NCBI RefSeq assembly: GCF_001890925.1
Contig: NZ_MLCB01000091.1
Span: 1 to 64,000, forward strand
DNA from: Planktotalea frisia
GTDB taxonomy: Bacteria; Pseudomonadota; Alphaproteobacteria; Rhodobacterales; Rhodobacteraceae
Length of the DNA: 64,000 nucleotides
Direction: 5' to 3'
Numbering within the stretch: position 1 is the stretch's first letter; each line of letters opens with the position of its first letter. The position numbers and the translations under genes were made by a program. This document shows positions 1-64,000 of this stretch, one piece after another. The notes under the pieces are model-generated. The model saw nothing but the letters and a program-made list of their open reading frames with translations, was not told the DNA's origin and did not search any database.

Positions 1-84
1 CGGATCATGCGGTTAGCTGAATCGTTCTACGGTCAGACGTCAACCCGTCAAAAGTCGGGTGCTCGAGGACTCTGTGTATATTAG

Positions 85-282
85 AGATTTATTAAGGTTA
101 TTGCTTATCGAAGCAACGATCAGTGCATTGGTAGTATACAGCTTGATCTTGGAGACTACGCTACAGTTGGAGGCATTTTCGGCTTCCACAAAGCTGGCTT
201 TTCTACGGTCGTCTTAAATAGAAACACCAACCTTAACAATTCGATCATTGATGAAGTCCGAGAGTTCATCAACAAAATGTAG
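85..282 (+). pseudogene. 3' fragment of an unidentified coding sequence
   Basis: The frame ending at the TAG at 280-282 reads without stops from position 85, and its composition looks protein-like (hydrophobic and charged residues alternate, ending VREFINKM). There is no ATG in it, and a TAG at 82-84 closes the frame upstream. It could be the tail of a decayed gene or a gene with an unusual start. I do not recognise a family. It lies outside the left candidate attachment repeat at 663. Confidence 0.25.
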
Positions 283-283
283 A

Positions 284-502
284 TTAGCTAGCTAGCTCAT
301 AACGTCGACACATCGCTTCAATTAGGTCTAAGAATTCATACGGTTCCACAGTTTGCACTAGCGGGCGTATTAGAGAAGCACCTGCTGGGCCTTCCCCGTA
401 GGACCAGCGGTTTTGGTATAAGTTCCAGCCATAGTTTGAAAAGTGCCCACTGGCCTGCCTGATATTTTCACCAATGCGCCTTTTGCGATTCCATAAACGC
501 AT
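284..502 (-). CDS. Small hypothetical protein
   Basis: A 72-residue product from the ATG at 502; the frame stays open to a TTG at 532. It is rich in Trp, Tyr and Arg and has no motif I recognise. No convincing ribosome binding site precedes either start. It is the only reading frame of any size between the left window edge and the candidate attachment repeat, and convergent with the fragment at 85-282. It could be a chance frame. Confidence 0.3.
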   Translation of the reverse strand: MRLWNRKRRIGENIRQASGHFSNYGWNLYQNRWSYGEGPAGASLIRPLVQTVEPYEFLDLIEAMCRRYELAS

Positions 503-662
503 AGCACCGTCAGTAAGCGGACGCGCAGTCAAAAGTCGTGCGTTAAATGTTAGCTACCAGCGCCCGAGATACAATACGGGTTTTTGTTACCCCAAACGTT
601 ACCCCGAGAGCAGTTTGAGATGCCCAAAGGCGCGTTTTCGATAGCTAAGTCATTGATTTTAA

Positions 663-678
663 TGGTGCCCCCACACGG
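663..678 (-). other. Candidate left attachment site (attL-like), tRNA 3'-end-like
   Basis: TGGTGCCCCCACACGG recurs exactly at 15799-15814 in the same orientation. Read on the minus strand, this copy and its flank (663-682) give a string ending GTGGGGGCACCA, which looks like the T-stem, acceptor strand and CCA end of a tRNA gene, the classic target of tyrosine integrases. No complete tRNA gene continues from it. It would mark the left boundary of a 15.1-kb integrated element. Confidence 0.5.
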
Positions 679-741
679 ACTCACATGACATTTCTTTAGT
701 CACCTAAGGCATTGATTTAATTAGTAAGTGCGGACTTAACT

Positions 742-790
742 TATTTTGGATATGTACCATATTTGCGATTATTCTAGTACCATATCCGAT
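742..790. promoter_or_regulatory. GGATATG inverted repeat in a gene-free stretch
   Basis: The 500-bp stretch between 284-532 and the gene at 837 holds no convincing gene. It contains an inverted pair of GGATATG / CATATCC (near 748 and 784), each arm including a GTACCA core. GTACCA cores also recur upstream of the integrase (15713-15744). GTTACCCC is also directly repeated near 587-604. These could be protein-binding sites near the element's left end. Confidence 0.3.
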
Positions 791-836
791 GGAGATAAAC
801 GCTTATGGGAAGGCAGCCTCGATTGTTGCGTTAGCC

Positions 837-1334
837 CTATGAAAAGTTGCCAGTAGGGTTATCTCCAGTACTGATTGGATTCAGGAGGAGAAGAGGCGGA
901 AGTTTCTTCCCCCCCCCTAGATGCTGTATCTTCCTCGCTTGCGAGTTACGCTCGATCAAATAAGCGAATGATTGTGTAACCTCATGCAGTCGTGCCTCTG
1001 CTGTCTCGGCCCTTTTTGCATTTGCAGCAGACTGAAGCTCTAGGCTTTTTATATGGCCTTTGAGTTGATGGCGTTCTGCTTTTACGATTTCAAGAGAGAC
1101 TGCATATTGAAGCAATTCACCTTTTTTCTGTTCCAACTTTTGAGATAAATCGAGGAGTTCCATTTTCTGACTACGCTCAAAAGAACCCATTTTGAATAGT
1201 AGCTTGAGCGCCACATCAGCATCAAGCCCGTCCTCGCTGACCTCAGTCAATCCAAAGAGGGATTTGGACATAAGTGAAAGTGTGGCTTTGCTTCTACCTG
1301 TGATTTTTTCAAGCTCTTCCCATGTAATAGTCAT
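837..1334 (-). CDS. HTH plus coiled-coil DNA-binding protein (KfrA-like architecture)
   Basis: A 165-residue protein. Residues 1-30 look like a helix-turn-helix (TWEELEKITGRSKATLSL), and residues about 50-130 form a long charged heptad-rich coiled coil. This head-plus-rod layout is what KfrA-type plasmid proteins and some phage regulators have, but I cannot assign it to that family by motif alone. ATG at 1334 is preceded by GAGGCGGA about 8 nt upstream. It is the first gene inside the left candidate attachment repeat, so a regulatory or partition-type role for the element is possible. Confidence 0.5.
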   Translation of the reverse strand: MTITWEELEKITGRSKATLSLMSKSLFGLTEVSEDGLDADVALKLLFKMGSFERSQKMELLDLSQKLEQKKGELLQYAVSLEIVKAERHQLKGHIKSLELQSAANAKRAETAEARLHEVTQSFAYLIERNSQARKIQHLGGGKKLPPLLLLNPISTGDNPTGNFS

Positions 1335-1603
1335 CTAATTTTTCCGCCTCAATTTCAGCATTATCAAGAAAGCTATCAGTCTATTGGCTACCTGAACAAG
1401 CCCCACCACACACCGACCAGAGGCCCACAGGGAGCCTTGTACAGCGTTATTGGCGCTCGTGCGCTCAAGTGCAATGCAAACACGACCTGCCCCTGTATGG
1501 CCCCAATACGGCCCTGCCCGTCCATCGGATGAGCTTGGCCTTGTGGTGTCCGACTTACTCAGCAATACTGAACAATACTATTGCTTGAGAATAGGTGAAC
1601 AGC

Positions 1604-2104
1604 ATGGCAATTTGTGCAACTTGCGGTACGGAAGTCAGGGCATGGGAAACCATTGGGGGCGCTTGTGACGCATGCTTCCAAAGGCAAAAACGACAAACCG
1701 ATTTTGATCAAAGAAAGATCAAGGACCTCGAAGAACATGAACGGCCAGCCAAAATTGAAGCCATCATGCTCACCACTGAAACAGCCCCCAACCTTAACAT
1801 CACCAAGCGCATTGAGATCGTCACCGCTGAGTGCGCCTTCGGCATGAACATCTTCAAAGACTTGTTCGCTGGCGTGAGAGACATCGTTGGTGGTCGTTCT
1901 GAGGCCGTTCAGAAGACGATGCGTGATAGCCGCAGGACTGCCCTCTACGAGCTAAAACGAGAGGCATATGAGGTCGGGGCTAACGCTGTTGTGGGTGTTG
2001 ACTTGGACTACGTTGAGTTGTCGTCAGCAGGGTCTATGGTGATGCTGGTGGCGAGTGGTACGGCTGTTGTTATTGAGGAGACTGATGATGCTTCACAGAC
2101 TTAA
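1604..2104 (+). CDS. Zinc-ribbon plus YbjQ/UPF0145-type heavy-metal-binding domain protein
   Basis: A 166-residue protein. The N-terminus has a CATC...CDAC zinc-ribbon (residues 4-24), and the C-terminal half ([32 protein letters not shown], then [14 protein letters not shown]) matches the pentamer-forming YbjQ/DUF74 fold, a family whose function is poorly known. The ATG at 1604 is chosen over GTG at 1595 because AGGTGA lies 5 nt before it. The gene overlaps the start of the next one, so the two are probably translated as a unit. Confidence 0.7.
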
Positions 2105-2978
2105 AGTATTTGCCATAGCAATTGCAGCTTTAGGATTTGTCACGAGTGAAGCGATAGCAGATGAAGCATTGCTGGATGGCGTTCGTCCATTCATGTGTGA
2201 TGGTGAGGCAATCGTCTTCTTTGAGACTGACAATGGTTGGGTAATCTCAACCAGTCCTACGGCAGAAGTTAAGTCCACAGACAACGGCTGGAGGTTTGAA
2301 GACACCCTCTCTGGCGGTGTATGGTACCTGAGAGAAGAAAGCCGTAACTCTTGGGTGGTTGATGGCGTTTCCGAAGATGGTCATTTTACAGCAGATTGCA
2401 TTGATCTTGCTGACAGTGTTTCTCAGGTTGTTACGATTATTAAGCCAAGGCTGGATGAAGGTATTGTTAAAACGCAGTTGCAACTTACTGCTGTGGCATC
2501 TGAGTTGGAAGTCGCCACAGCCTTGAATAACCAACTCCAATCTAAAATCGAAAATATTTCCGCCGCTCATGCAAATAAGATAGCATCGGCACAAGCTGTT
2601 CTGAGAACGCAATTCTCATATCTAGAAATGCAGCACAAAGGCGAACTCTCAAAGCTCGAAGCTGAACTGGCAAAAGCAAATGGACAGCTTATCGAAACCA
2701 CAAAAGCATTGGGTGAATTGGAGGGTTATCGAAAAGAACAGCTTGCCAACTTGTTCGCAGGTGACGATGCCACCTCAATTAGATCATACTTGATGGATGT
2801 CTCATCAGCAGCTCCTGAACTGCGCCAAGAGCAAGCAAAACTTCTAGTGACTTTATTGCCTAACCGAAGCAGCTATTACTGTTTTGAGAAATTAGGTGAG
2901 GGAAAGCTAAACTTTAATAGTCCAATTTTTTGTGAAACATCTTTGGTGAATGTCATTCAATTTGCGTTGGAAGATTAG
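2085..2978 (+). CDS. Secreted coiled-coil protein of unknown function
   Basis: A 297-residue protein. Residues 1-24 are a Sec signal peptide ending near SEAIA-DEA. About residues 140-230 are a coiled coil rich in Leu, Glu, Lys and Ala, and the rest is polar with a few Cys. ATG at 2085 (or 2088) follows GAGGAG at 2075-2080 and lies inside the end of the zinc-ribbon gene, indicating translational coupling. I do not recognise the family. A periplasmic partner for the cytoplasmic metal-binding-type protein upstream is an inference from the coupling only. Confidence 0.65.
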
Positions 2979-3018
2979 ACAGCCATTGCTTTGCAGGTGT
3001 TTTAAGATTCAATCCATC

Positions 3019-4023
3019 TCAATACCTCTGCTTACTTGGAATAACCCCACGCACCCCACCTCTGGGGTCAACGACATCACCATCACGTCTTGGGATCAAG
3101 TGTACGTGTACATGGAATACAGTCTGACCTGCTGAAGCACCTGCATTGATACCAACATTAAATCCTGTGACTGTCTTATCTTGATCTAGGATAAGCTGTC
3201 GTTGCTCATGAAGCATTGCCTCAATGGCATTACGTTCAGGCTGATGTAGGTCGAAGTAGTCAGCTACGTGACGCTTTGGGATGACTAGCGTATGATGCTC
3301 TGTGACTGGAAAAGCGTCCCTGATGGCAAAGCAAAGTTCATTCTCAGCAATGATACGCCCAGCGCCTAGCTCACAGAAGATACACCCTGCTTCACGGTTA
3401 CTGTAGCTGTCTACAACACCCCGAAAGTCCGTATCGTCAGTATCCCGCTTATTCGTATTACAGGTCATGCAGAGAGCTTGGAAGTTGCTGATGTCGTCAG
3501 GGCCACCTTTTGACCTTGGGATAATATGATCGACATGGAGTGCCACCTGATCCTCATGTCCTCCGCATAACTCACAACGATGTTTTGCACGCTTGAGGAC
3601 GTTGTAACGGATGCTGCCTGACACATAGCCGCTGTCTGGCCCTCTGTGACCCCATATAGCCTCACCACGCTTGCTTATGTATGTTGCGATAGCTTCATCA
3701 CACATGGCCTGTAGGGCGGCTCTCTGGGCGTCTGTGTGGGTCGCTTCAGTAAGGCGATAACCTGTAATCTGACGACCGTCTTTGATTGGCTCAACGACAC
3801 CATTGTTAGATAGAACTTTGCCAACCATAGCCTTGGTCCGCAGTGTGTAATATTCCATTTGAGATTGGTCGTAAGCCAATAGGCTAGTGGCAATTTCTTC
3901 TGTCGTAGCTTCCCCACCACTTTGCAGAAGGGTTTTAATCATCACGGGCTGATAGATGTGCGACATCCGCATCTTCTTGGAGATGAAGTGATATAGGTCG
4001 ATTGTATTGTCGTTACTGGTCAT
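3019..4023 (-). CDS. HNH endonuclease - HIT domain fusion protein
   Basis: A 334-residue protein with three parts. Residues 1-120 are a helical, winged-helix-like region of unknown role. Residues 146-192 are an HNH nuclease with paired CxxC zinc ligands (C150/C153 and C185/C188), the HVDH core (163-166) and Asn180. Residues 212-315 are a HIT nucleotide-hydrolase or transferase domain with a CIFC zinc pair (C214/C217) and the HVHVH triad (304-308). The HNH motif points to DNA or RNA cleavage, HIT to a nucleotide-phosphate bond. One chain with both suggests a defence or nucleic-acid-processing effector, but this is inference. It ends about 40 bp from the convergent secreted gene. Confidence 0.8.
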   Translation of the reverse strand: MTSNDNTIDLYHFISKKMRMSHIYQPVMIKTLLQSGGEATTEEIATSLLAYDQSQMEYYTLRTKAMVGKVLSNNGVVEPIKDGRQITGYRLTEATHTDAQRAALQAMCDEAIATYISKRGEAIWGHRGPDSGYVSGSIRYNVLKRAKHRCELCGGHEDQVALHVDHIIPRSKGGPDDISNFQALCMTCNTNKRDTDDTDFRGVVDSYSNREAGCIFCELGAGRIIAENELCFAIRDAFPVTEHHTLVIPKRHVADYFDLHQPERNAIEAMLHEQRQLILDQDKTVTGFNVGINAGASAGQTVFHVHVHLIPRRDGDVVDPRGGVRGVIPSKQRY

Positions 4024-4144
4024 TTCCCAATCCCTATCTGCATGTCACTGGCATGTATTATAACGACAATCTCTATTTGTCCTAGTAATGGGAGAGGCAT
4101 AGGAGACAGCCCCTAAGTTCACACACTTACTAGCACTACTCACC

Positions 4145-5698
4145 CTACTTATACTCTGGCAGTGCTAGCCACTTAGTGAACTTAGCCTTTCTGTCATTGT
4201 ACTGTTTGGTAGGTTCAATACGTATTGGTGTATGGAATGATACCACTACAGCCTCTTCATACCCTTTAAGGTTACCAGACACCCTTCCGTTCTGGCTATT
4301 ACGATCATTCTTGATGTCGTGGTTGATGGTGTAATTGGTAACCTGATGTGTTGCTTGGTCTAGGATGCGACGTAGTTCTGGTTCCTTGTCGTATTGAATG
4401 ATGAAGCTGTCATGTATGCAGAGAACTGGGATGTTCTTATTCGTAAAGTGTTCCAACACCATGTTGGCAATCTGACTGTCGATATTCATCAGCCTTAGGG
4501 CTTGTCCTGTATTCAGAACTCCTTTGAACTGTGGTTGTTTGTCGATGAAAGCATCTAGCAGTGCTGCAAGTTGAATATCCGTAAGGCTTTGGCCCAACTT
4601 GTCCTTACGATCACTGTTGCGGAAGGCTTGGTAGGCTTTCTTGTCGCTGTCAGCATTGATGCCCATCAGGACTAAGAGCTTTACGTATGCCCTCTGCTGT
4701 TCTGTTGTCGTTACAACATCAGGAAGTATCAATTCCCCAAGATCGTACGGATCATCAGCCAGTCTGACACCTAGTTCATTTGACAACAGGTTTGGATGGA
4801 AGGCTTTGAAGTCCACTTCCAATGTTGGTTGGTCGTTGAGGTAGATTTTGGATCGATCTTCTTTGTCGATCTGTTGCCACCAACCACGGTAGAAACGACC
4901 TCCTCTTTCCCACTTGCCAGCTAGGCCACCATTGAAAACACGGATCACGAACTTGTTGTCAGGTCCAAGCGATATGGTCTGCTGACGACCAGCATTACGT
5001 CCCTTGTTTATCGTACGCTTGAATGTCGCTGACGTGTAGCTTGGGATGTCGATGAAGGTGTGATTGAGGAGCTTGTTGTAAGCCGTCAATTGCCCTCTTA
5101 GCGTATCCAGCAAGGCAAGCTCATCGTCGGGCAGGTCTTTGTCGTTATACTCAATCTTTCGGACTGTATCATCATTGGGGTCATCCACATACTTGTCGTG
5201 AAGGATGATGCACTCTTCATTGGCGTGAGTGTCGATGTCATGCAGGTCAATGGTTAGCTGAGAGAATAGGTCCCTCAGGGCTTCGGTATGCCTGATCCGT
5301 GTCGTGTAGTTTCGAGTTCGGGGGTCTTGGTTTTGGAATGGCTTTAGTTCCTCAATGTAACCCGCCTCAACCAATAGCCTTTCCAAATCTACAACTTTGC
5401 GTGGAACAAAGAGGCCATTATAACGGCTCCCAACCGTGTATGCTTCTCTACCTTTACTGAACCCGATGCTGATGGACGGGTCTTTGAGCCACTTCACGTA
5501 GAGATCAAGTATCAGGACCCTGAGGCTTTCTTTGACGGTCCGTTTGGCCTTGCGATTGCCTTTGGGTTCTAAGGTGGTCATTCCTGCCAGATCATACAGA
5601 TCATCGCATAATGTCTTTATCTCAGGATGATCTGACCATGTGTGAACATCTAATGGCTCTGAGTTCCATCGGTCCATTTTGGTAAGGTCATCAGCCAT
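4145..5698 (-). CDS. Divergent family-A-like polymerase (palm domain) protein
   Basis: A 517-residue protein. A polymerase-like motif A (LEVDFKAFHPNLLS, Asp296) follows a GRFYRGWWQ block (268-275). A Lys-containing helix (YVKLLVLMGINA, 338-349) sits where motif B would be, and motif C is IHDSF (His429-Asp430). The spacing and the two Asp residues resemble DNA polymerase I and T7-type RNA polymerase palms. No exonuclease domain is evident. ATG at 5698 has AGGAG about 7 nt upstream. A small acidic protein gene precedes it in the same direction. Whether it makes DNA or RNA cannot be told from sequence. Confidence 0.6.
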   Translation of the reverse strand: MADDLTKMDRWNSEPLDVHTWSDHPEIKTLCDDLYDLAGMTTLEPKGNRKAKRTVKESLRVLILDLYVKWLKDPSISIGFSKGREAYTVGSRYNGLFVPRKVVDLERLLVEAGYIEELKPFQNQDPRTRNYTTRIRHTEALRDLFSQLTIDLHDIDTHANEECIILHDKYVDDPNDDTVRKIEYNDKDLPDDELALLDTLRGQLTAYNKLLNHTFIDIPSYTSATFKRTINKGRNAGRQQTISLGPDNKFVIRVFNGGLAGKWERGGRFYRGWWQQIDKEDRSKIYLNDQPTLEVDFKAFHPNLLSNELGVRLADDPYDLGELILPDVVTTTEQQRAYVKLLVLMGINADSDKKAYQAFRNSDRKDKLGQSLTDIQLAALLDAFIDKQPQFKGVLNTGQALRLMNIDSQIANMVLEHFTNKNIPVLCIHDSFIIQYDKEPELRRILDQATHQVTNYTINHDIKNDRNSQNGRVSGNLKGYEEAVVVSFHTPIRIEPTKQYNDRKAKFTKWLALPEYK

Positions 5699-5750
5699 TT
5701 AATCTCCTTAGCTGTAGGGCTGTAGGGCAGTTGCCTTAAGATTGACTATT

Positions 5751-5948
5751 CTACTCTTCTTCGTCGTAAGCCAGATCGCCAAGGTCATCTGTTCCGATCA
5801 AGGTAAGCCCAAATTGATAGCCTTCTTCGTATTCGGAGGACCGTCCTGCTTTGGTCATGGTTCGACCTAATACAGCATCAGCCACACCGTCTTTGAAGTT
5901 CTTAATATGAAAGAACGGACGGATTTTGTTGTTGGTAAGATCGACCAT
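5751..5948 (-). CDS. Small acidic protein upstream of the polymerase-like gene
   Basis: A 65-residue product starting at the ATG at 5948, which has GGAG about 7 nt upstream; the frame stays open to 5999 but without a signal there. The tail is strongly acidic (DDLGDLAYDEEE). No family is recognised. It lies 50 bp before the polymerase-like gene on the same strand, so the two are probably co-transcribed and it may be an accessory to that protein. Confidence 0.5.
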   Translation of the reverse strand: MVDLTNNKIRPFFHIKNFKDGVADAVLGRTMTKAGRSSEYEEGYQFGLTLIGTDDLGDLAYDEEE

Positions 5949-6033
5949 TTCATCTCCTGAGTTGAAGGTCAGTCGAGCAGTTGCAGTGCCATAAATCAAT
6001 GGATGTTTTAGGTGGATTGCCGCTAGATATTAC

Positions 6034-6087
6034 TTGACTTATTTGGTCAAGATTAACGCATTGTAATCCAATAGCTAGGATGCGTTA
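6034..6087. promoter_or_regulatory. Nested inverted repeats upstream of the polymerase-like operon
   Basis: The gap 5949-6288 has no gene. It holds TTGAC (6034-6038) / GTCAA (6046-6050). TAACGCAT (6054-6061) also pairs with ATGCGTTA (6080-6087), with an inner ATCC/GGAT pair. Their position just before the leftward operon suits an operator or promoter region. Confidence 0.4.
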
Positions 6088-6219
6088 TATGATGCAACAT
6101 CGACTAATCCATCTTGGGTCAATGGCTCGGATCAAAGTGGGCTTGTGGGGGCGTTTTTTGTCGCCTCTTGTCAATTTTCTTTTTGAAAACCTTACATTCC
6201 TACGGTGGGAGCGAAGGTC

Positions 6220-6258
6220 GTGTGAAGTTAGATAATGCTAGTTGGATGCCCGTCACAG
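6220..6258 (-). repeat. 39-bp dyad R1, inverted copy of the site at 8094-8132
   Basis: It is organised as 8+8+7+8+8: GTGTGAAG, an 8-mer, TGCTAGT, an 8-mer, then CGTCACAG. It matches the reverse complement of 8094-8132 at 35 of 39 positions. With its partner it encloses a serine recombinase gene, which suits a crossover site or a terminal repeat of a small mobile unit. Confidence 0.6.
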
Positions 6259-6288
6259 ACTGATCTATGCACGGGCCATCATGTTGGA

Positions 6289-6645
6289 TTACTGCCTCCG
6301 CTGTCGCCTTTGATGCATGGCATATAAAATCGGCGCTAGGATTTTACGGTAAGCTATCGACGTAACGAACTTGATGGGTTGCCAGCCTATGATTGTTGCG
6401 AGGACTCGATAATACGGAAGTCTCTGCCAGACAGACACGAAGGCATCAACGCCCACAGTCACATTCCCACCTGACCTAGCGTGTATCTGTTTAGCAGCCT
6501 GTTCTTCCGTAAGCCCCCAATCCGCCGCTGACTGCTCAGTAATTTTAACAAAGGTCACATCATCACCAGATAAGCCAGCATAATGCTTGATCTCTCGACG
6601 ACATATTGGGCAGTCATCATTGTATAACACTTCCAGCTTCGCCAT
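6289..6645 (-). CDS. DCC-type thiol-disulfide oxidoreductase-like protein (DUF393)
   Basis: A 118-residue protein from the ATG at 6645 (MAKLEVLYNDDCPICRREI). The DxxCPxC motif at residues 9-15 (DDCPIC) at the end of the first strand is the signature of the DCC/DUF393 thioredoxin-like family. The frame runs on upstream to 6831, but that part is not conserved-looking. The C-terminus is basic with a short hydrophobic helix. It lies inside the segment between the 39-bp inverted sites, so its orientation relative to neighbours could change if that segment inverts. Confidence 0.75.
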   Translation of the reverse strand: MAKLEVLYNDDCPICRREIKHYAGLSGDDVTFVKITEQSAADWGLTEEQAAKQIHARSGGNVTVGVDAFVSVWQRLPYYRVLATIIGWQPIKFVTSIAYRKILAPILYAMHQRRQRRQ

Positions 6646-7004
6646 CAGACCTATTCCTTGATGATGTTGTAAAGGAGGTAGTGCGATGGCTTTGATGGTC
6701 GAGGATGAGAGGTCGCCATATTGCCTTGTCTCCCATTGAATGATTACAACTATTATTCTGTTTCGGTGATCCAGAAGCCAAACGTCAGCGTATTTATGAT
6801 ATCCCCTGCAGTTGTCGTTAAGGCAGCGCATCTGGCCCTGCGCTTTTCCCAGCGTGGGGTCTTTTTTTCATGAGGCTTTCATACTGACGTCCTTTTTTAG
6901 AAGGCTAATTTCCACTACAGGGCATATTCCCTCGGTGGTGATCACGGCTCACATTCCCCCGTAGGTCGCCTTTCAGGCTCTTGTAGCCCTAACTCAGCGA
7001 CATC

Positions 7005-7043
7005 GTGTGAAGGCGGGATAACTAGCTGTCCGACGTTCAGAGA
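7005..7043 (+). repeat. Partial third copy (R2) of the 39-bp dyad
   Basis: GTGTGAAG (7005-7012) and ACTAGCT (7021-7027) match the left arm and core of the 8094-8132 site at identical spacing; the right half is diverged. It is the only recognisable structure in the first half of the gene-free 6646-7200 stretch, about 160 bp upstream of the recombinase start. Confidence 0.45.
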
Positions 7044-7073
7044 TGGTATTTGTTCTGTGGGGCTGACCCTATC

Positions 7074-7105
7074 GTGTTCACTTTAAGCACACTCACAGTG
7101 AACAC
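7074..7105. promoter_or_regulatory. Perfect inverted repeat upstream of the serine recombinase
   Basis: GTGTTCACT (7074-7082) and AGTGAACAC (7097-7105) form 9-bp perfect arms with a 14-bp spacer. Shorter GTGTACAC/GTGTATAC-like words follow up to the recombinase start at 7201. The location suits an operator or accessory recombination site for the recombinase. Confidence 0.45.
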
Positions 7106-7200
7106 CTCAGAATACCCCTAAAAGTGTACACACAGGGTTGTAAAGTGACTTAATGAACGGTAGTGTATACCTAGTTTAAGAATCATAGGATACACATATC

Positions 7201-7743
7201 ATGTCAAAGTACGGCTACGCCCGCTGTTCATCTCTTTCACAGTCTACCGACATTCAGGAAGCTGCACTAAAAGCTGCTGGTTGTAAGGTTGTACGGTCAG
7301 AGAAGAAGTCTGGTAGTACTACCGAAGGCCGCACAGAGTTATCTAACATGATAGGGTTCATGCGAGAGGGTGATGTCCTATGTGTGCATAAGCTGGACAG
7401 GTTGGGCCGTAACACCAGAGACGTTCTTAACCTTGTACACGAACTTGATGAACGTGGTTGTTCGCTACAGGTACTAGAACCTGCCATTGATACAGGTGGG
7501 CCTATGGGCAAGGTGATGCTGACTGTCCTTGGTATGGTGTCTGAGATGGAACTAGGCTTCATCAAGGAACGCCAACGTGCTGGTATTGAGAAGGCTAAGG
7601 CTGAGGGCAAGTACAAGGGTCGCCCTACTTCGTTAGACCACGACAAGATTAAGGCTATGTCGGCTGAAGGTATGGGCGCTACTGCTATTGCAAGGGAACT
7701 TGGGTGTACCCGTGGCGCTATCTACAAGGTGCTAAAGGCGTAA
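7201..7743 (+). CDS. Small serine recombinase (resolvase/invertase family)
   Basis: A 180-residue protein of standard length for Hin/Tn3-type recombinases. The N-terminus YGYARCSSLSQSTDIQ carries the catalytic Ser in place of the usual YARVST, LDRLGR (residues 62-67) is the conserved arginine block, and the long E-helix ends near 130. A C-terminal helix-turn-helix follows (MGATAIARELGCTRGAIYKVL). It sits between two inverted 39-bp dyads (6220-6258 and 8094-8132) and directly before a hairpin array, so it may invert or excise this segment or act as resolvase for the element. Confidence 0.9.
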   Translation: MSKYGYARCSSLSQSTDIQEAALKAAGCKVVRSEKKSGSTTEGRTELSNMIGFMREGDVLCVHKLDRLGRNTRDVLNLVHELDERGCSLQVLEPAIDTGGPMGKVMLTVLGMVSEMELGFIKERQRAGIEKAKAEGKYKGRPTSLDHDKIKAMSAEGMGATAIARELGCTRGAIYKVLKA

Positions 7744-7748
7744 GAACT

Positions 7749-7926
7749 TCACGACGTCGTGAGATTTGAAACTACTCGACGTCGAGACATTTGAAACCTT
7801 TCGTCGTCGGGAGGTTCTTTGTGAAAGTAACCGAAGTCGGTACCTTTGGTGGGTGAAACCTTGCGACGTCGCAAAGTTCTTTGTGTACTTGCGCAGGGAC
7901 ACTTTGAAGTGTCCCGTCGTCGGGAC
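7749..7926. repeat. Array of about seven short hairpins with a GACGTCG-type core
   Basis: Right after the recombinase lie perfect palindromes TCACGACGTCGTGA (7749-7762), CTCGACGTCGAG (7775-7786) and TTGCGACGTCGCAA (7861-7874). Near-perfect hairpins lie at about 7797-7814 and 7829-7841. GGGACACTT/AAGTGTCCC (7896-7915) overlaps GTCCCG-TCGT-CGGGAC (7911-7926). Core starts are spaced about 25-32 bp apart. Stem sequences differ from unit to unit but stay self-complementary, while linkers resemble each other (ATTTGAAAC, TTCTTTGTG). This is compensatory variation, as expected for a structure that matters as RNA or single-stranded DNA. Confidence 0.65.
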
Positions 7927-8093
7927 ATTTAGGACCCCTATTTTATGGCCGAATGAATCCGCCCCTGCTGGTTTCCCCTCATATTCCCAAGATAAGAAAT
8001 TACTTTCCTGTCATCTTGCGCTGTGCAGGCAGCTATTGGCCCACAGGTGTTATCCATCAGAAATATAATACAAAAATGGCAATATGTGATGTC

Positions 8094-8132
8094 GTGTGAA
8101 GGCCATCCAACTAGCTTTATCTAACTTCACAC
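8094..8132 (+). repeat. 39-bp dyad R3
   Basis: GTGTGAAG, GCCATCCA, ACTAGCT, TTATCTAA, CTTCACAC: the outer 8-mers are perfect inverted repeats around the core. It overlaps the last codons of the topoisomerase-like gene and is inverted relative to 6220-6258. The segment between this site and the hairpin array (7927-8093) shows no other feature. Confidence 0.6.
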
Positions 8133-10478
8133 CAATGTTCTTCCCGCTACTTCTCGAACCGCTTGGTCCCACGATTGACTTGGGTCTTCTTTGAGAATTG
8201 CCTCAACATCAGCCATCAAGTTCTCTGGCATTTCCTGTAAGGTCAACTCGTCTCGTATTTGTGCCTCTACTTTTTCAAGGTGTGCCGACAGTAGCTGTTC
8301 TTTCCAAGCGCCCTCCAAGTGATGTTGGTCAGGCAAGACTTTGGTTGCATGTTCCTTAAAGGCACCTTCAATAAGGTCAAGTATCTCCCCCGTTGTCATA
8401 GCGTTAATCTCAACACGACGTTTTTCGTACACAAGGAACCTTGCCCCTTCTTGTTCCACGTCGTTCTCACGCACGAGAAACCGAAACTTGGCTTCAATGG
8501 CGTCGTCTATTTCCTCATCGGTTTTGTTCGGGGGCTTGGGGAATTTTACTGGTTCGGAAAGTCCATTCTCATGCAGTGCTTTGGCTTGGTCCCATGTGAC
8601 ACATATAGGAATGGTTTGAATGTCATTCTTAAACACGTAGCGGAGTTCATTATCCTTCGTCAGTGTCGTCTTGATGGAAGTCCCTGAGATGTCGAAGTCA
8701 GTCATGGTAAAGACTTTGAAGTCAGGATTGCGAGTGACCATTTCATCCAGTAGCACTCGTAGCGCCACGACACTGTTTCCTTTGGTCGACGCTAAGGCAA
8801 TGTCGTAACGTCCCAGAAGCCCACTTTCTTCTATTGCTTCGTTGAAGCCTTCTTTCTCGACAAAGAGAACACCTGAAAATCGTCTCTCAGGTGCAGCATT
8901 GGTATATCTGAATGAGGATAACTTCGACATTGGCTTTAGGGCGACATGATTGGTGAGGCGGTCAATTTCGACTGTCCCAAGGCCAACTGATTGCCCTGTA
9001 TGAGGCTGAATTACAGAACCTCGTTTATCGTATGCGACTTTCCAGTTTGCTGTCAGTTCTGGGTTAGCTTGTAAAAATTGGGGCAAAAGGTCTTGTGTGA
9101 AATAGCTATCTTGGAATGAAGTTTTTCCCGTTATTTCTAATAATCTAGGTCGTGCAGCATACATTAACTGACGAGCGTTAGCCCAATACTGCCCATTGCT
9201 AGAAACCTTGTTATAAGCATCCTCCATGCACATCTCAGCGGCATCTATCAGTGTAAAATCAGCCTTTTTCTTTTTCGGACCTGCGGCTCCAGCTTTTTTC
9301 ATTGTAGAATGAAGGGCCTCTTTGATGGCGCTTGAGTAAGCCCCGTCCAAGAGATTTGGCTCCTTACCTGATGAGATTATCGGGATATAGGGCGACGACA
9401 CAGATAATATAACTCTATAGCTGTGAGAGCGATTTATCTGCTTATTGTGTGTGCTGTAGTAACCTCCAGAAATAACTTTCAAACGGCCTGAGTTCACCTC
9501 TAAAGAGGCTTGGCGGAGGGTATAGGTTCTGTTTGTTATGACATGGATTGTGTGGTCGCCTGCATCTCTGTCGCAAGGTGTGGCTCTGGCCCATGCTTCG
9601 ATAATGAATGGCAGTCTGGCATCGCCATCTTTATAGATGCCCTCAATCTTTTTGTAGAACCCTTCCTTTTTGTAGAACCCTTCAAAAATGTCTTCTCCTA
9701 AAGGATTGACCTTTGACTTGCCTTCTTTGGTTCGCAAAATGCCTACCAAATCGGCTATAGGTATCTCCTGAACGCTAACTGAAAGGTCATCGATACCGAC
9801 CTCGCCTTTGACGTTGAATTCCCTAATGAACTCTCCCAGTGACACATCTGGTAGAGATTGGACGAGGACGTTGATGTCTTCCGACTTGAACCAAGTTGCT
9901 AACGGCTTGCCTGTGATGACAGTCGCTTCCTGCGTCATCACTGCAACATTCAGGAACGACAGGTAGCGGCTTTTCCTAAACATTTTTTCGTCAGGAAAGC
10001 CAAGTACGATACGAGTTCCCGCATCGGCAACGTCTGTGTCTTGAGGCGTCATGACAGTATCACCATTGTCTAGCAGCTTGATGTGATACTGTTTGGATCT
10101 GGAGGTGATGGTAAGGTCAATGTTGCATAGACGACAGCCAGCCAGTGCAACACGGATGCCATTTCCCAAAGCACCACGTTGTCCCCTACGCCAGTGCTTG
10201 GAAGAACGGAGTGGGCGTTTGATGTCGAATAACCTGCCAATATCTGCGCCCGATAAGCCATTACCACCATTCCAGATGGAAACTGTTTTTTCGTCTTCAT
10301 TTACGTCATACCCAAAGCCCCCAATGTCGGCAGCATTGTCGGCAAACTCTTTAACGACCATCTTATCAAAATCACTAGGTGGGCAACCTGCTTTCTCCGC
10401 AAGACCATCAGAGGTAAGAAACCTGAGCCAATCTTGCTGTTCGATCGTCATAGCTTGGTCTGAATTTTCCTCAACCAT
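8127..10478 (-). CDS. Topoisomerase VIII-like protein: fused GHKL ATPase, 5Y-CAP-like and TOPRIM domains
   Basis: A 783-residue protein carrying both halves of a type IIB topoisomerase. The GHKL ATPase has Glu44 and Asn48 of the N-box (KEFADNAAD), a G1 box WNGGNG (69-74, with Asn where Asp is usual) and a G2 box RGQRGALGNG (98-107). A possible switch lysine is in SGKEPNL (near 372). ANARQLMY (433-440) resembles the catalytic-tyrosine motif of Spo11/Topo VI A, making Tyr440 the candidate nucleophile. The TOPRIM has the Glu of FVEKEGF (about 541-543) and TDFDISG (Asp594/Asp596). Topo VIII is the known family in which Topo VI A and B are one chain, found on bacterial plasmids and integrated elements. 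ATP-dependent double-strand passage or cleavage is therefore expected. Confidence 0.75.
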   Translation of the reverse strand: MVEENSDQAMTIEQQDWLRFLTSDGLAEKAGCPPSDFDKMVVKEFADNAADIGGFGYDVNEDEKTVSIWNGGNGLSGADIGRLFDIKRPLRSSKHWRRGQRGALGNGIRVALAGCRLCNIDLTITSRSKQYHIKLLDNGDTVMTPQDTDVADAGTRIVLGFPDEKMFRKSRYLSFLNVAVMTQEATVITGKPLATWFKSEDINVLVQSLPDVSLGEFIREFNVKGEVGIDDLSVSVQEIPIADLVGILRTKEGKSKVNPLGEDIFEGFYKKEGFYKKIEGIYKDGDARLPFIIEAWARATPCDRDAGDHTIHVITNRTYTLRQASLEVNSGRLKVISGGYYSTHNKQINRSHSYRVILSVSSPYIPIISSGKEPNLLDGAYSSAIKEALHSTMKKAGAAGPKKKKADFTLIDAAEMCMEDAYNKVSSNGQYWANARQLMYAARPRLLEITGKTSFQDSYFTQDLLPQFLQANPELTANWKVAYDKRGSVIQPHTGQSVGLGTVEIDRLTNHVALKPMSKLSSFRYTNAAPERRFSGVLFVEKEGFNEAIEESGLLGRYDIALASTKGNSVVALRVLLDEMVTRNPDFKVFTMTDFDISGTSIKTTLTKDNELRYVFKNDIQTIPICVTWDQAKALHENGLSEPVKFPKPPNKTDEEIDDAIEAKFRFLVRENDVEQEGARFLVYEKRRVEINAMTTGEILDLIEGAFKEHATKVLPDQHHLEGAWKEQLLSAHLEKVEAQIRDELTLQEMPENLMADVEAILKEDPSQSWDQAVREVAGRTLV

Positions 10479-10507
10479 CGGTCATGCCCCCCGCTAGCAT
10501 TTAGAAA

Positions 10508-10627
10508 ATGTGTCAGAGGGATACGAATATTACAAGGTTCCTGACTGAGCGTGGGGTGCAGACACCATCAGGCCGTTCAACAGTCTGGCAAGCCACCACA
10601 GTCCAACGAATGAAGGCCCGTTGGTAG
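10508..10627 (+). pseudogene. C-terminal remnant of a serine recombinase
   Basis: A 39-codon frame ends FLTERGVQTPSGRSTVWQA followed by a short Thr/Arg-rich helix. This is the typical tail of a resolvase/invertase (LN-x-RGI-x-TPRGG-x-W then a recognition helix). No catalytic domain precedes it; a TAG at 10502-10504 closes the frame. It looks like a leftover of an older recombinase gene. The rest of 10628-10963 shows no gene. Confidence 0.55.
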
Positions 10628-10963
10628 AGGCGCTGTAAGCCTCACTGAGGGCCATGAACTTCTGGGTCACCACGGTCCATTTGAGGCTGACTTGAGCCTG
10701 TGAGGGGCGTCAGAGGAGTAGGGAACCCTTAGATTTATACAGAGGTGAATCCGTCTCGCTTGGTTTGCCCATATGAATTCAAGGCAAAGATTTAGTTTGG
10801 TCGACTTGATCCCCTGACCAATGTGAGACAACATTCTGTCAACAAACGAGCAGGATTATCACTTTGGCAACCTTCGACGAGTTCATCACCTCCATACGAA
10901 CTGAGTTTGGCTGAGTTGTGAAAATGTGCTAAAAGTTAACCAACACAATGAAGGATCAGAAAC

Positions 10964-11254
10964 ATGCCAAAAGGATACTTAGTGGCCAACATTAGAGTAA
11001 CTGACGCTGAAAAGTTCCAAGCATTTGCTGGAATGGCAGCACCAGCTATCAAGAAATACGGCGGCAAGGTTTTAGCAAGAGGCCCTTCAGCCGATAGACA
11101 CGAAGGTGAACTCAGCGGTACGGTCATGATGATTGAGTTCGAGAGCAAAAAAGCTGCTGAAACTTTCTACTTCAGCGAAGAATATCAGGCTGCAAAAGCT
11201 GTACGTGAGACCTGTTCCGACACAGACCTGATGATAATTGAGGGAGCTGAGTAG
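10964..11254 (+). CDS. DUF1330 family protein
   Basis: A 96-residue protein, the usual length of DUF1330 (a dimeric ferredoxin-like alpha/beta barrel). The conserved GGKVLARG block is at residues 30-37, with VMMIEFESKKAAETFYFSEEYQAAK after it. The biochemical role of the family is not established. ATG at 10964 has GGATC about 9 nt upstream. It stands alone between the recombinase remnant and the Sel1 gene, with 280 bp downstream in which I see nothing. Confidence 0.85.
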   Translation: MPKGYLVANIRVTDAEKFQAFAGMAAPAIKKYGGKVLARGPSADRHEGELSGTVMMIEFESKKAAETFYFSEEYQAAKAVRETCSDTDLMIIEGAE

Positions 11255-11535
11255 CGCAGCACGGCCCCCCCGCAGATGTAATTCAGATCGCCTCAGCTAC
11301 TAATGCCTACGTCCACGTCCTCACCTGTCTCAGCGGGACTCCCCAAAGGCTCTACGGCCACCCTGAGGGGAGCAATCAGTTACGTTCAAGTAGGCTGGCC
11401 TAGGTCAGCATCGACATTGGACTCAACGGGGGCTTCTCGGAGACGACAGAGGTCTTGCGATCACTTGATCTTCCCGTGCTGTTTGACGATGATCATGAGA
11501 CTTTTTCGAACCACACTATTCCAGAGGCCAATACC

Positions 11536-12456
11536 ATGACACGCATTACATTCGCACTTGCCACCGTATTGTCGTTGGCCTTCACACCTTTAGCTGCACA
11601 GGACTTTCAGAAGGGCTTAGCAGCTGCTGATGCTGGTGATTATGCTACGGCAATCCAAGAGTGGACGCCTTTAGCTGAGCAAGGGTATGCTAATGTTCAA
11701 TTCAATCTTGGTATCATGTACGCTAATGGCCAAGGCGTACCTCAAGACTACGCTGAGGCTGTGAAGTGGTACCGATTAGCTGCTGACCAAGGACTTGCTG
11801 ATGCGCAATACAATCTTGGTGTCATGTACGATAATGGCCAAGGCGTACCTCAAGACTACAAAGAAGCTGCTAAGTGGTATCGACTAGCTGCTGAGCAAGG
11901 GTATGCTAATGCGCAATACAATCTTGGGAATAGGTACAGCGAAGGCCAAGGCGTACCACAAGACTACGCTGAGGCTGTGAAGTGGTATCGACTAGCTGCT
12001 GACCAAGGACGTGCTAAGGCGCAATACAATCTTGGGAGTATGTACTACAGTGGCCAAGGCGTACCACAAGACTACGCAGAAGCTGTGAAGTGGTACCGAC
12101 TAGCTGCTGACCAAGGACGTGCTGAAGCTCAAAACAATCTTGGTACCATGTACGGTAAGGGCCAAGGCGTACTCCAAGATAACTCAGAAGCTGCTAAGTG
12201 GTATCGACTAGCTGCTGAGCAAGGGTATGCTTATGCGCAATACAATCTTGGTATCATGTACGGTAAGGGCCAAGTCGTACTCCAAGATAACGTAATGGCT
12301 CACATGTGGTACAACATTGCGTCTGCTAATGGTCACGACAAAGCTGGGGAGGTGCGAGATGTACTTGCAGGTCTTATGACCGCAGCAGCAATAGAGAAAG
12401 CCCAAGCTATGGCCCGTGTGTGCATGAGCAGTGGTTACAAGAACTGTGGCTACTGA
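11536..12456 (+). CDS. Secreted Sel1-repeat protein
   Basis: A 306-residue protein. Residues 1-20 are a signal peptide (ending LAAQ), followed by six clear 36-residue Sel1/TPR-like repeats (pattern AxAQYNLGxMYxxGQGVPQD with EAxKWYRLAAxQG) and a Cys-containing tail. The fifth and sixth repeats are more degenerate (VLQD). Sel1 repeats mediate protein-protein contacts, often in the periplasm. ATG at 11536 is chosen for the signal peptide and the AGAGG upstream. The DNA of repeats is nearly identical, so copy number may vary by slippage. Confidence 0.9.
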   Translation: MTRITFALATVLSLAFTPLAAQDFQKGLAAADAGDYATAIQEWTPLAEQGYANVQFNLGIMYANGQGVPQDYAEAVKWYRLAADQGLADAQYNLGVMYDNGQGVPQDYKEAAKWYRLAAEQGYANAQYNLGNRYSEGQGVPQDYAEAVKWYRLAADQGRAKAQYNLGSMYYSGQGVPQDYAEAVKWYRLAADQGRAEAQNNLGTMYGKGQGVLQDNSEAAKWYRLAAEQGYAYAQYNLGIMYGKGQVVLQDNVMAHMWYNIASANGHDKAGEVRDVLAGLMTAAAIEKAQAMARVCMSSGYKNCGY

Positions 12457-12471
12457 GTTCCTGAGAACGCC

Positions 12472-12549
12472 ATGACAATCAAAAAAGTATTTATTACAGT
12501 GATCACCTTGGCCCTACTGGCGAAGGTTTACGTCATACTGACGTCCTGA
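12472..12549 (+). CDS. Possible 25-residue single-pass membrane peptide
   Basis: ATG at 12472 opens a 25-codon frame (MTIKKVFITVITLALLAKVY, then VILTS): basic N-terminus and one hydrophobic helix. It fits exactly between the Sel1 gene and the zinc-ribbon gene, 10 bp before the latter's start. No Shine-Dalgarno is obvious, so it may be a chance frame. Confidence 0.35.
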   Translation: MTIKKVFITVITLALLAKVYVILTS

Positions 12550-12559
12550 GGTTGCCCCG

Positions 12560-12757
12560 ATGAACACAAAGCTATCGGCTGTATCTGACAAACGCATGGA
12601 CCTCACGTGCAGTGCCTGTGGTCATAAGTTCAGCTACAAAATTGCTGATCTGACCCTAACGACCAGTGATGATACAACCACCCATGAGGTCCGCCAGAGA
12701 GCCGTATGCAGAGGCTGCGGCGGAGATGGCGAGGAAAACACGTATCAAGCTGTGTAG
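12560..12757 (+). CDS. Small zinc-ribbon protein
   Basis: A 65-residue protein with two CxxC pairs (CSAC at 17-20 and CRGC at 50-53), consistent with a single zinc ribbon. ATG at 12560 has GAGG 8 nt upstream. No further domain. It follows the Sel1 gene and the possible membrane peptide on the same strand. A role cannot be assigned. Confidence 0.6.
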   Translation: MNTKLSAVSDKRMDLTCSACGHKFSYKIADLTLTTSDDTTTHEVRQRAVCRGCGGDGEENTYQAV

Positions 12758-12828
12758 TTCGCCCTGTACGGGCCTCTGTGTGAGCCTCAGGGCTATTTCT
12801 AGAATAGCGATAGTTGGATTTATACTGC

Positions 12829-13401
12829 TTATTCAGAAGCACTGAATATCCACTCTGGGGCGATAGATGTGTTAAACGTTTCGAGTGCGATTGTCATATC
12901 TGTTAACCAGTTGCCAGTATAGCGGGGGATTAAAAGGTTATCTTCAGCGTCCCTAGCATATGTCATAACGTCAACCAGTAGCATCATCGGGCTACCAGCC
13001 GCAGATGTACCCCAGAGTGCTTTGCAACCATTTCTACGTATAGCTAAGCCATCAAAGGAAAAAACCTTCTCGCTGTTCTCAATTAACACCAGGTGTTTGA
13101 AGTCTTGTTCAGCCAATCGACCAATTTGAAGAAGCATGAACAGACCTGCTGCTAACTGGGTTTCGGGTGGGTAACTGACTATGTCGACCCATAAATCATC
13201 TTCGATAGGTTCGATGTCAAACTTGATCCCATGTGAGTATTGGGAGGCGTTTAAGTGTTGGCCTAGTTCATCGTTTGGGACCGAGCTGGCTTGTAGGTGT
13301 GGTAAGGGAGATGAGTTATATTTGTAGTTGTCGCATTGATTAGCATGAGCATTAGTTGCTGCGGTTAAGAGGGTCGTAGCAATAAAATAGTATTTGAGCA
13401 T
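12829..13401 (-). CDS. Secreted protein of unknown function
   Basis: A 190-residue protein from ATG at 13401 (AGGTG upstream), with a signal peptide at residues 1-20 (MLKYYFIATTLLTAATNAHA) and a mature N-terminus beginning NQCDNYKYN. Two Cys could form a disulfide. No family is recognised. It is 44 bp downstream of the VasI-like gene on the same strand, so the two periplasmic proteins are probably one operon. Confidence 0.6.
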   Translation of the reverse strand: MLKYYFIATTLLTAATNAHANQCDNYKYNSSPLPHLQASSVPNDELGQHLNASQYSHGIKFDIEPIEDDLWVDIVSYPPETQLAAGLFMLLQIGRLAEQDFKHLVLIENSEKVFSFDGLAIRRNGCKALWGTSAAGSPMMLLVDVMTYARDAEDNLLIPRYTGNWLTDMTIALETFNTSIAPEWIFSASE

Positions 13402-13445
13402 CGTTGCACCTACTTGGTGTTGCAATGGTTAGTGTTGATCAGCCT

Positions 13446-14057
13446 TCACCAGCCACAGGCGTCCCTAAGCGGTTCGATTGCTCTTTCAAGCCCTGTAACA
13501 TTGAAGGTCATCTCAACAGGTGACTCACTATATGGTGTTGCTCGGATGTAAAGTTGTTTAGCGTTTAAAAGTTGCTTGATAAAGGGTATCGACTGACTGC
13601 CACTCCAAAGCCCAAGGGATTTATTGTTAGTAGATTCCCTCATGCTGACCCGTGAGGCTTTCTTTGCATCCACACGATAATCAACTCTGCCATTATTCCT
13701 GTTATCGGACATGAAGTGACCACCCCATTTCGTATACAAACTAGTTGTATTCTCCATGCAGCGAATAATCAGTGTGCCACGCTTTAATTCGCCATACTGG
13801 CTCAAAAATTGATCCTTTGAGGTCAATGTCAGTACAACAGTCTTTGAGTCATCGAGCGCTGATGTATCTACACGCACTGACCAATCTGATTTAGGTGATG
13901 GCTGCTGAACCTGCGTTTCTACAAATGCATCATCGAAGCAGCTCAATCTTGTGTCGGGGTCATCGATACCAACACATTGGCTCACGTCTTGAGCTATTGC
14001 AGATCCAGCTAACATAAGGCCTGTTGAAATTATAAGAAGAGACAAACGGTTTAGCAT
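13446..14057 (-). CDS. VasI/TagO-like periplasmic protein
   Basis: A 203-residue protein. Signal peptide at 1-22, then CVGIDDPDTRLSCFDDAF, the two-Cys opening seen in VasI/TagO (type VI secretion-associated) proteins. A beta-rich domain follows in which W...S..DDSKTVVLTL and the IIRCMENTTSLY block are preserved. No other type VI secretion gene is in the window, so the domain is probably used elsewhere. AAGG lies upstream of ATG 14057. Confidence 0.6.
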   Translation of the reverse strand: MLNRLSLLIISTGLMLAGSAIAQDVSQCVGIDDPDTRLSCFDDAFVETQVQQPSPKSDWSVRVDTSALDDSKTVVLTLTSKDQFLSQYGELKRGTLIIRCMENTTSLYTKWGGHFMSDNRNNGRVDYRVDAKKASRVSMRESTNNKSLGLWSGSQSIPFIKQLLNAKQLYIRATPYSESPVEMTFNVTGLERAIEPLRDACGW

Positions 14058-14164
14058 TGGTTAGTAACCTTTAGGTGCTGCGGGTTTATTCCTTTAAAAT
14101 GGTATACTAACTCCTAAAGTGATACAAATATCTATCATACCAGCCATATTGATGAGCAAGCTCG

Positions 14165-15709
14165 TCAGGTACGGAAGTCACCCCAGTCCTCACACGCAAG
14201 AGCAGCAAGCTGGTTCTCCAGCATATTCTTAGCAGGGTAAGCCGAACCATAAGCCTGAGCTACAGCACTGCTCTGTTTGGTTTTATGCGCAATCAGGTAG
14301 TCTCGTTCAGCTATCGGTACCCTCGCTGCATCCAGCCTGTCTTGCCACGTATGTCGTGCGCTATGAGCCGTTACACCATCCCTAATAATCCCAGCTACCT
14401 TCCGAACCTTGTTGGCCTCACCAGACGCCCTGTCACGACCCGACTTAATATTAGCAAACTCAGGGAAGACAGGATCGTTGGGGTTATCAGACATATCATA
14501 ACTTCTGAGAGCCTCTAGAAGAGGTCCCACCAACGGTATGTTTGCTTGAATACCATCCTTATCCAGTCGTCTAATACTGTTATGGCGAAGGTACATCGTT
14601 GGAATATTTTCCGTCAGATTAACATCTCGTACCTCTAGTCCGTAAGCGTCGCTGATCCTGCACCCCGTGTACAACAAGAAGAGTAGTAAAAGCCTGACGT
14701 GTGCCTCAGCATCGTTTGCTGCTGCCTCATACTTGCGAAACTCCTCTGGGTTTAAAGGCCACTTCTTCTTCGCGAGTTGCTCCTCACGCTTCTTGTTTCT
14801 CAGTTTGTAGAAAGGGTTCCGCATGAGGTGGTTGTCGATGTACAACCCCTGCCCTTTTTCAATGATGTGAGAGAACACGGCACTGGGGTAACGTAGGTTA
14901 GTATCTCCTGTGCCTGAGTTGGGATGCTGCTCCCTTAAATACCTTCTGAAGCCGATAGCCTCTTCTACGGTGATACTCGTAACCTCCCGCTGAAAGCCCT
15001 TAGTGGTTCTTCCACCCTCAATGAACGATGCAAACTGCGCCAATACACGCTTGGTGTTCGTGGTTTGTGACTGAATGGTACGAGGGTTTCCACCAATCTT
15101 AGCCTCAGCATAAGCCTCAAGGTATGAGTTCATTGCATCCATCAAAGTTGGATTAACAGTCGTTGCAACACGACCAGCAACAACAGCTTCTGTAACACCT
15201 GCAACTGTCATCTTGTTTTGAGCTTTATAAGGCGTCTGATAATTGGACTGACCCCACTTACCGCTTCGGTAATCCTTTTGGCGCTGGTCTTCGTCGATCA
15301 ATTCATCAGCAGCCAATTCATAGTAGAGGTCTTTGCGCTCAAAATACTCACGTTCAGCCTCCTTAAACTCAGCGTATCCTTCAACAGTATGCCCAGCCTT
15401 TAAGACGGGAGCCTGATCGGGGTGAATACCCCAAGAGCGAACCCTATTGTCAGCAATGTTACGAATATCTTGAGGAGCTAAATCACTGCCGCCTTCCAGC
15501 AACTTTGTCAGCTTCATCTTGGTGGTATTAAAATCTGCAAGAACCTGAGAACATCTCGTAAGTGCTGTCGCCTCATCCTTGGTTTCAAGCGCAACCTTTA
15601 CCTCACGCTTACCCCAAAGAGTTCGTAGGCTCTCAGGCACCTGCTTACGAAAGGAATAGAATCCAGTCGAAGACCGTTTCATGCCGTTCTTTTGTCTGAC
15701 CTGCCGCAT
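14165..15709 (-). CDS. Tyrosine recombinase (phage-type integrase)
   Basis: About 514 residues from the ATG at 15709; the ATG at 15682 is also possible, and the frame runs back to TTG at 15772. The N-terminus (STGFYSFRKQVPESLRTLWG) is the DUF6538-type arm domain, then a core-binding domain and a catalytic domain with TGCRISDAYGL (Arg), HSARHTW (His-x-x-Arg) and a terminal Tyr in the AYGSAYPAKN region. It sits 90 bp inside the right candidate attachment repeat, as integrases of islands usually do, and probably moves the 15-kb element. Confidence 0.9.
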   Translation of the reverse strand: MRQVRQKNGMKRSSTGFYSFRKQVPESLRTLWGKREVKVALETKDEATALTRCSQVLADFNTTKMKLTKLLEGGSDLAPQDIRNIADNRVRSWGIHPDQAPVLKAGHTVEGYAEFKEAEREYFERKDLYYELAADELIDEDQRQKDYRSGKWGQSNYQTPYKAQNKMTVAGVTEAVVAGRVATTVNPTLMDAMNSYLEAYAEAKIGGNPRTIQSQTTNTKRVLAQFASFIEGGRTTKGFQREVTSITVEEAIGFRRYLREQHPNSGTGDTNLRYPSAVFSHIIEKGQGLYIDNHLMRNPFYKLRNKKREEQLAKKKWPLNPEEFRKYEAAANDAEAHVRLLLLFLLYTGCRISDAYGLEVRDVNLTENIPTMYLRHNSIRRLDKDGIQANIPLVGPLLEALRSYDMSDNPNDPVFPEFANIKSGRDRASGEANKVRKVAGIIRDGVTAHSARHTWQDRLDAARVPIAERDYLIAHKTKQSSAVAQAYGSAYPAKNMLENQLAALACEDWGDFRT

Positions 15710-15712
15710 ATC

Positions 15713-15744
15713 TTGTACCAACTTAGTACCATTAGTTAGTACCA
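15713..15744. promoter_or_regulatory. Three GTACCA repeats just upstream of the integrase start
   Basis: TTAGTACCA occurs exactly at 15723-15731 and 15736-15744, with a related TTGTACCA at 15713-15720. They lie within 35 bp upstream of the ATG at 15709. Such direct repeats suit an excisionase or integrase arm-type site or an operator. Confidence 0.4.
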
Positions 15745-15798
15745 AATACAGATAAGATGCCTGAAAAGTCAATAATTTATAGGTTTCTGGTGATTAAG

Positions 15799-15814
15799 TG
15801 GTGCCCCCACACGG
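15799..15814 (-). other. Candidate right attachment site (attR-like)
   Basis: An exact copy of 663-678 (TGGTGCCCCCACACGG). It is the left arm of a larger inverted repeat, TGGTGCC (15799-15805) with GGCACCA (15832-15838), and contains a CCCC-ACAC-GGGG hairpin. The gene-free stretch 15815-16356 beyond it contains direct repeats of GGTCTACG and GC-rich inverted words but no gene I can support. Confidence 0.5.
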
Positions 15815-16356
15815 GGATGGCTCCGCCAGTAGGCACCAAGGCCAAGCATTAACCTCATAAAACAAGGCTACTGTCTCATTCTGGTTCCTGCAACAGGCGT
15901 AAATTGGTCTACGGTTTGGTCTACGATCCAAGCTTAGGGCTACTGAACCTGAACGGTGCATGTAGGGGTTCCTGTGGCCTTAGTCGCCAGAGACTCTCAG
16001 TGAGTCATACAGGGCGATACTGGTTTATGCGCTAGGTTGCTGGCGGATGAATCTAATGGGCCTGTACGGGCCTTACAGAGTCTCTCAGAGGCATTCAGCG
16101 TGAGGGGGCGAGTGCCACCCCACCCCCACGGGGTATCGTATACAGTCCTGACCCAAGATTGGCTGTGAGGAACTGTAAACCTAGCTGAATGCAGGGCGTT
16201 TAGGCCTAGCTTGACTGTTTCATGAGATCAGAGGGGAGATCGGCTCAGTGTATCAATAGCGCCAACGGTTTAAACTGGGTGGAAGGCAGGGATGTTGGGC
16301 TATGTAAAACCGTTCCCTATATAGGCGAAGCCGAAGGGCGAGCCGCACCTCTAGCC

Positions 16357-17691
16357 GAGAGTGTCCGACCTTCTGTGTATGAGTAATATGGCCCATGCTT
16401 CACCAACGAAGGAGCATGACTGCAATGACAATTTCCAAGGAACTACTGGACGAGCTGCTCAGCGGCGTTGAACGACCTGAGGATTTACTCGGCGACAAAG
16501 GCCTGATGAAGGAACTGAAGGTCCGGCTGATGGAACGGATGTTGGGCGCGGAACTGACCGAGCATCTGGGCTATGAGCCACATGGTGAGCCTGCCAGCCA
16601 GCAGGCCAACCGGCGTAATGGGGCGACGCGCAAAGTGCTGAAGGGCAACGACGGTGCGGTGCCGATTGACATCCCACGAGACCGGGAAGGCAGTTTCGAA
16701 CCTGAGCTGATCCAGAAGGGCCAAACCCGGATCGACGGGATGGATGACAAGATCATCGGGCTTTATGCTGCAGGTTTGTCGACCCGCGATATCCGCGCCC
16801 ACCTTGAAGAGGTTTATGGCCTGAAGGTTTCCGCCGACCTGGTCAGTCGCGTCACCGATGCGGTTCTGGAGGAGGTTTCAGATTGGCAAAACCGTGCCTT
16901 GGAACCAGTTTATCCTATCGTTTTTCTCGACGCTCTCAGGGTCAAAATCCGCGACGCTGAAAGTCGCCAGGTTAAAAACAAGGCCGTCTACGTGGCCTTG
17001 GGGGTCACCGCGGAGGGTGAACGCGAGGTTCTGGGCCTGTGGATCGCGGCCAACGAGGGGGCCAAATTCTGGCTGTCGATCATGAACAACCTGCGCAATC
17101 GGGGCGTCGAAGACATCCTGATCGCCGTCGTCGATGGCCTTAAGGGCTTCCCTGACGCCATCAACGCAGCCTTCCCCGATACGACTGTGCAAACCTGCAT
17201 CGTGCACCTTGTGCGCCACTCCCTGAACTTCTGCGGCTGGAAAGACCGCAAGGCCGTGGCCAAAGACCTGCGTCGGGTTTATCAGGCGGTGGACGACGAG
17301 GAAGCCGCCAAAGCCTTGGATGATTTCGAAGCTGAATGGGGTACAAAATACCCCTCAATCGCGCCAAGCTGGCGGCGCGCATGGCAGGAGGTCATCCCGT
17401 TCTTTGCCTTCCCGCCCGCGGTGCGCAAAATCATCTACACCACCAACGCCATAGAAAGTCTGAACCGGGTGATCCGGAAAACCACGAAAACACGTGGCAG
17501 CTTTCCAACAGATGATGCCGCAACCAAGCTGATCTATTTGGCAATCCGAAAATTCGAGAACACCGGACGGTGTGTCAGGGAATGGGTTGCTGCCCGAAAC
17601 CAGTTCGCTATTCTCTACCCTGAACGGTTCAACCGATGACCTGTTTCAACCGCATGGGCTAAGCCTCATACACAGAGTTTCGGATACTCCC
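16357..17691 (+). mobile_element. IS256-family insertion sequence
   Basis: Terminal inverted repeats of 27 bp (16357-16383 and 17665-17691) match at 22 positions and share TCTGTGTATGAG at the inner end. The single transposase gene fills the element. The flanks show no obvious 8-9 bp target duplication. It lies at the junction between the A+T-richer left element and the metal-response region. Confidence 0.85.
16425..17639 (+). CDS. IS256-family (mutator type) transposase
   Basis: About 404 residues from ATG 16425 (GAAGGAG about 10 nt upstream; MTISKELLDELLSG is the usual family N-terminus). Central DDE catalytic core: Asp in VFLDALRVKIRD, Asp in AVVDGLKGFPDA with the CIVHLVRHS block, and Glu in TTNAIESLNRVIRK. 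Length is normal and no frameshift is seen, so it is likely active. Confidence 0.95.
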   Translation: MTISKELLDELLSGVERPEDLLGDKGLMKELKVRLMERMLGAELTEHLGYEPHGEPASQQANRRNGATRKVLKGNDGAVPIDIPRDREGSFEPELIQKGQTRIDGMDDKIIGLYAAGLSTRDIRAHLEEVYGLKVSADLVSRVTDAVLEEVSDWQNRALEPVYPIVFLDALRVKIRDAESRQVKNKAVYVALGVTAEGEREVLGLWIAANEGAKFWLSIMNNLRNRGVEDILIAVVDGLKGFPDAINAAFPDTTVQTCIVHLVRHSLNFCGWKDRKAVAKDLRRVYQAVDDEEAAKALDDFEAEWGTKYPSIAPSWRRAWQEVIPFFAFPPAVRKIIYTTNAIESLNRVIRKTTKTRGSFPTDDAATKLIYLAIRKFENTGRCVREWVAARNQFAILYPERFNR

Positions 17692-17710
17692 TGGATGAAT
17701 GTCAACAAGC

Positions 17711-18625
17711 TCAAGTGCCGTAAACATGGCAAGAATCCAGCTCCCTGTCCGGCGTTTCCATCTCGAGGGTGCTGTGTTCTACTCCGAACTTATGGATTAG
17801 AATTGCTTCGATGTGATCCCTGATGGCTTCGGCTTTAGGCCAATTCGGTACTGTGACAACGACATGAGCGTCGATGGCCAGTCTCTGTTCCGGGAGCCGC
17901 CAGAAGTGTAGATGATGAATATCTTGCACCCCTTCTACGGAAATTATTTGTTGCACAACATCTGCCGCATCCAGGTTTGATGGCGCTCCAAGCAGCGACG
18001 ATCTAAGCGCCTCCCCAATACCGCGGAGGGCGAACCAAAGAAGCGCGCCGGACAATAAAACTGCAATAATCGTGTCAGTTCGCCCGGAACCAAGCAACAA
18101 AATAGCTACGCCGCCAGCGAGAACTGGTAGCAAGAACGCTAAACGGTCTGACCATAGGGGCGGTGATGTGCCGATTTTACGTCGGCGCCACGATGTTGGT
18201 GCCGGTTTCGAGAACACCAGTAACTCAATCCCTATCAAGACAGAGACGAGCACCACTATGATCCAGCCTTGCGCCAGATGAGGGGAATTTAGGCGCATAA
18301 CGCCGTGGTAAATGACCGAAGCGGATAGCAGTACCACAGCAACACAATTCGCCAACTCTGTCGCAATTTCCAATCGCCCATATCCTAGAACAACGCGGTC
18401 CTCTTTCTGACGTCGTGTCAGCCTAGTCGCCGCTGAACTCATCAACAACTCGACCACGTCCGAAGCGTAGAGCAATGCGATGGCAATAAGGGCAAGGCTT
18501 CCAGAAAAAAGGCTGCCGACAGACAACGCCAAGGCAATCGGCAAGTACAACCACTTGTTCCATCGCGCTTGCCTCTGACAACTGGCGACGCCCGCGAACA
18601 CTTCGATTTGCTTATCGCTCTTCAT
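17711..18625 (-). CDS. Divergent cation diffusion facilitator-like transporter
   Basis: About 304 residues with six predicted membrane helices and a C-terminal cytoplasmic domain (IHHLHFWRLPEQRLAIDAHV) typical of CDF exporters. The metal-site helices are unusual: YASDVVELL in helix 2 and WSDRLAFLLP in helix 5 replace the common HxxxD pairs, so metal specificity is uncertain. The start is unsure (ATG 18625 or GTG 18655). A MerR-type promoter (18830-18852) reads toward it, so metal-induced expression is likely. Confidence 0.7.
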   Translation of the reverse strand: MKSDKQIEVFAGVASCQRQARWNKWLYLPIALALSVGSLFSGSLALIAIALLYASDVVELLMSSAATRLTRRQKEDRVVLGYGRLEIATELANCVAVVLLSASVIYHGVMRLNSPHLAQGWIIVVLVSVLIGIELLVFSKPAPTSWRRRKIGTSPPLWSDRLAFLLPVLAGGVAILLLGSGRTDTIIAVLLSGALLWFALRGIGEALRSSLLGAPSNLDAADVVQQIISVEGVQDIHHLHFWRLPEQRLAIDAHVVVTVPNWPKAEAIRDHIEAILIHKFGVEHSTLEMETPDRELDSCHVYGT

Positions 18626-18828
18626 GTACCGGCCAAACCTTGTCCGGCCGAGCACTCTGCTCGACCAAAAATACTGCCGCTGATCTCCTTGCGTCGATGC
18701 TCTTCTTGCAACGCAGGAGACGCTCTACTTCTCTTGTCACTCTCTCTAGGACACGATCAGAAGATCTTTGAAACAGGCGAGATTGCTATCGCAAGTCTAG
18801 CTCCTCCACAGCTCAACACACATGTTAC

Positions 18829-18852
18829 AACCTCTAGCAACTAGAGGTTCAA
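18829..18852 (-). promoter_or_regulatory. MerR-family promoter, site 1
   Basis: Minus strand: -35 TTGAAC, then the perfect dyad ACCTCTAG-TTG-CTAGAGGT in a long spacer, then TGTAACAT as -10. This is the over-long spacer arrangement used by MerR-type activators (CadR/ZntR/PbrR). It faces the CDF-like gene. The 170 bp between holds no convincing gene. Confidence 0.75.
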
Positions 18853-18909
18853 GCAATTTCGCTCCCAATAGGATCAATCACAGCCGATACCCAAAGTATG
18901 CAACATCTG

Positions 18910-20283
18910 TCACCGCTGTATCAGCTGCGGCATATCTGCGGTCCCAAGGGCCATCTCAGGCAGCCAAGTGATAAGCTGAGGAAACGAGATCAGCGCCACG
19001 ATCAATACAATCTCAATGGCAACAAGAGGTACCGCTCCGCGATAGATATCGGATAGGTTGATACCCTTCGGTGCCGCCATCTTAGCAAAAAACAGGGCAT
19101 AGCCGAAAGGAGGCGTCAGGAAGGACGTTTGCAAGGCCAACGCAATCAGGCCAGCGATCCAGATCTGCGCAAAGTAGGCAGAGCCGACGTGATCTGCGAA
19201 GTCGAGCTCTGAAATAATCGGCATCAGTACGGGTACAAAGACCAGCAGCACCTCGATCCAGTCAAAAACAAACCCAAGTATGATGATCACGCCAAGGAGG
19301 ATCGCCAACAGTTCCCACCGGGTGAGATCGAATGCGGATATCCACTCGAAGATGACGTCCGGTCCACCGACCAGGTGGAAACTGAGCGAGAATACCGATG
19401 CGCCCAATACGATGAAGAAGACCATCGACGTCATCGTGCTTGTCTGCACCGTGACAGAGTTCAACGATGAGAAAGACAAGCGCTTTCGCGCCAGCGCGAC
19501 CAATAGCGCGCCAAAAACCCCTACTCCAGCCGCCTCTGTTAGTGTCGCAAAGCCCAGAATGATGCTGAGCGGAATGGATGCGATGACCGCGACAGACGCG
19601 AGTACAAACAAGAGGTCTGACACAAGATTGGTCTTGGGTGTGTCCAGCGGGATTTCGACCGTTTTTCTCAAGGTGACCGCAAAGTAGACCGCGAAGGCCA
19701 TGACCATCAGAAGCACAGGTACGATGAGGGCCACATACATCAATCCGATGCGCAGATAGAACACGTTCGAGATGAAGAACAGCATCACGGCTGGCGGGAA
19801 CACGACACCCAATGCTCCAGAAGCTGCGACAGCGCCTCCTGCGGTTCGCGGTGCGTAGCCCGACGCCATCATCGGGGCATAGGCCACCAACGCCACAGTT
19901 ATGACGGAAGCACCGATCACCCCGGCGGCGGGCGCAAGAACGAGGCCGATCAGCAAAGTCGCAATGGCGTAGCGACCGGGAACGCCTGTCAGAAGACGCC
20001 CCAGCAAGCGAAACATGGTTTCGGCAATCCCGCTGGCATTCAAGATCAGGCCAAGAAAAATCAACATTGGAACGCTGGTGAATTGGACTGATTCATTGGT
20101 CAGTACACCACGGGCCCGCAGGTAGATCAGCCCCAGATGCTGAAAATCAGTGATCCCCACCCAAACCGCAGCGACAAACCCCAAGAAGCCTGTCCCCGCG
20201 AGCACCAGAGCCACCGGAAAGCCGCTGAAGACCCCGATGGCCATCACGACAAGCATGGCAACCGTGAAGACCTCATTCACCAT
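18910..20283 (-). CDS. dctM: TRAP transporter large permease subunit (DctM-like)
   Basis: A 457-residue protein with 12 or more hydrophobic helices. GASVITVALVAYAPMM, ALGVVFPPAVML, a central EAAGVGVFGALLVAL and LIALALQTSFLTPPFGYALF are typical of DctM. The ATG at 20283 overlaps the end of the small permease by 11 bp. TRAP systems normally need a periplasmic binding protein, DctP; none is nearby, so substrate specificity is unknown. Confidence 0.9.
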   Translation of the reverse strand: MVNEVFTVAMLVVMAIGVFSGFPVALVLAGTGFLGFVAAVWVGITDFQHLGLIYLRARGVLTNESVQFTSVPMLIFLGLILNASGIAETMFRLLGRLLTGVPGRYAIATLLIGLVLAPAAGVIGASVITVALVAYAPMMASGYAPRTAGGAVAASGALGVVFPPAVMLFFISNVFYLRIGLMYVALIVPVLLMVMAFAVYFAVTLRKTVEIPLDTPKTNLVSDLLFVLASVAVIASIPLSIILGFATLTEAAGVGVFGALLVALARKRLSFSSLNSVTVQTSTMTSMVFFIVLGASVFSLSFHLVGGPDVIFEWISAFDLTRWELLAILLGVIIILGFVFDWIEVLLVFVPVLMPIISELDFADHVGSAYFAQIWIAGLIALALQTSFLTPPFGYALFFAKMAAPKGINLSDIYRGAVPLVAIEIVLIVALISFPQLITWLPEMALGTADMPQLIQR

Positions 20284-20794
20284 TGTGCAGGCCGCTTGTT
20301 TGTTCCGGTGCACCTTGCGCACGTCTCCCTGTCAGAAAGGCGATGTTGCGAAGGGCTACAATCATCCCGGCAAGAGCCAGCAAGATCGGGCCGATGACCC
20401 CGGCAATGCGTTGTGCCCACAACTGGGTTTCCGCGAATTTCGTGGTGCGCATCAAACCGTCCCATCCGTAGTAGGTCAGGATGGCGGCGAGCGGCAGAAG
20501 GACAAAAAGGCCGCCAATCAGTTCGATCCACGCAATGCGGCGGGCGGACCAATGTCTGCGAAGAACATCAACGCGCACGTGACCGTCGCGCAGATAGGTA
20601 TACCCAAAGGTCAAGAAAATCAGGATGAACAGCAGTGACGTGGACAGGTCGGGCAAATAGCTTGACACGCCAAGTTGTAGCTTGCGATCCAGCATCTGAA
20701 GCGCGCCATAAGCAGCAATCGAAACAACTGTCAGCCACGCAGTCACGACGCCGATGCCGCGAATGCCACGGTCAATCCAATCCAAAAATCTCAA
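20273..20794 (-). CDS. dctQ: TRAP transporter small permease subunit (DctQ-like)
   Basis: A 173-residue protein with four hydrophobic helices, including the DctQ-type FLTFGYTYLRDGHVRVDVL loop. It is coupled to the large permease by an 11-bp overlap and lies 37 bp downstream of lspA on the same strand. The operon order is HMA-CDF, lspA, dctQ, dctM. Confidence 0.85.
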   Translation of the reverse strand: MRFLDWIDRGIRGIGVVTAWLTVVSIAAYGALQMLDRKLQLGVSSYLPDLSTSLLFILIFLTFGYTYLRDGHVRVDVLRRHWSARRIAWIELIGGLFVLLPLAAILTYYGWDGLMRTTKFAETQLWAQRIAGVIGPILLALAGMIVALRNIAFLTGRRAQGAPEQTSGLHNGE

Positions 20795-20831
20795 GCCGAA
20801 TTCCCTCCCAAAGTTCTTTGCCTGTTAGCTG

Positions 20832-21341
20832 TTATCCCCCCGTGACATCTCCCTTGCGATTGTCTTGTTCCCGATTTTCCGGCCTGACTTTCGAGGTGCG
20901 AAAGCTGTCCCAGAACAGCAATGCTGCCCCACAAAAGATCGCCACGTCAGCCAAGTTGAAGGACGGCCAGTGGTATGACCCGTAATGGAAGTCGAGAAAG
21001 TCAGGGACGGCCTGATAGCGCAGACGGTCAAGGATATTGCCAAGCGCGCCTCCGATGATCAGACCGAGCGCCGCACCTGTCAGCCTGTCCGGAGCCTTCC
21101 ACAGCCAGATCAGCAGCCATGCCACGACCACGGCAGCAAGTGCGACCAGACCCCACCAGGGTACGACCCCGCCGAGCATACCGAAGCTGACCCCATCGTT
21201 CAAAACCCGCACGAGGTTGAGAAAGGGCAGAACCTCGACCCCGTTCTCAAGCGCCGGGGAGTTCAGGGCAAGAGCCTTGGTGCCCTGATCAACACCAAAC
21301 GCGGCGATGGCGCAAAGCCCACCGAGAACGCGGCTGTTCAT
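20832..21341 (-). CDS. lspA: Lipoprotein signal peptidase (signal peptidase II)
   Basis: A 169-residue integral membrane aspartyl protease with the expected four helices. The two catalytic Asp are in GGALGNILDRLRYQAVPDFLD and FNLADVAIF. It removes signal peptides from prolipoproteins. The ATG overlaps the TGA of the HMA-CDF gene (ATGA), so it is translated as part of that operon. LspA genes linked to metal efflux genes are a recurrent theme on mobile resistance regions. Confidence 0.93.
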   Translation of the reverse strand: MNSRVLGGLCAIAAFGVDQGTKALALNSPALENGVEVLPFLNLVRVLNDGVSFGMLGGVVPWWGLVALAAVVVAWLLIWLWKAPDRLTGAALGLIIGGALGNILDRLRYQAVPDFLDFHYGSYHWPSFNLADVAIFCGAALLFWDSFRTSKVRPENREQDNRKGDVTGG

Positions 21342-22186
21342 GCCACCGCCTTCAGATCGGCCCGCGCGTCGCGGATGATCGCCCATGACGAGTGCAGGAA
21401 CAGTCCGGCGATCCCGACGGCTACGATGAGATCGGGCCATGCGCTGCCTAGCCAAACCACCAGCCCGGCGGCGATAACGACTGCGGCGTTGCCGATGGCG
21501 TCGTTGCGCGAGAACAGCCAGACAGCGCGCATGTTCGCGTCGCCCTTGCGGTACCGCAGCAACGGCAGCACGGAGATGACATTTATCACAAGAGCAATCA
21601 GGCCCAGAATCCCCATCAAAGTGGCGTCTGGGGTTGTCGGCTCGAATGCCCTTATGATGGTCGTGCCAAAGACTCCAAGACCAAGCAGGCCGAGGAAGAT
21701 GCCCTGGATCAGGGCCGACCGCGCTCGCCAAGCGAGGCTCCAGCCGATGGCCAACAGGCCGAGGAAGGTGATTGCGCCGTCGCCGATGAAATCCAACGCG
21801 TCGGCCTTCACGGCCTGTGACCCGGCAATGAACCCGCCGATCATTTCAAGAACGCCATAACCAACATTCAGGATCACAACGATCCAGAGCGCGCGGCGAT
21901 AGCCAGGGTCCTGATGGGCCGCACCTTGCTGAATATCTTCGTCGCTCTCGATGCGGTCAAACCCATACCCTGTTGTCTCGACGGCTTTTTCAATTTCCGG
22001 CAAGCGCGCTTCGGGAGCTGTCAAAGTCATTATGTGCGTTGCAGTAGACACTTTCACGGCGTCAGGCGCGATACCTGCAGATTGCGCCGCCCGCTCGATC
22101 TGGGCGGCATCCTTGGCGCAATCCATACCGGAAACGCGGTAACGGAAGGATGGGATATCTGCTATCGCGCTTTCTGCGTTGGCCAT
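21338..22186 (-). CDS. HMA-domain/cation-transporter fusion (CzcD/CDF-like)
   Basis: A 282-residue protein. The N-terminal heavy-metal-associated fold carries GMDCAKDA (one Cys, with Asp and Lys, not the copper CxxC). It is followed by CDF helices with NVGYGVLEMIGGF and KADALDFIGDGAI (DxxxD zinc-type site). ATG 22186 has AGGAGA upstream. It is divergent from the ArsR-family regulator, 45 bp apart, which very likely controls it. Export of Zn, Cd or Pb is expected. Confidence 0.85.
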   Translation of the reverse strand: MANAESAIADIPSFRYRVSGMDCAKDAAQIERAAQSAGIAPDAVKVSTATHIMTLTAPEARLPEIEKAVETTGYGFDRIESDEDIQQGAAHQDPGYRRALWIVVILNVGYGVLEMIGGFIAGSQAVKADALDFIGDGAITFLGLLAIGWSLAWRARSALIQGIFLGLLGLGVFGTTIIRAFEPTTPDATLMGILGLIALVINVISVLPLLRYRKGDANMRAVWLFSRNDAIGNAAVVIAAGLVVWLGSAWPDLIVAVGIAGLFLHSSWAIIRDARADLKAVA

Positions 22187-22224
22187 GATCGCAGTTCTCC
22201 TGCTAAAGTGGGAAAAGAAATAAT

Positions 22225-22244
22225 ATATCAGTGAGTAGTGATAT
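22225..22244. promoter_or_regulatory. Inverted repeat in the divergent CDF/ArsR region
   Basis: ATATCA (22225-22230) and TGATAT (22239-22244) flank an 8-bp spacer. The repeat covers the beginning of the ArsR-family gene. This is a plausible operator for autoregulation and for the divergent operon. Confidence 0.45.
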
Positions 22245-22593
22245 GGACCAAATTGTCGCCTGCTGCAATAGTGGGACAACCGCTATTGAGAGAAGAGCGA
22301 AGCTGTTTCGCGGTTTTGCGGACCCAAGCCGCCTCGCGATCCTCGACGCCTTGCGCGAAGCGCCGTTGGCCGTTCATGAGATTGTGACGTGCACGAAGTT
22401 ATTGCAGCCAAACGTCTCCAACCATCTCAGGTGCCTTCTGGATTGTGGGCTTGTCGCCAGCGACCGCGACGGACGTTTTATCCGCTACCGTATAAGCAGT
22501 CCGCGCATTACAGCTCTCTTGAATGATGTGGACGTCCTTCTCGATGTGGTCGCAGAAGGTGTTGATGCTTGTGACAATTATCGCGGGACATAA
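22231..22593 (+). CDS. ArsR/SmtB-family metal-sensing repressor (CadC-like)
   Basis: A 120-residue winged-helix protein: FADPSRLAILDALRE, then EIVTCTKLLQPNVSNHLRCLLDCGLV (recognition helix) and RDGRFIRYRIS wing. An N-terminal ACC and further Cys (CTK, RCL, LDC) fit a soft-metal sensor. GTG at 22231 or ATG at 22243 is the start; the operator-like repeat overlaps both. It likely represses the divergent HMA-CDF-lspA-TRAP operon until metal binds. Confidence 0.88.
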   Translation: MSSDMDQIVACCNSGTTAIERRAKLFRGFADPSRLAILDALREAPLAVHEIVTCTKLLQPNVSNHLRCLLDCGLVASDRDGRFIRYRISSPRITALLNDVDVLLDVVAEGVDACDNYRGT

Positions 22594-22885
22594 GCGACCT
22601 TTTTTGCTGCTCTGCCCTAACCCACCCCATGCCAGGTCAATTGCTTAGTCTGGACAAAACCCCGGCAAAACCCTTGAGGATTTGGCGGTTTTTTTGCCCT
22701 TGCCGGTTCAGGGTACGATAAGGTCGGTAGTTCCAGACAGACCGAACTCTAGCTACGGCGGGACCATTTGCCGCTTTGGTCGGTCAGGGCACCATTGACC
22801 GAGGGGCAATAGTCTGCACCCAACGTTCAATCCAATCTAACAGTTGCAAACCGCCTGCTCCCACTGGTTCTTGCCAGTCACATTG

Positions 22886-25228
22886 CTAGTGACCGTGCGC
22901 CAGTGCCGCCTTTGCCATTTCTTCGCCAACCTCATCGCCACCACGCGGTTCATCGTCGTTGTCGCGCGCGCGCAGCAACCGCAAGGCGTTGGCGACAACG
23001 AGAAGGGAAACGCCAACATCGGCCGCGATCGCGCCCCACATCGAGGCCATGCCGAAGGCTGTTGCCACCACGAATGCAGCCTTGGTCGCAAGCGACAGCC
23101 CGATGTTCTGCTTAATAATTGCCATGGTCCGGCGGGAATGCCCGATAAGCCATGGCACTTTGCCAATGTCGTCTGTCATCAGCGCGATATCGGCCGTTTC
23201 AATTGCGGCGTCGGATCCCACGGCTCCCATAGCGATGCCGTAATGCGCGCGCGCCATCGCCGGAGCGTCATTCACACCATCCCCGATCATCGCGACAGTG
23301 CCATATTGTGTCACCAGTTCCTCAATGGCGGTGACCTTGTCCTCGGGCAGCAGTTCCGCGCGCACCTCGTCGATGCCGACTTGGGCAGCCACAGCCTTTG
23401 CCGTGGCCGTGTTGTCGCCGGTGAGCATCACGATCTTTTTCACGCCTTGTGCGTGCAAGCGGGCAACGATGCCCTTGGCATCAGGCCGGATCCGGTCGCG
23501 CAATTCCAATACGCCGCTGACGCCAGCCGCGTCCCCAACGGCGACCAGTGTGTTGCCTGCCCCTTCGATGCGGTCGCGCAAATCAGATGGAATTGCGGAC
23601 CCGAACCCTTTTTCTTCGGCAAATCGGTCTGACCCCAGCCAAATGGACTGGTCGCCCATGTCTCCTTCGAGGCCGCGGCCCGGCACGGTGCGTGTGTTGT
23701 CGGCTGCGGAAACGGAGAGGCCGTCTTGTTCTGCACGGCTCAGGATCGCGCGGGCCAGCGGGTGTGACGATCTTGCTTCAAGCGCGGCGGCGCGCTTAAG
23801 CAGGTCGCGTTCGGACGTCTCGCCAATCGGATAGACCGCAGCGACTTCCGGTTCTCCCATCGTGATCGTGCCGGTCTTGTCCATCGCAAGCGCCGTCGTG
23901 CGACCCGGCGCTTCAACATAGGCCCCGCCCTTGATCAACACGCCATTGCGCGCTGCGGCCGCAAGGGCAGCGACAATAGAAACCGGCGTTGAGATCACCA
24001 AGGCACAAGGGCAGGCGATGACCAGCAGAACCAGCGCGTTGTAGAACCAAAAGCCCCAGTCACCGCCTGCGACAAGCGGTGGAACCAAGGCAATTAGAAC
24101 GGCCAGCCCCATTACAACCGGTGTGTAGATGCGCGCGAACTTCGTCACCCATTGTTCAACCTCGGCGCGGCGTGAATGTGCATCGCTTACCATGCGGATG
24201 ATTTTGGACAAGACCGTGTCGGAGGCAGTTTTTGTTGCCCGTACAGTTAAAGTGCCCTCGCCATTGATGGTGCCGGCGTAGACATCATCGCCCGCTTCTT
24301 TTGGCACCAAGGCGCTTTCACCCGTAATGGGGGCCTGATCGACGGCCCCTGCCCCGTCGACAACTTCCCCGTCGAGCGGAATACGGTCGCCACCTCGCAC
24401 GATGAACCGCGCACCGACAGCTACAGCCGCGGCGGGAACGTCGGCCTCTGAGCCATCGTCATAGAGCACCCGGGCTGTCGGTGGTGCGAGGTCGAGAAGC
24501 GCTGACACAGCATTGCGCGCGCGCCCCACGCTCCAACTCTCAAGATAGAGCGAAAGCGAAAAGAAGAACGCGACCGTCGCGGCCTCGAAAAACTCGCCAA
24601 GCCCGATGGCCCCGGCCACGGCGACCACCATCAACAGGTTCATGTCCGGAGAAAGCCGACGCGCCGACGACCACGCTTTGGGTGCGACCAGCCACACGCC
24701 CAAGAGGATCGCTATTGCGAACAACCCTGCTTCGGCAATGGGCATCGGCGCTTCACCATGGCCCGAGAACAATCCGATGGCGCCGCCGAACCCAGTCTCA
24801 ATGACGTGGTAGATGAACCCTGCCGCCCAGAATCCGCCACTAAGCAACGTGAACAGTTTTTGTTTTTTCAGATGTGCGGCCTGATCCGCGCTGGCATCTT
24901 CGGCATCCCAGGGTTTGGCCGTCATCCCGGTGGTCGCAACCAATTGAAGGATCTTGTCCGAAGACGGGTTCGTCCCGCCATCCAGAACCGTCATCCGCGC
25001 ATTGATGACGTCAAACGCAAGATACTCCGTGCCACCAACTTCCGGTCCGACGACCCGGTTCAGGATCGAGACCTCTTCGGCGCAATCCAGGCCGCTGACA
25101 TGGAAACTGCGGCCGTCCGAGGCTCGAACGTTGGTTGGCTCAATGGCCTGTCCTCCGCAACAACTGCCGCACGCGCCCTCAGATACGGGAGAATGGTCTT
25201 GGCTGTTTTGAGCACCGTCATGTGGCAT
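22886..25228 (-). CDS. zntA: Zn/Cd/Pb-exporting P-type ATPase (ZntA-like)
   Basis: A 780-residue P1B ATPase. N-terminal CGSCC cluster (about 20-24), an HMA-like domain with LDCAEE (near 48-52), TGES actuator (302-305), metal-site CPC in helix 6 (406-408), phosphorylation site DKTGT (450-454), HP (SSHPLA) and GDGVNDAP. A C-terminal His pair ends the chain. ATG 25228 has GAGGA upstream. A MerR-type promoter (25268-25290) precedes it. The 290-bp gap downstream, shared with the convergent ArsR gene, has no gene. Confidence 0.93.
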   Translation of the reverse strand: MPHDGAQNSQDHSPVSEGACGSCCGGQAIEPTNVRASDGRSFHVSGLDCAEEVSILNRVVGPEVGGTEYLAFDVINARMTVLDGGTNPSSDKILQLVATTGMTAKPWDAEDASADQAAHLKKQKLFTLLSGGFWAAGFIYHVIETGFGGAIGLFSGHGEAPMPIAEAGLFAIAILLGVWLVAPKAWSSARRLSPDMNLLMVVAVAGAIGLGEFFEAATVAFFFSLSLYLESWSVGRARNAVSALLDLAPPTARVLYDDGSEADVPAAAVAVGARFIVRGGDRIPLDGEVVDGAGAVDQAPITGESALVPKEAGDDVYAGTINGEGTLTVRATKTASDTVLSKIIRMVSDAHSRRAEVEQWVTKFARIYTPVVMGLAVLIALVPPLVAGGDWGFWFYNALVLLVIACPCALVISTPVSIVAALAAAARNGVLIKGGAYVEAPGRTTALAMDKTGTITMGEPEVAAVYPIGETSERDLLKRAAALEARSSHPLARAILSRAEQDGLSVSAADNTRTVPGRGLEGDMGDQSIWLGSDRFAEEKGFGSAIPSDLRDRIEGAGNTLVAVGDAAGVSGVLELRDRIRPDAKGIVARLHAQGVKKIVMLTGDNTATAKAVAAQVGIDEVRAELLPEDKVTAIEELVTQYGTVAMIGDGVNDAPAMARAHYGIAMGAVGSDAAIETADIALMTDDIGKVPWLIGHSRRTMAIIKQNIGLSLATKAAFVVATAFGMASMWGAIAADVGVSLLVVANALRLLRARDNDDEPRGGDEVGEEMAKAALAHGH

Positions 25229-25267
25229 GGATCATCCTCGGATTCGCTATTGTAGGGAGGTGATACG

Positions 25268-25290
25268 CCCTACAGCAACTAGAGGTTCAA
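25268..25290 (-). promoter_or_regulatory. MerR-family promoter, site 2 (zntA)
   Basis: Minus strand: TTGAAC, ACCTCTAG-TTG-CTGTAGGG imperfect dyad, then CGTATCA as -10. Same architecture as the site at 18829. It lies 40-60 bp before zntA. Confidence 0.7.
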
Positions 25291-25480
25291 GAGAAAAGTT
25301 CGGTCTTCCATGTAGCCGCGTGGTTAATGGGGTGATCGCAGGCGGTTTGGGTCGAAACCATTGAGTTTCGATCACTTTCCTCAGGAAATTCGCCTGTGAT
25401 CTTGCCTTTGCGTTGCACCACATGCCGTCGGATGCGAGAAAGACGCATCTAAGAATTCAAAGCAGCAGGACAGTGAGTTT

Positions 25481-25750
25481 ATGTACACACGGATCGCAAT
25501 TTTTATCCTTCTCGGCGTGGCGCTCGGAGCCTGCTCGGAAACCCTCTCGAATTCACAAGGCTCGGGTGCGCTGCCGCCGGTCCCGGAGCAAATCGTGGCG
25601 CTCGCGGCTCCAAACCAGGATCTCTCGACCGCACGCTTGCGGCCGGCAGACAATTGCTATTGGTACATGCATTCCGGGCCGGTCGAGGACACGCTCCTGC
25701 CGCTCAGGACATCGGGCGGCAATCCGATCTGCGTCAAGCCGGCAGCGTAG
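25481..25750 (+). CDS. Small lipoprotein
   Basis: An 89-residue protein. Signal peptide with lipobox LGAC (Cys at about residue 18), so it is a substrate for the LspA encoded 4 kb away. The mature part is Pro/Ser-rich with two Cys. It is convergent with the L,D-transpeptidase gene, 38 bp apart. No family recognised. Confidence 0.65.
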   Translation: MYTRIAIFILLGVALGACSETLSNSQGSGALPPVPEQIVALAAPNQDLSTARLRPADNCYWYMHSGPVEDTLLPLRTSGGNPICVKPAA

Positions 25751-25788
25751 CTTTGGCGGCTCGACGGGCCTGACCGTCAAGTTGAAGG

Positions 25789-26451
25789 TTAGCTGCGGGC
25801 CGTGACACTGTCTTCCGCCGAATAAAGGAATGCGGTGGAGCCGATAGCAACACGGGGATAAAGCTCATTGATATGCGCCATAACCATGCGAACGCATCCG
25901 GAGCTGGCGCGCCCACCAATTGATCTGGATTGCGGTGATCCGTGTATCCTCAGATATGTGTCACGCTGCCCGACGAACAAATAGATTGCGCGAGATCCCA
26001 ATGGGTTTTGCGGGCCTGGTTCCTGGCCATTTGCATACTTTTCAAGCGACGGATCGCGCTCGATCATCGATTTGGTCGGTGTCCAGTGTGGCCATTCCAC
26101 CTTTCGGCGGATCGAGTAGGTCCCCGGCTCGTAAAGATTGCCGCGGGCAATCGCCACGCCGTAACGCATCGCGGTGCCGCCTTCCTCGATATGATAAAGA
26201 TACCGCGCGACCGCATCGACATGAATGTCGCCGGGTGTCAGACCAGACCGGGCTTCAACCCGACGTGGCAGGAAGCGCGGTTGCAATCCCCAAGGGTTCG
26301 ACGTCTCGAGATCGAAGTTTGCAGGTGTCACTTGCGCATCCCAAGCCGCCTTTTGCGATGTCGTTGGCCATGTACTGGCAAACACAGGGTTTGAAATCGG
26401 CGCAGAGAACACAGCTGCGCTGGTCGCGATGAAATGGCGTCTCGTCAACAT
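25789..26451 (-). CDS. L,D-transpeptidase (YkuD/ErfK family)
   Basis: A 220-residue exported protein. RRHF near the N-terminus followed by a hydrophobic stretch looks like a Tat-type signal. The YkuD catalytic block IHG...SSGCVRM is present (Cys nucleophile). It makes 3-3 peptidoglycan cross-links or attaches proteins to the wall. The MerR-type promoter at 26510-26533 reads into it, suggesting metal-responsive cell-wall remodelling. Confidence 0.88.
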   Translation of the reverse strand: MLTRRHFIATSAAVFSAPISNPVFASTWPTTSQKAAWDAQVTPANFDLETSNPWGLQPRFLPRRVEARSGLTPGDIHVDAVARYLYHIEEGGTAMRYGVAIARGNLYEPGTYSIRRKVEWPHWTPTKSMIERDPSLEKYANGQEPGPQNPLGSRAIYLFVGQRDTYLRIHGSPQSRSIGGRASSGCVRMVMAHINELYPRVAIGSTAFLYSAEDSVTARS

Positions 26452-26509
26452 ATTTGGTTTATCTCCTACGCGGTCGGTTTTTTATAGCTTCGCTTTACAC
26501 GTCGATAGA

Positions 26510-26533
26510 ACTTCTAGCAACTGGAGCTTCAAG
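26510..26533 (-). promoter_or_regulatory. MerR-family promoter, site 3 (L,D-transpeptidase)
   Basis: Minus strand: TTGAAG, imperfect dyad AGCTCCAG-TTG-CTAGAAGT, TCTATC as -10. It is weaker than sites 1 and 2 but has the same spacing and core. Confidence 0.6.
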
Positions 26534-26730
26534 GGAAAAAAGACCAACCTACGCAAACATGTCTGCACTAGAAAGCGAGTCGCAGGGATGAGCAGTGAAT
26601 ACATATCGGAATGCGTCCAAACACATCCATGAAAACCGCATTGACCACGCAAGTTGGATCGATCAATTCTGAACAAACTATCAAACGGTCGTTTAATTGC
26701 GATACCTTAAATTGCAAACAGCCCGTTTTC

Positions 26731-27639
26731 ATGCCCCTGATAGGCTACGCCCGCGTATCGACAGAGGATCAGACCCCCCTGCCCCAGTCCGAGGCCCTGC
26801 AAACTGTGGGATGCGTCGAAATCCATGAAGAACACGCCTCAGGCGGCAATCGTGCGCGGCCAGTGCTTGCCCGCTTGCTGGAGCGCATTAGCAAGGGCGA
26901 CACGCTGGTTGTCGTTCGGATCGACCGGCTGGCGCGGTCTCTCTCACATCTGCTGGAGGTGATCGAACGGCTGGAGGCCAAGGGGGCGTTCTTTCGTTCC
27001 ATTCAGGACCCGATCGACACCGGATCCCCGCAAGGCAAGTTCACGCTTCAGGTTCTGGGCGCCGCGGCCGAGTTTGAGCGGGCGCTGATCCGCGAACGTA
27101 CCAAGGCGGGGCTGGCGAGTGCCCGTACTAAGGGCCGGGTCGGCGGGAACCCGGGCCTACGCGCCCGCGATCCAGCGGCGCTACGCAAGGTGCGGCTCGC
27201 GCGGCAAGACGGCTACATGGAGCGGCTGAACGAGACGGCTCAAGACTGGGTGCCCCATGTGCGCCGGTTGCGCCCCGACTTGGCCTGGGAAGACGTTGTG
27301 CGCATCATCAACGGCCCCCTGCCCGAGGCGCGTCGCTGGACCCAAAGCCGTCTCTTGCGCGCTGTGAAGGCCTATGTCCGCGACGGCTTCCTGCCTACCG
27401 AGGTGCTGGCCCGCGCCGGGCGCCGCGAAACGGACGATCGCCTGCCCGCCATTATTGCTGGCATCAAGGGCGCAGATCCCGACATCACGCTTCAAGCGAT
27501 CTGTGAACGGCTGGAATCTATGCGCGAACGCACGCCTCGTGGCCGAACAAGATGGCAGCCGTCTTCGGTGAAAATGCTGTTGGAGCGGGCGGAACGACTT
27601 GGCCTCATGCCGTACGAATCGAGCCAAGATCAGATGTAG
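26731..27639 (+). CDS. Tn3-type serine resolvase with long C-terminal region
   Basis: A 302-residue protein. Catalytic domain from ATG 26731: IGYARVSTEDQ (nucleophile Ser), RIDRLARSL, GKFTLQVLGAAAEFERALIRERT. The region beyond 150 is longer than in Tn3 TnpR and has a second helical DNA-binding-like part. The frame continues upstream to 26611 but lacks conserved sequence. It is next to repABC, so it may resolve plasmid multimers. Short direct repeats TTAATTGC/TTAAATTGC lie just upstream (26693-26716). Confidence 0.88.
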   Translation: MPLIGYARVSTEDQTPLPQSEALQTVGCVEIHEEHASGGNRARPVLARLLERISKGDTLVVVRIDRLARSLSHLLEVIERLEAKGAFFRSIQDPIDTGSPQGKFTLQVLGAAAEFERALIRERTKAGLASARTKGRVGGNPGLRARDPAALRKVRLARQDGYMERLNETAQDWVPHVRRLRPDLAWEDVVRIINGPLPEARRWTQSRLLRAVKAYVRDGFLPTEVLARAGRRETDDRLPAIIAGIKGADPDITLQAICERLESMRERTPRGRTRWQPSSVKMLLERAERLGLMPYESSQDQM

Positions 27640-27813
27640 CTTCTGACCCGAATCCAAAAAATTTCACCGGGAGAAAACTCCGCAGGAGGCAGAAAGTGCC
27701 ATTAGTTGCTTGGGGTTAGCTGCTAATGTGCCAACTCAACAGAGTAGCGGCTCGATTCGGTTAGATCTGCATTTAATATATCTATATCAATGGCTTGCTG
27801 AGTTTTTTACACG

Positions 27814-27833
27814 ACAACACCTATAGGTGTTGT
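27814..27833. repeat. 20-bp perfect palindrome upstream of repA
   Basis: ACAACACCTATAGGTGTTGT, about 150 bp before repA. In repABC plasmids such palindromes are partition (parS-type) or RepA/RepB binding sites. Confidence 0.6.
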
Positions 27834-27893
27834 GGATAACTTTCACACTACATTTAGATTCTTCTTGCCGGACTCACTGGATCGTGGCATTCC

Positions 27894-27940
27894 CATTCTG
27901 ACGGCAAAACGCGTCAGACACGCTGTACACCGTCAGAATG
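27894..27940. promoter_or_regulatory. Inverted repeat in the repA promoter region
   Basis: CATTCTGACGG (27894-27904) and CCGTCAGAATG (27930-27940) are perfect 11-bp arms 25 bp apart. This location 40 bp before repA suits the autoregulatory RepA(/RepB) operator. The gap 27640-27981 has no gene. Confidence 0.55.
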
Positions 27941-27981
27941 ACTAAGAGCCTCAACAGAGGCCGTAGAGTGGGCGGCAGGAC

Positions 27982-29181
27982 ATGGATGATCGTAACATTG
28001 GATACACGCAAGGCATAGGCTCTTCCGATATCGGAGCATTTGCCGACAATCTGGCTGAGTCTTTGGATCGCCAGATGAAGATCGCTTTCGAACCCGAAGA
28101 ACGAAAGTCCCTACGCCGCTTCAGTTCCACCGAAGTCGCCGGCCTCCTGCGCGTAAGCACATCTAACCTGCGCAACCGGCACAAGGACGGCAGCTTCCCG
28201 GAAGTGCATACAGACAACCGCGGACACCGGTTCTACACAGCCCAAGAGATTGATGAGTTGCGCGATGTTCTTGGACGCACTGGAAAGAACGCAGAAAGCT
28301 ACCGCCCAGGTCGACGTGATGGCGATCGTCTCCAGGTGATATCCGTCGTCAACTTCAAAGGCGGTTCATCAAAGACTACAGCAACGATTCATCTTGCGCA
28401 AAGGTATGCCTTGCGCGGTTACCGCGTGCTGGTCCTAGACCTCGATCCGCAAGCAAGTTTGACCACGTTTTTCGGCTTTCGGCCCGAGCTTGAGTTCGCA
28501 GATGGCGGCACAATCTATGATGCTTTGAGATATGAGGACCAAGTTCCTCTCTCGAACGTCATCCAAAAAACCTACTTCCATAAGCTCGACATGGTGCCCG
28601 CCGGTTTGATGCTCTCGGAGTACGAAACCGAGACCGCAAACGCTCTCGCCCGTCGCGTACAACCCATCTTTGCAGAGCGCCTCGCCTTGGCGCTTGAAGA
28701 GGTTGAGGCAAACTACGACATCGTCCTGATCGACTGCCCCCCTCAGCTTGGGTTTCTAACCCTGACTGCGCTGGCAGCCTCGACGGGGCTTTTGGTTACC
28801 GTGGTACCTGGCATGCTTGACATCGCATCCATGAGCCAATTTCTGAAACTTGCTTCAGAAACGGTCAAGGCGGTGGAGGAAGCCATCGGTCGGCGTGTCA
28901 CATGGGATTTTGTCAAATTCCTGATTACCAGATATGAACCGTCGGACGGTCCGCAGACCCAAATGGCAGGCTACCTGAGATCAATTCTGGCAGGTCAGGT
29001 CATGACAGAGCCGATGCTGAAGTCTACGGCGATCTCCGACGCGGGGATGACCCAGCAGACCGTCTACGAAGTCGATCCAAGCCAATTCATCAGAAAGACA
29101 ATTGATCGCGCCCTGACCAGCGTGAATGGCGTTGGTGATGAGCTAGAGCAGACGATCCAAATGGCATGGGGGCGTCGCTGA
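27982..29181 (+). CDS. repA: Plasmid partitioning ATPase RepA (ParA family)
   Basis: A 399-residue protein. N-terminal HTH region (RFSSTEVAGLLRVSTSNLRN), then Walker A NFKGGSSKTT (124-133), LDLDPQASLT (A' box) and VLIDCPPQLGFL (Walker B). ATPase of the RepAB partition system and repressor of the operon. Its TGA overlaps the ATG of repB. Confidence 0.97.
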   Translation: MDDRNIGYTQGIGSSDIGAFADNLAESLDRQMKIAFEPEERKSLRRFSSTEVAGLLRVSTSNLRNRHKDGSFPEVHTDNRGHRFYTAQEIDELRDVLGRTGKNAESYRPGRRDGDRLQVISVVNFKGGSSKTTATIHLAQRYALRGYRVLVLDLDPQASLTTFFGFRPELEFADGGTIYDALRYEDQVPLSNVIQKTYFHKLDMVPAGLMLSEYETETANALARRVQPIFAERLALALEEVEANYDIVLIDCPPQLGFLTLTALAASTGLLVTVVPGMLDIASMSQFLKLASETVKAVEEAIGRRVTWDFVKFLITRYEPSDGPQTQMAGYLRSILAGQVMTEPMLKSTAISDAGMTQQTVYEVDPSQFIRKTIDRALTSVNGVGDELEQTIQMAWGRR

Positions 29182-30149
29182 TGGCCCGAAACATCTTCAA
29201 CCAGCCTCCAAGGAATGAGACGGAGAGCGGAGCCCCCTCCCCTACCCCGCCAAAAGCGGCAAAGCTGCCGGGATCTGTTGGAGGATTGCGCGACTCTTTG
29301 CGCGAGATCACAGCAAACTCGATTCGCGATATCGAACCCGATCAGATTGACATGGATGGGCTGCGCGATCGGTTGGTTCTGGAAGATTCCAGTATCGATG
29401 AGTTGGCCGAGAGCATTCGCAAGCATGGCCAACAAGTGCCCATCATGGTCCGTCCATCAGCCCAACCGGACAGATACCGCATCATCTACGGCCGCCGCAG
29501 GCTTGCGGCGATCCGTAAGGTCGGTGGAACGGTCAAGGCAATTGTTCGAACCTTGGACGATGACGCATCTCTGATCGCTCAAGGCCAGGAGAACAACCTC
29601 AGGCTTGATCCGTCTTTTATAGAAAAGTCTCTTTTTATCAGAGAGATGCAAGAATCCGGGTACAAACCCGGTGTCATTCAAGATGCTCTAGGTCTGACCC
29701 GGCAAGGCGTATCCAACCACAGGGTCGTCATAGAACAACTGCCAGACGGTCTTGTTCAACTCATCGGGCCAGCACATGGGATCGGACGACGGCAGTGGGG
29801 TGATCTAGCTGCCTTATCGGTCAAGGTAGATTTGGTGGACATCGCCAAAGAGGCGCTCGCCGCCCTGCCCGACGACACTCCTAGTTCCGAAAAGTTCCAA
29901 GCGGTCTATTCAGCTTGCTCGAGCAAAGCACGTAGCGAAAAGAAGCCGCCCAATCGTGGGCTGACTTCGGTCATCAATGATGAGAACGGCAGTTCATTGG
30001 GCACGCTGACAATCAATGAGAAGGCGATCGCTCTCAAGGTCACCAAGAAGGACAACCCAGAATTCGGCCAATGGCTCGAAGAGCACGCGGAAGCTACGCT
30101 TTTGCAACTCTTCGCACAGTGGCGGAATGAGAGAGGCTCTGGGTCCTAA
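29181..30149 (+). CDS. repB: Plasmid partitioning protein RepB (ParB family)
   Basis: A 322-residue protein. ParB N-domain IRKHGQQVPIMVRP and IIYGRRRLAAIRK (CTPase motif), an ENNLRLDPSFIEKSLFI block, a central helix-turn-helix (ALGLTRQGVSNHRVVIEQLP) and a C-terminal dimer domain. ATG at 29181 overlaps the TGA of repA (TGATG), so translation is coupled. It loads at palindromic centromere sites such as those at 27814 and/or 31445 and 31554. Confidence 0.96.
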   Translation: MARNIFNQPPRNETESGAPSPTPPKAAKLPGSVGGLRDSLREITANSIRDIEPDQIDMDGLRDRLVLEDSSIDELAESIRKHGQQVPIMVRPSAQPDRYRIIYGRRRLAAIRKVGGTVKAIVRTLDDDASLIAQGQENNLRLDPSFIEKSLFIREMQESGYKPGVIQDALGLTRQGVSNHRVVIEQLPDGLVQLIGPAHGIGRRQWGDLAALSVKVDLVDIAKEALAALPDDTPSSEKFQAVYSACSSKARSEKKPPNRGLTSVINDENGSSLGTLTINEKAIALKVTKKDNPEFGQWLEEHAEATLLQLFAQWRNERGSGS

Positions 30150-30387
30150 CCCAGGCCACACAGAGCAACACGAGCAGAGGAGAAAAGCGAAGACCCGAAA
30201 GAAAAGAGCCCCCCAAAGTTTCCCCTGGAGAGCCCTCATCATCTGATTAGCATCTTTGATGTAGCAACCTCCAGCATACCGGTCAAGAGTCACCGATTCG
30301 GTGGACTGATATTTTTTGCCTTTTTCCGCGAAAATTCGAGGAAAGAGACGGGGAAGTTGTGGGCCGAACGGTCGTCGTGAACAAGCC
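30150..30387 (-). ncRNA. Probable antisense counter-transcribed RNA region (incA) between repB and repC
   Basis: In repABC operons this intergenic region encodes a small antisense RNA that limits RepC synthesis. Here 238 bp without a gene contain repeated AGAGCCC and C-rich words (30205-30235), which could form its hairpins. Exact ends are not determinable from sequence alone. Confidence 0.5.
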
Positions 30388-31443
30388 ATGGCATTTACAA
30401 AACTCTCGATCGAAGCCGCAGGTGCTAATGAAACCCGCGGCTCATTTCCCCCATCTGAAACCGACGTCTGGACCATCTTCAGAGCCCTGAGAGATGCACG
30501 CAGCGTGTTTGGTCTACGTCCTGGCCACATACAGACACTTCAAGCAATGCTCAGTTTTCTGAAACCTGGCCATGGCGAAACGGTTTTTGCGTCTAACAAT
30601 TCACTTTGCCAGCGCGTTGGCGGAATCGACGAACGGACACTCCGGAGGCACATCAACCGCTTCGTTGAACTCGGATTCATCAAGCGCAATGACAGCTCGA
30701 ACCGAAAGCGCTACCGCGTTCGCTCATCCGGCGGGGAGTGCATCAGTTATGGATTGTCTCTCACGCCCCTGCTCCAACGTGCGAGCGAGCTTATAGCCAT
30801 CGCGCAAGAGATGGAGAATAACCGGCGAGATCGGATATTTGTCCGCAAACAGATCCTTACAAAGCTCGCCCATTTAGAAGAGCACGATCCTAGCAACACA
30901 TTCATCAACCACGCACGGAAAGCTCTACGCAGGAAGCTGAGCCTCCCCGAATACCACGCTCTGCTCGCCAATACAGATGCAGAATGCCAGAGTTTGTCTA
31001 CCCCGGATGACCCGCCTGAAACTATGGAATTGCCCGCCAATGACGGACAAACTGTCCGGCATCAATCTAAGTCTAAAGAAGAAAAAAAAGATTTAGATAG
31101 CAACATAGGCGATGAGATCCTGAAACCAGACTTGCTGACCTCAGTCTGCGATCAGGCGACATCGTTCTCCACAGAGAGACTTAGAAACTGGTTTGACATT
31201 GAAAACCATGCTCGAACACTTGCACCCATGATGGGCATTCACCCAGAAACTTTTGAGAAAGCCAAGAATGCTGTAGGAGCTCAGAAAGCGTCATGCGCGA
31301 TCTTCATCATGCTACAGCTTGGAAAACGCATCAGGGATTTTGGAGCGTATTTTCACAGTATCACCCTGGGTCAAAGGCAAAACCAATTTGATCCATTAGC
31401 TTTGATCAAGCGACTGTCCGAAACCAATGAGCGAACTGTCTAA
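30388..31443 (+). CDS. repC: Replication initiator RepC
   Basis: A 351-residue RepC-type protein. N-terminal LRPGHIQTLQAMLSFL and a winged-helix block (SNNSLCQRVGGIDERTLRRHINRFVELGFI) that binds the origin. ATG 30388 is preferred over the upstream frame start at 30316. A variable C-terminal part follows. The origin of repABC plasmids usually lies inside repC, and an A-rich stretch is at 31068-31110. Confidence 0.96.
   Translation: MAFTKLSIEAAGANETRGSFPPSETDVWTIFRALRDARSVFGLRPGHIQTLQAMLSFLKPGHGETVFASNNSLCQRVGGIDERTLRRHINRFVELGFIKRNDSSNRKRYRVRSSGGECISYGLSLTPLLQRASELIAIAQEMENNRRDRIFVRKQILTKLAHLEEHDPSNTFINHARKALRRKLSLPEYHALLANTDAECQSLSTPDDPPETMELPANDGQTVRHQSKSKEEKKDLDSNIGDEILKPDLLTSVCDQATSFSTERLRNWFDIENHARTLAPMMGIHPETFEKAKNAVGAQKASCAIFIMLQLGKRIRDFGAYFHSITLGQRQNQFDPLALIKRLSETNERTV
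31068..31110. other. A+T-rich stretch in repC, candidate oriV
   Basis: This run of AAGTCTAAAGAAGAAAAAAAAG-like sequence is much richer in A+T than the rest of repC. In characterised repABC plasmids the origin is an A+T-rich segment inside repC. Assignment is by that analogy. Confidence 0.4.
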
Positions 31444-31444
31444 T

Positions 31445-31569
31445 GTCCACCGCGGTGGACTTCGAACGAGAAGCGGAGCTTGTGGCAACCAAAATTGTCC
31501 AAACGCACCTAGCGGCGCGTGGTGGTTCTTCAGTTTATCTCAGGCCAGCAGATGTCCACCGCGGTGGAC
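31445..31569. repeat. Two identical 16-bp palindromes after repC
   Basis: GTCCACCGCGGTGGAC is found at 31445-31460 and 31554-31569, 109 bp apart. The first begins on the repC stop/following ATG. Identical perfect palindromes beside repABC are the form of the group-specific partition sites described for Rhodobacterales repABC plasmids, so these are strong centromere candidates. Confidence 0.65.
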
Positions 31570-31655
31570 AAGTGACACACGAGCAACCCTTGATGAAAAT
31601 CTCGCAGCCCATGGAAGAAATCGGCGGCCAGGCATTACACCCAAAATCCCTAGAG

Positions 31656-32858
31656 TTATTGTGGGAGGTCACCATCTCCAAATAGGTTTGGAAAGAGCCT
31701 CTCTCGATAATCCAACGGAAACGCCAACCGTACGGGCGTCTTCGGCGAGGCGGAAGTCAGGTATCCGGCGGCGGTCAGTTTACTCAGCGTGTTCCGAGCG
31801 GTACGCTCGGACGTCTTGAGCACAATCTGCGCGTCACCACGTTCCAGTGCACCATGCCGAAGAACGGCCGAAATCAAATCGGGTGCGCGTTTGTCATCGA
31901 TGGTATCCGCAACAAGACGACGATAGCGCTGGTCCAGTCCGCCGAGATCGAACAGCTTTGCCGAGAACGTGATCTGGTCGAGCGTCACTTTCAGGAACCA
32001 TTCGCTGAACGTTTTCAATGCCGCCTCTGAAAGATTGCCGCGCCCGTCCCGATCTCCTCGTCGGGGACTATCCGCAAGATTCATCATCCGTTTGTACTCA
32101 CCCCGATCCATCAGCCCGCGGGCCAGCCCACGCGATACGGACCAGAGCCCTTGGCCGCCGATCCCGGCTGTGAGGGCCATGGCATGAGACATCAGTCTGC
32201 TGACGCGCCCGTTGCCGTCAGGGAAAGGGTGGATGTAGTTCAGCCGGTGATGTGCAGACGCGATCGCAATGATCCGTCCACTCGAAGACCGCGCCGCAAT
32301 CTGAAACCGATTGTCGAAATGGTCCATAAATGCCGCGACGCGCGACGATGAAGGAGGTAGGTGGCGCCCGACCGCAACTTCCCGATCGTCATCCTGGCGC
32401 ATGCGTCCCGGAACGATGGGCTCTTGTGTGCCGTCGGGATGTTCGATGACCCGAAACTCATCCGGCATCTCGTCGTAGAAGCTCTTATGGACCCAAGTCA
32501 GGAATTCGACAGATGTGGGGCGGGGCAGGGTGCCCTTGCGATGCATCTCGTCGATGCCGCGTTGAACGATGACGTGGGCCCGGGCCTCAAGGGCGAGAGG
32601 GCGGGTTTCTTCCTCAAGCTCGGCGCCAGCCAGCGCCCTTTCGATGTCGCGAGGGCGTGTGTTGTGTCCTTCAATCAGGTTGGAGTAGTAGCAGTTCATC
32701 ACGCGGACAAGATCGGCAAGTTCGGCTGCGCTGTCAGGATGCAGTCCTTGGCCCAGCCCGGTGGCTTCCCTCTGGATGTCGACCGAAAGGTCTGCCAATT
32801 CTGTAGGAATATGCTCTTCGAAGAAGCAGGGTTCGATTCTGGCGGGTGTTTCCAGCAT
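31656..32858 (-). CDS. Fic-domain AMP-transferase with winged-helix tail
   Basis: A 400-residue protein from ATG 32858. The Fic motif is HPFPDGNGR (His210-Arg218), and an N-terminal inhibitory motif SNLIEG (59-64) marks it as a self-inhibited (class II) Fic. A C-terminal winged-helix region (TSERTARNTLSKLTAAGYL) follows. It transfers AMP or another nucleotide monophosphate to protein hydroxyls. It is convergent with repC. The 293-bp gap upstream to 33152 shows no gene. Confidence 0.9.
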   Translation of the reverse strand: MLETPARIEPCFFEEHIPTELADLSVDIQREATGLGQGLHPDSAAELADLVRVMNCYYSNLIEGHNTRPRDIERALAGAELEEETRPLALEARAHVIVQRGIDEMHRKGTLPRPTSVEFLTWVHKSFYDEMPDEFRVIEHPDGTQEPIVPGRMRQDDDREVAVGRHLPPSSSRVAAFMDHFDNRFQIAARSSSGRIIAIASAHHRLNYIHPFPDGNGRVSRLMSHAMALTAGIGGQGLWSVSRGLARGLMDRGEYKRMMNLADSPRRGDRDGRGNLSEAALKTFSEWFLKVTLDQITFSAKLFDLGGLDQRYRRLVADTIDDKRAPDLISAVLRHGALERGDAQIVLKTSERTARNTLSKLTAAGYLTSASPKTPVRLAFPLDYRERLFPNLFGDGDLPQ

Positions 32859-33151
32859 TTTTGCCGATCTTCTATGTTTACAAAGTAATTGAAAAACATA
32901 CACATTTCGGAGCCGCGGGCAAGGTTTTGCCGATATGTGTTGCCGATCTTGGGTGCCGGTCTGGAATTGCTGCATGAAATCAATGGCTTCGGCAGATGTG
33001 CCGGGCTTTTCGGTTTTGTTGTGTGCCCAACGGGGCTGGAGAAAGTGAAAGTGTTCTTCGGGTTTTGTGACTGACGGATGAGGGCCTTTGGGGTCCCTCA
33101 GATGGGTCCGGGCCGGGTTCCGGTCTGCCGTTCCTGATGAAGGGCATTCCC

Positions 33152-33622
33152 ATGCAAACAGGTGTCTTGCGCGTGTTGCGCGCGACCGCTGCCTCTTGGT
33201 GGCGGCATAGAGAACTGCGCCGAACCGGCGAGACGAAGCTGGCACGGCGGCTCGAGCGGAAAGCCGTTCTCCGCGATCTCGGCTATCTCACGCAGGCTGC
33301 GACTCTGCCAAACGCGCACGTGATCTGCGGGGAGGGTGGGACGTTCCTCCATCTCGGTTGGACCACAGTGTCGACTTTCGCGCCGATCGAGCGCTTTCCC
33401 TTGGCCGCTCTTGCAGTCGTGCGAGGGACACCGTTCATCGATATCCGACCCGTCCGTGACGTCATCGCCTTCGCGAACTTGCCGTGCGTGGCGCGGGACG
33501 GATCGGTCGACGCTGCCCCTTCGGGGCTCGCCAGGTCCGTTTCACTGACCACCTATATCGACATGGTCGAAGAGCTTGGCGCGAAGGTCGCCAATGATCC
33601 GCGGCCCCGTCAGACAACCTGA
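33152..33622 (+). CDS. Hypothetical plasmid backbone protein
   Basis: A 156-residue protein. The ATG at 33152 has AAGGG 7 nt upstream (ATG 33137 is also in frame). Basic N-terminal half, then a hydrophobic alternating central part. No motif I recognise. It begins a run of rightward genes (ArdC, DUF3768, ParB-like) and is 39 bp before ardC. Confidence 0.55.
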   Translation: MQTGVLRVLRATAASWWRHRELRRTGETKLARRLERKAVLRDLGYLTQAATLPNAHVICGEGGTFLHLGWTTVSTFAPIERFPLAALAVVRGTPFIDIRPVRDVIAFANLPCVARDGSVDAAPSGLARSVSLTTYIDMVEELGAKVANDPRPRQTT

Positions 33623-33661
33623 CTCCCAATCTTCTCACCAACACTCGAAAGGAGGCCAGCC

Positions 33662-34603
33662 ATGGCCCGATCCCGCACGCCCAAATTCGATGCCTCCGAG
33701 GTCATCACGAACGAAATCATCCGCATCATCGAGCGCGGCGTCCTGCCGTGGCGCAAGCCATGGACCGCAGGTGGCAGCTCTCGTCCCCTGCGCGTGGGCG
33801 GAGAACCCTACCAGGGAGTGAACAACTTCCTGCTGACGATGCGGACCGTGATGGCGGGCCACAGCTCTCCCTTCTGGATGACGTTGCCGCAGGCCAATGC
33901 GTTGGACGCAAAGGTCCGCAAGGGTGAGAAATCCTCTGTCGTCGTCTATTACGGTCAAAGCCGGAAAGACGCGGGCGGCGATGAGCGTGACCGCAGCGAC
34001 GGGGATGATCACTCCGAGGAAGCCCGCATTTTTCGCTTTCAGAAATCCTACCGCGTGTTCAATGCCTGCCAGATCGAGGGCTTGCCCGACAGCTTCTTCC
34101 CCGATCCGGAGCCCGTGCCCGAGCATCCGCCGTCCGAGCCCATCCCGCACATGCAGGCGTTTTTCGACGCCATCGACATCACAACCGTCTTCACGGGCAC
34201 GGAGGCGTACTATTTGCCCCCCGTGGACAAGGTTTACATGCCATCCATCACGCGGTTCCAGGACCCGCGCAATTTCTACGGGGTCTGGGCCCATGAGCTG
34301 GCCCATGCCACGAAAGCCCCCCATCGACTGAACCGTGATTTCGGGTTCTCGAAGTTTGGCAACACGTCCTATGCGCGCGAGGAGATCGTCGCGGAATTGA
34401 CCTCGGTGTTCCTGGGTCAGACGCTCGGCTTCACGGCGCATACGCTCGAGATGAATGCCGCCTACCTCCACAACTGGTTGCGCGTTCTTCGGTCGGACAA
34501 GGGTGCGATCTTCAAGCACGCCGCGGATGCGCAGCGCGCCTGCGACTATCTGATCGCCAGATCGGAGATGGGCAGGGCAGGGCGCAGCGCCGAGGCCGCC
34601 TGA
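33662..34603 (+). CDS. ardC: ArdC-type antirestriction/ssDNA-binding metallopeptidase-like protein
   Basis: A 313-residue protein. N-terminal ArdC domain (VLPWRKPW, then YQGVNNFLL and the KGEKSSVVVYYG block), C-terminal zincin with HELAH (211-215) and a downstream EEIVAEL Glu. ArdC proteins of conjugative plasmids protect incoming DNA and bind single-stranded DNA. Preceded by AAAGGAGG. Usual length. Confidence 0.9.
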   Translation: MARSRTPKFDASEVITNEIIRIIERGVLPWRKPWTAGGSSRPLRVGGEPYQGVNNFLLTMRTVMAGHSSPFWMTLPQANALDAKVRKGEKSSVVVYYGQSRKDAGGDERDRSDGDDHSEEARIFRFQKSYRVFNACQIEGLPDSFFPDPEPVPEHPPSEPIPHMQAFFDAIDITTVFTGTEAYYLPPVDKVYMPSITRFQDPRNFYGVWAHELAHATKAPHRLNRDFGFSKFGNTSYAREEIVAELTSVFLGQTLGFTAHTLEMNAAYLHNWLRVLRSDKGAIFKHAADAQRACDYLIARSEMGRAGRSAEAA

Positions 34604-34626
34604 CCACATGGAGAACGGAGATTCCT

Positions 34627-34836
34627 ATGTCACGTAAGGAACCCAAAACGCTGCGGGTGGCCTGCTTCAACGACGGCCGCCGCAAGATCATCACCTTCAA
34701 GCGCGGTGCCTATTGGTGGAGCCAGTCCGAGGGCGCTTATCCGTTCTCGGCAGCGCTCGAGAGCATTAAAGAACAAGGCGGCTGGATCGAAACCATCCCC
34801 AACTCGAATTACAGACCCAAGGGGCTGTTCGGGTAG
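34627..34836 (+). CDS. Small conserved-looking hypothetical protein
   Basis: A 69-residue protein, Lys/Arg and Trp rich, beginning MSRKEPKTLRVACFND. It follows ardC by 23 bp with a GGAG upstream. The function is unknown; the position between ardC and DUF3768 is typical of a plasmid accessory operon. Confidence 0.6.
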   Translation: MSRKEPKTLRVACFNDGRRKIITFKRGAYWWSQSEGAYPFSAALESIKEQGGWIETIPNSNYRPKGLFG

Positions 34837-34923
34837 GGCACCTTCTGCTTCGGTCCTTCCGACAAGCAGAAAAGAAAAAGCAGGCTTTGGGAAGGGTGTT
34901 TCAACTTCTCAAAGGAGAGCCCT

Positions 34924-35313
34924 ATGACCATCACTGCACAGCCCCAGACAGAATGCCCGGATCCGAGTGTGATCGCCGCGCAGAACGACGCGTTCCGCAA
35001 GCTCGCGTGCCTTGGAGTGCCGCCCGCGCAGCCCATCCAAGGCCGGATGCATGTCACCCGCTCGCTCATGGAGGCCGGTGACGGCTTTATGGCCGAGGCG
35101 GTGAAAGCCACCGGTGAGTTTACCACCTTTGAGCAGGACAATGATCCCGAGGGATGGCATGATTTCGGGGCGGTCGAGATCCGGGGCGAGACCGTGTTCT
35201 GGAAAATCGATCTCTATGAAGCGGATTCGGATTTCCGCTACGGGGCCGAGACCCCGGGCAATCCCGTGACCACAATGCGCGTACTGACCGTCATGCTGGC
35301 GCGCGACTGGTAG
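34924..35313 (+). CDS. DUF3768 family protein
   Basis: A 129-residue protein whose FAV/VEIRGETVFWKIDLYEAD and VTTMRVLTVMLARDW blocks are those of DUF3768, a family found on alphaproteobacterial plasmids. Preceded by AAAGGAG. The gene ends at a strong terminator (35353-35393). Confidence 0.8.
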   Translation: MTITAQPQTECPDPSVIAAQNDAFRKLACLGVPPAQPIQGRMHVTRSLMEAGDGFMAEAVKATGEFTTFEQDNDPEGWHDFGAVEIRGETVFWKIDLYEADSDFRYGAETPGNPVTTMRVLTVMLARDW

Positions 35314-35352
35314 AAGGGCAAGGGACGCCTCCCCGTGACATCTCAGACGACT

Positions 35353-35393
35353 AAGGCCCGCTGCCCCCAAAAAAGGCAAAGCGGGCCTTTTTT
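35353..35393 (+). terminator. Rho-independent terminator after the ardC-DUF3768 genes
   Basis: AAGGCCCGCT (35353-35362) pairs with AGCGGGCCTT (35380-35389), followed directly by a T-run. Confidence 0.9.
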
Positions 35394-35472
35394 CGTGGTG
35401 ATCCCCGAAGCCGGGGATTGGTCCCGCGCGTAGAGGCGCGGGCCACACCTAACCCATCTGGAAGGATATCCC

Positions 35473-37455
35473 ATGACCACAAGTTTTGCCCCCCTCACCG
35501 TCGCCATCGGCGATCTGGTCCCGCATCCCGCCAACGTGCGCAGCAACTCCCCGGAAACTTATGAGCCCGAGAACATCGCGCATCTGAAGGCGAGCATCGC
35601 TGTGCTGGGCCTGCTCCAGCCGCTCCTGGTCCAGAAGCTTGACGGCAAATATGCTGTCCTCGCCGGTGGCCGGCGCCATGCCGCGCTGAAGGAGCTGGTC
35701 GCGGACAATGCCAGCAAGGGGTTCACTGCGAAAACCAAGGTCGACTGTCGGCTTGTCCCTGACGACTGCGACGTCACCACTGCCCTGTCGCTCGCCGAGA
35801 ACATCACCCAGGCGCCGATGAACGCCATCGACGAGTTCGAGGCTTTCGCCCGGATGATGGAAGTCGACGGCCAGACGCCCGAGACGATCGCCAAGACCTT
35901 CGGCACCACGGTGGCGGCCGTGAAAGGCCGGTTGCGCTACGGTCTGATCCACCCCGAGATCCGCGCCGCGGCCCGGGCCAAGACCATCACGCTCGACACG
36001 ATGAAGGCCTTTGCGGAGCATCCGAGCCAGGAGGTGCAGCGCGAGGTCTTCGAGGCGCTCACCAAGGAAGATAGCTACCTGCAGGCCTATACAGTCCGCC
36101 AGGCGCTCAAGTCCCGCGGCGTGCAGGTCAGCGACGATATCGGGGCTTTCGTGCGCGAAGACTACGAGGCGCGCGGCGGCGCCGTCGCAGCCGATCTGCT
36201 GGATGAGCATTCCGTGCTTGAGGATGCGGCGCTGGTCGAAACCATCCTGCTCGAGAAGCTCGGTGCCGCCGCCGAAGAGGCCCGCATAAAGCTGGGCTTT
36301 GCCTGGGCCGATGCGATGGTCCGCTATGATTACGCGACCATGGCCGACTACGGCCGCGTCTATCCCGGCCCGATCGAGCCCGATGAGGCTGCGCAAAAGC
36401 GCATCGATGAGATCACCGCCGAGCTTGAGAAATTGCAGCTCGAGATGGAGGATGAGGGGCTCGAGGACGCTGCCTACAATGTCCTTTACGAGCGCGTGGA
36501 CGCTCTGGAAGACGAAGCCCGCGATCTGCAGGAGGCCTACAGCGCCGAGGATCTCGCCCGTGCAGGCGTGATTGCGTCTTGGTCGAACGGGCAGATCACG
36601 CTCCATGTGGGCCTCGTCCGCCCGGAGGACACCGTCAAAAAGGAGGGCGCGCGCGGCTCCTCGGCTAGCCCGACCGGGGAGGAGGCCCCAGACGCCGGCG
36701 AAATCACCTACCCGGCCTCACTGGCCGAGGACCTCAAGACCGAGCGGGCCATGGCCCTCGGGGCCGCGATGGCGCTGCATCCGGAAGCCACGCTCGATCT
36801 GACGCTCTTCAAGCTGGTCAGTGACGTTCTGGCCAGCGGCATGAGTGTCACGCAGGCGATCAAGATCGAGGCCCGCAAGGAATACCGCAACCACGCCAAG
36901 ATGGACGAGATCGACGAGACCTCGCTCGAGCAGGTGGCCGCGGCGCATGATGCGCTTGATCTGTCCTGGCGCGATGACACCCGCCCGCCCGCCGATCAGT
37001 TCGCGGCGTTTCGCGCGCTCGAGGCAGGGGAGAAGGCCAAGCTCGTCGCTTATGCGACAGCCAGCACCACGCAGTCCTGTTTTGCCCGGGACCGGCAGCG
37101 TGACAGCCTGATGCATGACTTCGAGATCGAGATCATGCCCGATATCCGCGCCCATTGGATGCCGAATGCGGCGCTCTTCAACCGCTTCAAGAAGGCCTGG
37201 CTCCTGAAGATCCTCGGCGAGGATCTGGGTCTGGCCCAGGAGGCGGTGACGCTGGCCTCGTCCAGCAAGAAAGAGATTGTGGCCTTCTGCGACAAGCTCT
37301 TTGCCGAGCCCTTCGCCACGCTCACGGAAGCGCAGCGCGCTGCCGTGGCCGCCTGGTGCCCACCTATGATGCAGACCGCCGGTGTCGCCTGTGATGAGGC
37401 GGAGCCCGCTGCGGAAACCCCCGAGCCTGACAGCGAGATCGCGCAAGCGGCCTGA
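35473..37455 (+). CDS. Large ParB/RepB-like nuclease-type plasmid protein
   Basis: A 660-residue protein. ParB N-domain in the first 130 residues (LVPHPANVR, LGLLQPLLVQ, VLAGGRRHAALKELV, SLAENITQAPMNAIDEFEAF) and a central helix-turn-helix (TIAKTFGTTVAAVKGRLRYG). A long C-terminal half is rich in Glu and Ala (coiled coil around 300-360). It is not partnered with a ParA, so it is more likely a plasmid accessory DNA-binding factor than a partition protein. Confidence 0.85.
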   Translation: MTTSFAPLTVAIGDLVPHPANVRSNSPETYEPENIAHLKASIAVLGLLQPLLVQKLDGKYAVLAGGRRHAALKELVADNASKGFTAKTKVDCRLVPDDCDVTTALSLAENITQAPMNAIDEFEAFARMMEVDGQTPETIAKTFGTTVAAVKGRLRYGLIHPEIRAAARAKTITLDTMKAFAEHPSQEVQREVFEALTKEDSYLQAYTVRQALKSRGVQVSDDIGAFVREDYEARGGAVAADLLDEHSVLEDAALVETILLEKLGAAAEEARIKLGFAWADAMVRYDYATMADYGRVYPGPIEPDEAAQKRIDEITAELEKLQLEMEDEGLEDAAYNVLYERVDALEDEARDLQEAYSAEDLARAGVIASWSNGQITLHVGLVRPEDTVKKEGARGSSASPTGEEAPDAGEITYPASLAEDLKTERAMALGAAMALHPEATLDLTLFKLVSDVLASGMSVTQAIKIEARKEYRNHAKMDEIDETSLEQVAAAHDALDLSWRDDTRPPADQFAAFRALEAGEKAKLVAYATASTTQSCFARDRQRDSLMHDFEIEIMPDIRAHWMPNAALFNRFKKAWLLKILGEDLGLAQEAVTLASSSKKEIVAFCDKLFAEPFATLTEAQRAAVAAWCPPMMQTAGVACDEAEPAAETPEPDSEIAQAA

Positions 37456-37529
37456 GTCCTCACGCGACCCGCGCGAGCCATGACGCCTGCGCGGGTCGAT
37501 CTTCTCATACCCAACCGAAAGACATCCCC

Positions 37530-38123
37530 ATGGCTATTCTCAAGTTCTCCGCGTCCGCTGTCGCGGCGCAGATCGCCCATGCGCGCGCCTGCAAAACCTT
37601 CCTGCCCAACTGGAACGGGCCCGTGGACAGGCCGGCCCTGATCCTCATCGTCGGCAATGGCGTGCATCTGCGCTCGAACGGCATCGACGGCACAACCACC
37701 CGTATCGTCACCACCGAACAGGCCGATCCCTCCTTCGCCTTTGCCGACGGCATGAACCCGTTTCGGGACGCCGACTGGATGGCGCAGCGCCGCATGGCGT
37801 TTCGCGATATGACCGGCCAGTTCTACACGGACATCCTTGACGATGTGCAGGCGCTCATCGATCGGGGGCAGGGGGCGATCCGGCTCGCCACCGATGGCCA
37901 CAGCATCCGCGTCTTCGTGCGCCGGGCCTCGGACTATCTGATCGGCGGGACCTACGAGGTGCCTTCAGGTCTTGGCGGTACCTTCCGGGTCATCCTCAAG
38001 GATGCCTGCGATACCTTCGCGATCGTGCAGAACTGCGGCAATTGCGAGGATTTCGACGCCATGCAGCCCTACCGCGTGCCGCTCGATGCGCTGATGGAAC
38101 TCGATGATCGGAGGGCGGCCTGA
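37530..38123 (+). CDS. Hypothetical plasmid protein
   Basis: A 197-residue protein without a motif I can name. It starts 75 bp after the ParB-like gene. Its TGA overlaps the ATG of the next gene (TGATG), so the two are translated together. Confidence 0.6.
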   Translation: MAILKFSASAVAAQIAHARACKTFLPNWNGPVDRPALILIVGNGVHLRSNGIDGTTTRIVTTEQADPSFAFADGMNPFRDADWMAQRRMAFRDMTGQFYTDILDDVQALIDRGQGAIRLATDGHSIRVFVRRASDYLIGGTYEVPSGLGGTFRVILKDACDTFAIVQNCGNCEDFDAMQPYRVPLDALMELDDRRAA

Positions 38124-38779
38124 TGGGATGGCTCTTCTACACCGACCGCCGCGTCAAAACCTACGCGGATGAGAAAGCAGAGATCACCCGGCTTTGCACC
38201 TTTGAGGGCGACACGCGCAAAACCGAACTGGTCAAAGCCTGCAAGGTCGGCTCCACCTGGTATGCGGCGGCAAGGGTCACCAATCTCGACGGCACCGCTG
38301 TCGAAGACGCGACCTATGTGACCGATGTGGATGGCTCCATCACGTTCGGGGCTGTCTTCCTCACCCGATACGATGACGGCTGCTGGGGCTACAAGGATAT
38401 GGAGGAAAGCGCTTGCCCGAACGAGTCGCGTGCCCCCCTTGGGTTGATCGAGCTTCTCTCCGACCTGAAAAACCCGGACAGCTACGCCCAGGACTGGCGC
38501 CAGCGCTGCCGGGATTGGGCGTCGATTCCAGACTACCAGGAAGGCGACAAGATCAGGCTCGCCGCTCCCGTGACGCTCACCGATGGCAGTACATGCCAGA
38601 TCGTCACCGCGACGCACTACAGGCGGGGCCGGCAGAAACGCCGCTGCTACCGCATCGAGGAAACCGGTGGGCTCGTACGCCTGTCGAAGGCCTCGCTTGC
38701 GGGCTCGGAGCTGCTCAGCTCCGCGAAGGTCGCGGCCAGTCCTGTGCTGGCGGAGTTCCTGGCGGGGCAGGAGAATTGA
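38123..38779 (+). CDS. DUF6927-like hypothetical protein
   Basis: A 218-residue protein beginning MGWLFYTDRR, with a compact Cys/Trp-rich central region. It resembles the DUF6927-type plasmid proteins as I remember them, but this is from memory of the N-terminal motif only. Ends before a terminator at 38814-38852. Confidence 0.6.
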   Translation: MGWLFYTDRRVKTYADEKAEITRLCTFEGDTRKTELVKACKVGSTWYAAARVTNLDGTAVEDATYVTDVDGSITFGAVFLTRYDDGCWGYKDMEESACPNESRAPLGLIELLSDLKNPDSYAQDWRQRCRDWASIPDYQEGDKIRLAAPVTLTDGSTCQIVTATHYRRGRQKRRCYRIEETGGLVRLSKASLAGSELLSSAKVAASPVLAEFLAGQEN

Positions 38780-38813
38780 ACGACTAGACCATCAAGCACC
38801 GGCGCTTCCTTCG

Positions 38814-38852
38814 AGCCCTCTCTGCTCTTACAAAGTGTAGAGGGGGCTTTTT
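38814..38852 (+). terminator. Rho-independent terminator
   Basis: AGCCCTCT (38814-38821) pairs with AGAGGGGGCT (38839-38848, one extra G), followed by a T-run. Confidence 0.75.
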
Positions 38853-38892
38853 GTCTTTTGGAACTCAGACCCTGATCCAAAGGACAAACCCC

Positions 38893-39813
38893 ATGGCCAA
38901 GCCAACCCCAACAAACCCTGTTCTTACCGTCTCCGATCCCGATCTTTCCACCGCTCTGAGGCAGATGGGAGCGGAGATTGATCACCAGCCCCTGCGCAGT
39001 TCGGCGCTTGCCCATATCATGCGGGAGGCGTTCGGCGGCAGCGATGCCAGTGGCGCGTGGGACTGGCGCATGGCCTATGACCTGATGCAGGCTGCGGCTA
39101 TCCAGGTGCTGCTGCGTGGGGACGGCGCGGAAGGTGACATCGCCGCCGCAAAGCTGCTTGCCTCACGGCTTCTGACGGAAACGCGCCGGTCAGAGCAGCA
39201 GATCCGGCTGCAGCAGTTTTCCACACCGCTGGCATTCGCGACCATGGCGGTGCGGGCCGCAGCGATCCGCAAGGGCGAGACCGTGCTGGAGCCCTCGGCT
39301 GGCACCGGTGCCCTGGCTGCTTTCGCCGCCCGGGCCGGTGCCGCGCTTATTCTCAACGAAATCGCCCCCTTTCGCCAGCGCCTCCTGCGCGCGGTTTTCG
39401 GCGGCGAGGTGACGGGCCATGACGGCGAGCATATCGACGATCTGCTGCAGTCGCCGGTTCTACCCGACGTCGTGGTGATGAACCCGCCCTTCGCCTCATC
39501 GGTCGATCGCTCCCGAGACAAACACATCGCGGCCAAGCATCTCATCGCTGCCGCGAAGCGCCTCGCGCCCGGGGGGCGGCTGGTGGCGATTATGCCGCCT
39601 GGGTTCAGCGCCAAGCGTGATGCCGCGCATTGGGCACGTGCCTGTGGGCTCCTGACCCCACGCCTCGCGCTGACGATCCCGGGGCAGGTGTATCGCAAGC
39701 TCGGCACCTCGGTGGAGACCCAGCTCTTGGTCTTCGACAAGGTGCAGGAGGGTGGTGAGTTCATCCGCGCCACGGTGCGGGATCTGGACGACGCCTTGGC
39801 ATATGTGGGGTAG
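38893..39813 (+). CDS. Methyltransferase-domain protein, probably the truncated front of a strawberry-notch-type helicase
   Basis: A 306-residue protein from ATG 38893. Class I SAM-binding motif VLEPSAGTGALA (131-142) and catalytic NPPF (197-200), as in adenine methylases. On related plasmids this domain is the N-terminal part of a much longer protein that goes on into a helicase (strawberry notch family). Here it stops right where transposon remnants begin. It may still be an active methylase but is probably truncated. Confidence 0.7.
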   Translation: MAKPTPTNPVLTVSDPDLSTALRQMGAEIDHQPLRSSALAHIMREAFGGSDASGAWDWRMAYDLMQAAAIQVLLRGDGAEGDIAAAKLLASRLLTETRRSEQQIRLQQFSTPLAFATMAVRAAAIRKGETVLEPSAGTGALAAFAARAGAALILNEIAPFRQRLLRAVFGGEVTGHDGEHIDDLLQSPVLPDVVVMNPPFASSVDRSRDKHIAAKHLIAAAKRLAPGGRLVAIMPPGFSAKRDAAHWARACGLLTPRLALTIPGQVYRKLGTSVETQLLVFDKVQEGGEFIRATVRDLDDALAYVG

Positions 39814-39820
39814 ATTCCGG

Positions 39821-39860
39821 TAGGGGGCAGGATCGTATCACAAGGCCCTGACGCCCCCTA
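39821..39860. repeat. Inverted repeat at the truncated gene/transposon border
   Basis: TAGGGGGC (39821-39828) and GCCCCCTA (39853-39860), just after the truncated methyltransferase gene. It could be a terminator stem or part of a transposon end. Confidence 0.4.
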
Positions 39861-39961
39861 TTTCCCTTCAATTTGAGCTCTGTGGTCGCCTTCGTGGTGG
39901 CGATGAGCGCTGTGCGCCCGTTTGGTGGCTGTGAAGGCGGCAAGATATAGGCATGATTACT

Positions 39962-41387
39962 TCACAACCTACCCCCGGTTTGCCGCCGCCAGCGGTACTC
40001 GCCAGTGAGCAGGATGTGCGCCCATCCGAGCGGGGAGATATGTGCCAGTAGATCGGGGCCGCAATTCAACCCGGCCCGCTGCCGCGCGGCCACGGCCTGA
40101 CCGAGGTACTTGGTGTTCCAGTAGATGATGATGGCGGCGAGCAGGTTGAGGCCGGCCATGCGGTAGTGCTGCCCCTCGGCGGTGCGATCGCGGATTTCAC
40201 CCTGTCGCCCGATACGCAGGGCGTTTTTCAGGGCGTGATGGGCCTCGCCCTTGTTCAGGCCAATCTGGGCCCGGCGCTGCATGTCGGCGTCGAGTATCCA
40301 CTCGATGATGAAGAGGGTGCGCTCGACGCGGCCTATTTCGCGGAGCGCGACGGCCAGTTCGTGCTGGCGCGGATAGGCGGCAAACTTTTTGAGCAGCTGA
40401 GTGGGCGGCATAACGCCCGTCACCATGGTGGCCGCGGACCGCAGCACGCCAGGCCAGTTTTGGACGATAAGACCCTCGCGGATCTTGCCACCGATCAAGC
40501 CACGCAATTCATCCGGCGCTGACGCCGGGTCAAACAGATGGAGCCGTCTGGATGGTAGGTCACGAATACGCGGGATGAACCGGAACCCGAGCAGCGAAGT
40601 CACGGCAAAGACATGATCGGTCAACCCGCCGGTGTCGGCATACTGCTCTGTGATCTTCCGCGCGGCCTCGTTCATCAACAGCCCGTCCAGGATGTAGGGC
40701 GCTTCGCTCACGGTGGCCGGAATGTTCTGGGTCGCGAAGGGGCCGAACTGGTCGGAGACATGGGTGTAGGCCTTGAGGCCCGGCTCCGAGCCATATTTCG
40801 CGTTGATGAGATTCATAGCTTCGCCTTGCCGGGCAGCGGGGAAGAACTGCCCATCGCTGGACGCAGTCACACCGCCGCCCCAAAACTTGGCCATAGGCAG
40901 CCGGGATTGCGCCTCGATCACCATGGCGAGAGCCTGGTTGATGGCGTCGCTTTCCACATGCCATCGAGACAGCTGGAAGTAATCATGGGTGTTGGTCGCC
41001 TCGGCCATCTTGCTGAGCCCGAGGTTCAGGCCCTCGGCCAGCAACACCGTCAGCATTCCGACCTGATCTTTGCAGGGCGCGCCGGTTTGCGAACTGGTGA
41101 AGGTTTCCGTGAAGCCGATATCCGTATCAACTTCCTGCATCAGCTCGGTGATCCGTATGGCGGGCAGCTGGTCGTAGAGGTCGAGCACCATCTCGTCCGC
41201 CTCTTCGGGCACGGCTGCGCTCAGGCGATCGACCTTCAGGATGCCGTTCTCGATCGACCCACCGGGAATGGCCCCCGCGCGCCGCTTTGGCCAGGCGCGC
41301 CAGGCCGTCGGTCATGCGTGTCTTGCGGTCGGCAAGCCAGGCTTCCGGATCGAGCGGCACGGCCAGTCTTGGTATGTCCGTCGTCAT
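39962..41387 (-). pseudogene. Truncated, frameshifted Tn3-family transposase
   Basis: The frame 39962-41212 gives 416 residues of a Tn3 TnpA catalytic region (ITELMQEVD, WGGGVTASSDGQFF, YADTGGLTDHVFAVTSLLGFRF, IIIYWNTKYLG, LSPLGW-type end). Upstream, a different frame (41127-41387) continues with LDPEAWLADRKTRMTDGLARLA, so a frameshift near 41290 breaks the gene. The first half of the protein is missing: the remnant stops at the IS3-family element. The transposon is therefore dead. Confidence 0.85.
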
Positions 41388-41447
41388 ATAAAATGGGACA
41401 TCAGAGCGGCTTGAGCATTGAAGGCTCTGGCTCGTTTGTGTGATTGA

Positions 41448-42428
41448 TTATGCTGCTTGTTTTTGATGTTGCAAGCGGCGTTGTTGGATTGTCCGTTTTT
41501 TGATCTTTTGCCTTTCTCTCAGGATGGCTTTGTCACGGCCGAAGTAGACGTCTGCGGGTGTGACGTTGTTCAGGCTCTCGTGGTAACGCTGATTGTTGTA
41601 ATACTCGACGAATGCGCCGATCTGACGCTCAAGGTCGCCGGGCAGATAGTAGTTTTCCAGCAGAACTCTGTTCTTCATGGTCTGATGCCAGCGCTCGATC
41701 TTGCCTTGGGTCTGCGGGTGGAATGGCGCACCGCGGACATGCTTCATGCTTTGCCCCTCCAGCCACTCCGCTAAATCATCTGAGATGTAACAAGACCCGT
41801 TATCGCTGAGCAGGCGTGGCTTGTGACGCACGGTGGCTTGGCCGCATCCCGATGCCGTCAGCGCCAGTTCGATCGTGTCTGTTACATCTTCAGCCCGCAT
41901 ATTGGTGCAAAGCTTCCATGCGATGATGTAGCGGCTGTAATCGTCCAGGATCGTGCTCAGATAATACCAACCCCACCCGATGATCTTGAAGTAAGTGAAG
42001 TCAGTCTGCCACATCTCGTTGATAGCGGTCGTCTTGTCCGTGAACTCGTTGGCCGCTTTGATCACCACGTAATCAGGCGCAGTGATCAGGTCGGCTGCTT
42101 TTAGAATACGATAAGCCGATGATTCAGAGACAAAATACCGCTTCTCATCCGTGTATTTGACTGCAAGCTCCCGTGTCGACAGCGCCTCGTGTTCTAGCGC
42201 AAACTCGATCAGATCATCACGTCTGACGTCTGGGATACGGTTCCAGACAGACCTTGGGCGCGGCGAGCTGTCAGCCAGCGCATCAAACCCACCGTCGACA
42301 TAGAGGTCATACCATCGGTAAAAAGTGCTGCGTGGAATGCTCAACATGTCCAAGGTCTGTTTGACTGGCAAATGCGCCCCCTCAACGGTGCGGATGATCT
42401 CAAGCTTCTCAGATGCAGGATATCTCAT
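41448..42428 (-). CDS. IS3-family transposase OrfB (integrase catalytic subunit)
   Basis: A 326-residue rve-type DDE integrase: Asp in MWQTDFTYFK, Asp in LLSDNGSCYIS and Glu in GKIERWHQTMKNR. The start overlaps the OrfA stop (ATGA), typical of the two-frame arrangement with possible frameshift fusion. Confidence 0.93.
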   Translation of the reverse strand: MRYPASEKLEIIRTVEGAHLPVKQTLDMLSIPRSTFYRWYDLYVDGGFDALADSSPRPRSVWNRIPDVRRDDLIEFALEHEALSTRELAVKYTDEKRYFVSESSAYRILKAADLITAPDYVVIKAANEFTDKTTAINEMWQTDFTYFKIIGWGWYYLSTILDDYSRYIIAWKLCTNMRAEDVTDTIELALTASGCGQATVRHKPRLLSDNGSCYISDDLAEWLEGQSMKHVRGAPFHPQTQGKIERWHQTMKNRVLLENYYLPGDLERQIGAFVEYYNNQRYHESLNNVTPADVYFGRDKAILRERQKIKKRTIQQRRLQHQKQAA

Positions 42429-42799
42429 TCCTCGAATCCCCCAGCCCCTGTCATGCTTTTTTTGAGCAGACGGTTCTCAAGGGTCAGGTCGGCGACACAT
42501 TCTTTCAGGGCCAAGGATTCAGAACGTAAATCCTTCACCTCAGGCGATGTCGCTTGACGCGCAGTGTCCCCAGACAGACGCCGCTTGCCTGCCTCCAGAA
42601 ATTCTTTCGACCAGCTGTAATACAAACTTTCAGCGATCCCTTCACGGCGGCACAGCACCGAGATGCTTTCCTCACCACGCAGGCCCGCCAAGACAATGCG
42701 GATCTTTTCCTCAGCTGAATAGGTTTGCCGCGTCTTACGGCGGATGTTCTTGACCACCTTCACGGCGGCCTCTTTCGATGTTTGCGGCTTCTTCGTCAT
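42425..42799 (-). CDS. IS3-family transposase OrfA (helix-turn-helix)
   Basis: A 124-residue protein with an N-terminal HTH (TYSAEEKIRIVLAGLRGE, then VLCRREGIAESLYYSW) and a leucine-zipper-like end (LALKECVADLTLENRLLKK). It recognises the IS ends. The ATG lies near 42799. Confidence 0.92.
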   Translation of the reverse strand: MTKKPQTSKEAAVKVVKNIRRKTRQTYSAEEKIRIVLAGLRGEESISVLCRREGIAESLYYSWSKEFLEAGKRRLSGDTARQATSPEVKDLRSESLALKECVADLTLENRLLKKSMTGAGGFEE

Positions 42800-42885
42800 C
42801 TCGATCTCCTAATCGATAAGATGAACCAGAAATCCTCCGCTATTCAAATCCTCAAATCTGTCCCACGGGTGCTGACGTCAGACAT

Positions 42886-42978
42886 GGCGGTATGAAGCAA
42901 TCGGGAAATGGACGCGAAGGTGGCAAATACGGCATCGAAGACTTCCTTGAAGCCAAGGCCATCGCCGGGTGGCCCTGA
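42886..42978 (+). pseudogene. 3' scar of an aldehyde dehydrogenase gene
   Basis: In frame to the TGA at 42976 it reads [20 protein letters not shown] then [10 protein letters not shown], the C-terminal signature of NAD(P)-dependent aldehyde dehydrogenases. Nothing upstream belongs to it; the IS3 element ends 20 bp before. It is a footprint of DNA lost by insertion/deletion. The rest of 42979-43440 shows no gene. Confidence 0.75.
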
Positions 42979-43317
42979 GGCTCTCATTGGTCTTCCAATT
43001 TGGTTTTTGCGAAAACCTGGGCTTTAATCGGTGTGGGACCACTTCACTCTTTCACTTTGGGCTGGCCGCGCTGATCGGGGCTGGAAAAAAACTGACCGTC
43101 GCCACGATGGCACTTGGCGTTTTCGACACGTCGCACATGCCGGTGACAACTACTGCTTTACTCACTGGACGAGAATTGATCTTTTAACTTGCTCACAGGT
43201 GCCCAAGATCCCGCAATCCGCGAAGCAACCGACCCTTTATCACCACGTATCGCCGCAATGGCCGGTTCCTGCGCCGCGAGGCAGCTTAAACTATCATGCA
43301 CCCGATTACTTTTTTCT

Positions 43318-43335
43318 GCTGCGAGCGCGCGCAGC
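43318..43335. repeat. 18-bp hairpin repeat, left copy
   Basis: GCTGCGAGCGCGCGCAGC, flanked by a T-run and an A-run so that the whole 43311-43342 is a near-perfect inverted repeat. A copy with one difference is at 47555-47572 in the same orientation. It lies 100 bp from the end of the recombinase gene. Confidence 0.45.
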
Positions 43336-43440
43336 GAAAAAATCAAATTCACAGTAAGGGCTCAGTCCTGCCGACCGCTGCGGGAACCATGAAGGCCTGG
43401 TCTTGATTGGCGAACGGCAATAGCCGCACGCCAACTTCGT

Positions 43441-44073
43441 TCAGATGTCGATCCGTTCAGCAATGCTTAGCGCATCTTCCAGCTCAACGCCCAGATAACG
43501 CACTGTGCTATCGACCTTTGTATGGCCTAACAAAAGTTGTACGGCGCGGAGGTTCCCCGTCTTGCGGTAAATCTCCGCAGCTTTGGTTCGGCGCATCGAG
43601 TGTGTTCCGTATCCGCTGGGTTCCAGGCCAATCGCTGTAACCCAGTCACGAACAAGTCGACCATATTGACGTGTTGAGATATGCGGGCGGTCGTGGAAAC
43701 GGCTCGGAAACATGAACCGGCACCCGATCATCTCAGGAGATCGCACCCACGCAATGACGGTATCTCTTGTGTTTTCAGTGATTTCGAACTGAACGGGTTT
43801 CTTGGTTTTACTCTGGACTATTGAAACGCGTTCGCGAACGCGGTCATCTTTGACCAAATCGGCCACGGCGAGTTTTACCAGATCACAGCCGCGCAGCTTG
43901 CTATCAATCGCAACGTTGAACAGCGCAAGGTCACGAAGATAACCCGAAAGTTCAAGCCGCGCCCGGATGGCCCACACTTGTTTGGGAAGAAGGGGACGTT
44001 TTTGGCCGATGATCCGACCCTTGTTCCAGGCTTTGTGTTTTGGGGTAACTGCAGGAAGTTGCACTCTTGGCAT
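43441..44073 (-). CDS. Small tyrosine recombinase
   Basis: A 210-residue protein from ATG 44073, essentially a catalytic domain. Arg in DSKLRGCDLVKLA, HSMRRTKA (His-x-x-Arg), LLGHTKVDSTVRYLG (His and Tyr). The frame upstream to 44415 overlaps dapA-like DNA and is not conserved. It may mobilise the following amino-acid export cassette. Confidence 0.85.
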   Translation of the reverse strand: MPRVQLPAVTPKHKAWNKGRIIGQKRPLLPKQVWAIRARLELSGYLRDLALFNVAIDSKLRGCDLVKLAVADLVKDDRVRERVSIVQSKTKKPVQFEITENTRDTVIAWVRSPEMIGCRFMFPSRFHDRPHISTRQYGRLVRDWVTAIGLEPSGYGTHSMRRTKAAEIYRKTGNLRAVQLLLGHTKVDSTVRYLGVELEDALSIAERIDI

Positions 44074-44249
44074 AATATGCCCTCCAATCCTCCCTCCAAA
44101 CCCAGACATCAGCACAGCGCTCACGAAGAGAATATAGCATCGGTTCGAACGTTCGTTTTCCGAAATCGCTAGAACGCGGTATCTCTGCCTGTGCATTCGG
44201 GCGCACAGAGCCCTTTCAAGACATTCCCGGCGTAAGCACAGTCCCCTGA

Positions 44250-45149
44250 TCAGACGGCGTCCTGGAGCAGCGGACGCAGCGCCACCTCGACCCTTTCGCG
44301 GGAGGCAGGCTCGAGCGGCAGGATCGGACGCGGCGGGGTGATGCGCCCGAGACCGAGGATCTCCGCGATGGTAAACATCACGCGGAAGCTGCCGAACTCG
44401 CGGAACAGCGCCCAAAGGGGAGCGAAAGCGTGATCGATGCGCTCGGCTTCGGCCGCATTCCCGGCCTGAGACGCGCGGGTGAGCGCGAGAGCGGGTTCCG
44501 GCAAGAGGCCGGCCACGACGCTATACCAGCAGGCACCGCCTGCGAGCAGCGCGTCCTTCGCCCCCCAGTCGCCGCTATAGCCCACGGCGAAGCCATCCGG
44601 CGTCACGGCCCGCAGGCTCCGCATCTCGCCCGCGTAATCGCTGTCCGCCGGCAAAGGCATCTTGACCGCGGCCACGTTCGAGATTTCGGCCAGACGCGCG
44701 ATCAGGTCCGGGCTGAAGGTGAATTTGGTGGTGCCCGGGTTGTTGTAGATGCACAGGGGCAGCTCGCCGGCCGCGGCGACGGCCTCGAAATGGCGAAAGA
44801 CCTCATCATCGGTCAACGGCTGATAGGACATGGGCGCAAGAAGCAGGCCGTCCGCCCCGGCTTTCCGGGCGTCTCGCGCGAGGTCCTCGGCAACATCGGT
44901 CGTGAGAGCGCCGACACCGACGACAAGCGGTGTCCGTCCCGCCACGCAATCTACGGCGGCCCGGAGGGTCCGCTTGCGCTCTTCCGGTGTCAGGTAGGCG
45001 TAGCCACCGGTGCTGCCGAGCAGTCCGATGGAATCCGCTCCCGCAGCCACGATCCGCTCGAGGAACCGTTGCAGAAGCTCGGATTTCAGCTGCCCCTCGT
45101 CATCAATGGGCGTGAGCGGGAAGGCCGAGAGGCCGGTGAACAAGGTCAT
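44250..45149 (-). CDS. DapA/N-acetylneuraminate lyase-family aldolase
   Basis: A 299-residue TIM-barrel protein of the dihydrodipicolinate synthase superfamily. Schiff-base Lys in AAVKMPLP, Tyr in CIYNNPGTTKF, GSTGGYAYLT loop. The usual DapA signature is altered, so the substrate may be a different 2-oxo acid/aldehyde pair. It lies just downstream of two LysE-type exporters. Confidence 0.85.
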   Translation of the reverse strand: MTLFTGLSAFPLTPIDDEGQLKSELLQRFLERIVAAGADSIGLLGSTGGYAYLTPEERKRTLRAAVDCVAGRTPLVVGVGALTTDVAEDLARDARKAGADGLLLAPMSYQPLTDDEVFRHFEAVAAAGELPLCIYNNPGTTKFTFSPDLIARLAEISNVAAVKMPLPADSDYAGEMRSLRAVTPDGFAVGYSGDWGAKDALLAGGACWYSVVAGLLPEPALALTRASQAGNAAEAERIDHAFAPLWALFREFGSFRVMFTIAEILGLGRITPPRPILPLEPASRERVEVALRPLLQDAV

Positions 45150-45162
45150 GTGAACATCTCCT

Positions 45163-45798
45163 TCAAAAGCGTGACATGAGCAGGCGCAGGCCGGCGAACC
45201 CGAAGAAGGCAGCCAGAACGCCCTCGATTCCGCGTCGGGCCCGCCGGTAGAGGCGGATCATCGGTTCCGTGGAAAACACGACCGCGTAGCCGGTGAAGAT
45301 CATCACGCTCAGGATTGCGCAACCTGCTAGAATGGTGGCCACATCATGCCAGGATGGCTCAGCACCGAGGCCAAGCGTGACGAGGGCGATCCAGGCCAAC
45401 ACGGCTTTCGGGTTCGCCAGATGCATGATCAATCCATGACGGTAGAGCGCGGCCGAGGACGGAGGAGTATCGGATCGTGCCGGTCCGGTTGAGGTTGCCG
45501 GGTTGGAAGACAGCGCATTCTGGGCTGCGCGCCCCGCGAGGTAGAGCAGGTATAGGCCGCCGCAGATCTTCAGGAAGATCAGGGCCTCGGCATAGCGCGC
45601 GAGCAGCGCGGAAACACCGGTGGCCGCAGACAGCCCCCAGAACAGCGATCCGGAGATGACGCCCGCCGCCAGGGCCAGCCCGGCCCGGCGACCATGGTTC
45701 ATCGCCACGCCCATGATCCGAAGGGTGCTCGGACCGGGGCTCCCGGCCGCGATCACATAGGCGGTGAAGACGACGAGCAGGTGGTTGAAATTCTCCAT
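45163..45798 (-). CDS. LysE/RhtB-family amino-acid exporter
   Basis: A 211-residue protein with six hydrophobic helices. AGSPGPSTLRIMGVAM matches the GPG-type RhtB helix. ATG 45798 is chosen for homology to the family N-terminus. Follows the second exporter gene, ending 13 bp before the DapA-like gene. Confidence 0.85.
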   Translation of the reverse strand: MENFNHLLVVFTAYVIAAGSPGPSTLRIMGVAMNHGRRAGLALAAGVISGSLFWGLSAATGVSALLARYAEALIFLKICGGLYLLYLAGRAAQNALSSNPATSTGPARSDTPPSSAALYRHGLIMHLANPKAVLAWIALVTLGLGAEPSWHDVATILAGCAILSVMIFTGYAVVFSTEPMIRLYRRARRGIEGVLAAFFGFAGLRLLMSRF

Positions 45799-45809
45799 GA
45801 CGTGTCCTC

Positions 45810-46421
45810 TCAGGTTCCGGCCAGCAGCTTGAAGGCGATGAGCCACATTACCAGCGCGATGAGCGTCTCCAGGACGCGCCAGGCCGCTGGCCGCTCGAAC
45901 ACCGGTCTCAACTTGGTGGCACCGTAGCCGAGAGCGAAGAAGAACACGAACGACCCCAAAATCGCGCCGATCGCGAAAGACCCTTGGCTGTCGGTTAACT
46001 GCGTGGAAATGGTCCCCAGCAGGACGACCGTGTCAAGATACACATGGGGGTTCAGCCAAGTGATCGCGAGGCAGGCGATCAGCGTGCGGAAGAGATCGGT
46101 CATCGGCAGCGAGGAATCCGCGGCCAACGCCTCATTCGAGCGCAACGCGGACAGAAGACTCTTCACGCCATACCAGATCAGAAAGGCCGCGCCGCCGTAG
46201 CGCATCACCGGCTCGAGCCAGGGCAACCACTCCGAGACGGTGTGGAAGCTGGTCACCCCGACGGTGATCAGGATCGCGTCCGAGACCGCGCAAGTGAGAC
46301 AGACAGCCAGGACGCGCTCGCCGCGCAACCCCTGTCGCAGCACGAAGGCGTTCTGCGCGCCGATCGCCACGATGAGGCTGAGGCTCATCATCATGCCGGT
46401 GAAAAAAACTGCGATATCCAT
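45810..46421 (-). CDS. LysE/ArgO-family arginine/lysine exporter
   Basis: A 203-residue protein. MSLSLIVAIGAQNAFVLRQGL (helix 1) and ITWLNPHVYLDTVVLLG are diagnostic for the LysE/ArgO group. It is divergent from the ArgP-type regulator gene, 96 bp apart, the arrangement in which ArgP/LysG activates the exporter when Lys or Arg accumulates. Confidence 0.92.
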   Translation of the reverse strand: MDIAVFFTGMMMSLSLIVAIGAQNAFVLRQGLRGERVLAVCLTCAVSDAILITVGVTSFHTVSEWLPWLEPVMRYGGAAFLIWYGVKSLLSALRSNEALAADSSLPMTDLFRTLIACLAITWLNPHVYLDTVVLLGTISTQLTDSQGSFAIGAILGSFVFFFALGYGATKLRPVFERPAAWRVLETLIALVMWLIAFKLLAGT

Positions 46422-46516
46422 ATGTGGGCCTCTGGTTCAAAAAAACTGCCCTTGGACTATTCGGTCGCAGTAGATTAGACAAATTAAAGTCGCTGATGCC
46501 AATAAAGGAAAACTAA

Positions 46517-47422
46517 ATGGCTGTGGACTATGCAGCTCTTCGCGCCGTCGCCGCGGTCGTCAGGACCGGCAGCTTCGAAAGAGCCGCCGCTTCTCTCAAC
46601 GTGACCCCATCGGCTGTCTCGCAGCGCATCAAGCATCTCGAGGAACGCCTCGGCGCGGTGCTCATCGAGCGTGGAACGCCATGCACCGCCACGGACAAAG
46701 GCCTTGCGCTTTGCCGGCACATGGACCGCGTGGGGATGCTCGAAAAGGATCTCATGGAACATCTGCCTGAACTTTCCGGGGCGGAAGGTGCCGGACAGGT
46801 AACCCTCAACGTGGCGACGAACGCCGACAGCCTCGGGACCTGGTTTCTCGAGGCCATCGCCTCCTTCACCAGGGCCACCGACTATCTCGTGAATGTGGCG
46901 ATCGACGACGAGGACCATACCGCCGACTGGCTGCGGCGCGGTCGCGTGCTTGCCGCCGTTACCTCGCTGGAACGTCCTGTGCAGGGGTGTCGTGTCACGC
47001 CGCTCGGTGCGCTGCGCTACCAGGCGACGGCGAGCCCCGACTTCGTTGCCCGATACTTCCCTGACGGCCTCACGAAGGAGGCGTTCCAAAACGCGCCCGC
47101 TCTGACCTTCAACCAGAAGGACCGGCTCCAGAACGTCTGGGCGCGCGAGGTTTTCGGGCAAGACATGTCATTCCCCACGCACTGGCTTCCTTCGACGCAG
47201 AGCTTCCTTGAGGGAAGCCTCGCCGGCATGGGGTGGGCGCTCAATCCGGTACAGCTCGCCAGACGCCATCTCGAGCGCGGAGATCTGGTCGAGCTGGCCC
47301 CCGGACAGATGCTGGAGCGGCACCTGTTCTGGCAGATCAATCGGCTGGCCGCCGACCAGCTTCACGAGCTGTCCCGGTTAATACTCACGGTAGCGCGGCG
47401 GGAGCTCAGCTCGCAAGCATGA
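46517..47422 (+). CDS. argP: LysR-family regulator of the ArgP/LysG type
   Basis: A 301-residue LTTR. HTH in YAALRAVAAVVRTGSFERAA and NVTPSAVSQRIKHLEERLG, then the co-inducer domain. It is divergent from the ArgO-like exporter and likely controls it. Family-normal length. The 259 bp after it shows only short, unconvincing frames. Confidence 0.9.
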   Translation: MAVDYAALRAVAAVVRTGSFERAAASLNVTPSAVSQRIKHLEERLGAVLIERGTPCTATDKGLALCRHMDRVGMLEKDLMEHLPELSGAEGAGQVTLNVATNADSLGTWFLEAIASFTRATDYLVNVAIDDEDHTADWLRRGRVLAAVTSLERPVQGCRVTPLGALRYQATASPDFVARYFPDGLTKEAFQNAPALTFNQKDRLQNVWAREVFGQDMSFPTHWLPSTQSFLEGSLAGMGWALNPVQLARRHLERGDLVELAPGQMLERHLFWQINRLAADQLHELSRLILTVARRELSSQA

Positions 47423-47554
47423 CGCTCATTGGAAACGACAGCTTGGTCCGCGACCTGTAAGTTCGCCGCCTGATCCATGCTGCCACCTGCACGAATGGCC
47501 CGATGTTCTGCTGCGCGACAGCATGAAGTTTTTCGCTCATGCCGCATTTCTCCC

Positions 47555-47572
47555 GCTGCGAGCGCACGCAGC
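47555..47572. repeat. 18-bp hairpin repeat, right copy
   Basis: GCTGCGAGCGCACGCAGC, followed by an A-rich run. It matches 43318-43335 at 17 of 18 positions. The pair brackets a 4.2-kb segment with the recombinase, the DapA-like gene, both exporters and argP. Confidence 0.45.
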
Positions 47573-47681
47573 ATAAAAACAAAATGGCAGGGTCGGGCTC
47601 TTCGGTAGCCTTCGCTGCGATATTTACGAACGGCTGGTTTTGCTGGCCGTAACGGCCAAACGCCTTTAAAGTGACCCCTCT

Positions 47682-48998
47682 CTAAGCTGACAATTGCTTT
47701 CGTGATCCCTCAAATAGATCAGTTAACGCTCCATGCTCCGGGTCCAGCCCTTCAATGCAGTAGGGATTCAAGAATTGCCGACCGCCAAACAGGGCTTTGT
47801 CTGTTGCGCTGAGGTCAACAAGATCACAGACTGCATCCCATTCACCGGCGATCGTGACAATCTGTTGTGTGATGATGTCGATTGCTTCGTCGTCCGTGAG
47901 CAAGAAGTCAGGGGTGGCAGCAAGGCAATTGGCCAATGTGCTCATTCGGTTATCGTCCTTGATCAGCATTGCCTGTGTCGCTTCATTTCCGGTTCTGCCT
48001 TGCGGGCAGATGTCATAGGCAGGGGAGAGCGAAAGCATCTTGCCGTCCCAAAAGGCTGCATGATTGCGGGCATGATCGTCCGTGTTGCCACAGAGAACGT
48101 TAAAGCAGATCCGGCCAAATAGTTCTCGTAGCGTCTCCTTGGGCTTGTCGAAGCGGTGACGAATGATTTCGGCCATATCCTCATAAGAGGCGTAGCGCGC
48201 CATCATTTCATCCAGCCCAAGGATCGTCAGCGCCGACACCATCGCTTTGCGATGCCAAGCCTCACCTGCGCGGGTGCGGTCAAAGCGCTCAATCAAGAGC
48301 ACGTCTTTGCCGCCGGCATTGACCATTGAGACGGGCGCGACGTTCAGACCGCATGCAGCAGCTAACTTCATCGCGATGAATTCCGCTTTAACGACACTGT
48401 AGAGGTCGCCGCTGGCCGAGAACTTGGCGATCAACTTGCGATCGCCGCGGTCAATAAGCGCCTTGGGCCGTGCGCCACCGATTGACGTGCCGTGATTAAG
48501 CGCTTGATCAAGGCCAGGTGTCAGCGGGACGCCTTTCTCAATGAGGCTGGCTGCCTGGATAAGCTCCTCATAGGTCGCTTCGGATTTTTGACGCGGCACA
48601 TACTCCGTTGCTGCTGCTTGGAAATCAAGAGCGCCAATGCGGTCAGAACCAGACGCAAGCAGGTAGGATATTTCTGTAATGTTGCCGATTTCGGCTTCAC
48701 GCGCCTTTGCGCCCACCAAACGATTGATGATCACGCGCCGGCCCCAAGCATCGGGCGAGCCGTCTCGAATACAGCTGGCCATCGAAAGCCCGGCCTCAGG
48801 CTCGATTACGCCTCGGCGTAGGGGGAGTTCGGGCGCGTAGATTGGTATTGCATCGGTGCGGGCGAGGTAACTTGCACCGTAGTTGAATACGAACCGATCC
48901 GCATCTTGGGTAATGCGCCCCGCCACGACTGGGGTAGGGCTTTCCGGCAGCCAAATCCAGACGAAGGCCTCTGATGCTTGATCAAGGTTAGAAGTCAT
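47682..48998 (-). CDS. hipA: HipA-type serine/threonine kinase toxin
   Basis: A 438-residue protein. GTSIGGARPKAL (ATP-loop), CGNTDDHARNHAAF (catalytic Asp/Asn) and LSPAYDICP (metal-binding Asp) are the HipA kinase blocks. HipA stalls translation by phosphorylating GltX and is neutralised by HipB. It overlaps hipB by 11 bp. Confidence 0.9.
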   Translation of the reverse strand: MTSNLDQASEAFVWIWLPESPTPVVAGRITQDADRFVFNYGASYLARTDAIPIYAPELPLRRGVIEPEAGLSMASCIRDGSPDAWGRRVIINRLVGAKAREAEIGNITEISYLLASGSDRIGALDFQAAATEYVPRQKSEATYEELIQAASLIEKGVPLTPGLDQALNHGTSIGGARPKALIDRGDRKLIAKFSASGDLYSVVKAEFIAMKLAAACGLNVAPVSMVNAGGKDVLLIERFDRTRAGEAWHRKAMVSALTILGLDEMMARYASYEDMAEIIRHRFDKPKETLRELFGRICFNVLCGNTDDHARNHAAFWDGKMLSLSPAYDICPQGRTGNEATQAMLIKDDNRMSTLANCLAATPDFLLTDDEAIDIITQQIVTIAGEWDAVCDLVDLSATDKALFGGRQFLNPYCIEGLDPEHGALTDLFEGSRKQLSA

Positions 48999-49320
48999 CG
49001 TTGACCTCCTGTTTTGATGTCCGGACGCTCTTAGGCAGCAGCGTTAGTTTTTCATCAAGACGGGCTTTGTGCATGGCAAGGGCACTGTCGTCGACATCAA
49101 ACAGTCGGACGCCAACAAGCGCAGCAACCTCGAAAACTGTACCGATTTCGGGGCCGGGCGCTCCTTTTTCGATGTTGTACAACGTTGTGCGGCTGATGTT
49201 TACACGGTCCGCAAGGTCTTGCGCTGTCATGCCGCGCTCCGTGCGTCCGACTCGGATCAGCTTGCCGAAGACAGACAAAGCCTGTTTTGTCACACGTGAA
49301 TAGCTTCTCTTGCGCTTCAT
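48988..49320 (-). CDS. hipB: HipB-type antitoxin/transcription repressor
   Basis: A 110-residue XRE-family HTH protein (RTERGMTAQDLADRVNISR then TTLYNIEKG). It opens the hipBA operon and binds upstream sites, here the direct repeats at 49365-49461. It then overlaps hipA. Confidence 0.88.
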   Translation of the reverse strand: MKRKRSYSRVTKQALSVFGKLIRVGRTERGMTAQDLADRVNISRTTLYNIEKGAPGPEIGTVFEVAALVGVRLFDVDDSALAMHKARLDEKLTLLPKSVRTSKQEVNDDF

Positions 49321-49364
49321 ATCGCACCATCATTGTCTGGTTAGATGGACGTTAGCGGCTTTAC

Positions 49365-49461
49365 GTCCAATATACTGAACGAATATGGTCAATCGGTAGC
49401 CAAGTCAAGCTGCTGTCCAGTTTTCTGAACGCAACGCTACTTATGTGCAGTTAATTGAACG
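49365..49461. promoter_or_regulatory. Three direct repeats upstream of hipBA
   Basis: GTCCAATATACTGAACG (49365-49381), GTCCAGTTTTCTGAACG (49415-49431) and GTGCAGTTAATTGAACG (49445-49461) share a GTSCARTWNWYTGAACG pattern. They lie 45-140 bp upstream of hipB and are probable HipB operators. The remaining 420 bp to 49881 show no gene. Confidence 0.6.
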
Positions 49462-49881
49462 TCACGGGTCCTTGGTGCATCCACTCCAGCCAACCGACTT
49501 CACCAGAGTGTGTGGGAAGATCAAAGAGAACAAGGCGTGGCGTTCTCGGGCTTGGCAGAGGCTGCGTCTCCTGATTGGCGCATTGTCAGTCAAACTGGAA
49601 ATGAAAATGCCTGATCGCAGTTTCTTTTGGCAGCGTTCACTATCAGCGACGTGGCCATGCGCTTTCTCCGTATGTGTTGAGTTGCTCGATAATGCTGGTC
49701 GCAGCTGTCGCCCCGTCCACAAAGGTTGTCGCCGATCTTTTTCCCCTGTCCCTGCGGGCCATTCCTCGCGGGACAAAAAGATCCGCGCCTGCCCCTCTCC
49801 GCTGCGCTTCGCCTGCGGTGTGTCCGTGCCTTAGCCAGCTGCAAAGTGACCATCATTGCAACGCAAACAAGGAGAAAAGCA

Positions 49882-50220
49882 ATGACCACGAACTGCATCA
49901 AATTCACCAGCGACGACATCGAAAACGCAAAAGCTATCGGTTCAATTTCAACCCTGACCTTCGACCTCGACATCACGGTTGAACCCGTTGCCAGCAGCAA
50001 CCCGATGGCACCGACGCATCGCGTCCTTGGGCGTTCCCCTCGCGGCAAACTGGTCGAATGCGGTGGCATCTGGAAGAAGCAGAACAAAGACACCGGTTCC
50101 GACTACTTCACCCTGACGGTCCGCGATCACGCCTTCAATGCCAACCTTGGCAAAGCCGCGAGCCAAGATGACATGTCCCTGCAGGCCATCATCCCCTGGG
50201 GTCCCAAAGAGGCCGCTTAA
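49882..50220 (+). CDS. DUF736 family protein
   Basis: A 112-residue protein from ATG 49882 (AAGGAG upstream). IGSISTLTFDLDITVEPV, THRVLG and GGIWKKQNKDTGSDYFTLTV are the usual DUF736 blocks. The family is found near conjugation/plasmid genes in alphaproteobacteria; function unknown. Confidence 0.8.
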   Translation: MTTNCIKFTSDDIENAKAIGSISTLTFDLDITVEPVASSNPMAPTHRVLGRSPRGKLVECGGIWKKQNKDTGSDYFTLTVRDHAFNANLGKAASQDDMSLQAIIPWGPKEAA

Positions 50221-50577
50221 CAAACAAGCCAGGCCGCTTCGGCGGTCTGGCTGCCGTCTCTGCACCAAAAAGAGAATTTCAGCGCGATGAGATTGCAAGT
50301 ACAGGGGACTGGTGGCCGTGCTTGATTGGTCTTCTTTGTGCTAAGGTATGATTTGAAGGGCTCCAAGTTGCGGTGAAGAGAGTACTTAAAGGCACGGCTC
50401 GAAAACAGCGATGTTGCCCTGTGATAGAGCGAACGCAACAGGGAGTAGTTGATTATTAACCCCACCCATGCTATCTAATGTACAGACAGGAAGCTGTCGG
50501 CGACCCGTTATGCCGTGTGCAGGGCGAGCGTCGCGGTGACCCGAGCCATAAAAGGTAAGGTTGCAAGCCGCTCCTAA

Positions 50578-50602
50578 AAGCCGCCCTTTGGGCGGTTTTT
50601 TT
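50578..50602. terminator. Bidirectional terminator hairpin
   Basis: CCGCCC-TTT-GGGCGG (50581-50595) with a T-run on the right (50596-50602) and AAAA on the left. It ends the DUF3800 gene from the minus side. The 385-bp stretch 50221-50605 holds no gene, only inverted CCCTGT/ACAGGG words (about 50418-50450). Confidence 0.8.
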
Positions 50603-50605
50603 GAT

Positions 50606-51217
50606 TCAGATGACGCGAATGCCAAAGTTCTCATGTAGACCTTTCGCGTTGTCCTCGCCCTTATGAATCCACATTCGAGAATACGCCACTAGGTCCGCCA
50701 GCTGTAGCAATCGTGACGCCGCTGAGTCGATCTGGCTGATCTGATTGACCGCTTGGAAGCGCCCGTCATTGTCACAGGCCTCTTGAAGCAACCTCTGGCA
50801 TTCTGGGTCAGTGTTGTGATGGTTCTGGTCAAGGATCAGCTCAACATTCCCTAAACCACGATTGTTGATCTTGTGCAGTTTGCGAAACTGCCCAATCGCA
50901 ACCTTCACAGTCTCAATAACATTGCCTGCATAGATTGCTGGTGCTGTCCCATCGATAACGGTCCCCAACCGGTTCATCAAAACCATCTCAGGCCTGTCAG
51001 TTTGTGCATATCGCCCAAGAAGGCTTTGCAGATACTCTTTCTTGAGATTGACCGCATGCAACTCGTTTGCATTGGGTTCAAGTAGGTCACTCAGAGATTT
51101 GTCTGCCTTACCGCATTCTCGCGCCCACGCCATGACGCAGCCTAGCGCAAAACCATTCTGACCTGCCGTTCCGCATTCATCAATGAAGCAGAGGATACGC
51201 TTATTCTGGGCTGCCAT
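50606..51217 (-). CDS. DUF3800 family protein (RNase H-like fold)
   Basis: A 203-residue protein. FIDECGTAG (first acidic strand), ELILDQNHHN and SAASRLLQLADLVAYS match DUF3800, a family with RNase H-like acidic residues often found in defence islands and mobile elements. Its start lies inside the preceding helix-turn-helix gene. Confidence 0.8.
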   Translation of the reverse strand: MAAQNKRILCFIDECGTAGQNGFALGCVMAWARECGKADKSLSDLLEPNANELHAVNLKKEYLQSLLGRYAQTDRPEMVLMNRLGTVIDGTAPAIYAGNVIETVKVAIGQFRKLHKINNRGLGNVELILDQNHHNTDPECQRLLQEACDNDGRFQAVNQISQIDSAASRLLQLADLVAYSRMWIHKGEDNAKGLHENFGIRVI

Positions 51218-51740
51218 CGGTTTTGCCCTTCGTATTTCTGGCGTTGGCTCTTGCGTTCGGCTTCTCGGTCAGAGTCGTTGATTGCCTGCGCTCCTTTCGT
51301 TCTTCAGCAAAATCAGGCTCAAGCTTCTTCAGTGCCTTAACCAACCCATCAAGATGGTACCTGTTTGAGCCGTAATCGCCTGCCGCAGTTTTCCATTGCT
51401 CACGCATCACAAGGCCACGCTCTTCAAGTGCCTTGATATTTATGCGCAGTGTCTGCTCCGTAATTCCCATCCTTTGTGCGAGATCACGCTTGGACGGGAA
51501 CGGGGGACGGGCAGGGTCAAACCAATAGCTCATAAGTTGCGCAACAATGTTGAATTGCGTCGTGCTAATCCCGAGCCGCTTTTGTCCGCGCATCAAGATG
51601 TTGGGCAAAGCCGTGTAGCCATGGTCCATGACCTTCGCGCCAAAGATTCTCTGGGTCGACGACTTCTTCTCAGCGTCGACCTCCGTATCAGGCTCTGGTG
51701 CTACTTTAGCCCCTACCTGTTTTTTAATTGATTTTGCCAT
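51201..51740 (-). CDS. Winged-helix replication/regulatory protein
   Basis: A 179-residue protein from ATG 51740 (AGGAGG 8 nt upstream). A winged-helix domain in the middle (FPSKRDLAQRMGITEQTLRI, then NIKALEERGLVMRE) is preceded by TALPNILMRGQKRLGISTTQFNI, as in some plasmid replication initiators and RepA-like regulators; the C-terminal third is basic. Two 16-bp tandem repeats lie upstream (51867-51898). Confidence 0.6.
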   Translation of the reverse strand: MAKSIKKQVGAKVAPEPDTEVDAEKKSSTQRIFGAKVMDHGYTALPNILMRGQKRLGISTTQFNIVAQLMSYWFDPARPPFPSKRDLAQRMGITEQTLRINIKALEERGLVMREQWKTAAGDYGSNRYHLDGLVKALKKLEPDFAEERKERRQSTTLTEKPNARANARNTKGKTDGSPE

Positions 51741-51866
51741 CTTGGGCCTCCTTGGCAATTGATCTACGGAGGCTTTAGCGAGTTCTCAATACGCTGGCAG
51801 GGCCTACGGCTGGTGACTTTTCCACCCTACCTGAATTACGATATTGCGCTGCTCATGACTCGCGCT

Positions 51867-51898
51867 TATCGAATGACGCTGCTATCGAATGACGCTGC
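51867..51898. repeat. Tandem pair of 16-bp repeats
   Basis: TATCGAATGACGCTGC occurs twice back to back, about 130 bp upstream of the winged-helix gene. They could be iteron-like binding sites or a simple duplication. The 516-bp gap to 52256 has no gene. Confidence 0.5.
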
Positions 51899-52228
51899 TT
51901 AGGTGCTTTAAAATCAACGTCAGGTGGGTACGATAATCGCACCTACCGTATGGTGGAAAATATATCAACGCCAAAGTGGGGATTTCGGCCAAGGGAACCC
52001 GACTTTACGTGTTTTCAGCATATTACTTTGCATGTTTGATCGCATCAACTGCAATCAGTTATGGCTTTTTTCACCAGAGTATTGTGCGTCTTTGACGTTT
52101 GCCTCCCGTCGCGCTGCCGTGATGTGGGTTAACCGTCCCAGTTGGTGGGCAACACTGCGGTTGTTTGCATTGGCAGACCCGCTCAGGACGTGTGAATTCG
52201 AAGCATAGAATACTCGTTGGGTTTCAAA

Positions 52229-52257
52229 TGTCCGAAATTTGTAGTATATTTCGGACA
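52229..52257. promoter_or_regulatory. Perfect inverted repeat ending at the abiEi start codon
   Basis: TGTCCGAAAT (52229-52238) and ATTTCGGACA (52248-52257), spacer 9 bp, with TATATT inside. The right arm ends on the A of the ATG at 52257. AbiEi antitoxins repress their own promoter through inverted repeats; this layout also implies an mRNA with almost no leader. Confidence 0.65.
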
Positions 52258-52922
52258 TGTCAGATATTGCTCGCATCCAGACTTTGCCAGATCGCCTCCT
52301 CGCGCGCATTATTGATGTGCCCCAGCGGGTTTGGACTCCAGTGGATTTTGTCGACATCGGCGGCCGCGATGCTGTCGACAAAGCGCTGCAGCGCATGGTC
52401 ACGTCTGACCAGTTGCGGCGGATTGGGCGAGGGCTTTACGACAAGCCATCCCAGAATGCGCTGACAGGCAAAACTAGTGTACCCGACTACCGCGCCGTCA
52501 TCGATGCAATCTCGCGTCGCGATCAGGTTCGCTGGTTGATCGATGGTATGACGGCTGCCAACACGCTCGGCCTCACCAATGCGGTGCCGGCTAAAATCGA
52601 GGTGCTTGTAGATGCACGGTTGAGGCCTGTCTCTCTGGGCAATCAAAAGATCGTTTTCAAACAGGCAGCTCCAAGTCGGCTGTATTGGGCAGGGCGCCCT
52701 GGCATGTATCTGGTGCAGGCGTTGCACTGGCTTCATGACGCTATGTCGGATGATGTTGAGCGGAAGGCCGTTCTCAAAACGGTACGCCGCATGCTTGCAG
52801 ATAAAGAAACGGGTCCCACTCTTTTGGACGATCTGAAGGGCGGCTTGTCAGCCATGCCGATCTGGATGCAGGAAATTTTGCGGGGGCCTCTGTTTGATGC
52901 GGCCGAGGTTCATCAGGGATGA
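52257..52922 (+). CDS. AbiEi-type antitoxin/repressor (DUF6088), orphaned
   Basis: A 221-residue protein. N-terminal winged helix (VWTPVDFVDIGGRDAVDKALQR etc. with RRIGRGLYD) and a C-terminal AbiEi-type region. It normally neutralises the AbiEii nucleotidyltransferase toxin, encoded immediately after. Here only a short vestige of the toxin (53005-53085) remains. Confidence 0.85.
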   Translation: MSDIARIQTLPDRLLARIIDVPQRVWTPVDFVDIGGRDAVDKALQRMVTSDQLRRIGRGLYDKPSQNALTGKTSVPDYRAVIDAISRRDQVRWLIDGMTAANTLGLTNAVPAKIEVLVDARLRPVSLGNQKIVFKQAAPSRLYWAGRPGMYLVQALHWLHDAMSDDVERKAVLKTVRRMLADKETGPTLLDDLKGGLSAMPIWMQEILRGPLFDAAEVHQG

Positions 52923-53004
52923 GCATGGAGGGTTTGAACGCCTCGCTCGTGTCACGTGCAGACTTGGCTGAGCGTGTGGGTGGCTACGACAGAAAACCGA
53001 GACG

Positions 53005-53085
53005 ATGATCTTCGGTGAGGCTCCGTCCTTTGATGCAATCTTGGTGTCGATTGGGGCGCTTGAAGACCAATTGAATCGAGCCTGA
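53005..53085 (+). pseudogene. Vestige of the AbiEii nucleotidyltransferase toxin C-terminus
   Basis: A 26-codon frame, MIFGEAPSFDAILVSIGALE then DQLNRA, is the C-terminal end expected of AbiEii-type toxins. The catalytic domain is absent; the 80 bp before it carries stops. The toxin has been deleted. The rest of 53086-53450 holds no gene. Confidence 0.65.
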
Positions 53086-53450
53086 TCTTGTCGGTTTGAA
53101 GCGGCTGTGCGGTTTCTTGAGGCGGCTTGATTTGCCGCATCTTCGCATTTCAGTGTGGGGTTCTGTCCTCTGTCGAATGCAGGCAAACTGGTGGACGACG
53201 ATCGATCTAACACCCCCGTTGTAACCCTCCCCATTGACCTGTTGGCCCATCAGATCGCTAGCCCGGAGGCGAGCGGCCTGCAACGCTTGGGTGAGGTTTC
53301 TGGACGGCTGACGCCTTGCGCTTCGCGCACAACAAACATCGCCCGTCGCGTGCTCCATTTCATTGCGCCCCAAGTTGGGTGCAACCCGCTCTGATGCCTC
53401 CAGACTTTTTCACGATCCGTCCAACGACGATCAATGGAAAGGATCACAAC

Positions 53451-53627
53451 ATGACATACGAACAATCCCTCGACCTGGCAGAACTGCAAGCTGACATGGC
53501 ATTTGAAACCTACCTCTCAGCCTTTGAAGAGGGTGACCATCCCGAAGTCATCGACAGCCTCGCAACCGAGGCTCTGATCGCACAAGATCGCTGCGCAGAT
53601 TTGCGCACTCAGGATCTGGCTCATTGA
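53451..53627 (+). CDS. 58-residue acidic protein
   Basis: MTYEQSLDLAELQADMAFET and onward: helical, acidic, with AAAGGA upstream of ATG 53451. No family recognised. Its stop codon lies inside the first of four stacked hairpins. Confidence 0.55.
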   Translation: MTYEQSLDLAELQADMAFETYLSAFEEGDHPEVIDSLATEALIAQDRCADLRTQDLAH

Positions 53628-53735
53628 GCCAGATACCCCTGCGGATTGATTGATCCGCAGGGGTAAGGGACCTCCTGTTGGAGGCCCTGACAGGCAATTT
53701 CAGAAGCTGACACCGACACGGTCGGGCGTCAGCTT
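53614..53735. terminator. Cluster of four hairpins after the 58-residue gene
   Basis: ATCTGGCTC/GAGCCAGAT (53614-53634), ACCCCTGCGGAT/ATCCGCAGGGGT (53635-53664), AGGG-CCTCC/GGAGG-CCCT (53666-53688) and AAGCTGAC/GTCAGCTT (53704-53735, with an inner CCGAC/GTCGG). None has a long T-run. Four stems in 120 bp suggest strong mRNA protection or termination, or an origin-type structure. Confidence 0.55.
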
Positions 53736-54065
53736 TCTTGGTGTTTTCATGTTGATCACTTGATGCGCCTTGGGGGCGCAAAACCTTGAGTGTTGTTTGG
53801 TTGGTGATGGCCCGCGCTCGCTATGTGCAGGCAGCCAATAGAGTCAGCCAGAACGGGTCTTATGCTTGGTATGGCTTTTGGCAGGCGGCGTAGGGGCCAT
53901 CGAAATTCCAGCAATGCAAAAAGATAAATTGCGCAATATGTATTATTGATGTATGAAAGAAGGAGAAGAGAAGGACGTTGGCAGGATATGCCACTTGTCT
54001 GCGACATTTGTCCGAGGGGTCTGAGAGCGTGCCACGCAACAGTGAATCCGCCTGCACATGGATGC

Positions 54066-54116
54066 GCGTTTGCAAGCAAACGCTGCCTCGCACGCGCCGC
54101 CGGATATTTGATCTTG
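54066..54116. other. Candidate oriT
   Basis: Perfect inverted repeat GCGTTTGC-AA-GCAAACGC (54066-54083), then ATCTTG at 54111-54116, which fits the core of the ATCYTG nick motif of P-type relaxases. It lies directly upstream of the MobC-like and relaxase genes, where oriT is expected. Confidence 0.4.
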
Positions 54117-54138
54117 GATGTAGCGAGGTACGCTTGTG

Positions 54139-54861
54139 ATGAAGACAGGAAGACCAAAACGCCTCAAGCTGGAGCAGCGCATTGAACTGGCGCGGCGTTA
54201 CCATGCAGGTGAAACGCCAAAGGTCTTGGCAGAAGTTTACGGCGTCTCTCGCAGGCATGTGACGCGGCTTGCAAAGGAAGAGCACGGCGAAGGGCTGGCT
54301 GTGCGTGATCCCTCAGAACGGGTCAGCTTTCGCGCCTCAGCATCAGAGCTCGCAGCCTTTGACGCGGAGTGGCAGACACGTGGTTTTGCCAACCGTTCCC
54401 AAGCCCTCAATGCAGTGCTGCGCGGACGGTGTGGGTTCCTTGATGTGCCGCGCGATTTGGTTGCTGAATTCTGCGCAAGTTGGCGACAAGCCAAGGACGT
54501 CAGTGATGCCGGATTGGTGCTCGCGAAGGCGGTGCATCGCGGCAAGGTGTCAGTGTCATCTGAGGATCGGGCCTTGCTCGTTTCACTGCTTGATCTGGCG
54601 CAACGTATGAGCCGTGAGCTTGGTCAGATGAAAGATGCTGCGCAGGTCCGGCGCAAGCAGGATTGGCCGTCAAAGGAAGAAGGGGATGCAGCCGTGCGGG
54701 CGCATCCGGTGGAGCCTGCGCCTGTGGCTTCGGGATTGCGTTTGGTGGCAGGGGAGGGCGGTCGCGATGGGGTTCGAGCGTCAGGGGTTTTGGCTCCTGC
54801 TGGTGGGTCTGCGCCGGAAGCGGGCGCGGCTGTGATCGATCGGAACATCTCCAATGGCTGA
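54139..54861 (+). CDS. MobC-like relaxosome accessory protein
   Basis: A 240-residue protein. N-terminal HTH (LARRYHAGETPKVLAEVYGV then SRRHVTRLA) followed by a ribbon-helix-helix-like segment (RVSFRASASELAAFDAEWQT). A Pro/Ala-rich tail ends it. It overlaps the relaxase start by 8 bp. It probably assembles at oriT with the relaxase. Confidence 0.65.
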   Translation: MKTGRPKRLKLEQRIELARRYHAGETPKVLAEVYGVSRRHVTRLAKEEHGEGLAVRDPSERVSFRASASELAAFDAEWQTRGFANRSQALNAVLRGRCGFLDVPRDLVAEFCASWRQAKDVSDAGLVLAKAVHRGKVSVSSEDRALLVSLLDLAQRMSRELGQMKDAAQVRRKQDWPSKEEGDAAVRAHPVEPAPVASGLRLVAGEGGRDGVRASGVLAPAGGSAPEAGAAVIDRNISNG

Positions 54862-56782
54862 TCCGCTTGCCCTCTACAGCTCTGTCATGGGGAAGCTCTG
54901 GGAGGATGAGCGGATCCGGGGCAAAGCGGCGGCGCGGATTGATGCGCGCATCGCGGGTCGACGGCAAGGGCGCAGCTTTGGGCGGGTGGGATCCATGTCG
55001 GCACGCAACGTTGCCAAGGCTGCCAGTGGTCAGAGCCGTGCAGCCGTGTTCAAGCGGATCAGGGCAGGGGGGTGCAAGACGCAGGCCTCTCTTGGCAATC
55101 AGCTTACCTATATCAATGACAAGGCGGTCTACACGTACTCGACCATGACCAATGCGCTGACCGATGACGCTGTGCTGACTGAAGATCAGAAGTCCGACAT
55201 CATTGAGGCGTGGTCGCAGACCTGGCGCGGATCGACCAAGCTCGGGTTCACCTCTCACATGCTCCTGTCGTTTCCGACGGACGTCACCGTCGATCAGGTG
55301 CGCGACATCGCGATGGACTGGACCGAGCATTTCTTCGAGAGCGGTGAGTATGGCGATCAGTGGGATTACGTTCTCGCCGTACACGACGACCGCGCCCACA
55401 AACATGCCCACATCATTCTGAACAATCGCGGCCTTGATCAAGGCACATGGTTTTCCTGTTGGGCCGAGGGCGTGATGTCGCCGCAGCTGATGCGCGAAAA
55501 GCAGGCCGAGATCGCGGAAGGTTATGGCGTCATGTTGGACGCCACCACGCGGCTTGAGCGGGGCATCTTCGAGAAACCCGCCGGTCTTGCGGAAATCTAC
55601 CGCGCCAAAGAAGAAGCGCGCCTGCCGCGCGAGATCATCATGACGGCTGAGCAGTCTGCCGTCGCACAAGCCCAAGTCGTGGGCTTTGCCAAAGACTACA
55701 CCGAGTTTGCAGACCTGCTGGACCGCATGGACCAGCGCCATCTGGCCCGCGCCGTGCGTGGCATGGCCAACAACCTTGGCACAGTCACCCCGTGGAAGTT
55801 CACCGAAGGAGAGATCGATATGAAAGACATCAAAACCGTCGGTGATGCCATCGACTATTCTGAGCGCACGATTGAAGCGTTGCGGCTGAAGGCCGAAGAA
55901 TTGGATGTAACCGAACGCGCAGCGTTTGAGGCAAAGGCCGCTCCTGTCATCGCAGATCTGTCGCAGATGGTGCCCGACCCAGAATTGCGGACCCGGTTTG
56001 GTAAGCAGCTTGAAGAGCCCTATCCGCCTGGTGCAGGAAGCGAGGTGCTGATCGCAGCACTGCAATCGGGCAATGGCGATGGCTTGAAAGATGTTCTCGC
56101 GCAGGCTGATGAGGCGGGCATGGATGGTGACGAGTTGGTCGCACGCATCACAGCTGGCGGCACCAAGAATTATGGCATGGCGCAGGACTGGGTTGAGCGT
56201 GATATGAATGCCGTCCTGAGCAAAGACGGGCTGACGGTCGAGAGTGCCAGTGATGAGCAACTCGATAGGGCCTTGGAACGTGTGGACGGGGTTATGGAAG
56301 CCCTGACCGAGCGGGCCAAAGAACTGGGCGTCGCAATTGGACTCGGCCTTGCAGAGGAAGAAGCGGCAGACCTGCCTTTGATTGATGAGGATGATCGCAG
56401 CCCCAATACCTATCTGCAGGATTTGGCGGATATGCTGCGCGACGGGCAGTTGTCGGAAGCCCAAGAAGAAACCGTTGAGCGCACCTTGCAGGCCGAGTTG
56501 TTCAAAGAGCTGGGTGAGGAAGGCCTCGGCGAGCTGCGGCGTGGGAACTATGAAGTCCTTGATGACGTGTTGCCCAGCAAGATCGATCAGATCACCGTCA
56601 CGCAAGAATTCCTAGAAATGACCTTCGAAGAAACCGGCGACCAAGTGTTCACCGATCGCGCATCCAGTCTGCAGCAGGACAAGGCAACCGAAGTGGCGCA
56701 GCTCAAAGGGCAGCAAGAGGCTCAGGCCTTGGGCAAAGATCTCGGGCGCGATCGTGGTCTCGACGACGATATGGAATTCTAG
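54854..56782 (+). CDS. VirD2-like (MOBP-type) relaxase
   Basis: A 642-residue protein. The three-His motif III is in HDDRAHKHAHIILN (177-190); Tyr86 in QLTYIND is a candidate nicking residue. The C-terminal half is acidic and helical with no known domain. It nicks oriT and pilots the strand. The coupling protein follows 15 bp later. Confidence 0.85.
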   Translation: MADPLALYSSVMGKLWEDERIRGKAAARIDARIAGRRQGRSFGRVGSMSARNVAKAASGQSRAAVFKRIRAGGCKTQASLGNQLTYINDKAVYTYSTMTNALTDDAVLTEDQKSDIIEAWSQTWRGSTKLGFTSHMLLSFPTDVTVDQVRDIAMDWTEHFFESGEYGDQWDYVLAVHDDRAHKHAHIILNNRGLDQGTWFSCWAEGVMSPQLMREKQAEIAEGYGVMLDATTRLERGIFEKPAGLAEIYRAKEEARLPREIIMTAEQSAVAQAQVVGFAKDYTEFADLLDRMDQRHLARAVRGMANNLGTVTPWKFTEGEIDMKDIKTVGDAIDYSERTIEALRLKAEELDVTERAAFEAKAAPVIADLSQMVPDPELRTRFGKQLEEPYPPGAGSEVLIAALQSGNGDGLKDVLAQADEAGMDGDELVARITAGGTKNYGMAQDWVERDMNAVLSKDGLTVESASDEQLDRALERVDGVMEALTERAKELGVAIGLGLAEEEAADLPLIDEDDRSPNTYLQDLADMLRDGQLSEAQEETVERTLQAELFKELGEEGLGELRRGNYEVLDDVLPSKIDQITVTQEFLEMTFEETGDQVFTDRASSLQQDKATEVAQLKGQQEAQALGKDLGRDRGLDDDMEF

Positions 56783-56797
56783 AGCGAGGATGAACAG

Positions 56798-58711
56798 ATG
56801 AACAAAGCATTTCCTCTTTGGGCTGCCCTGCCCTTTGGCGCAATCTGCGGCGCGATCCTCGGGACAATCGTTGCCAGCTTCTATCTAACCTTGGCGCTGC
56901 GCACGGGGTTTGGCAATTTCGACATGTTGGCGGTTTGGAATGCCAGCACGGGATTGCGCGCGGCACACCCCGAAGCCTTCAAGGTCGCCTATGGCGCAGT
57001 TGGGTTCGGTTCTCTGGGTCTTGGCGGTCTCGCACTTGCCTGGACTTGGAAGAAAGAACGCGATGATTATGGTTCAGCTCATTGGCAGACCAAACCTGAG
57101 CTTATGAAAAATGACATGCTCCACGAACCAGGGGAGGGGTTTGTCTGCGGCAAGCTCGGACTGCCAAGGTCAAAGGGCGGGTTCATTTCCTCCGCGGCCA
57201 TTCCGCATGTGATGATGGTGGCCCCAACGCGGGCCGGTAAGGGTGTTGGCTTCGTGATACCGAACTTGATGGCCTTCGCAGGCTCGGTTGTGGTGCTCGA
57301 TGTCAAAGGCGAGAACTTTGAGAAAACCTCTCGTTTGCGCGCGCTCAATGGAGATGAGGTCTATCGCTTCAGCCCCTTTGATTGGTCCAATGCCACGCAT
57401 CGCTACAATCCGCTGTCGCGCATCGCCAAAGCACCAACCTTTGCGCAGCGGTTCACCGAAGTCAGCATCTTGGCCGATCTGTTCCTCGATAAGGATAACA
57501 AGACGCTGGATACGTTCTCTGAAGCGGGCAAGTCGATCTTTGTGGCCGCCTGTCTGCTGGCGATCCAGCGGGGGACGGCAAACCTTGGCGAAGTGAACAA
57601 GATCGTTGCGGGCGGTGAGTACAAGAATGCGCAATACAAAACCTATGCCGATGAGGCCGAGGAAGCCATTCTACGGGAGCTTTGGACCAACGCGGCGAGT
57701 GCGTCATCGCGATTGCTGACGTCGAATATTCAGGCGCTGATGACTGCGGGTCTAAAGCAATGGGACAATCCGGCGGTACGCTCAGCCACGCAGGACAGCG
57801 ATTTTGACTTTGCGACGTTCCGCAAGACGCCGCAGTCGCTCTATATTGCGGTGTCTGAGGATCATATCGCGACGCTGGCACCACTGTTGCGGCTAATGTT
57901 CGCGGACTTGATCGCGTCAATCCGGTTGAAAGAGCCGGGACCAGACGAGCCATGGCCCGTTATGATGATGATTGATGAATTCCAGCAGATGGGCGCGATG
58001 CCATATCTGGAGCGCGCGATCCATTCGTTGGCGAGCTACGGTGGCAGGGTGGCGATGATCGCGCAGTCTCTGGCGTCGCTGGATCGGATTTATGGATCTG
58101 AAGGTCGCGAGAGCTTGGAGAACGGGGCAGGGCTGAAGCTTTACATCACGCCGCGGGATCAGCGGACGGTGAAGGAGGTGTCGGCTGCCGTGGGGAGCAC
58201 AACGCGGGAAGCTGTGACGCGGATGTATGGGCGGAACAAGGGGATATTGGGTGCGACCTCGACATCGGCGCGATTGGAAGAGCGGCCGTTGTTGTCAGAA
58301 ACTGAGGCGCGTCTGATGGATCCTGATGAGGTGATCATTCTCGCTTCACCGCAGCATCCGATCAAAGCGCAAAGGGTGAAGTATTTCGATGATCCGGTGT
58401 TTAAGGCGATGGACGCCAAACAGAAGGACATGCCGTTTCCTTATCCGCCAAGTGTGGAAGGTGTTGGGCCATGGGGTGTCGGAAGTGACGAAGACAGAGC
58501 GCAGGGGGCGAATGATACAAGGGGCCATCCGCCGGCGCGAGATCGTGCAGAACGGCGCGAGGCGCGGGGGATGCGGGTCATGGCTGAAGGGGTTGAGATG
58601 GAACAGCAGCCTGCGCCGGAGAAGTTGGAGCGCGAGGCGGATGTGCCGAAGGCTTGGGAGCAAACGCTGGATATGCGGGAGGATGTCATCGAGGAGTTAC
58701 TTGGCAGGTAG
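56798..58711 (+). CDS. virD4: VirD4/TraG-type coupling protein
   Basis: A 637-residue protein. Two N-terminal membrane helices, Walker A APTRAGKGVG (142-151), Walker B MMMIDEFQQMG, and RVAMIAQSLASL. Motor that delivers relaxase-DNA to a type IV secretion channel. No VirB genes are in the window, so the set is mobilizable here or relies on a channel encoded elsewhere. Confidence 0.95.
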   Translation: MNKAFPLWAALPFGAICGAILGTIVASFYLTLALRTGFGNFDMLAVWNASTGLRAAHPEAFKVAYGAVGFGSLGLGGLALAWTWKKERDDYGSAHWQTKPELMKNDMLHEPGEGFVCGKLGLPRSKGGFISSAAIPHVMMVAPTRAGKGVGFVIPNLMAFAGSVVVLDVKGENFEKTSRLRALNGDEVYRFSPFDWSNATHRYNPLSRIAKAPTFAQRFTEVSILADLFLDKDNKTLDTFSEAGKSIFVAACLLAIQRGTANLGEVNKIVAGGEYKNAQYKTYADEAEEAILRELWTNAASASSRLLTSNIQALMTAGLKQWDNPAVRSATQDSDFDFATFRKTPQSLYIAVSEDHIATLAPLLRLMFADLIASIRLKEPGPDEPWPVMMMIDEFQQMGAMPYLERAIHSLASYGGRVAMIAQSLASLDRIYGSEGRESLENGAGLKLYITPRDQRTVKEVSAAVGSTTREAVTRMYGRNKGILGATSTSARLEERPLLSETEARLMDPDEVIILASPQHPIKAQRVKYFDDPVFKAMDAKQKDMPFPYPPSVEGVGPWGVGSDEDRAQGANDTRGHPPARDRAERREARGMRVMAEGVEMEQQPAPEKLEREADVPKAWEQTLDMREDVIEELLGR

Positions 58712-59066
58712 TTTTTAGCGTTGAATTGGATGGGATTCGTTCGGGTCCACTGCCGCAAATCCAACAAAAGCCCAAAACTCCTTGGTGCTGCAGCCTGCGC
58801 CGATGGCCGCAATAGCGATCAAAGCCGTCATCTGACAAGCTGATCCAGCCTGTCCAGTGATGGATCGGGCAGGTTCATTAGTAAATTCGATAACTTGATT
58901 GACGATGTGTGCACGATGTGTGCAACGCAAATTCGCGCTAAGCCGCGCATTATTGCGCGTTTGGCTGTCGAACATATCTATTCGAATTAACCTGGGCAGT
59001 TGTCGCAGGAGTTTACAAGAAAGTGTATATATCACGTTCCAAGAGGGCCCACCAAGCTCGCTCGCG

Positions 59067-59273
59067 TTAACGCGGATTGCGGCTCTGCTGTTGAGCCCCA
59101 GCGATCCAGTGTGTGATTTTCTCCTTTGGCGCGCCAAAATACCTCGAAGCCGTGTTGGCATCAAAAATATGCTTTTGGGGGTCAAAGACAGTTGGCCCCC
59201 GCGCCGCCTTTTCCTTTACCCAAACGGCAGCAATTTCTTGTGACTCATCTAATTCTGCAATGTAATGTGTCAT
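59067..59273 (-). CDS. Small hypothetical protein
   Basis: A 68-residue protein from ATG 59273 with GGGGG 7 nt upstream: MTHYIAELDESQEIAAVWVK, then a helical C-terminus. No family recognised. The other parts of the 789-bp gap 58712-59500 show no gene; its long minus-strand frame is unconvincing. Confidence 0.45.
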   Translation of the reverse strand: MTHYIAELDESQEIAAVWVKEKAARGPTVFDPQKHIFDANTASRYFGAPKEKITHWIAGAQQQSRNPR

Positions 59274-59500
59274 AAGACCCCCAGCCTAATTGTAACAATG
59301 GCATGACGGTATTGAGGTCTGATCGATTCGCCAAGCACAGTCTAGTTGCTAAGAATGAAGTTACGATGATGGTCAGAACCATAGCCTAAGGATTGGTGCG
59401 GCCCATCATTGAGTGTTAGTTGATGGAACTTTTATCAGCTCGTATTGAGCAGTGGGACAGCGTTATGTCAGACGGCTAACACCGCCTGAAATTGTTCCGC

Positions 59501-60316
59501 TCAAATCACCAAACCTAGATTCTGCAACGCACTGAACCCCTTCGGAATTTCGACCTTATCACGCAGTTCCAACACGAGGTGCGGGTTGTTTTCGCAAGCA
59601 GCCAAGGCACGGAAGACGGCTGTCCATTCGATTTCCCCTTCCCCCGGGGCCCAGTGGCGGTCGGCATGGCCATCGACGTCTTGCAGGTGGACATGGGCAA
59701 GCTGCGCACCGGCATCAGTGATAAAGTCGGCGACGGGTGGGGCGCCAGACATGCGACGGGCTAACTGAGCGTGCCCGGTGTCGATGGAAAGTGCGATTGC
59801 TTGTGAGCCAAAGCCATCCACCATCGCGCGACGTGTTTCTGGGCGAACGTCCTGAATGTTTTCGATCACAAGAGTGATGCCCATGTCTTCGGCTGCGCGC
59901 ACGACGGGGTCTAGGATTTGATGGATGCGGCCAATCTTGCTTTCGGCGTAGCCCGGAAAACTGAAGAAGTTGTTCTGATACCAAGCCGTGTAAGGGGAAT
60001 GCAGGACCATCTGGCGCGCGCCGATCCGATCCGCGGCCTCGAGAGCTTTGAGGAACCGCGCAGTAATGATCGGGCGCAGTTCCGAGTCTTTGTTGTCGAT
60101 ATCCAGACCTTCAAAGGGCCCATGAATGCCAAGGCGTCCAGTATGCCCATCAAGCGCCGTCTTGGCGGCGGCAATGCGATCGTCGAATCCGGTGGTTAGC
60201 GCGACATGGGACATGAAATCCTGTAATTCGATATCGCGGGCGGAATCAAACAGCCAATCGCGGTGGTCTGCAATCTCAGATGTTTTCAGGCAGGCGCCTA
60301 TTTTGAGCGGGGTCAT
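59501..60316 (-). CDS. Xylose-isomerase-like TIM-barrel (sugar phosphate isomerase/epimerase family)
   Basis: A 271-residue protein from ATG 60316. HGPFEGLDI, VIENIQD, SIDTGHAQ and HVHLQDVDG give the Glu/His/Asp metal ligands of the AP2EC fold. Overlaps the end of the MFS gene by 41 bp and is the last gene of the leftward operon. The substrate is unknown; it could act on a sugar- or phosphonate-derived product. Confidence 0.75.
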   Translation of the reverse strand: MTPLKIGACLKTSEIADHRDWLFDSARDIELQDFMSHVALTTGFDDRIAAAKTALDGHTGRLGIHGPFEGLDIDNKDSELRPIITARFLKALEAADRIGARQMVLHSPYTAWYQNNFFSFPGYAESKIGRIHQILDPVVRAAEDMGITLVIENIQDVRPETRRAMVDGFGSQAIALSIDTGHAQLARRMSGAPPVADFITDAGAQLAHVHLQDVDGHADRHWAPGEGEIEWTAVFRALAACENNPHLVLELRDKVEIPKGFSALQNLGLVI

Positions 60317-61514
60317 GTCTGTGGGTCCTTGGGTCGGGAATAAACATATAGGTAGCGATGGCACAGCAAAGACACAGGGCCATGACAGCAAAAGACCACC
60401 AGCCGCCGTAGGTTTGTGTGGTCCATGCAAAAGCAAAAGGGGCGGAGGCGTTGATCCCCATTTGCACGAAGGAGATCCACCCGAGTCGTGCACCGTAGCC
60501 TTTGGCACCGAATAGCGCCAAAGGCAGGGTACCGCGCGCGATGGTTTTGATCCCGTCGCCCATTCCGTAAAGTGCGGCTGCAAGCAGAAGTCCAGTTAAC
60601 GTAAATCCGAAGATCAACAGGACGACAAAGCCAGAAAACATCAGGCCGAGGCTAAGCGCATAGGTCACCAACGGGTACATGCTGCGACTCACCACCATCT
60701 CGAAAAACCGGCCCACGGTTTTGAACGGGCCGATGACGGCGCCGGCGAAGGCTGCCATGGCCGCTGTGTGGCCCAAATCCTGAACATTGGTCACCCAAAG
60801 TGTCATAACAGCGCCCATCAGGTAGCCTGAAAAAATGAAAGAAACGACCATCCACAGCATTGCCTGCTTGCGCAGGTGTCCGGTCAGTTCGGGCCAGTCC
60901 GGCGCATTGTCAGGCTTGGGTGCATCGGCTTCGCGTTCAGGCCCGCGCAAGACAAAGAAGTGGATCGGTGTGCAGATCAGCAAGGCACTGAAGCCGAGGA
61001 TCACCCACGTTGTCTCCCAGCCGTACCGGTTAAACAGCGCGAGAGTCAGCGGCCAGAAAATAGTCGAGGCGACCCCGCCAAAAAGCGTGATGACAGAAAT
61101 CGAGCGTTGCGGCAGAACGCCTAGATCTAGTCGCGCCACACTGGCAAAGGCCACATTATACAGCACGAACATACCCGCGCCTTCGGCCACCAGGATCAGC
61201 ACAAACAACCCGATGCGCCCTTCAATTTGGCTCATCGCCATCAGCGCAAGGCTGGCTACGACTGAGCCCAGTGTCATCACCCAGCGACCGCCACAGTGGT
61301 CCACCAGTTTTCCGGCAATGGGTGAGACCAGGCCGCCAAAGAAAAGGCCCAGCGATAGAATGCCGAATACCTCTGACAGGGTCAGTCCAAGATCCCTTGC
61401 CATTTCTGGTAAGAGCACCGCATAGGCATACATCAATGTCCCGTACCCCATGATCTGGGTTACGCCGAGTCCAATGGCAGGAAGATAATCGCGGTTCAGT
61501 CTTGGCAGGTTCAT
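60276..61514 (-). CDS. MFS transporter
   Basis: A 412-residue protein with 12 helices, from ATG 61514. MGYGTLMYAYAVLLPEM and the GKLVDHCGGRWV loop are MFS motifs. It overlaps phnM by ATGA. Uptake or export of a phosphonate-related compound is inferred from operon position only. Confidence 0.85.
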   Translation of the reverse strand: MNLPRLNRDYLPAIGLGVTQIMGYGTLMYAYAVLLPEMARDLGLTLSEVFGILSLGLFFGGLVSPIAGKLVDHCGGRWVMTLGSVVASLALMAMSQIEGRIGLFVLILVAEGAGMFVLYNVAFASVARLDLGVLPQRSISVITLFGGVASTIFWPLTLALFNRYGWETTWVILGFSALLICTPIHFFVLRGPEREADAPKPDNAPDWPELTGHLRKQAMLWMVVSFIFSGYLMGAVMTLWVTNVQDLGHTAAMAAFAGAVIGPFKTVGRFFEMVVSRSMYPLVTYALSLGLMFSGFVVLLIFGFTLTGLLLAAALYGMGDGIKTIARGTLPLALFGAKGYGARLGWISFVQMGINASAPFAFAWTTQTYGGWWSFAVMALCLCCAIATYMFIPDPRTHRHDPAQNRRLPENI

Positions 61515-62716
61515 CCAGCAGGCATACCGCGATAGGCGCAACGGCCCGCAACCCATGTCCCCTGAATGGCTGGGACGGAGCCGTTGGGCCAATCCACCAA
61601 AACAAGGTCCGCGCGCTTGCCAACAGTGATGTCGCCCCGGTCGGGCAAACCCATCGCCCGCGCGGGGCCAGATGAGACGAGCGACCAAAGCGCAAGCCGA
61701 TCCGCGCGGCGCTCTGCGTCAAGCTTGGCAATTGCAGCCAGCATGGCGGGGTAGAAATAATCCGAAGCGAGCGCATCGCACAGACCGGCCTCCACCATGT
61801 CACCTGCACCAAGCGAGCCGATATGGCTTCCTCCACGGGCGGCATTCGGCGCGCCAAAGATGATCGGATCACCACCTTTGCGGGCCGCTTCTGCCGCCTC
61901 AATCACCATCGGAAATTCCGCCACTCCTGCGCCAAGCTCGCGGAAATAGGCGCGGGTTTCCGCCCGTGTATCATCGTGGCTTAGCATGGGCGCTCCCGCT
62001 GTACGGGCCATCTGTGCAACCGATGCGATCGCGTCCGGCACCTCGCTGCGCCGATCCCAGACGTGGCCCAGGAGCGCGATATAGTCTTCCTCGCTCAGCC
62101 CAGCACGATGGGCTTTGGAAGCGGCGCGCTTTTTCATGCGCGCGTCGTCTAGCGACGCGATTGAAAAATCCGGGGACAGCTCAAAAGCGCGGTCCTGGAT
62201 TGGCACGTCATAGGCCCGCATGGTCATAGACGTGTGGTCATTGAATGCCACGGAAGGTAATAGTGGCCCCGCAAGCGCCCATTCGATCACGTCCAAAGCC
62301 TCGAACGCGAAGGTTTCCCACCGAAGCTGCACGCGGTTTTCCACGGTCAGCCGTGCGGCCAGATCGCGCATGGCTTGCATGAGTTCGCGGCCGCGTGCCA
62401 CATCGCGCAGCCCCGGCTCCCATCCCAGCGTGATGGCGTGATAAGCGGTGGCTATCCCGTTGGTTGCAAGTTGGCGGTCAGTGTCGATGAGCGCTGTTTC
62501 GGTTGGGAAGAAAACCCCTGGACGGGGCATCAGCTGGCGTTCGAACGCATCGCCATGTACGTCGATCAGGGCAGGGGCCAATATCAATCCACGTGCGTCG
62601 ATCACCTCGCCTTGCGTGGGGCCACCTAATTCGACGATCTTGCCATTGCTGATGGCAACAGTCGTCTCAGTGATCTCGCCAGGCAGGTAGACCTGTGCGC
62701 CTTCAAAGGTAATCAT
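61511..62716 (-). CDS. phnM: Ribose 1-methylphosphonate 5-triphosphate diphosphatase
   Basis: A 401-residue amidohydrolase. DVHGDAFERQ (metal ligands), ITLGWEPG, FNDHTSM, SHDDTR and GAPNAARGGSH are PhnM blocks. It removes pyrophosphate from the C-P lyase pathway intermediate. The ATG directly abuts the methyltransferase stop. Other C-P lyase genes are not in the window and should lie to the right. Confidence 0.9.
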   Translation of the reverse strand: MITFEGAQVYLPGEITETTVAISNGKIVELGGPTQGEVIDARGLILAPALIDVHGDAFERQLMPRPGVFFPTETALIDTDRQLATNGIATAYHAITLGWEPGLRDVARGRELMQAMRDLAARLTVENRVQLRWETFAFEALDVIEWALAGPLLPSVAFNDHTSMTMRAYDVPIQDRAFELSPDFSIASLDDARMKKRAASKAHRAGLSEEDYIALLGHVWDRRSEVPDAIASVAQMARTAGAPMLSHDDTRAETRAYFRELGAGVAEFPMVIEAAEAARKGGDPIIFGAPNAARGGSHIGSLGAGDMVEAGLCDALASDYFYPAMLAAIAKLDAERRADRLALWSLVSSGPARAMGLPDRGDITVGKRADLVLVDWPNGSVPAIQGTWVAGRCAYRGMPAG

Positions 62717-63361
62717 TCAAAGTCGCTCCATTGTCAGATGCCAGTGAAAAGTCCCCGGCTTTTCGTGTTCACGGTCCTCAAGCCTCAGGCATTCAAAGCC
62801 CGAAAACAGGGCCAACAGATCGGCCGCCGCGCAATAGTAGTGCGGATGCATTTTGTCCGTACCGGGTGCATCAAAAACCCATGCGTTGCGGCTGATTTCA
62901 CGACCTGTGTATTTCGCCTGCTCATGCGGCAGGCGGCGTTTGGACAGCATGGTGCCTATATAACTGCCGCCGGGCTTCAGTACGCGACGAATTTCGGCAA
63001 TGGTGCGCAGCAGGATGTCTTCATCGCCATGGTAGATCACGTTCCAGCTGAGCACGTGATCAAAGGCGTGATCCTTGAACGGCAGCGTATCCATGCGGGC
63101 CAGAATTGTTTCTACGCCACCGGCCCTTTCAATCTCTGCCAACCCGCCGGGCGCGGCATCCAAAGCGATCACGTCAAAGCCCTGGGCTGTCAGCCAAAGC
63201 GCGTGACGCCCCACGCCCGCCCCCAGATCAAGAATGCGTGCACTTTGTGCCAGACCAGCCGCCCATTCTTGCACGTCCTTCTCGGGCGTCAGCCACTTGC
63301 TATCTTTTTCGATGGATTTCCATTGGTCATTCCAATGCTGGTCTGCTGTATCCGATTTCAC
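62717..63361 (-). CDS. Class I SAM-dependent methyltransferase
   Basis: A 214-residue protein with ILDLGAGVGRHALWL (SAM site) and LSWNVIYHGD. A Trp/His-rich end is present. It is sandwiched between phnE and phnM with ATGA-type overlaps. Methylation of a small phosphorus compound or of another substrate is possible; the substrate is not evident. Confidence 0.85.
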   Translation of the reverse strand: MKSDTADQHWNDQWKSIEKDSKWLTPEKDVQEWAAGLAQSARILDLGAGVGRHALWLTAQGFDVIALDAAPGGLAEIERAGGVETILARMDTLPFKDHAFDHVLSWNVIYHGDEDILLRTIAEIRRVLKPGGSYIGTMLSKRRLPHEQAKYTGREISRNAWVFDAPGTDKMHPHYYCAAADLLALFSGFECLRLEDREHEKPGTFHWHLTMERL

Positions 63362-64000
63362 CGTTGTTCTCCGATAATTTTGGTGCGGGCCCAGCCGCTG
63401 ACGAGCTCGATCCCGATCACAACAACTGCGATCATCAAGATCACGGTCATCGCTGTGGGGTAGTCGAAAAGGTCAAAGCCAACTTTAAGCTCGATCCCGA
63501 TACCACCCGCACCGACAAGGCCAAGGATAGTCGACGACCGGACGGCTTTCTCCAAGGCAAAGAGAGAGGTGGAAATGAAAGCAGGCAGGCTGCCGGGGAT
63601 CGTGGCACAGGCCACAACATCGAGTTTCCGCGCACCAGTGGCTGTTAGGCTCTCGGCGGGGCCTTTGTCGGTTGCTTCCATGTCGTCGGCGAAAAAGCGT
63701 CCGCAAAAGCCGATTGTGTCGATCACGATTGCCAGCATGCCAGCAAAGGGACCAAGGCCCACGGCAACGACAAACACCAAAGCCCAGGCGATATCGGGGA
63801 CAGCACGGATGAAACTCAGCCCGGTGCGCATAATTTGGTTCACCCATGGGCCGGCAATCAGCCCCTTTGCCGCCAAGAGGGCGACAGGAACAGATATGAT
63901 TACCCCGATCACGGCACCGGCAACAGCGATTTGCAGTGTCTCGACCATTTTCCAGCCCAGCCGTGTGAGCACTTGTGGGTCAAGGTTCGGCGGGAAGGCC
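63358..64000 (-). CDS. phnE: Phosphonate ABC transporter permease PhnE (5' part beyond the window)
   Basis: At least 214 residues, open to the window end. Permease signature ATIPGSLPAFISTSLFALE and GLVGAGGIGIELK with five or more helices. The PhnE family imports phosphonates. The ATGA overlap with the methyltransferase gene shows that they share an mRNA. Confidence 0.9.
   Translation of the reverse strand, partial: AFPPNLDPQVLTRLGWKMVETLQIAVAGAVIGVIISVPVALLAAKGLIAGPWVNQIMRTGLSFIRAVPDIAWALVFVVAVGLGPFAGMLAIVIDTIGFCGRFFADDMEATDKGPAESLTATGARKLDVVACATIPGSLPAFISTSLFALEKAVRSSTILGLVGAGGIGIELKVGFDLFDYPTAMTVILMIAVVVIGIELVSGWARTKIIGEQR

Follow-up and report, generated by a model that had tools for sequence, protein, structure and literature searches.

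A divergent topoisomerase VIII with an altered ATP-pocket residue on a tRNA-Thr-integrated element of Planktotalea frisia

Topoisomerase VIII (topo VIII) joins a B-like ATPase half and an A-like cleavage half, in this order, in one chain, and is described as carried on plasmids or integrated elements (PMC8185306, PMC7614492), the P. polymyxa (Paenibacillus polymyxa) enzyme being a plasmid-borne example. Most members are homodimers according to the review that treats them (PMC8185306). The activities reported are weak: the Microscilla marina enzyme is described as relaxing DNA independently of ATP and the Ammonifex degensii enzyme as showing ATP-independent cleavage only, and the review states that many topo VIIIs are seemingly in variable states of inactivation (PMC7614492). 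In topo VI (A2B2) the two halves are separate subunits, and its cleavage is reported to be triggered by ATP binding (PMC5922973). Mini-A is likewise topo VI-A-like and located on mobile elements (PMC8185306, PMC7614492), where it is described as a truncated Top6A homologue (PMC7614492). The Wadjet nuclease MksG/JetD has a TOPRIM of the topo VI-A type, and its description gives it no tyrosine candidate in the CAP-like domain and no ATP-binding domain (PMC10123090). Roseobacteraceae and Paracoccaceae are named in a list in one article's section on topo VI in bacteria (PMC11302465). Our literature search retrieved no paper joining "type IIB topoisomerase" with "integrative element".

We have analysed a window of 64,000 nucleotides from Planktotalea frisia, in which an earlier note, made from the sequence alone, had recognised a single 783-residue chain resembling topo VIII at 8127-10478. 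Coordinates and length were right, and the strand, which the note did not give, is minus: an open frame of 783 codons without internal stop runs there, and the plus strand over the same stretch has many stops. One copy of the gene was found in the genome. All positions given for its parts are on the minus strand. The B half (residues 3-405; 9264-10472), recognised by fold and profile match, consists of a GHKL ATPase, a transducer and, where topo VI-B has its H2TH, a stretch that the alignments show to be short. Its N-box (EFADNAAD, residues 44-51; 10326-10349) reads K43-E44...D47-N48, its G1 box N70-G-G72-N-G74, and its G2 box (RGALGN, residues 101-106; 10161-10178) R101-G102-A-L-G105-N106. 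The transducer carries Lys372 (9363-9365), invariant in 97 of 97 alignment rows, which we take to be the ATP-sensing lysine. The A half (residues 407-710; 8349-9260), assigned by fold match, comprises 5Y-CAP and TOPRIM. The motif RQLMYAARP (residues 436-444; 9147-9173) holds the presumed catalytic Tyr440 (9159-9161), and the TOPRIM core (residues 537-606; 8661-8870), defined by PF21180 and alignments, presents as acidic residues Glu541 (8856-8858) with Glu543, and Asp594 (8697-8699) with Asp596 (8691-8693). The chain thus differs from Mini-A, as described, in having a full B half.

A tblastn search of the window protein against 72,556 plasmid records matched seven of them, four of which cover 80% or more of the query at a single place. 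These four, on two Pseudomonas megaplasmids and two P. polymyxa plasmids, align over 98-99% of the length at 26.9%, 26.0%, 24.5% and 24.5% identity (E 3e-42 to 6e-39); the P. polymyxa M1 protein aligns at residues 9-778 (24.5%, E 6e-39) and shares the same invariant residues; the window protein differs from it in having Asn70 for Asp and in belonging to an element that also encodes a polymerase-like protein. In Synechococcus elongatus and Methylobacterium fujisawaense, the copies cross the record start and are full-length once the two ends are joined. N-box, G2 glycines, Tyr440, Glu541 and Asp594/596 are common to all seven proteins of the resulting alignment (A1). With the window protein as single query, no close relatives were found in genome contigs, in viral contigs or, at E 1e-5, in the phage collection; relatives in contigs emerged only with the alignment as query. 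A1 detected 67 loci in genome contigs (the weakest, L075, with just 48 residues matched) and a further 20 in viral contigs, spread over many bacterial phyla and some archaea. Near-whole profile coverage was reached by 64 open frames, the window's own included, and at other loci the B and A halves are encoded separately, in two frames side by side. The two nearest relatives, in genomes G675 and G463, are 36% and 37% identical to the window protein.

A second profile (A2), built from 53 fused members, was used to count residues over the loci, each count covering the sequences that it aligned at that position, window included and a few of them near-identical. E44 and N48 are present in 96/96, and the cleavage residues Tyr440, E541, D594 and D596 in 93/93 each. 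Since these positions are conserved across the family, the motifs do not occur by chance, and N-box, G2, Tyr440, Glu541-543 and Asp594/Asp596 all lie at the residues where they had first been read. Against PDB sequences, A2 matched topo VI-B (2q2e_B, E 5e-28) and topo VI-A (1d3y_A, E 2.2e-14). On the window protein itself, Pfam PF21180 scored E 0.0018, below its cut-off, and no ATPase model matched at E up to 0.1; 51 of the 53 members match HATPase_c. The earlier reading had been made to depend on a profile match to the topo VI-A 5Y-CAP region. By sequence this failed, with TP6A_N absent from the matches of the window protein and of its whole genome and the A-half profile aligning to topo VI-A from the TOPRIM onward only, whereas by predicted fold it held, with Tyr440 invariant.

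The AlphaFold model of the window protein has a mean pLDDT of 85.8 and a pTM of 0.54, a modest value, so that the relative placing of the two halves is unreliable. Residues 3-405 superpose on topo VI-B (9o0g_D; Z 22.6, rmsd 5.6, 382 aligned) and residues 407-710 on residues 72-364 of topo VI-A (1d3y_A; Z 14.2, rmsd 4.5, 253 aligned). The halves therefore share the folds of the two topo VI subunits, at an aligned identity of 17-18% (B) and 15% (A), but are joined in one chain. Topo VI pairs its tyrosine with the TOPRIM of the partner subunit, for which reason the distance from Tyr440 to the TOPRIM, named as a criterion in the earlier note, would not be decisive when taken within a single chain. 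Full-length plasmid homologues, profile matches and the fold matches of both halves together show that the window protein is of the single-chain topoisomerase VIII type, a divergent member of a known, rare family. A class scan in which "270 of 385 genomes" appeared to carry topo VIII was not accepted as such: of the listed matches, those of G000 and G107 alone extend past the ATPase region, and the others, confined to profile positions below about 170, are probably MutL/Hsp90-type proteins. In the family tree the end branch of the window protein is long (1.76), and its pairing with a Mesorhizobium copy (L011) was not relied on, the program flagging two long branches meeting. At another locus (L069, 8950-10101) a topo VIII copy has profile positions 3-218 joined to 603-761, and the tyrosine region is missing.

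The suggestion that the gene belongs to an integrated element was borne out by direct repeats of a tRNA-Thr end and an integrase. The left repeat, which holds the 3' end of tRNA-Thr(TGT) and bounds the element, lies at 658-678 and the right one at 15794-15814 (both plus strand); these 21-bp repeats match at 19/21 positions (90%), and their distance gives an element of 15.1 kb. A tyrosine integrase (DUF6538 and Phage_integrase by Pfam; 14165-15772, minus strand) has its gene start 21 bp inside the right repeat. The 15-bp core of the repeat falls in the last 16 bases of tRNA-Thr(TGT), of which an intact gene is found on contig C146. Neither repeat of the window sits inside a whole tRNA gene, and the window begins at a contig end. 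A 150-bp segment (15789-15938) that includes the right repeat has a copy of 98.7% identity towards the end of C146, and this contig carries another integrase beside the intact tRNA-Thr, indicating that more than one element has used such a site. The stretch concerned (G000, C146 29671-33183, L118-L120) also has the tRNA end in inverted orientation, close to where the contig stops. In G463, topo VIII is enclosed by 27-bp repeats (25/27) that are 14.2 kb apart, one being the 3' end of a tRNA-Ser, with an integrase present; in the G675 stretch no tRNA was found. A tRNA-Ile candidate at 4312-4397 of the window was rejected, as it lies inside the polymerase-like frame and Rfam gave no match in the window at the gathering threshold.

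The element also encodes a YbjQ-like protein (1595-2104, plus strand) and, as defence-like cargo, an HNH-HIT fusion protein (3019-4023, minus strand); the former has a relative next to topo VIII in G463, the latter in G675. A small serine recombinase of the resolvase/invertase type (7201-7743, plus strand) and a DCC1-like gene are flanked by 38-bp inverted repeats (6220-6257 and 8095-8132; 92% complementary), of which a half copy stands at 7003-7027 and which may be transposon ends or recombinase sites. No 5-bp target duplication was seen by eye around this cassette, and no transposase was recognised in it. The right inverted repeat provides the last codon and the stop of the topo VIII gene. 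Inversion between the two repeats might have switched the C-terminus, but this idea was abandoned: both repeats read GTGTGA at their outer end, and the same Val-stop would result. Right after the recombinase gene, at 7742-7925, four short repeats with GACGTC-type palindromes are found, perhaps res sites of the recombinase. A Sel1-repeat gene with 108-bp repeat units lies at 11566-12405, and a Mutator-family (IS256-like) transposase gene with 25-bp inverted repeats (16359-17689) adjoins the element.

A further gene of the element, linked to topo VIII in three genomes, encodes a compact, 517-residue protein resembling family-A polymerases (4145-5698, minus strand), in which we assume EVDF to be motif A and HDS motif C. 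Its product was matched to phrog_4756, a group of unknown function (E 1.6e-45), and relatives occur in 180 phage records; the viral contigs, scanned with this protein alone, yielded none. A model built from six sequences is of low confidence (pLDDT 57.0 overall), residues 281-460 being better with block means of 61-88, and in fold it comes closest to family-A DNA polymerases (Foldseek E 4.1e-5) and to mitochondrial RNA polymerase (Z 11.6). A PDB sequence search with the family returned no polymerase. Among 394 genomes of the same bacterial family, 52 have a match to the polymerase-like gene (E up to 1e-8), which in some is partial, and three have topo VIII (E up to 1e-6). All three topo VIII genomes carry the polymerase-like gene within 8 kb, at gaps of 2.4 kb in the window, 62 bp in G675 (same strand) and 7.1 kb in G463; the chance of this co-occurrence is p = 0.0022, a value resting on three genomes. 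The search profile (A4) had been built from the genes of these same three genomes, and a profile made from ten sequences outside these genomes recovers all three as well (E 6e-190, 3e-166 and 8e-10).

The loci examined for this gene were that of the window, L127, L128 and L159-L171. In 13 further stretches around polymerase-like genes, an integrase-like frame was present in eight and a tRNA gene in nine, which suggests that these genes mark a family of small tRNA-linked elements. In G774, where the gene is 80% identical to that of the window, an integrase-like frame abuts an intact tRNA-Thr(TGT). Given these surroundings and the 52 genomes against three, topo VIII appears to be carried now and then by a type of element that is itself commoner and has its own polymerase-like gene. 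The pairing was not supported as a rule outside the bacterial family: of 96 loci examined, a single one (L052, Pirellulaceae) has a weak polymerase-like relative (11358-12746, E 8e-8), some 1.2 kb away from a split topo VIII. In G463, four adjacent genes next to topo VIII (L128, 5391-10663) encode a ZorB-like/GmrSD_C protein and weakly ZorA-like proteins, possibly a Zorya-like defence cargo.

What sets the window protein apart within its family is residue 70. As the earlier note had pointed out, the G1 box has Asn in place of Asp; the codon is AAT (10269-10271), and over 96 aligned loci the position is Asp in 94, Glu in one (L092) and Asn in the window alone, which means Asp in 94 of the 95 other loci. 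Both nearest relatives keep Asp, and the profile alignment puts this column on the Asp of the topo VI-B motif V-x-DNG-x-GI. The canonical GHKL (Bergerat) site is thus present in its N-box Glu/Asn and G2 glycines and lacks the G1 Asp. Asn70 was observed in one genome only, and the AAT may be a base-calling error. The equivalent G1 residue of Hsp82, a protein of the same ATPase fold, is presumably Asp79. The yeast Hsp82 mutant D79N is reported as nucleotide-binding-defective (PMC10148809). Combined with the ATP-triggered cleavage of topo VI, the change from Asp to Asn predicts that the enzyme either can no longer be triggered or has become independent of ATP.

If Asn70 still bound ATP, the change would be neutral and the protein an ordinary ATP-dependent topo VIII. 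The remaining ATP-site residues (E44, D47, N48, G102, G105, N106 and K372) are all intact, and special decay of the ATPase half is not supported, since the B/A identity ratio of 0.85 falls inside the 0.70-0.93 spanned by the 53 members. We nevertheless consider a neutral change unlikely in view of the near-universal Asp, its retention in both nearest relatives and the binding defect reported for the Hsp90 substitution. Asn70, the long end branch and the deviations at conserved columns could instead be signs of a protein that is decaying. Of 27 B-half columns conserved at 90% or more, the window protein deviates at five, the second-highest number among the 53 members, and it does so at six of 37 conserved A-half columns (A-half counts are listed for 15 members). 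Visibly broken copies exist elsewhere in the family, such as L069 without its tyrosine region, and the review statement on inactivation cited above points in the same direction. On the other hand, the 783-codon frame is intact with every cleavage residue kept, and the element's integrase and polymerase-like genes likewise have unbroken frames; an inactive remnant therefore also seems rather improbable to us.

A different role, as a DNA-cutting effector for defence or exclusion of competitors in the manner of JetD/MksG and not a topoisomerase, would fit the Zorya-like genes adjoining the G463 copy, the HNH-HIT neighbour and the weak resemblance to JetD that the TOPRIM shows in both nearest relatives (E 0.0036 and 0.0014), as well as DUF2399, which is named in PADLOC's JetD model description and is matched by 24 of the 53 members. 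The window protein, however, matched no PADLOC family at E up to 1, no SMC-type partner was recognised in the 10 of 14 element ORFs scanned against Pfam, and the full ATPase-transducer half and the CAP tyrosine are both features that MksG, as described (PMC10123090), does not have. We regard such an effector as very unlikely. The boldest proposal is that the Asn70 protein is a type IIB topoisomerase naturally without ATP gating, its gate opening without nucleotide or with another one, and that it acts as an ATP-independent relaxase or a Spo11/JetD-like cutter serving a tRNA-integrated element with its own compact family-A-like polymerase; in this full form we hold it to be distinctly doubtful.

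The reading that we favour, and judge reasonably probable, is that the protein is the topo VIII of a 15.1-kb, tRNA-Thr-integrated, plasmid-like element, a type IIB topoisomerase that acts for the circular DNA of this element and depends on ATP weakly or not at all. Two copies would form a homodimer, in which Tyr440, helped by the metal-binding TOPRIM, would attack DNA and create a double-strand gate for the passage of a second duplex. By this mechanism, the enzyme might relax or unlink the circular or replicating DNA of the element upon excision or replication. Because the adenine-contacting Asp of the ATPase site is replaced by Asn, gating by ATP may be weak or lost, and the enzyme would be slow or ATP-free, as has been reported for some other topo VIIIs.

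This topo VIII is unusual in two respects: it has changed a normally fixed residue of the ATP pocket, and a polymerase-like gene accompanies it and its two closest relatives. These features recommend it as a test case without making the system one of a new kind. The elements are small (15.1 and 14.2 kb) and have recognisable ends, so the contribution of topo VIII to its carriers can be tested, and since the polymerase-like gene also occurs in 49 genomes of the same bacterial family in which no topo VIII was found, this can be done by comparing elements. The topo VIII assays summarised in the literature differ between enzymes on the need for ATP (PMC7614492), and the Asn70 protein and its Asp70 relatives together offer a natural comparison for finding out if topo VIII requires ATP at all.
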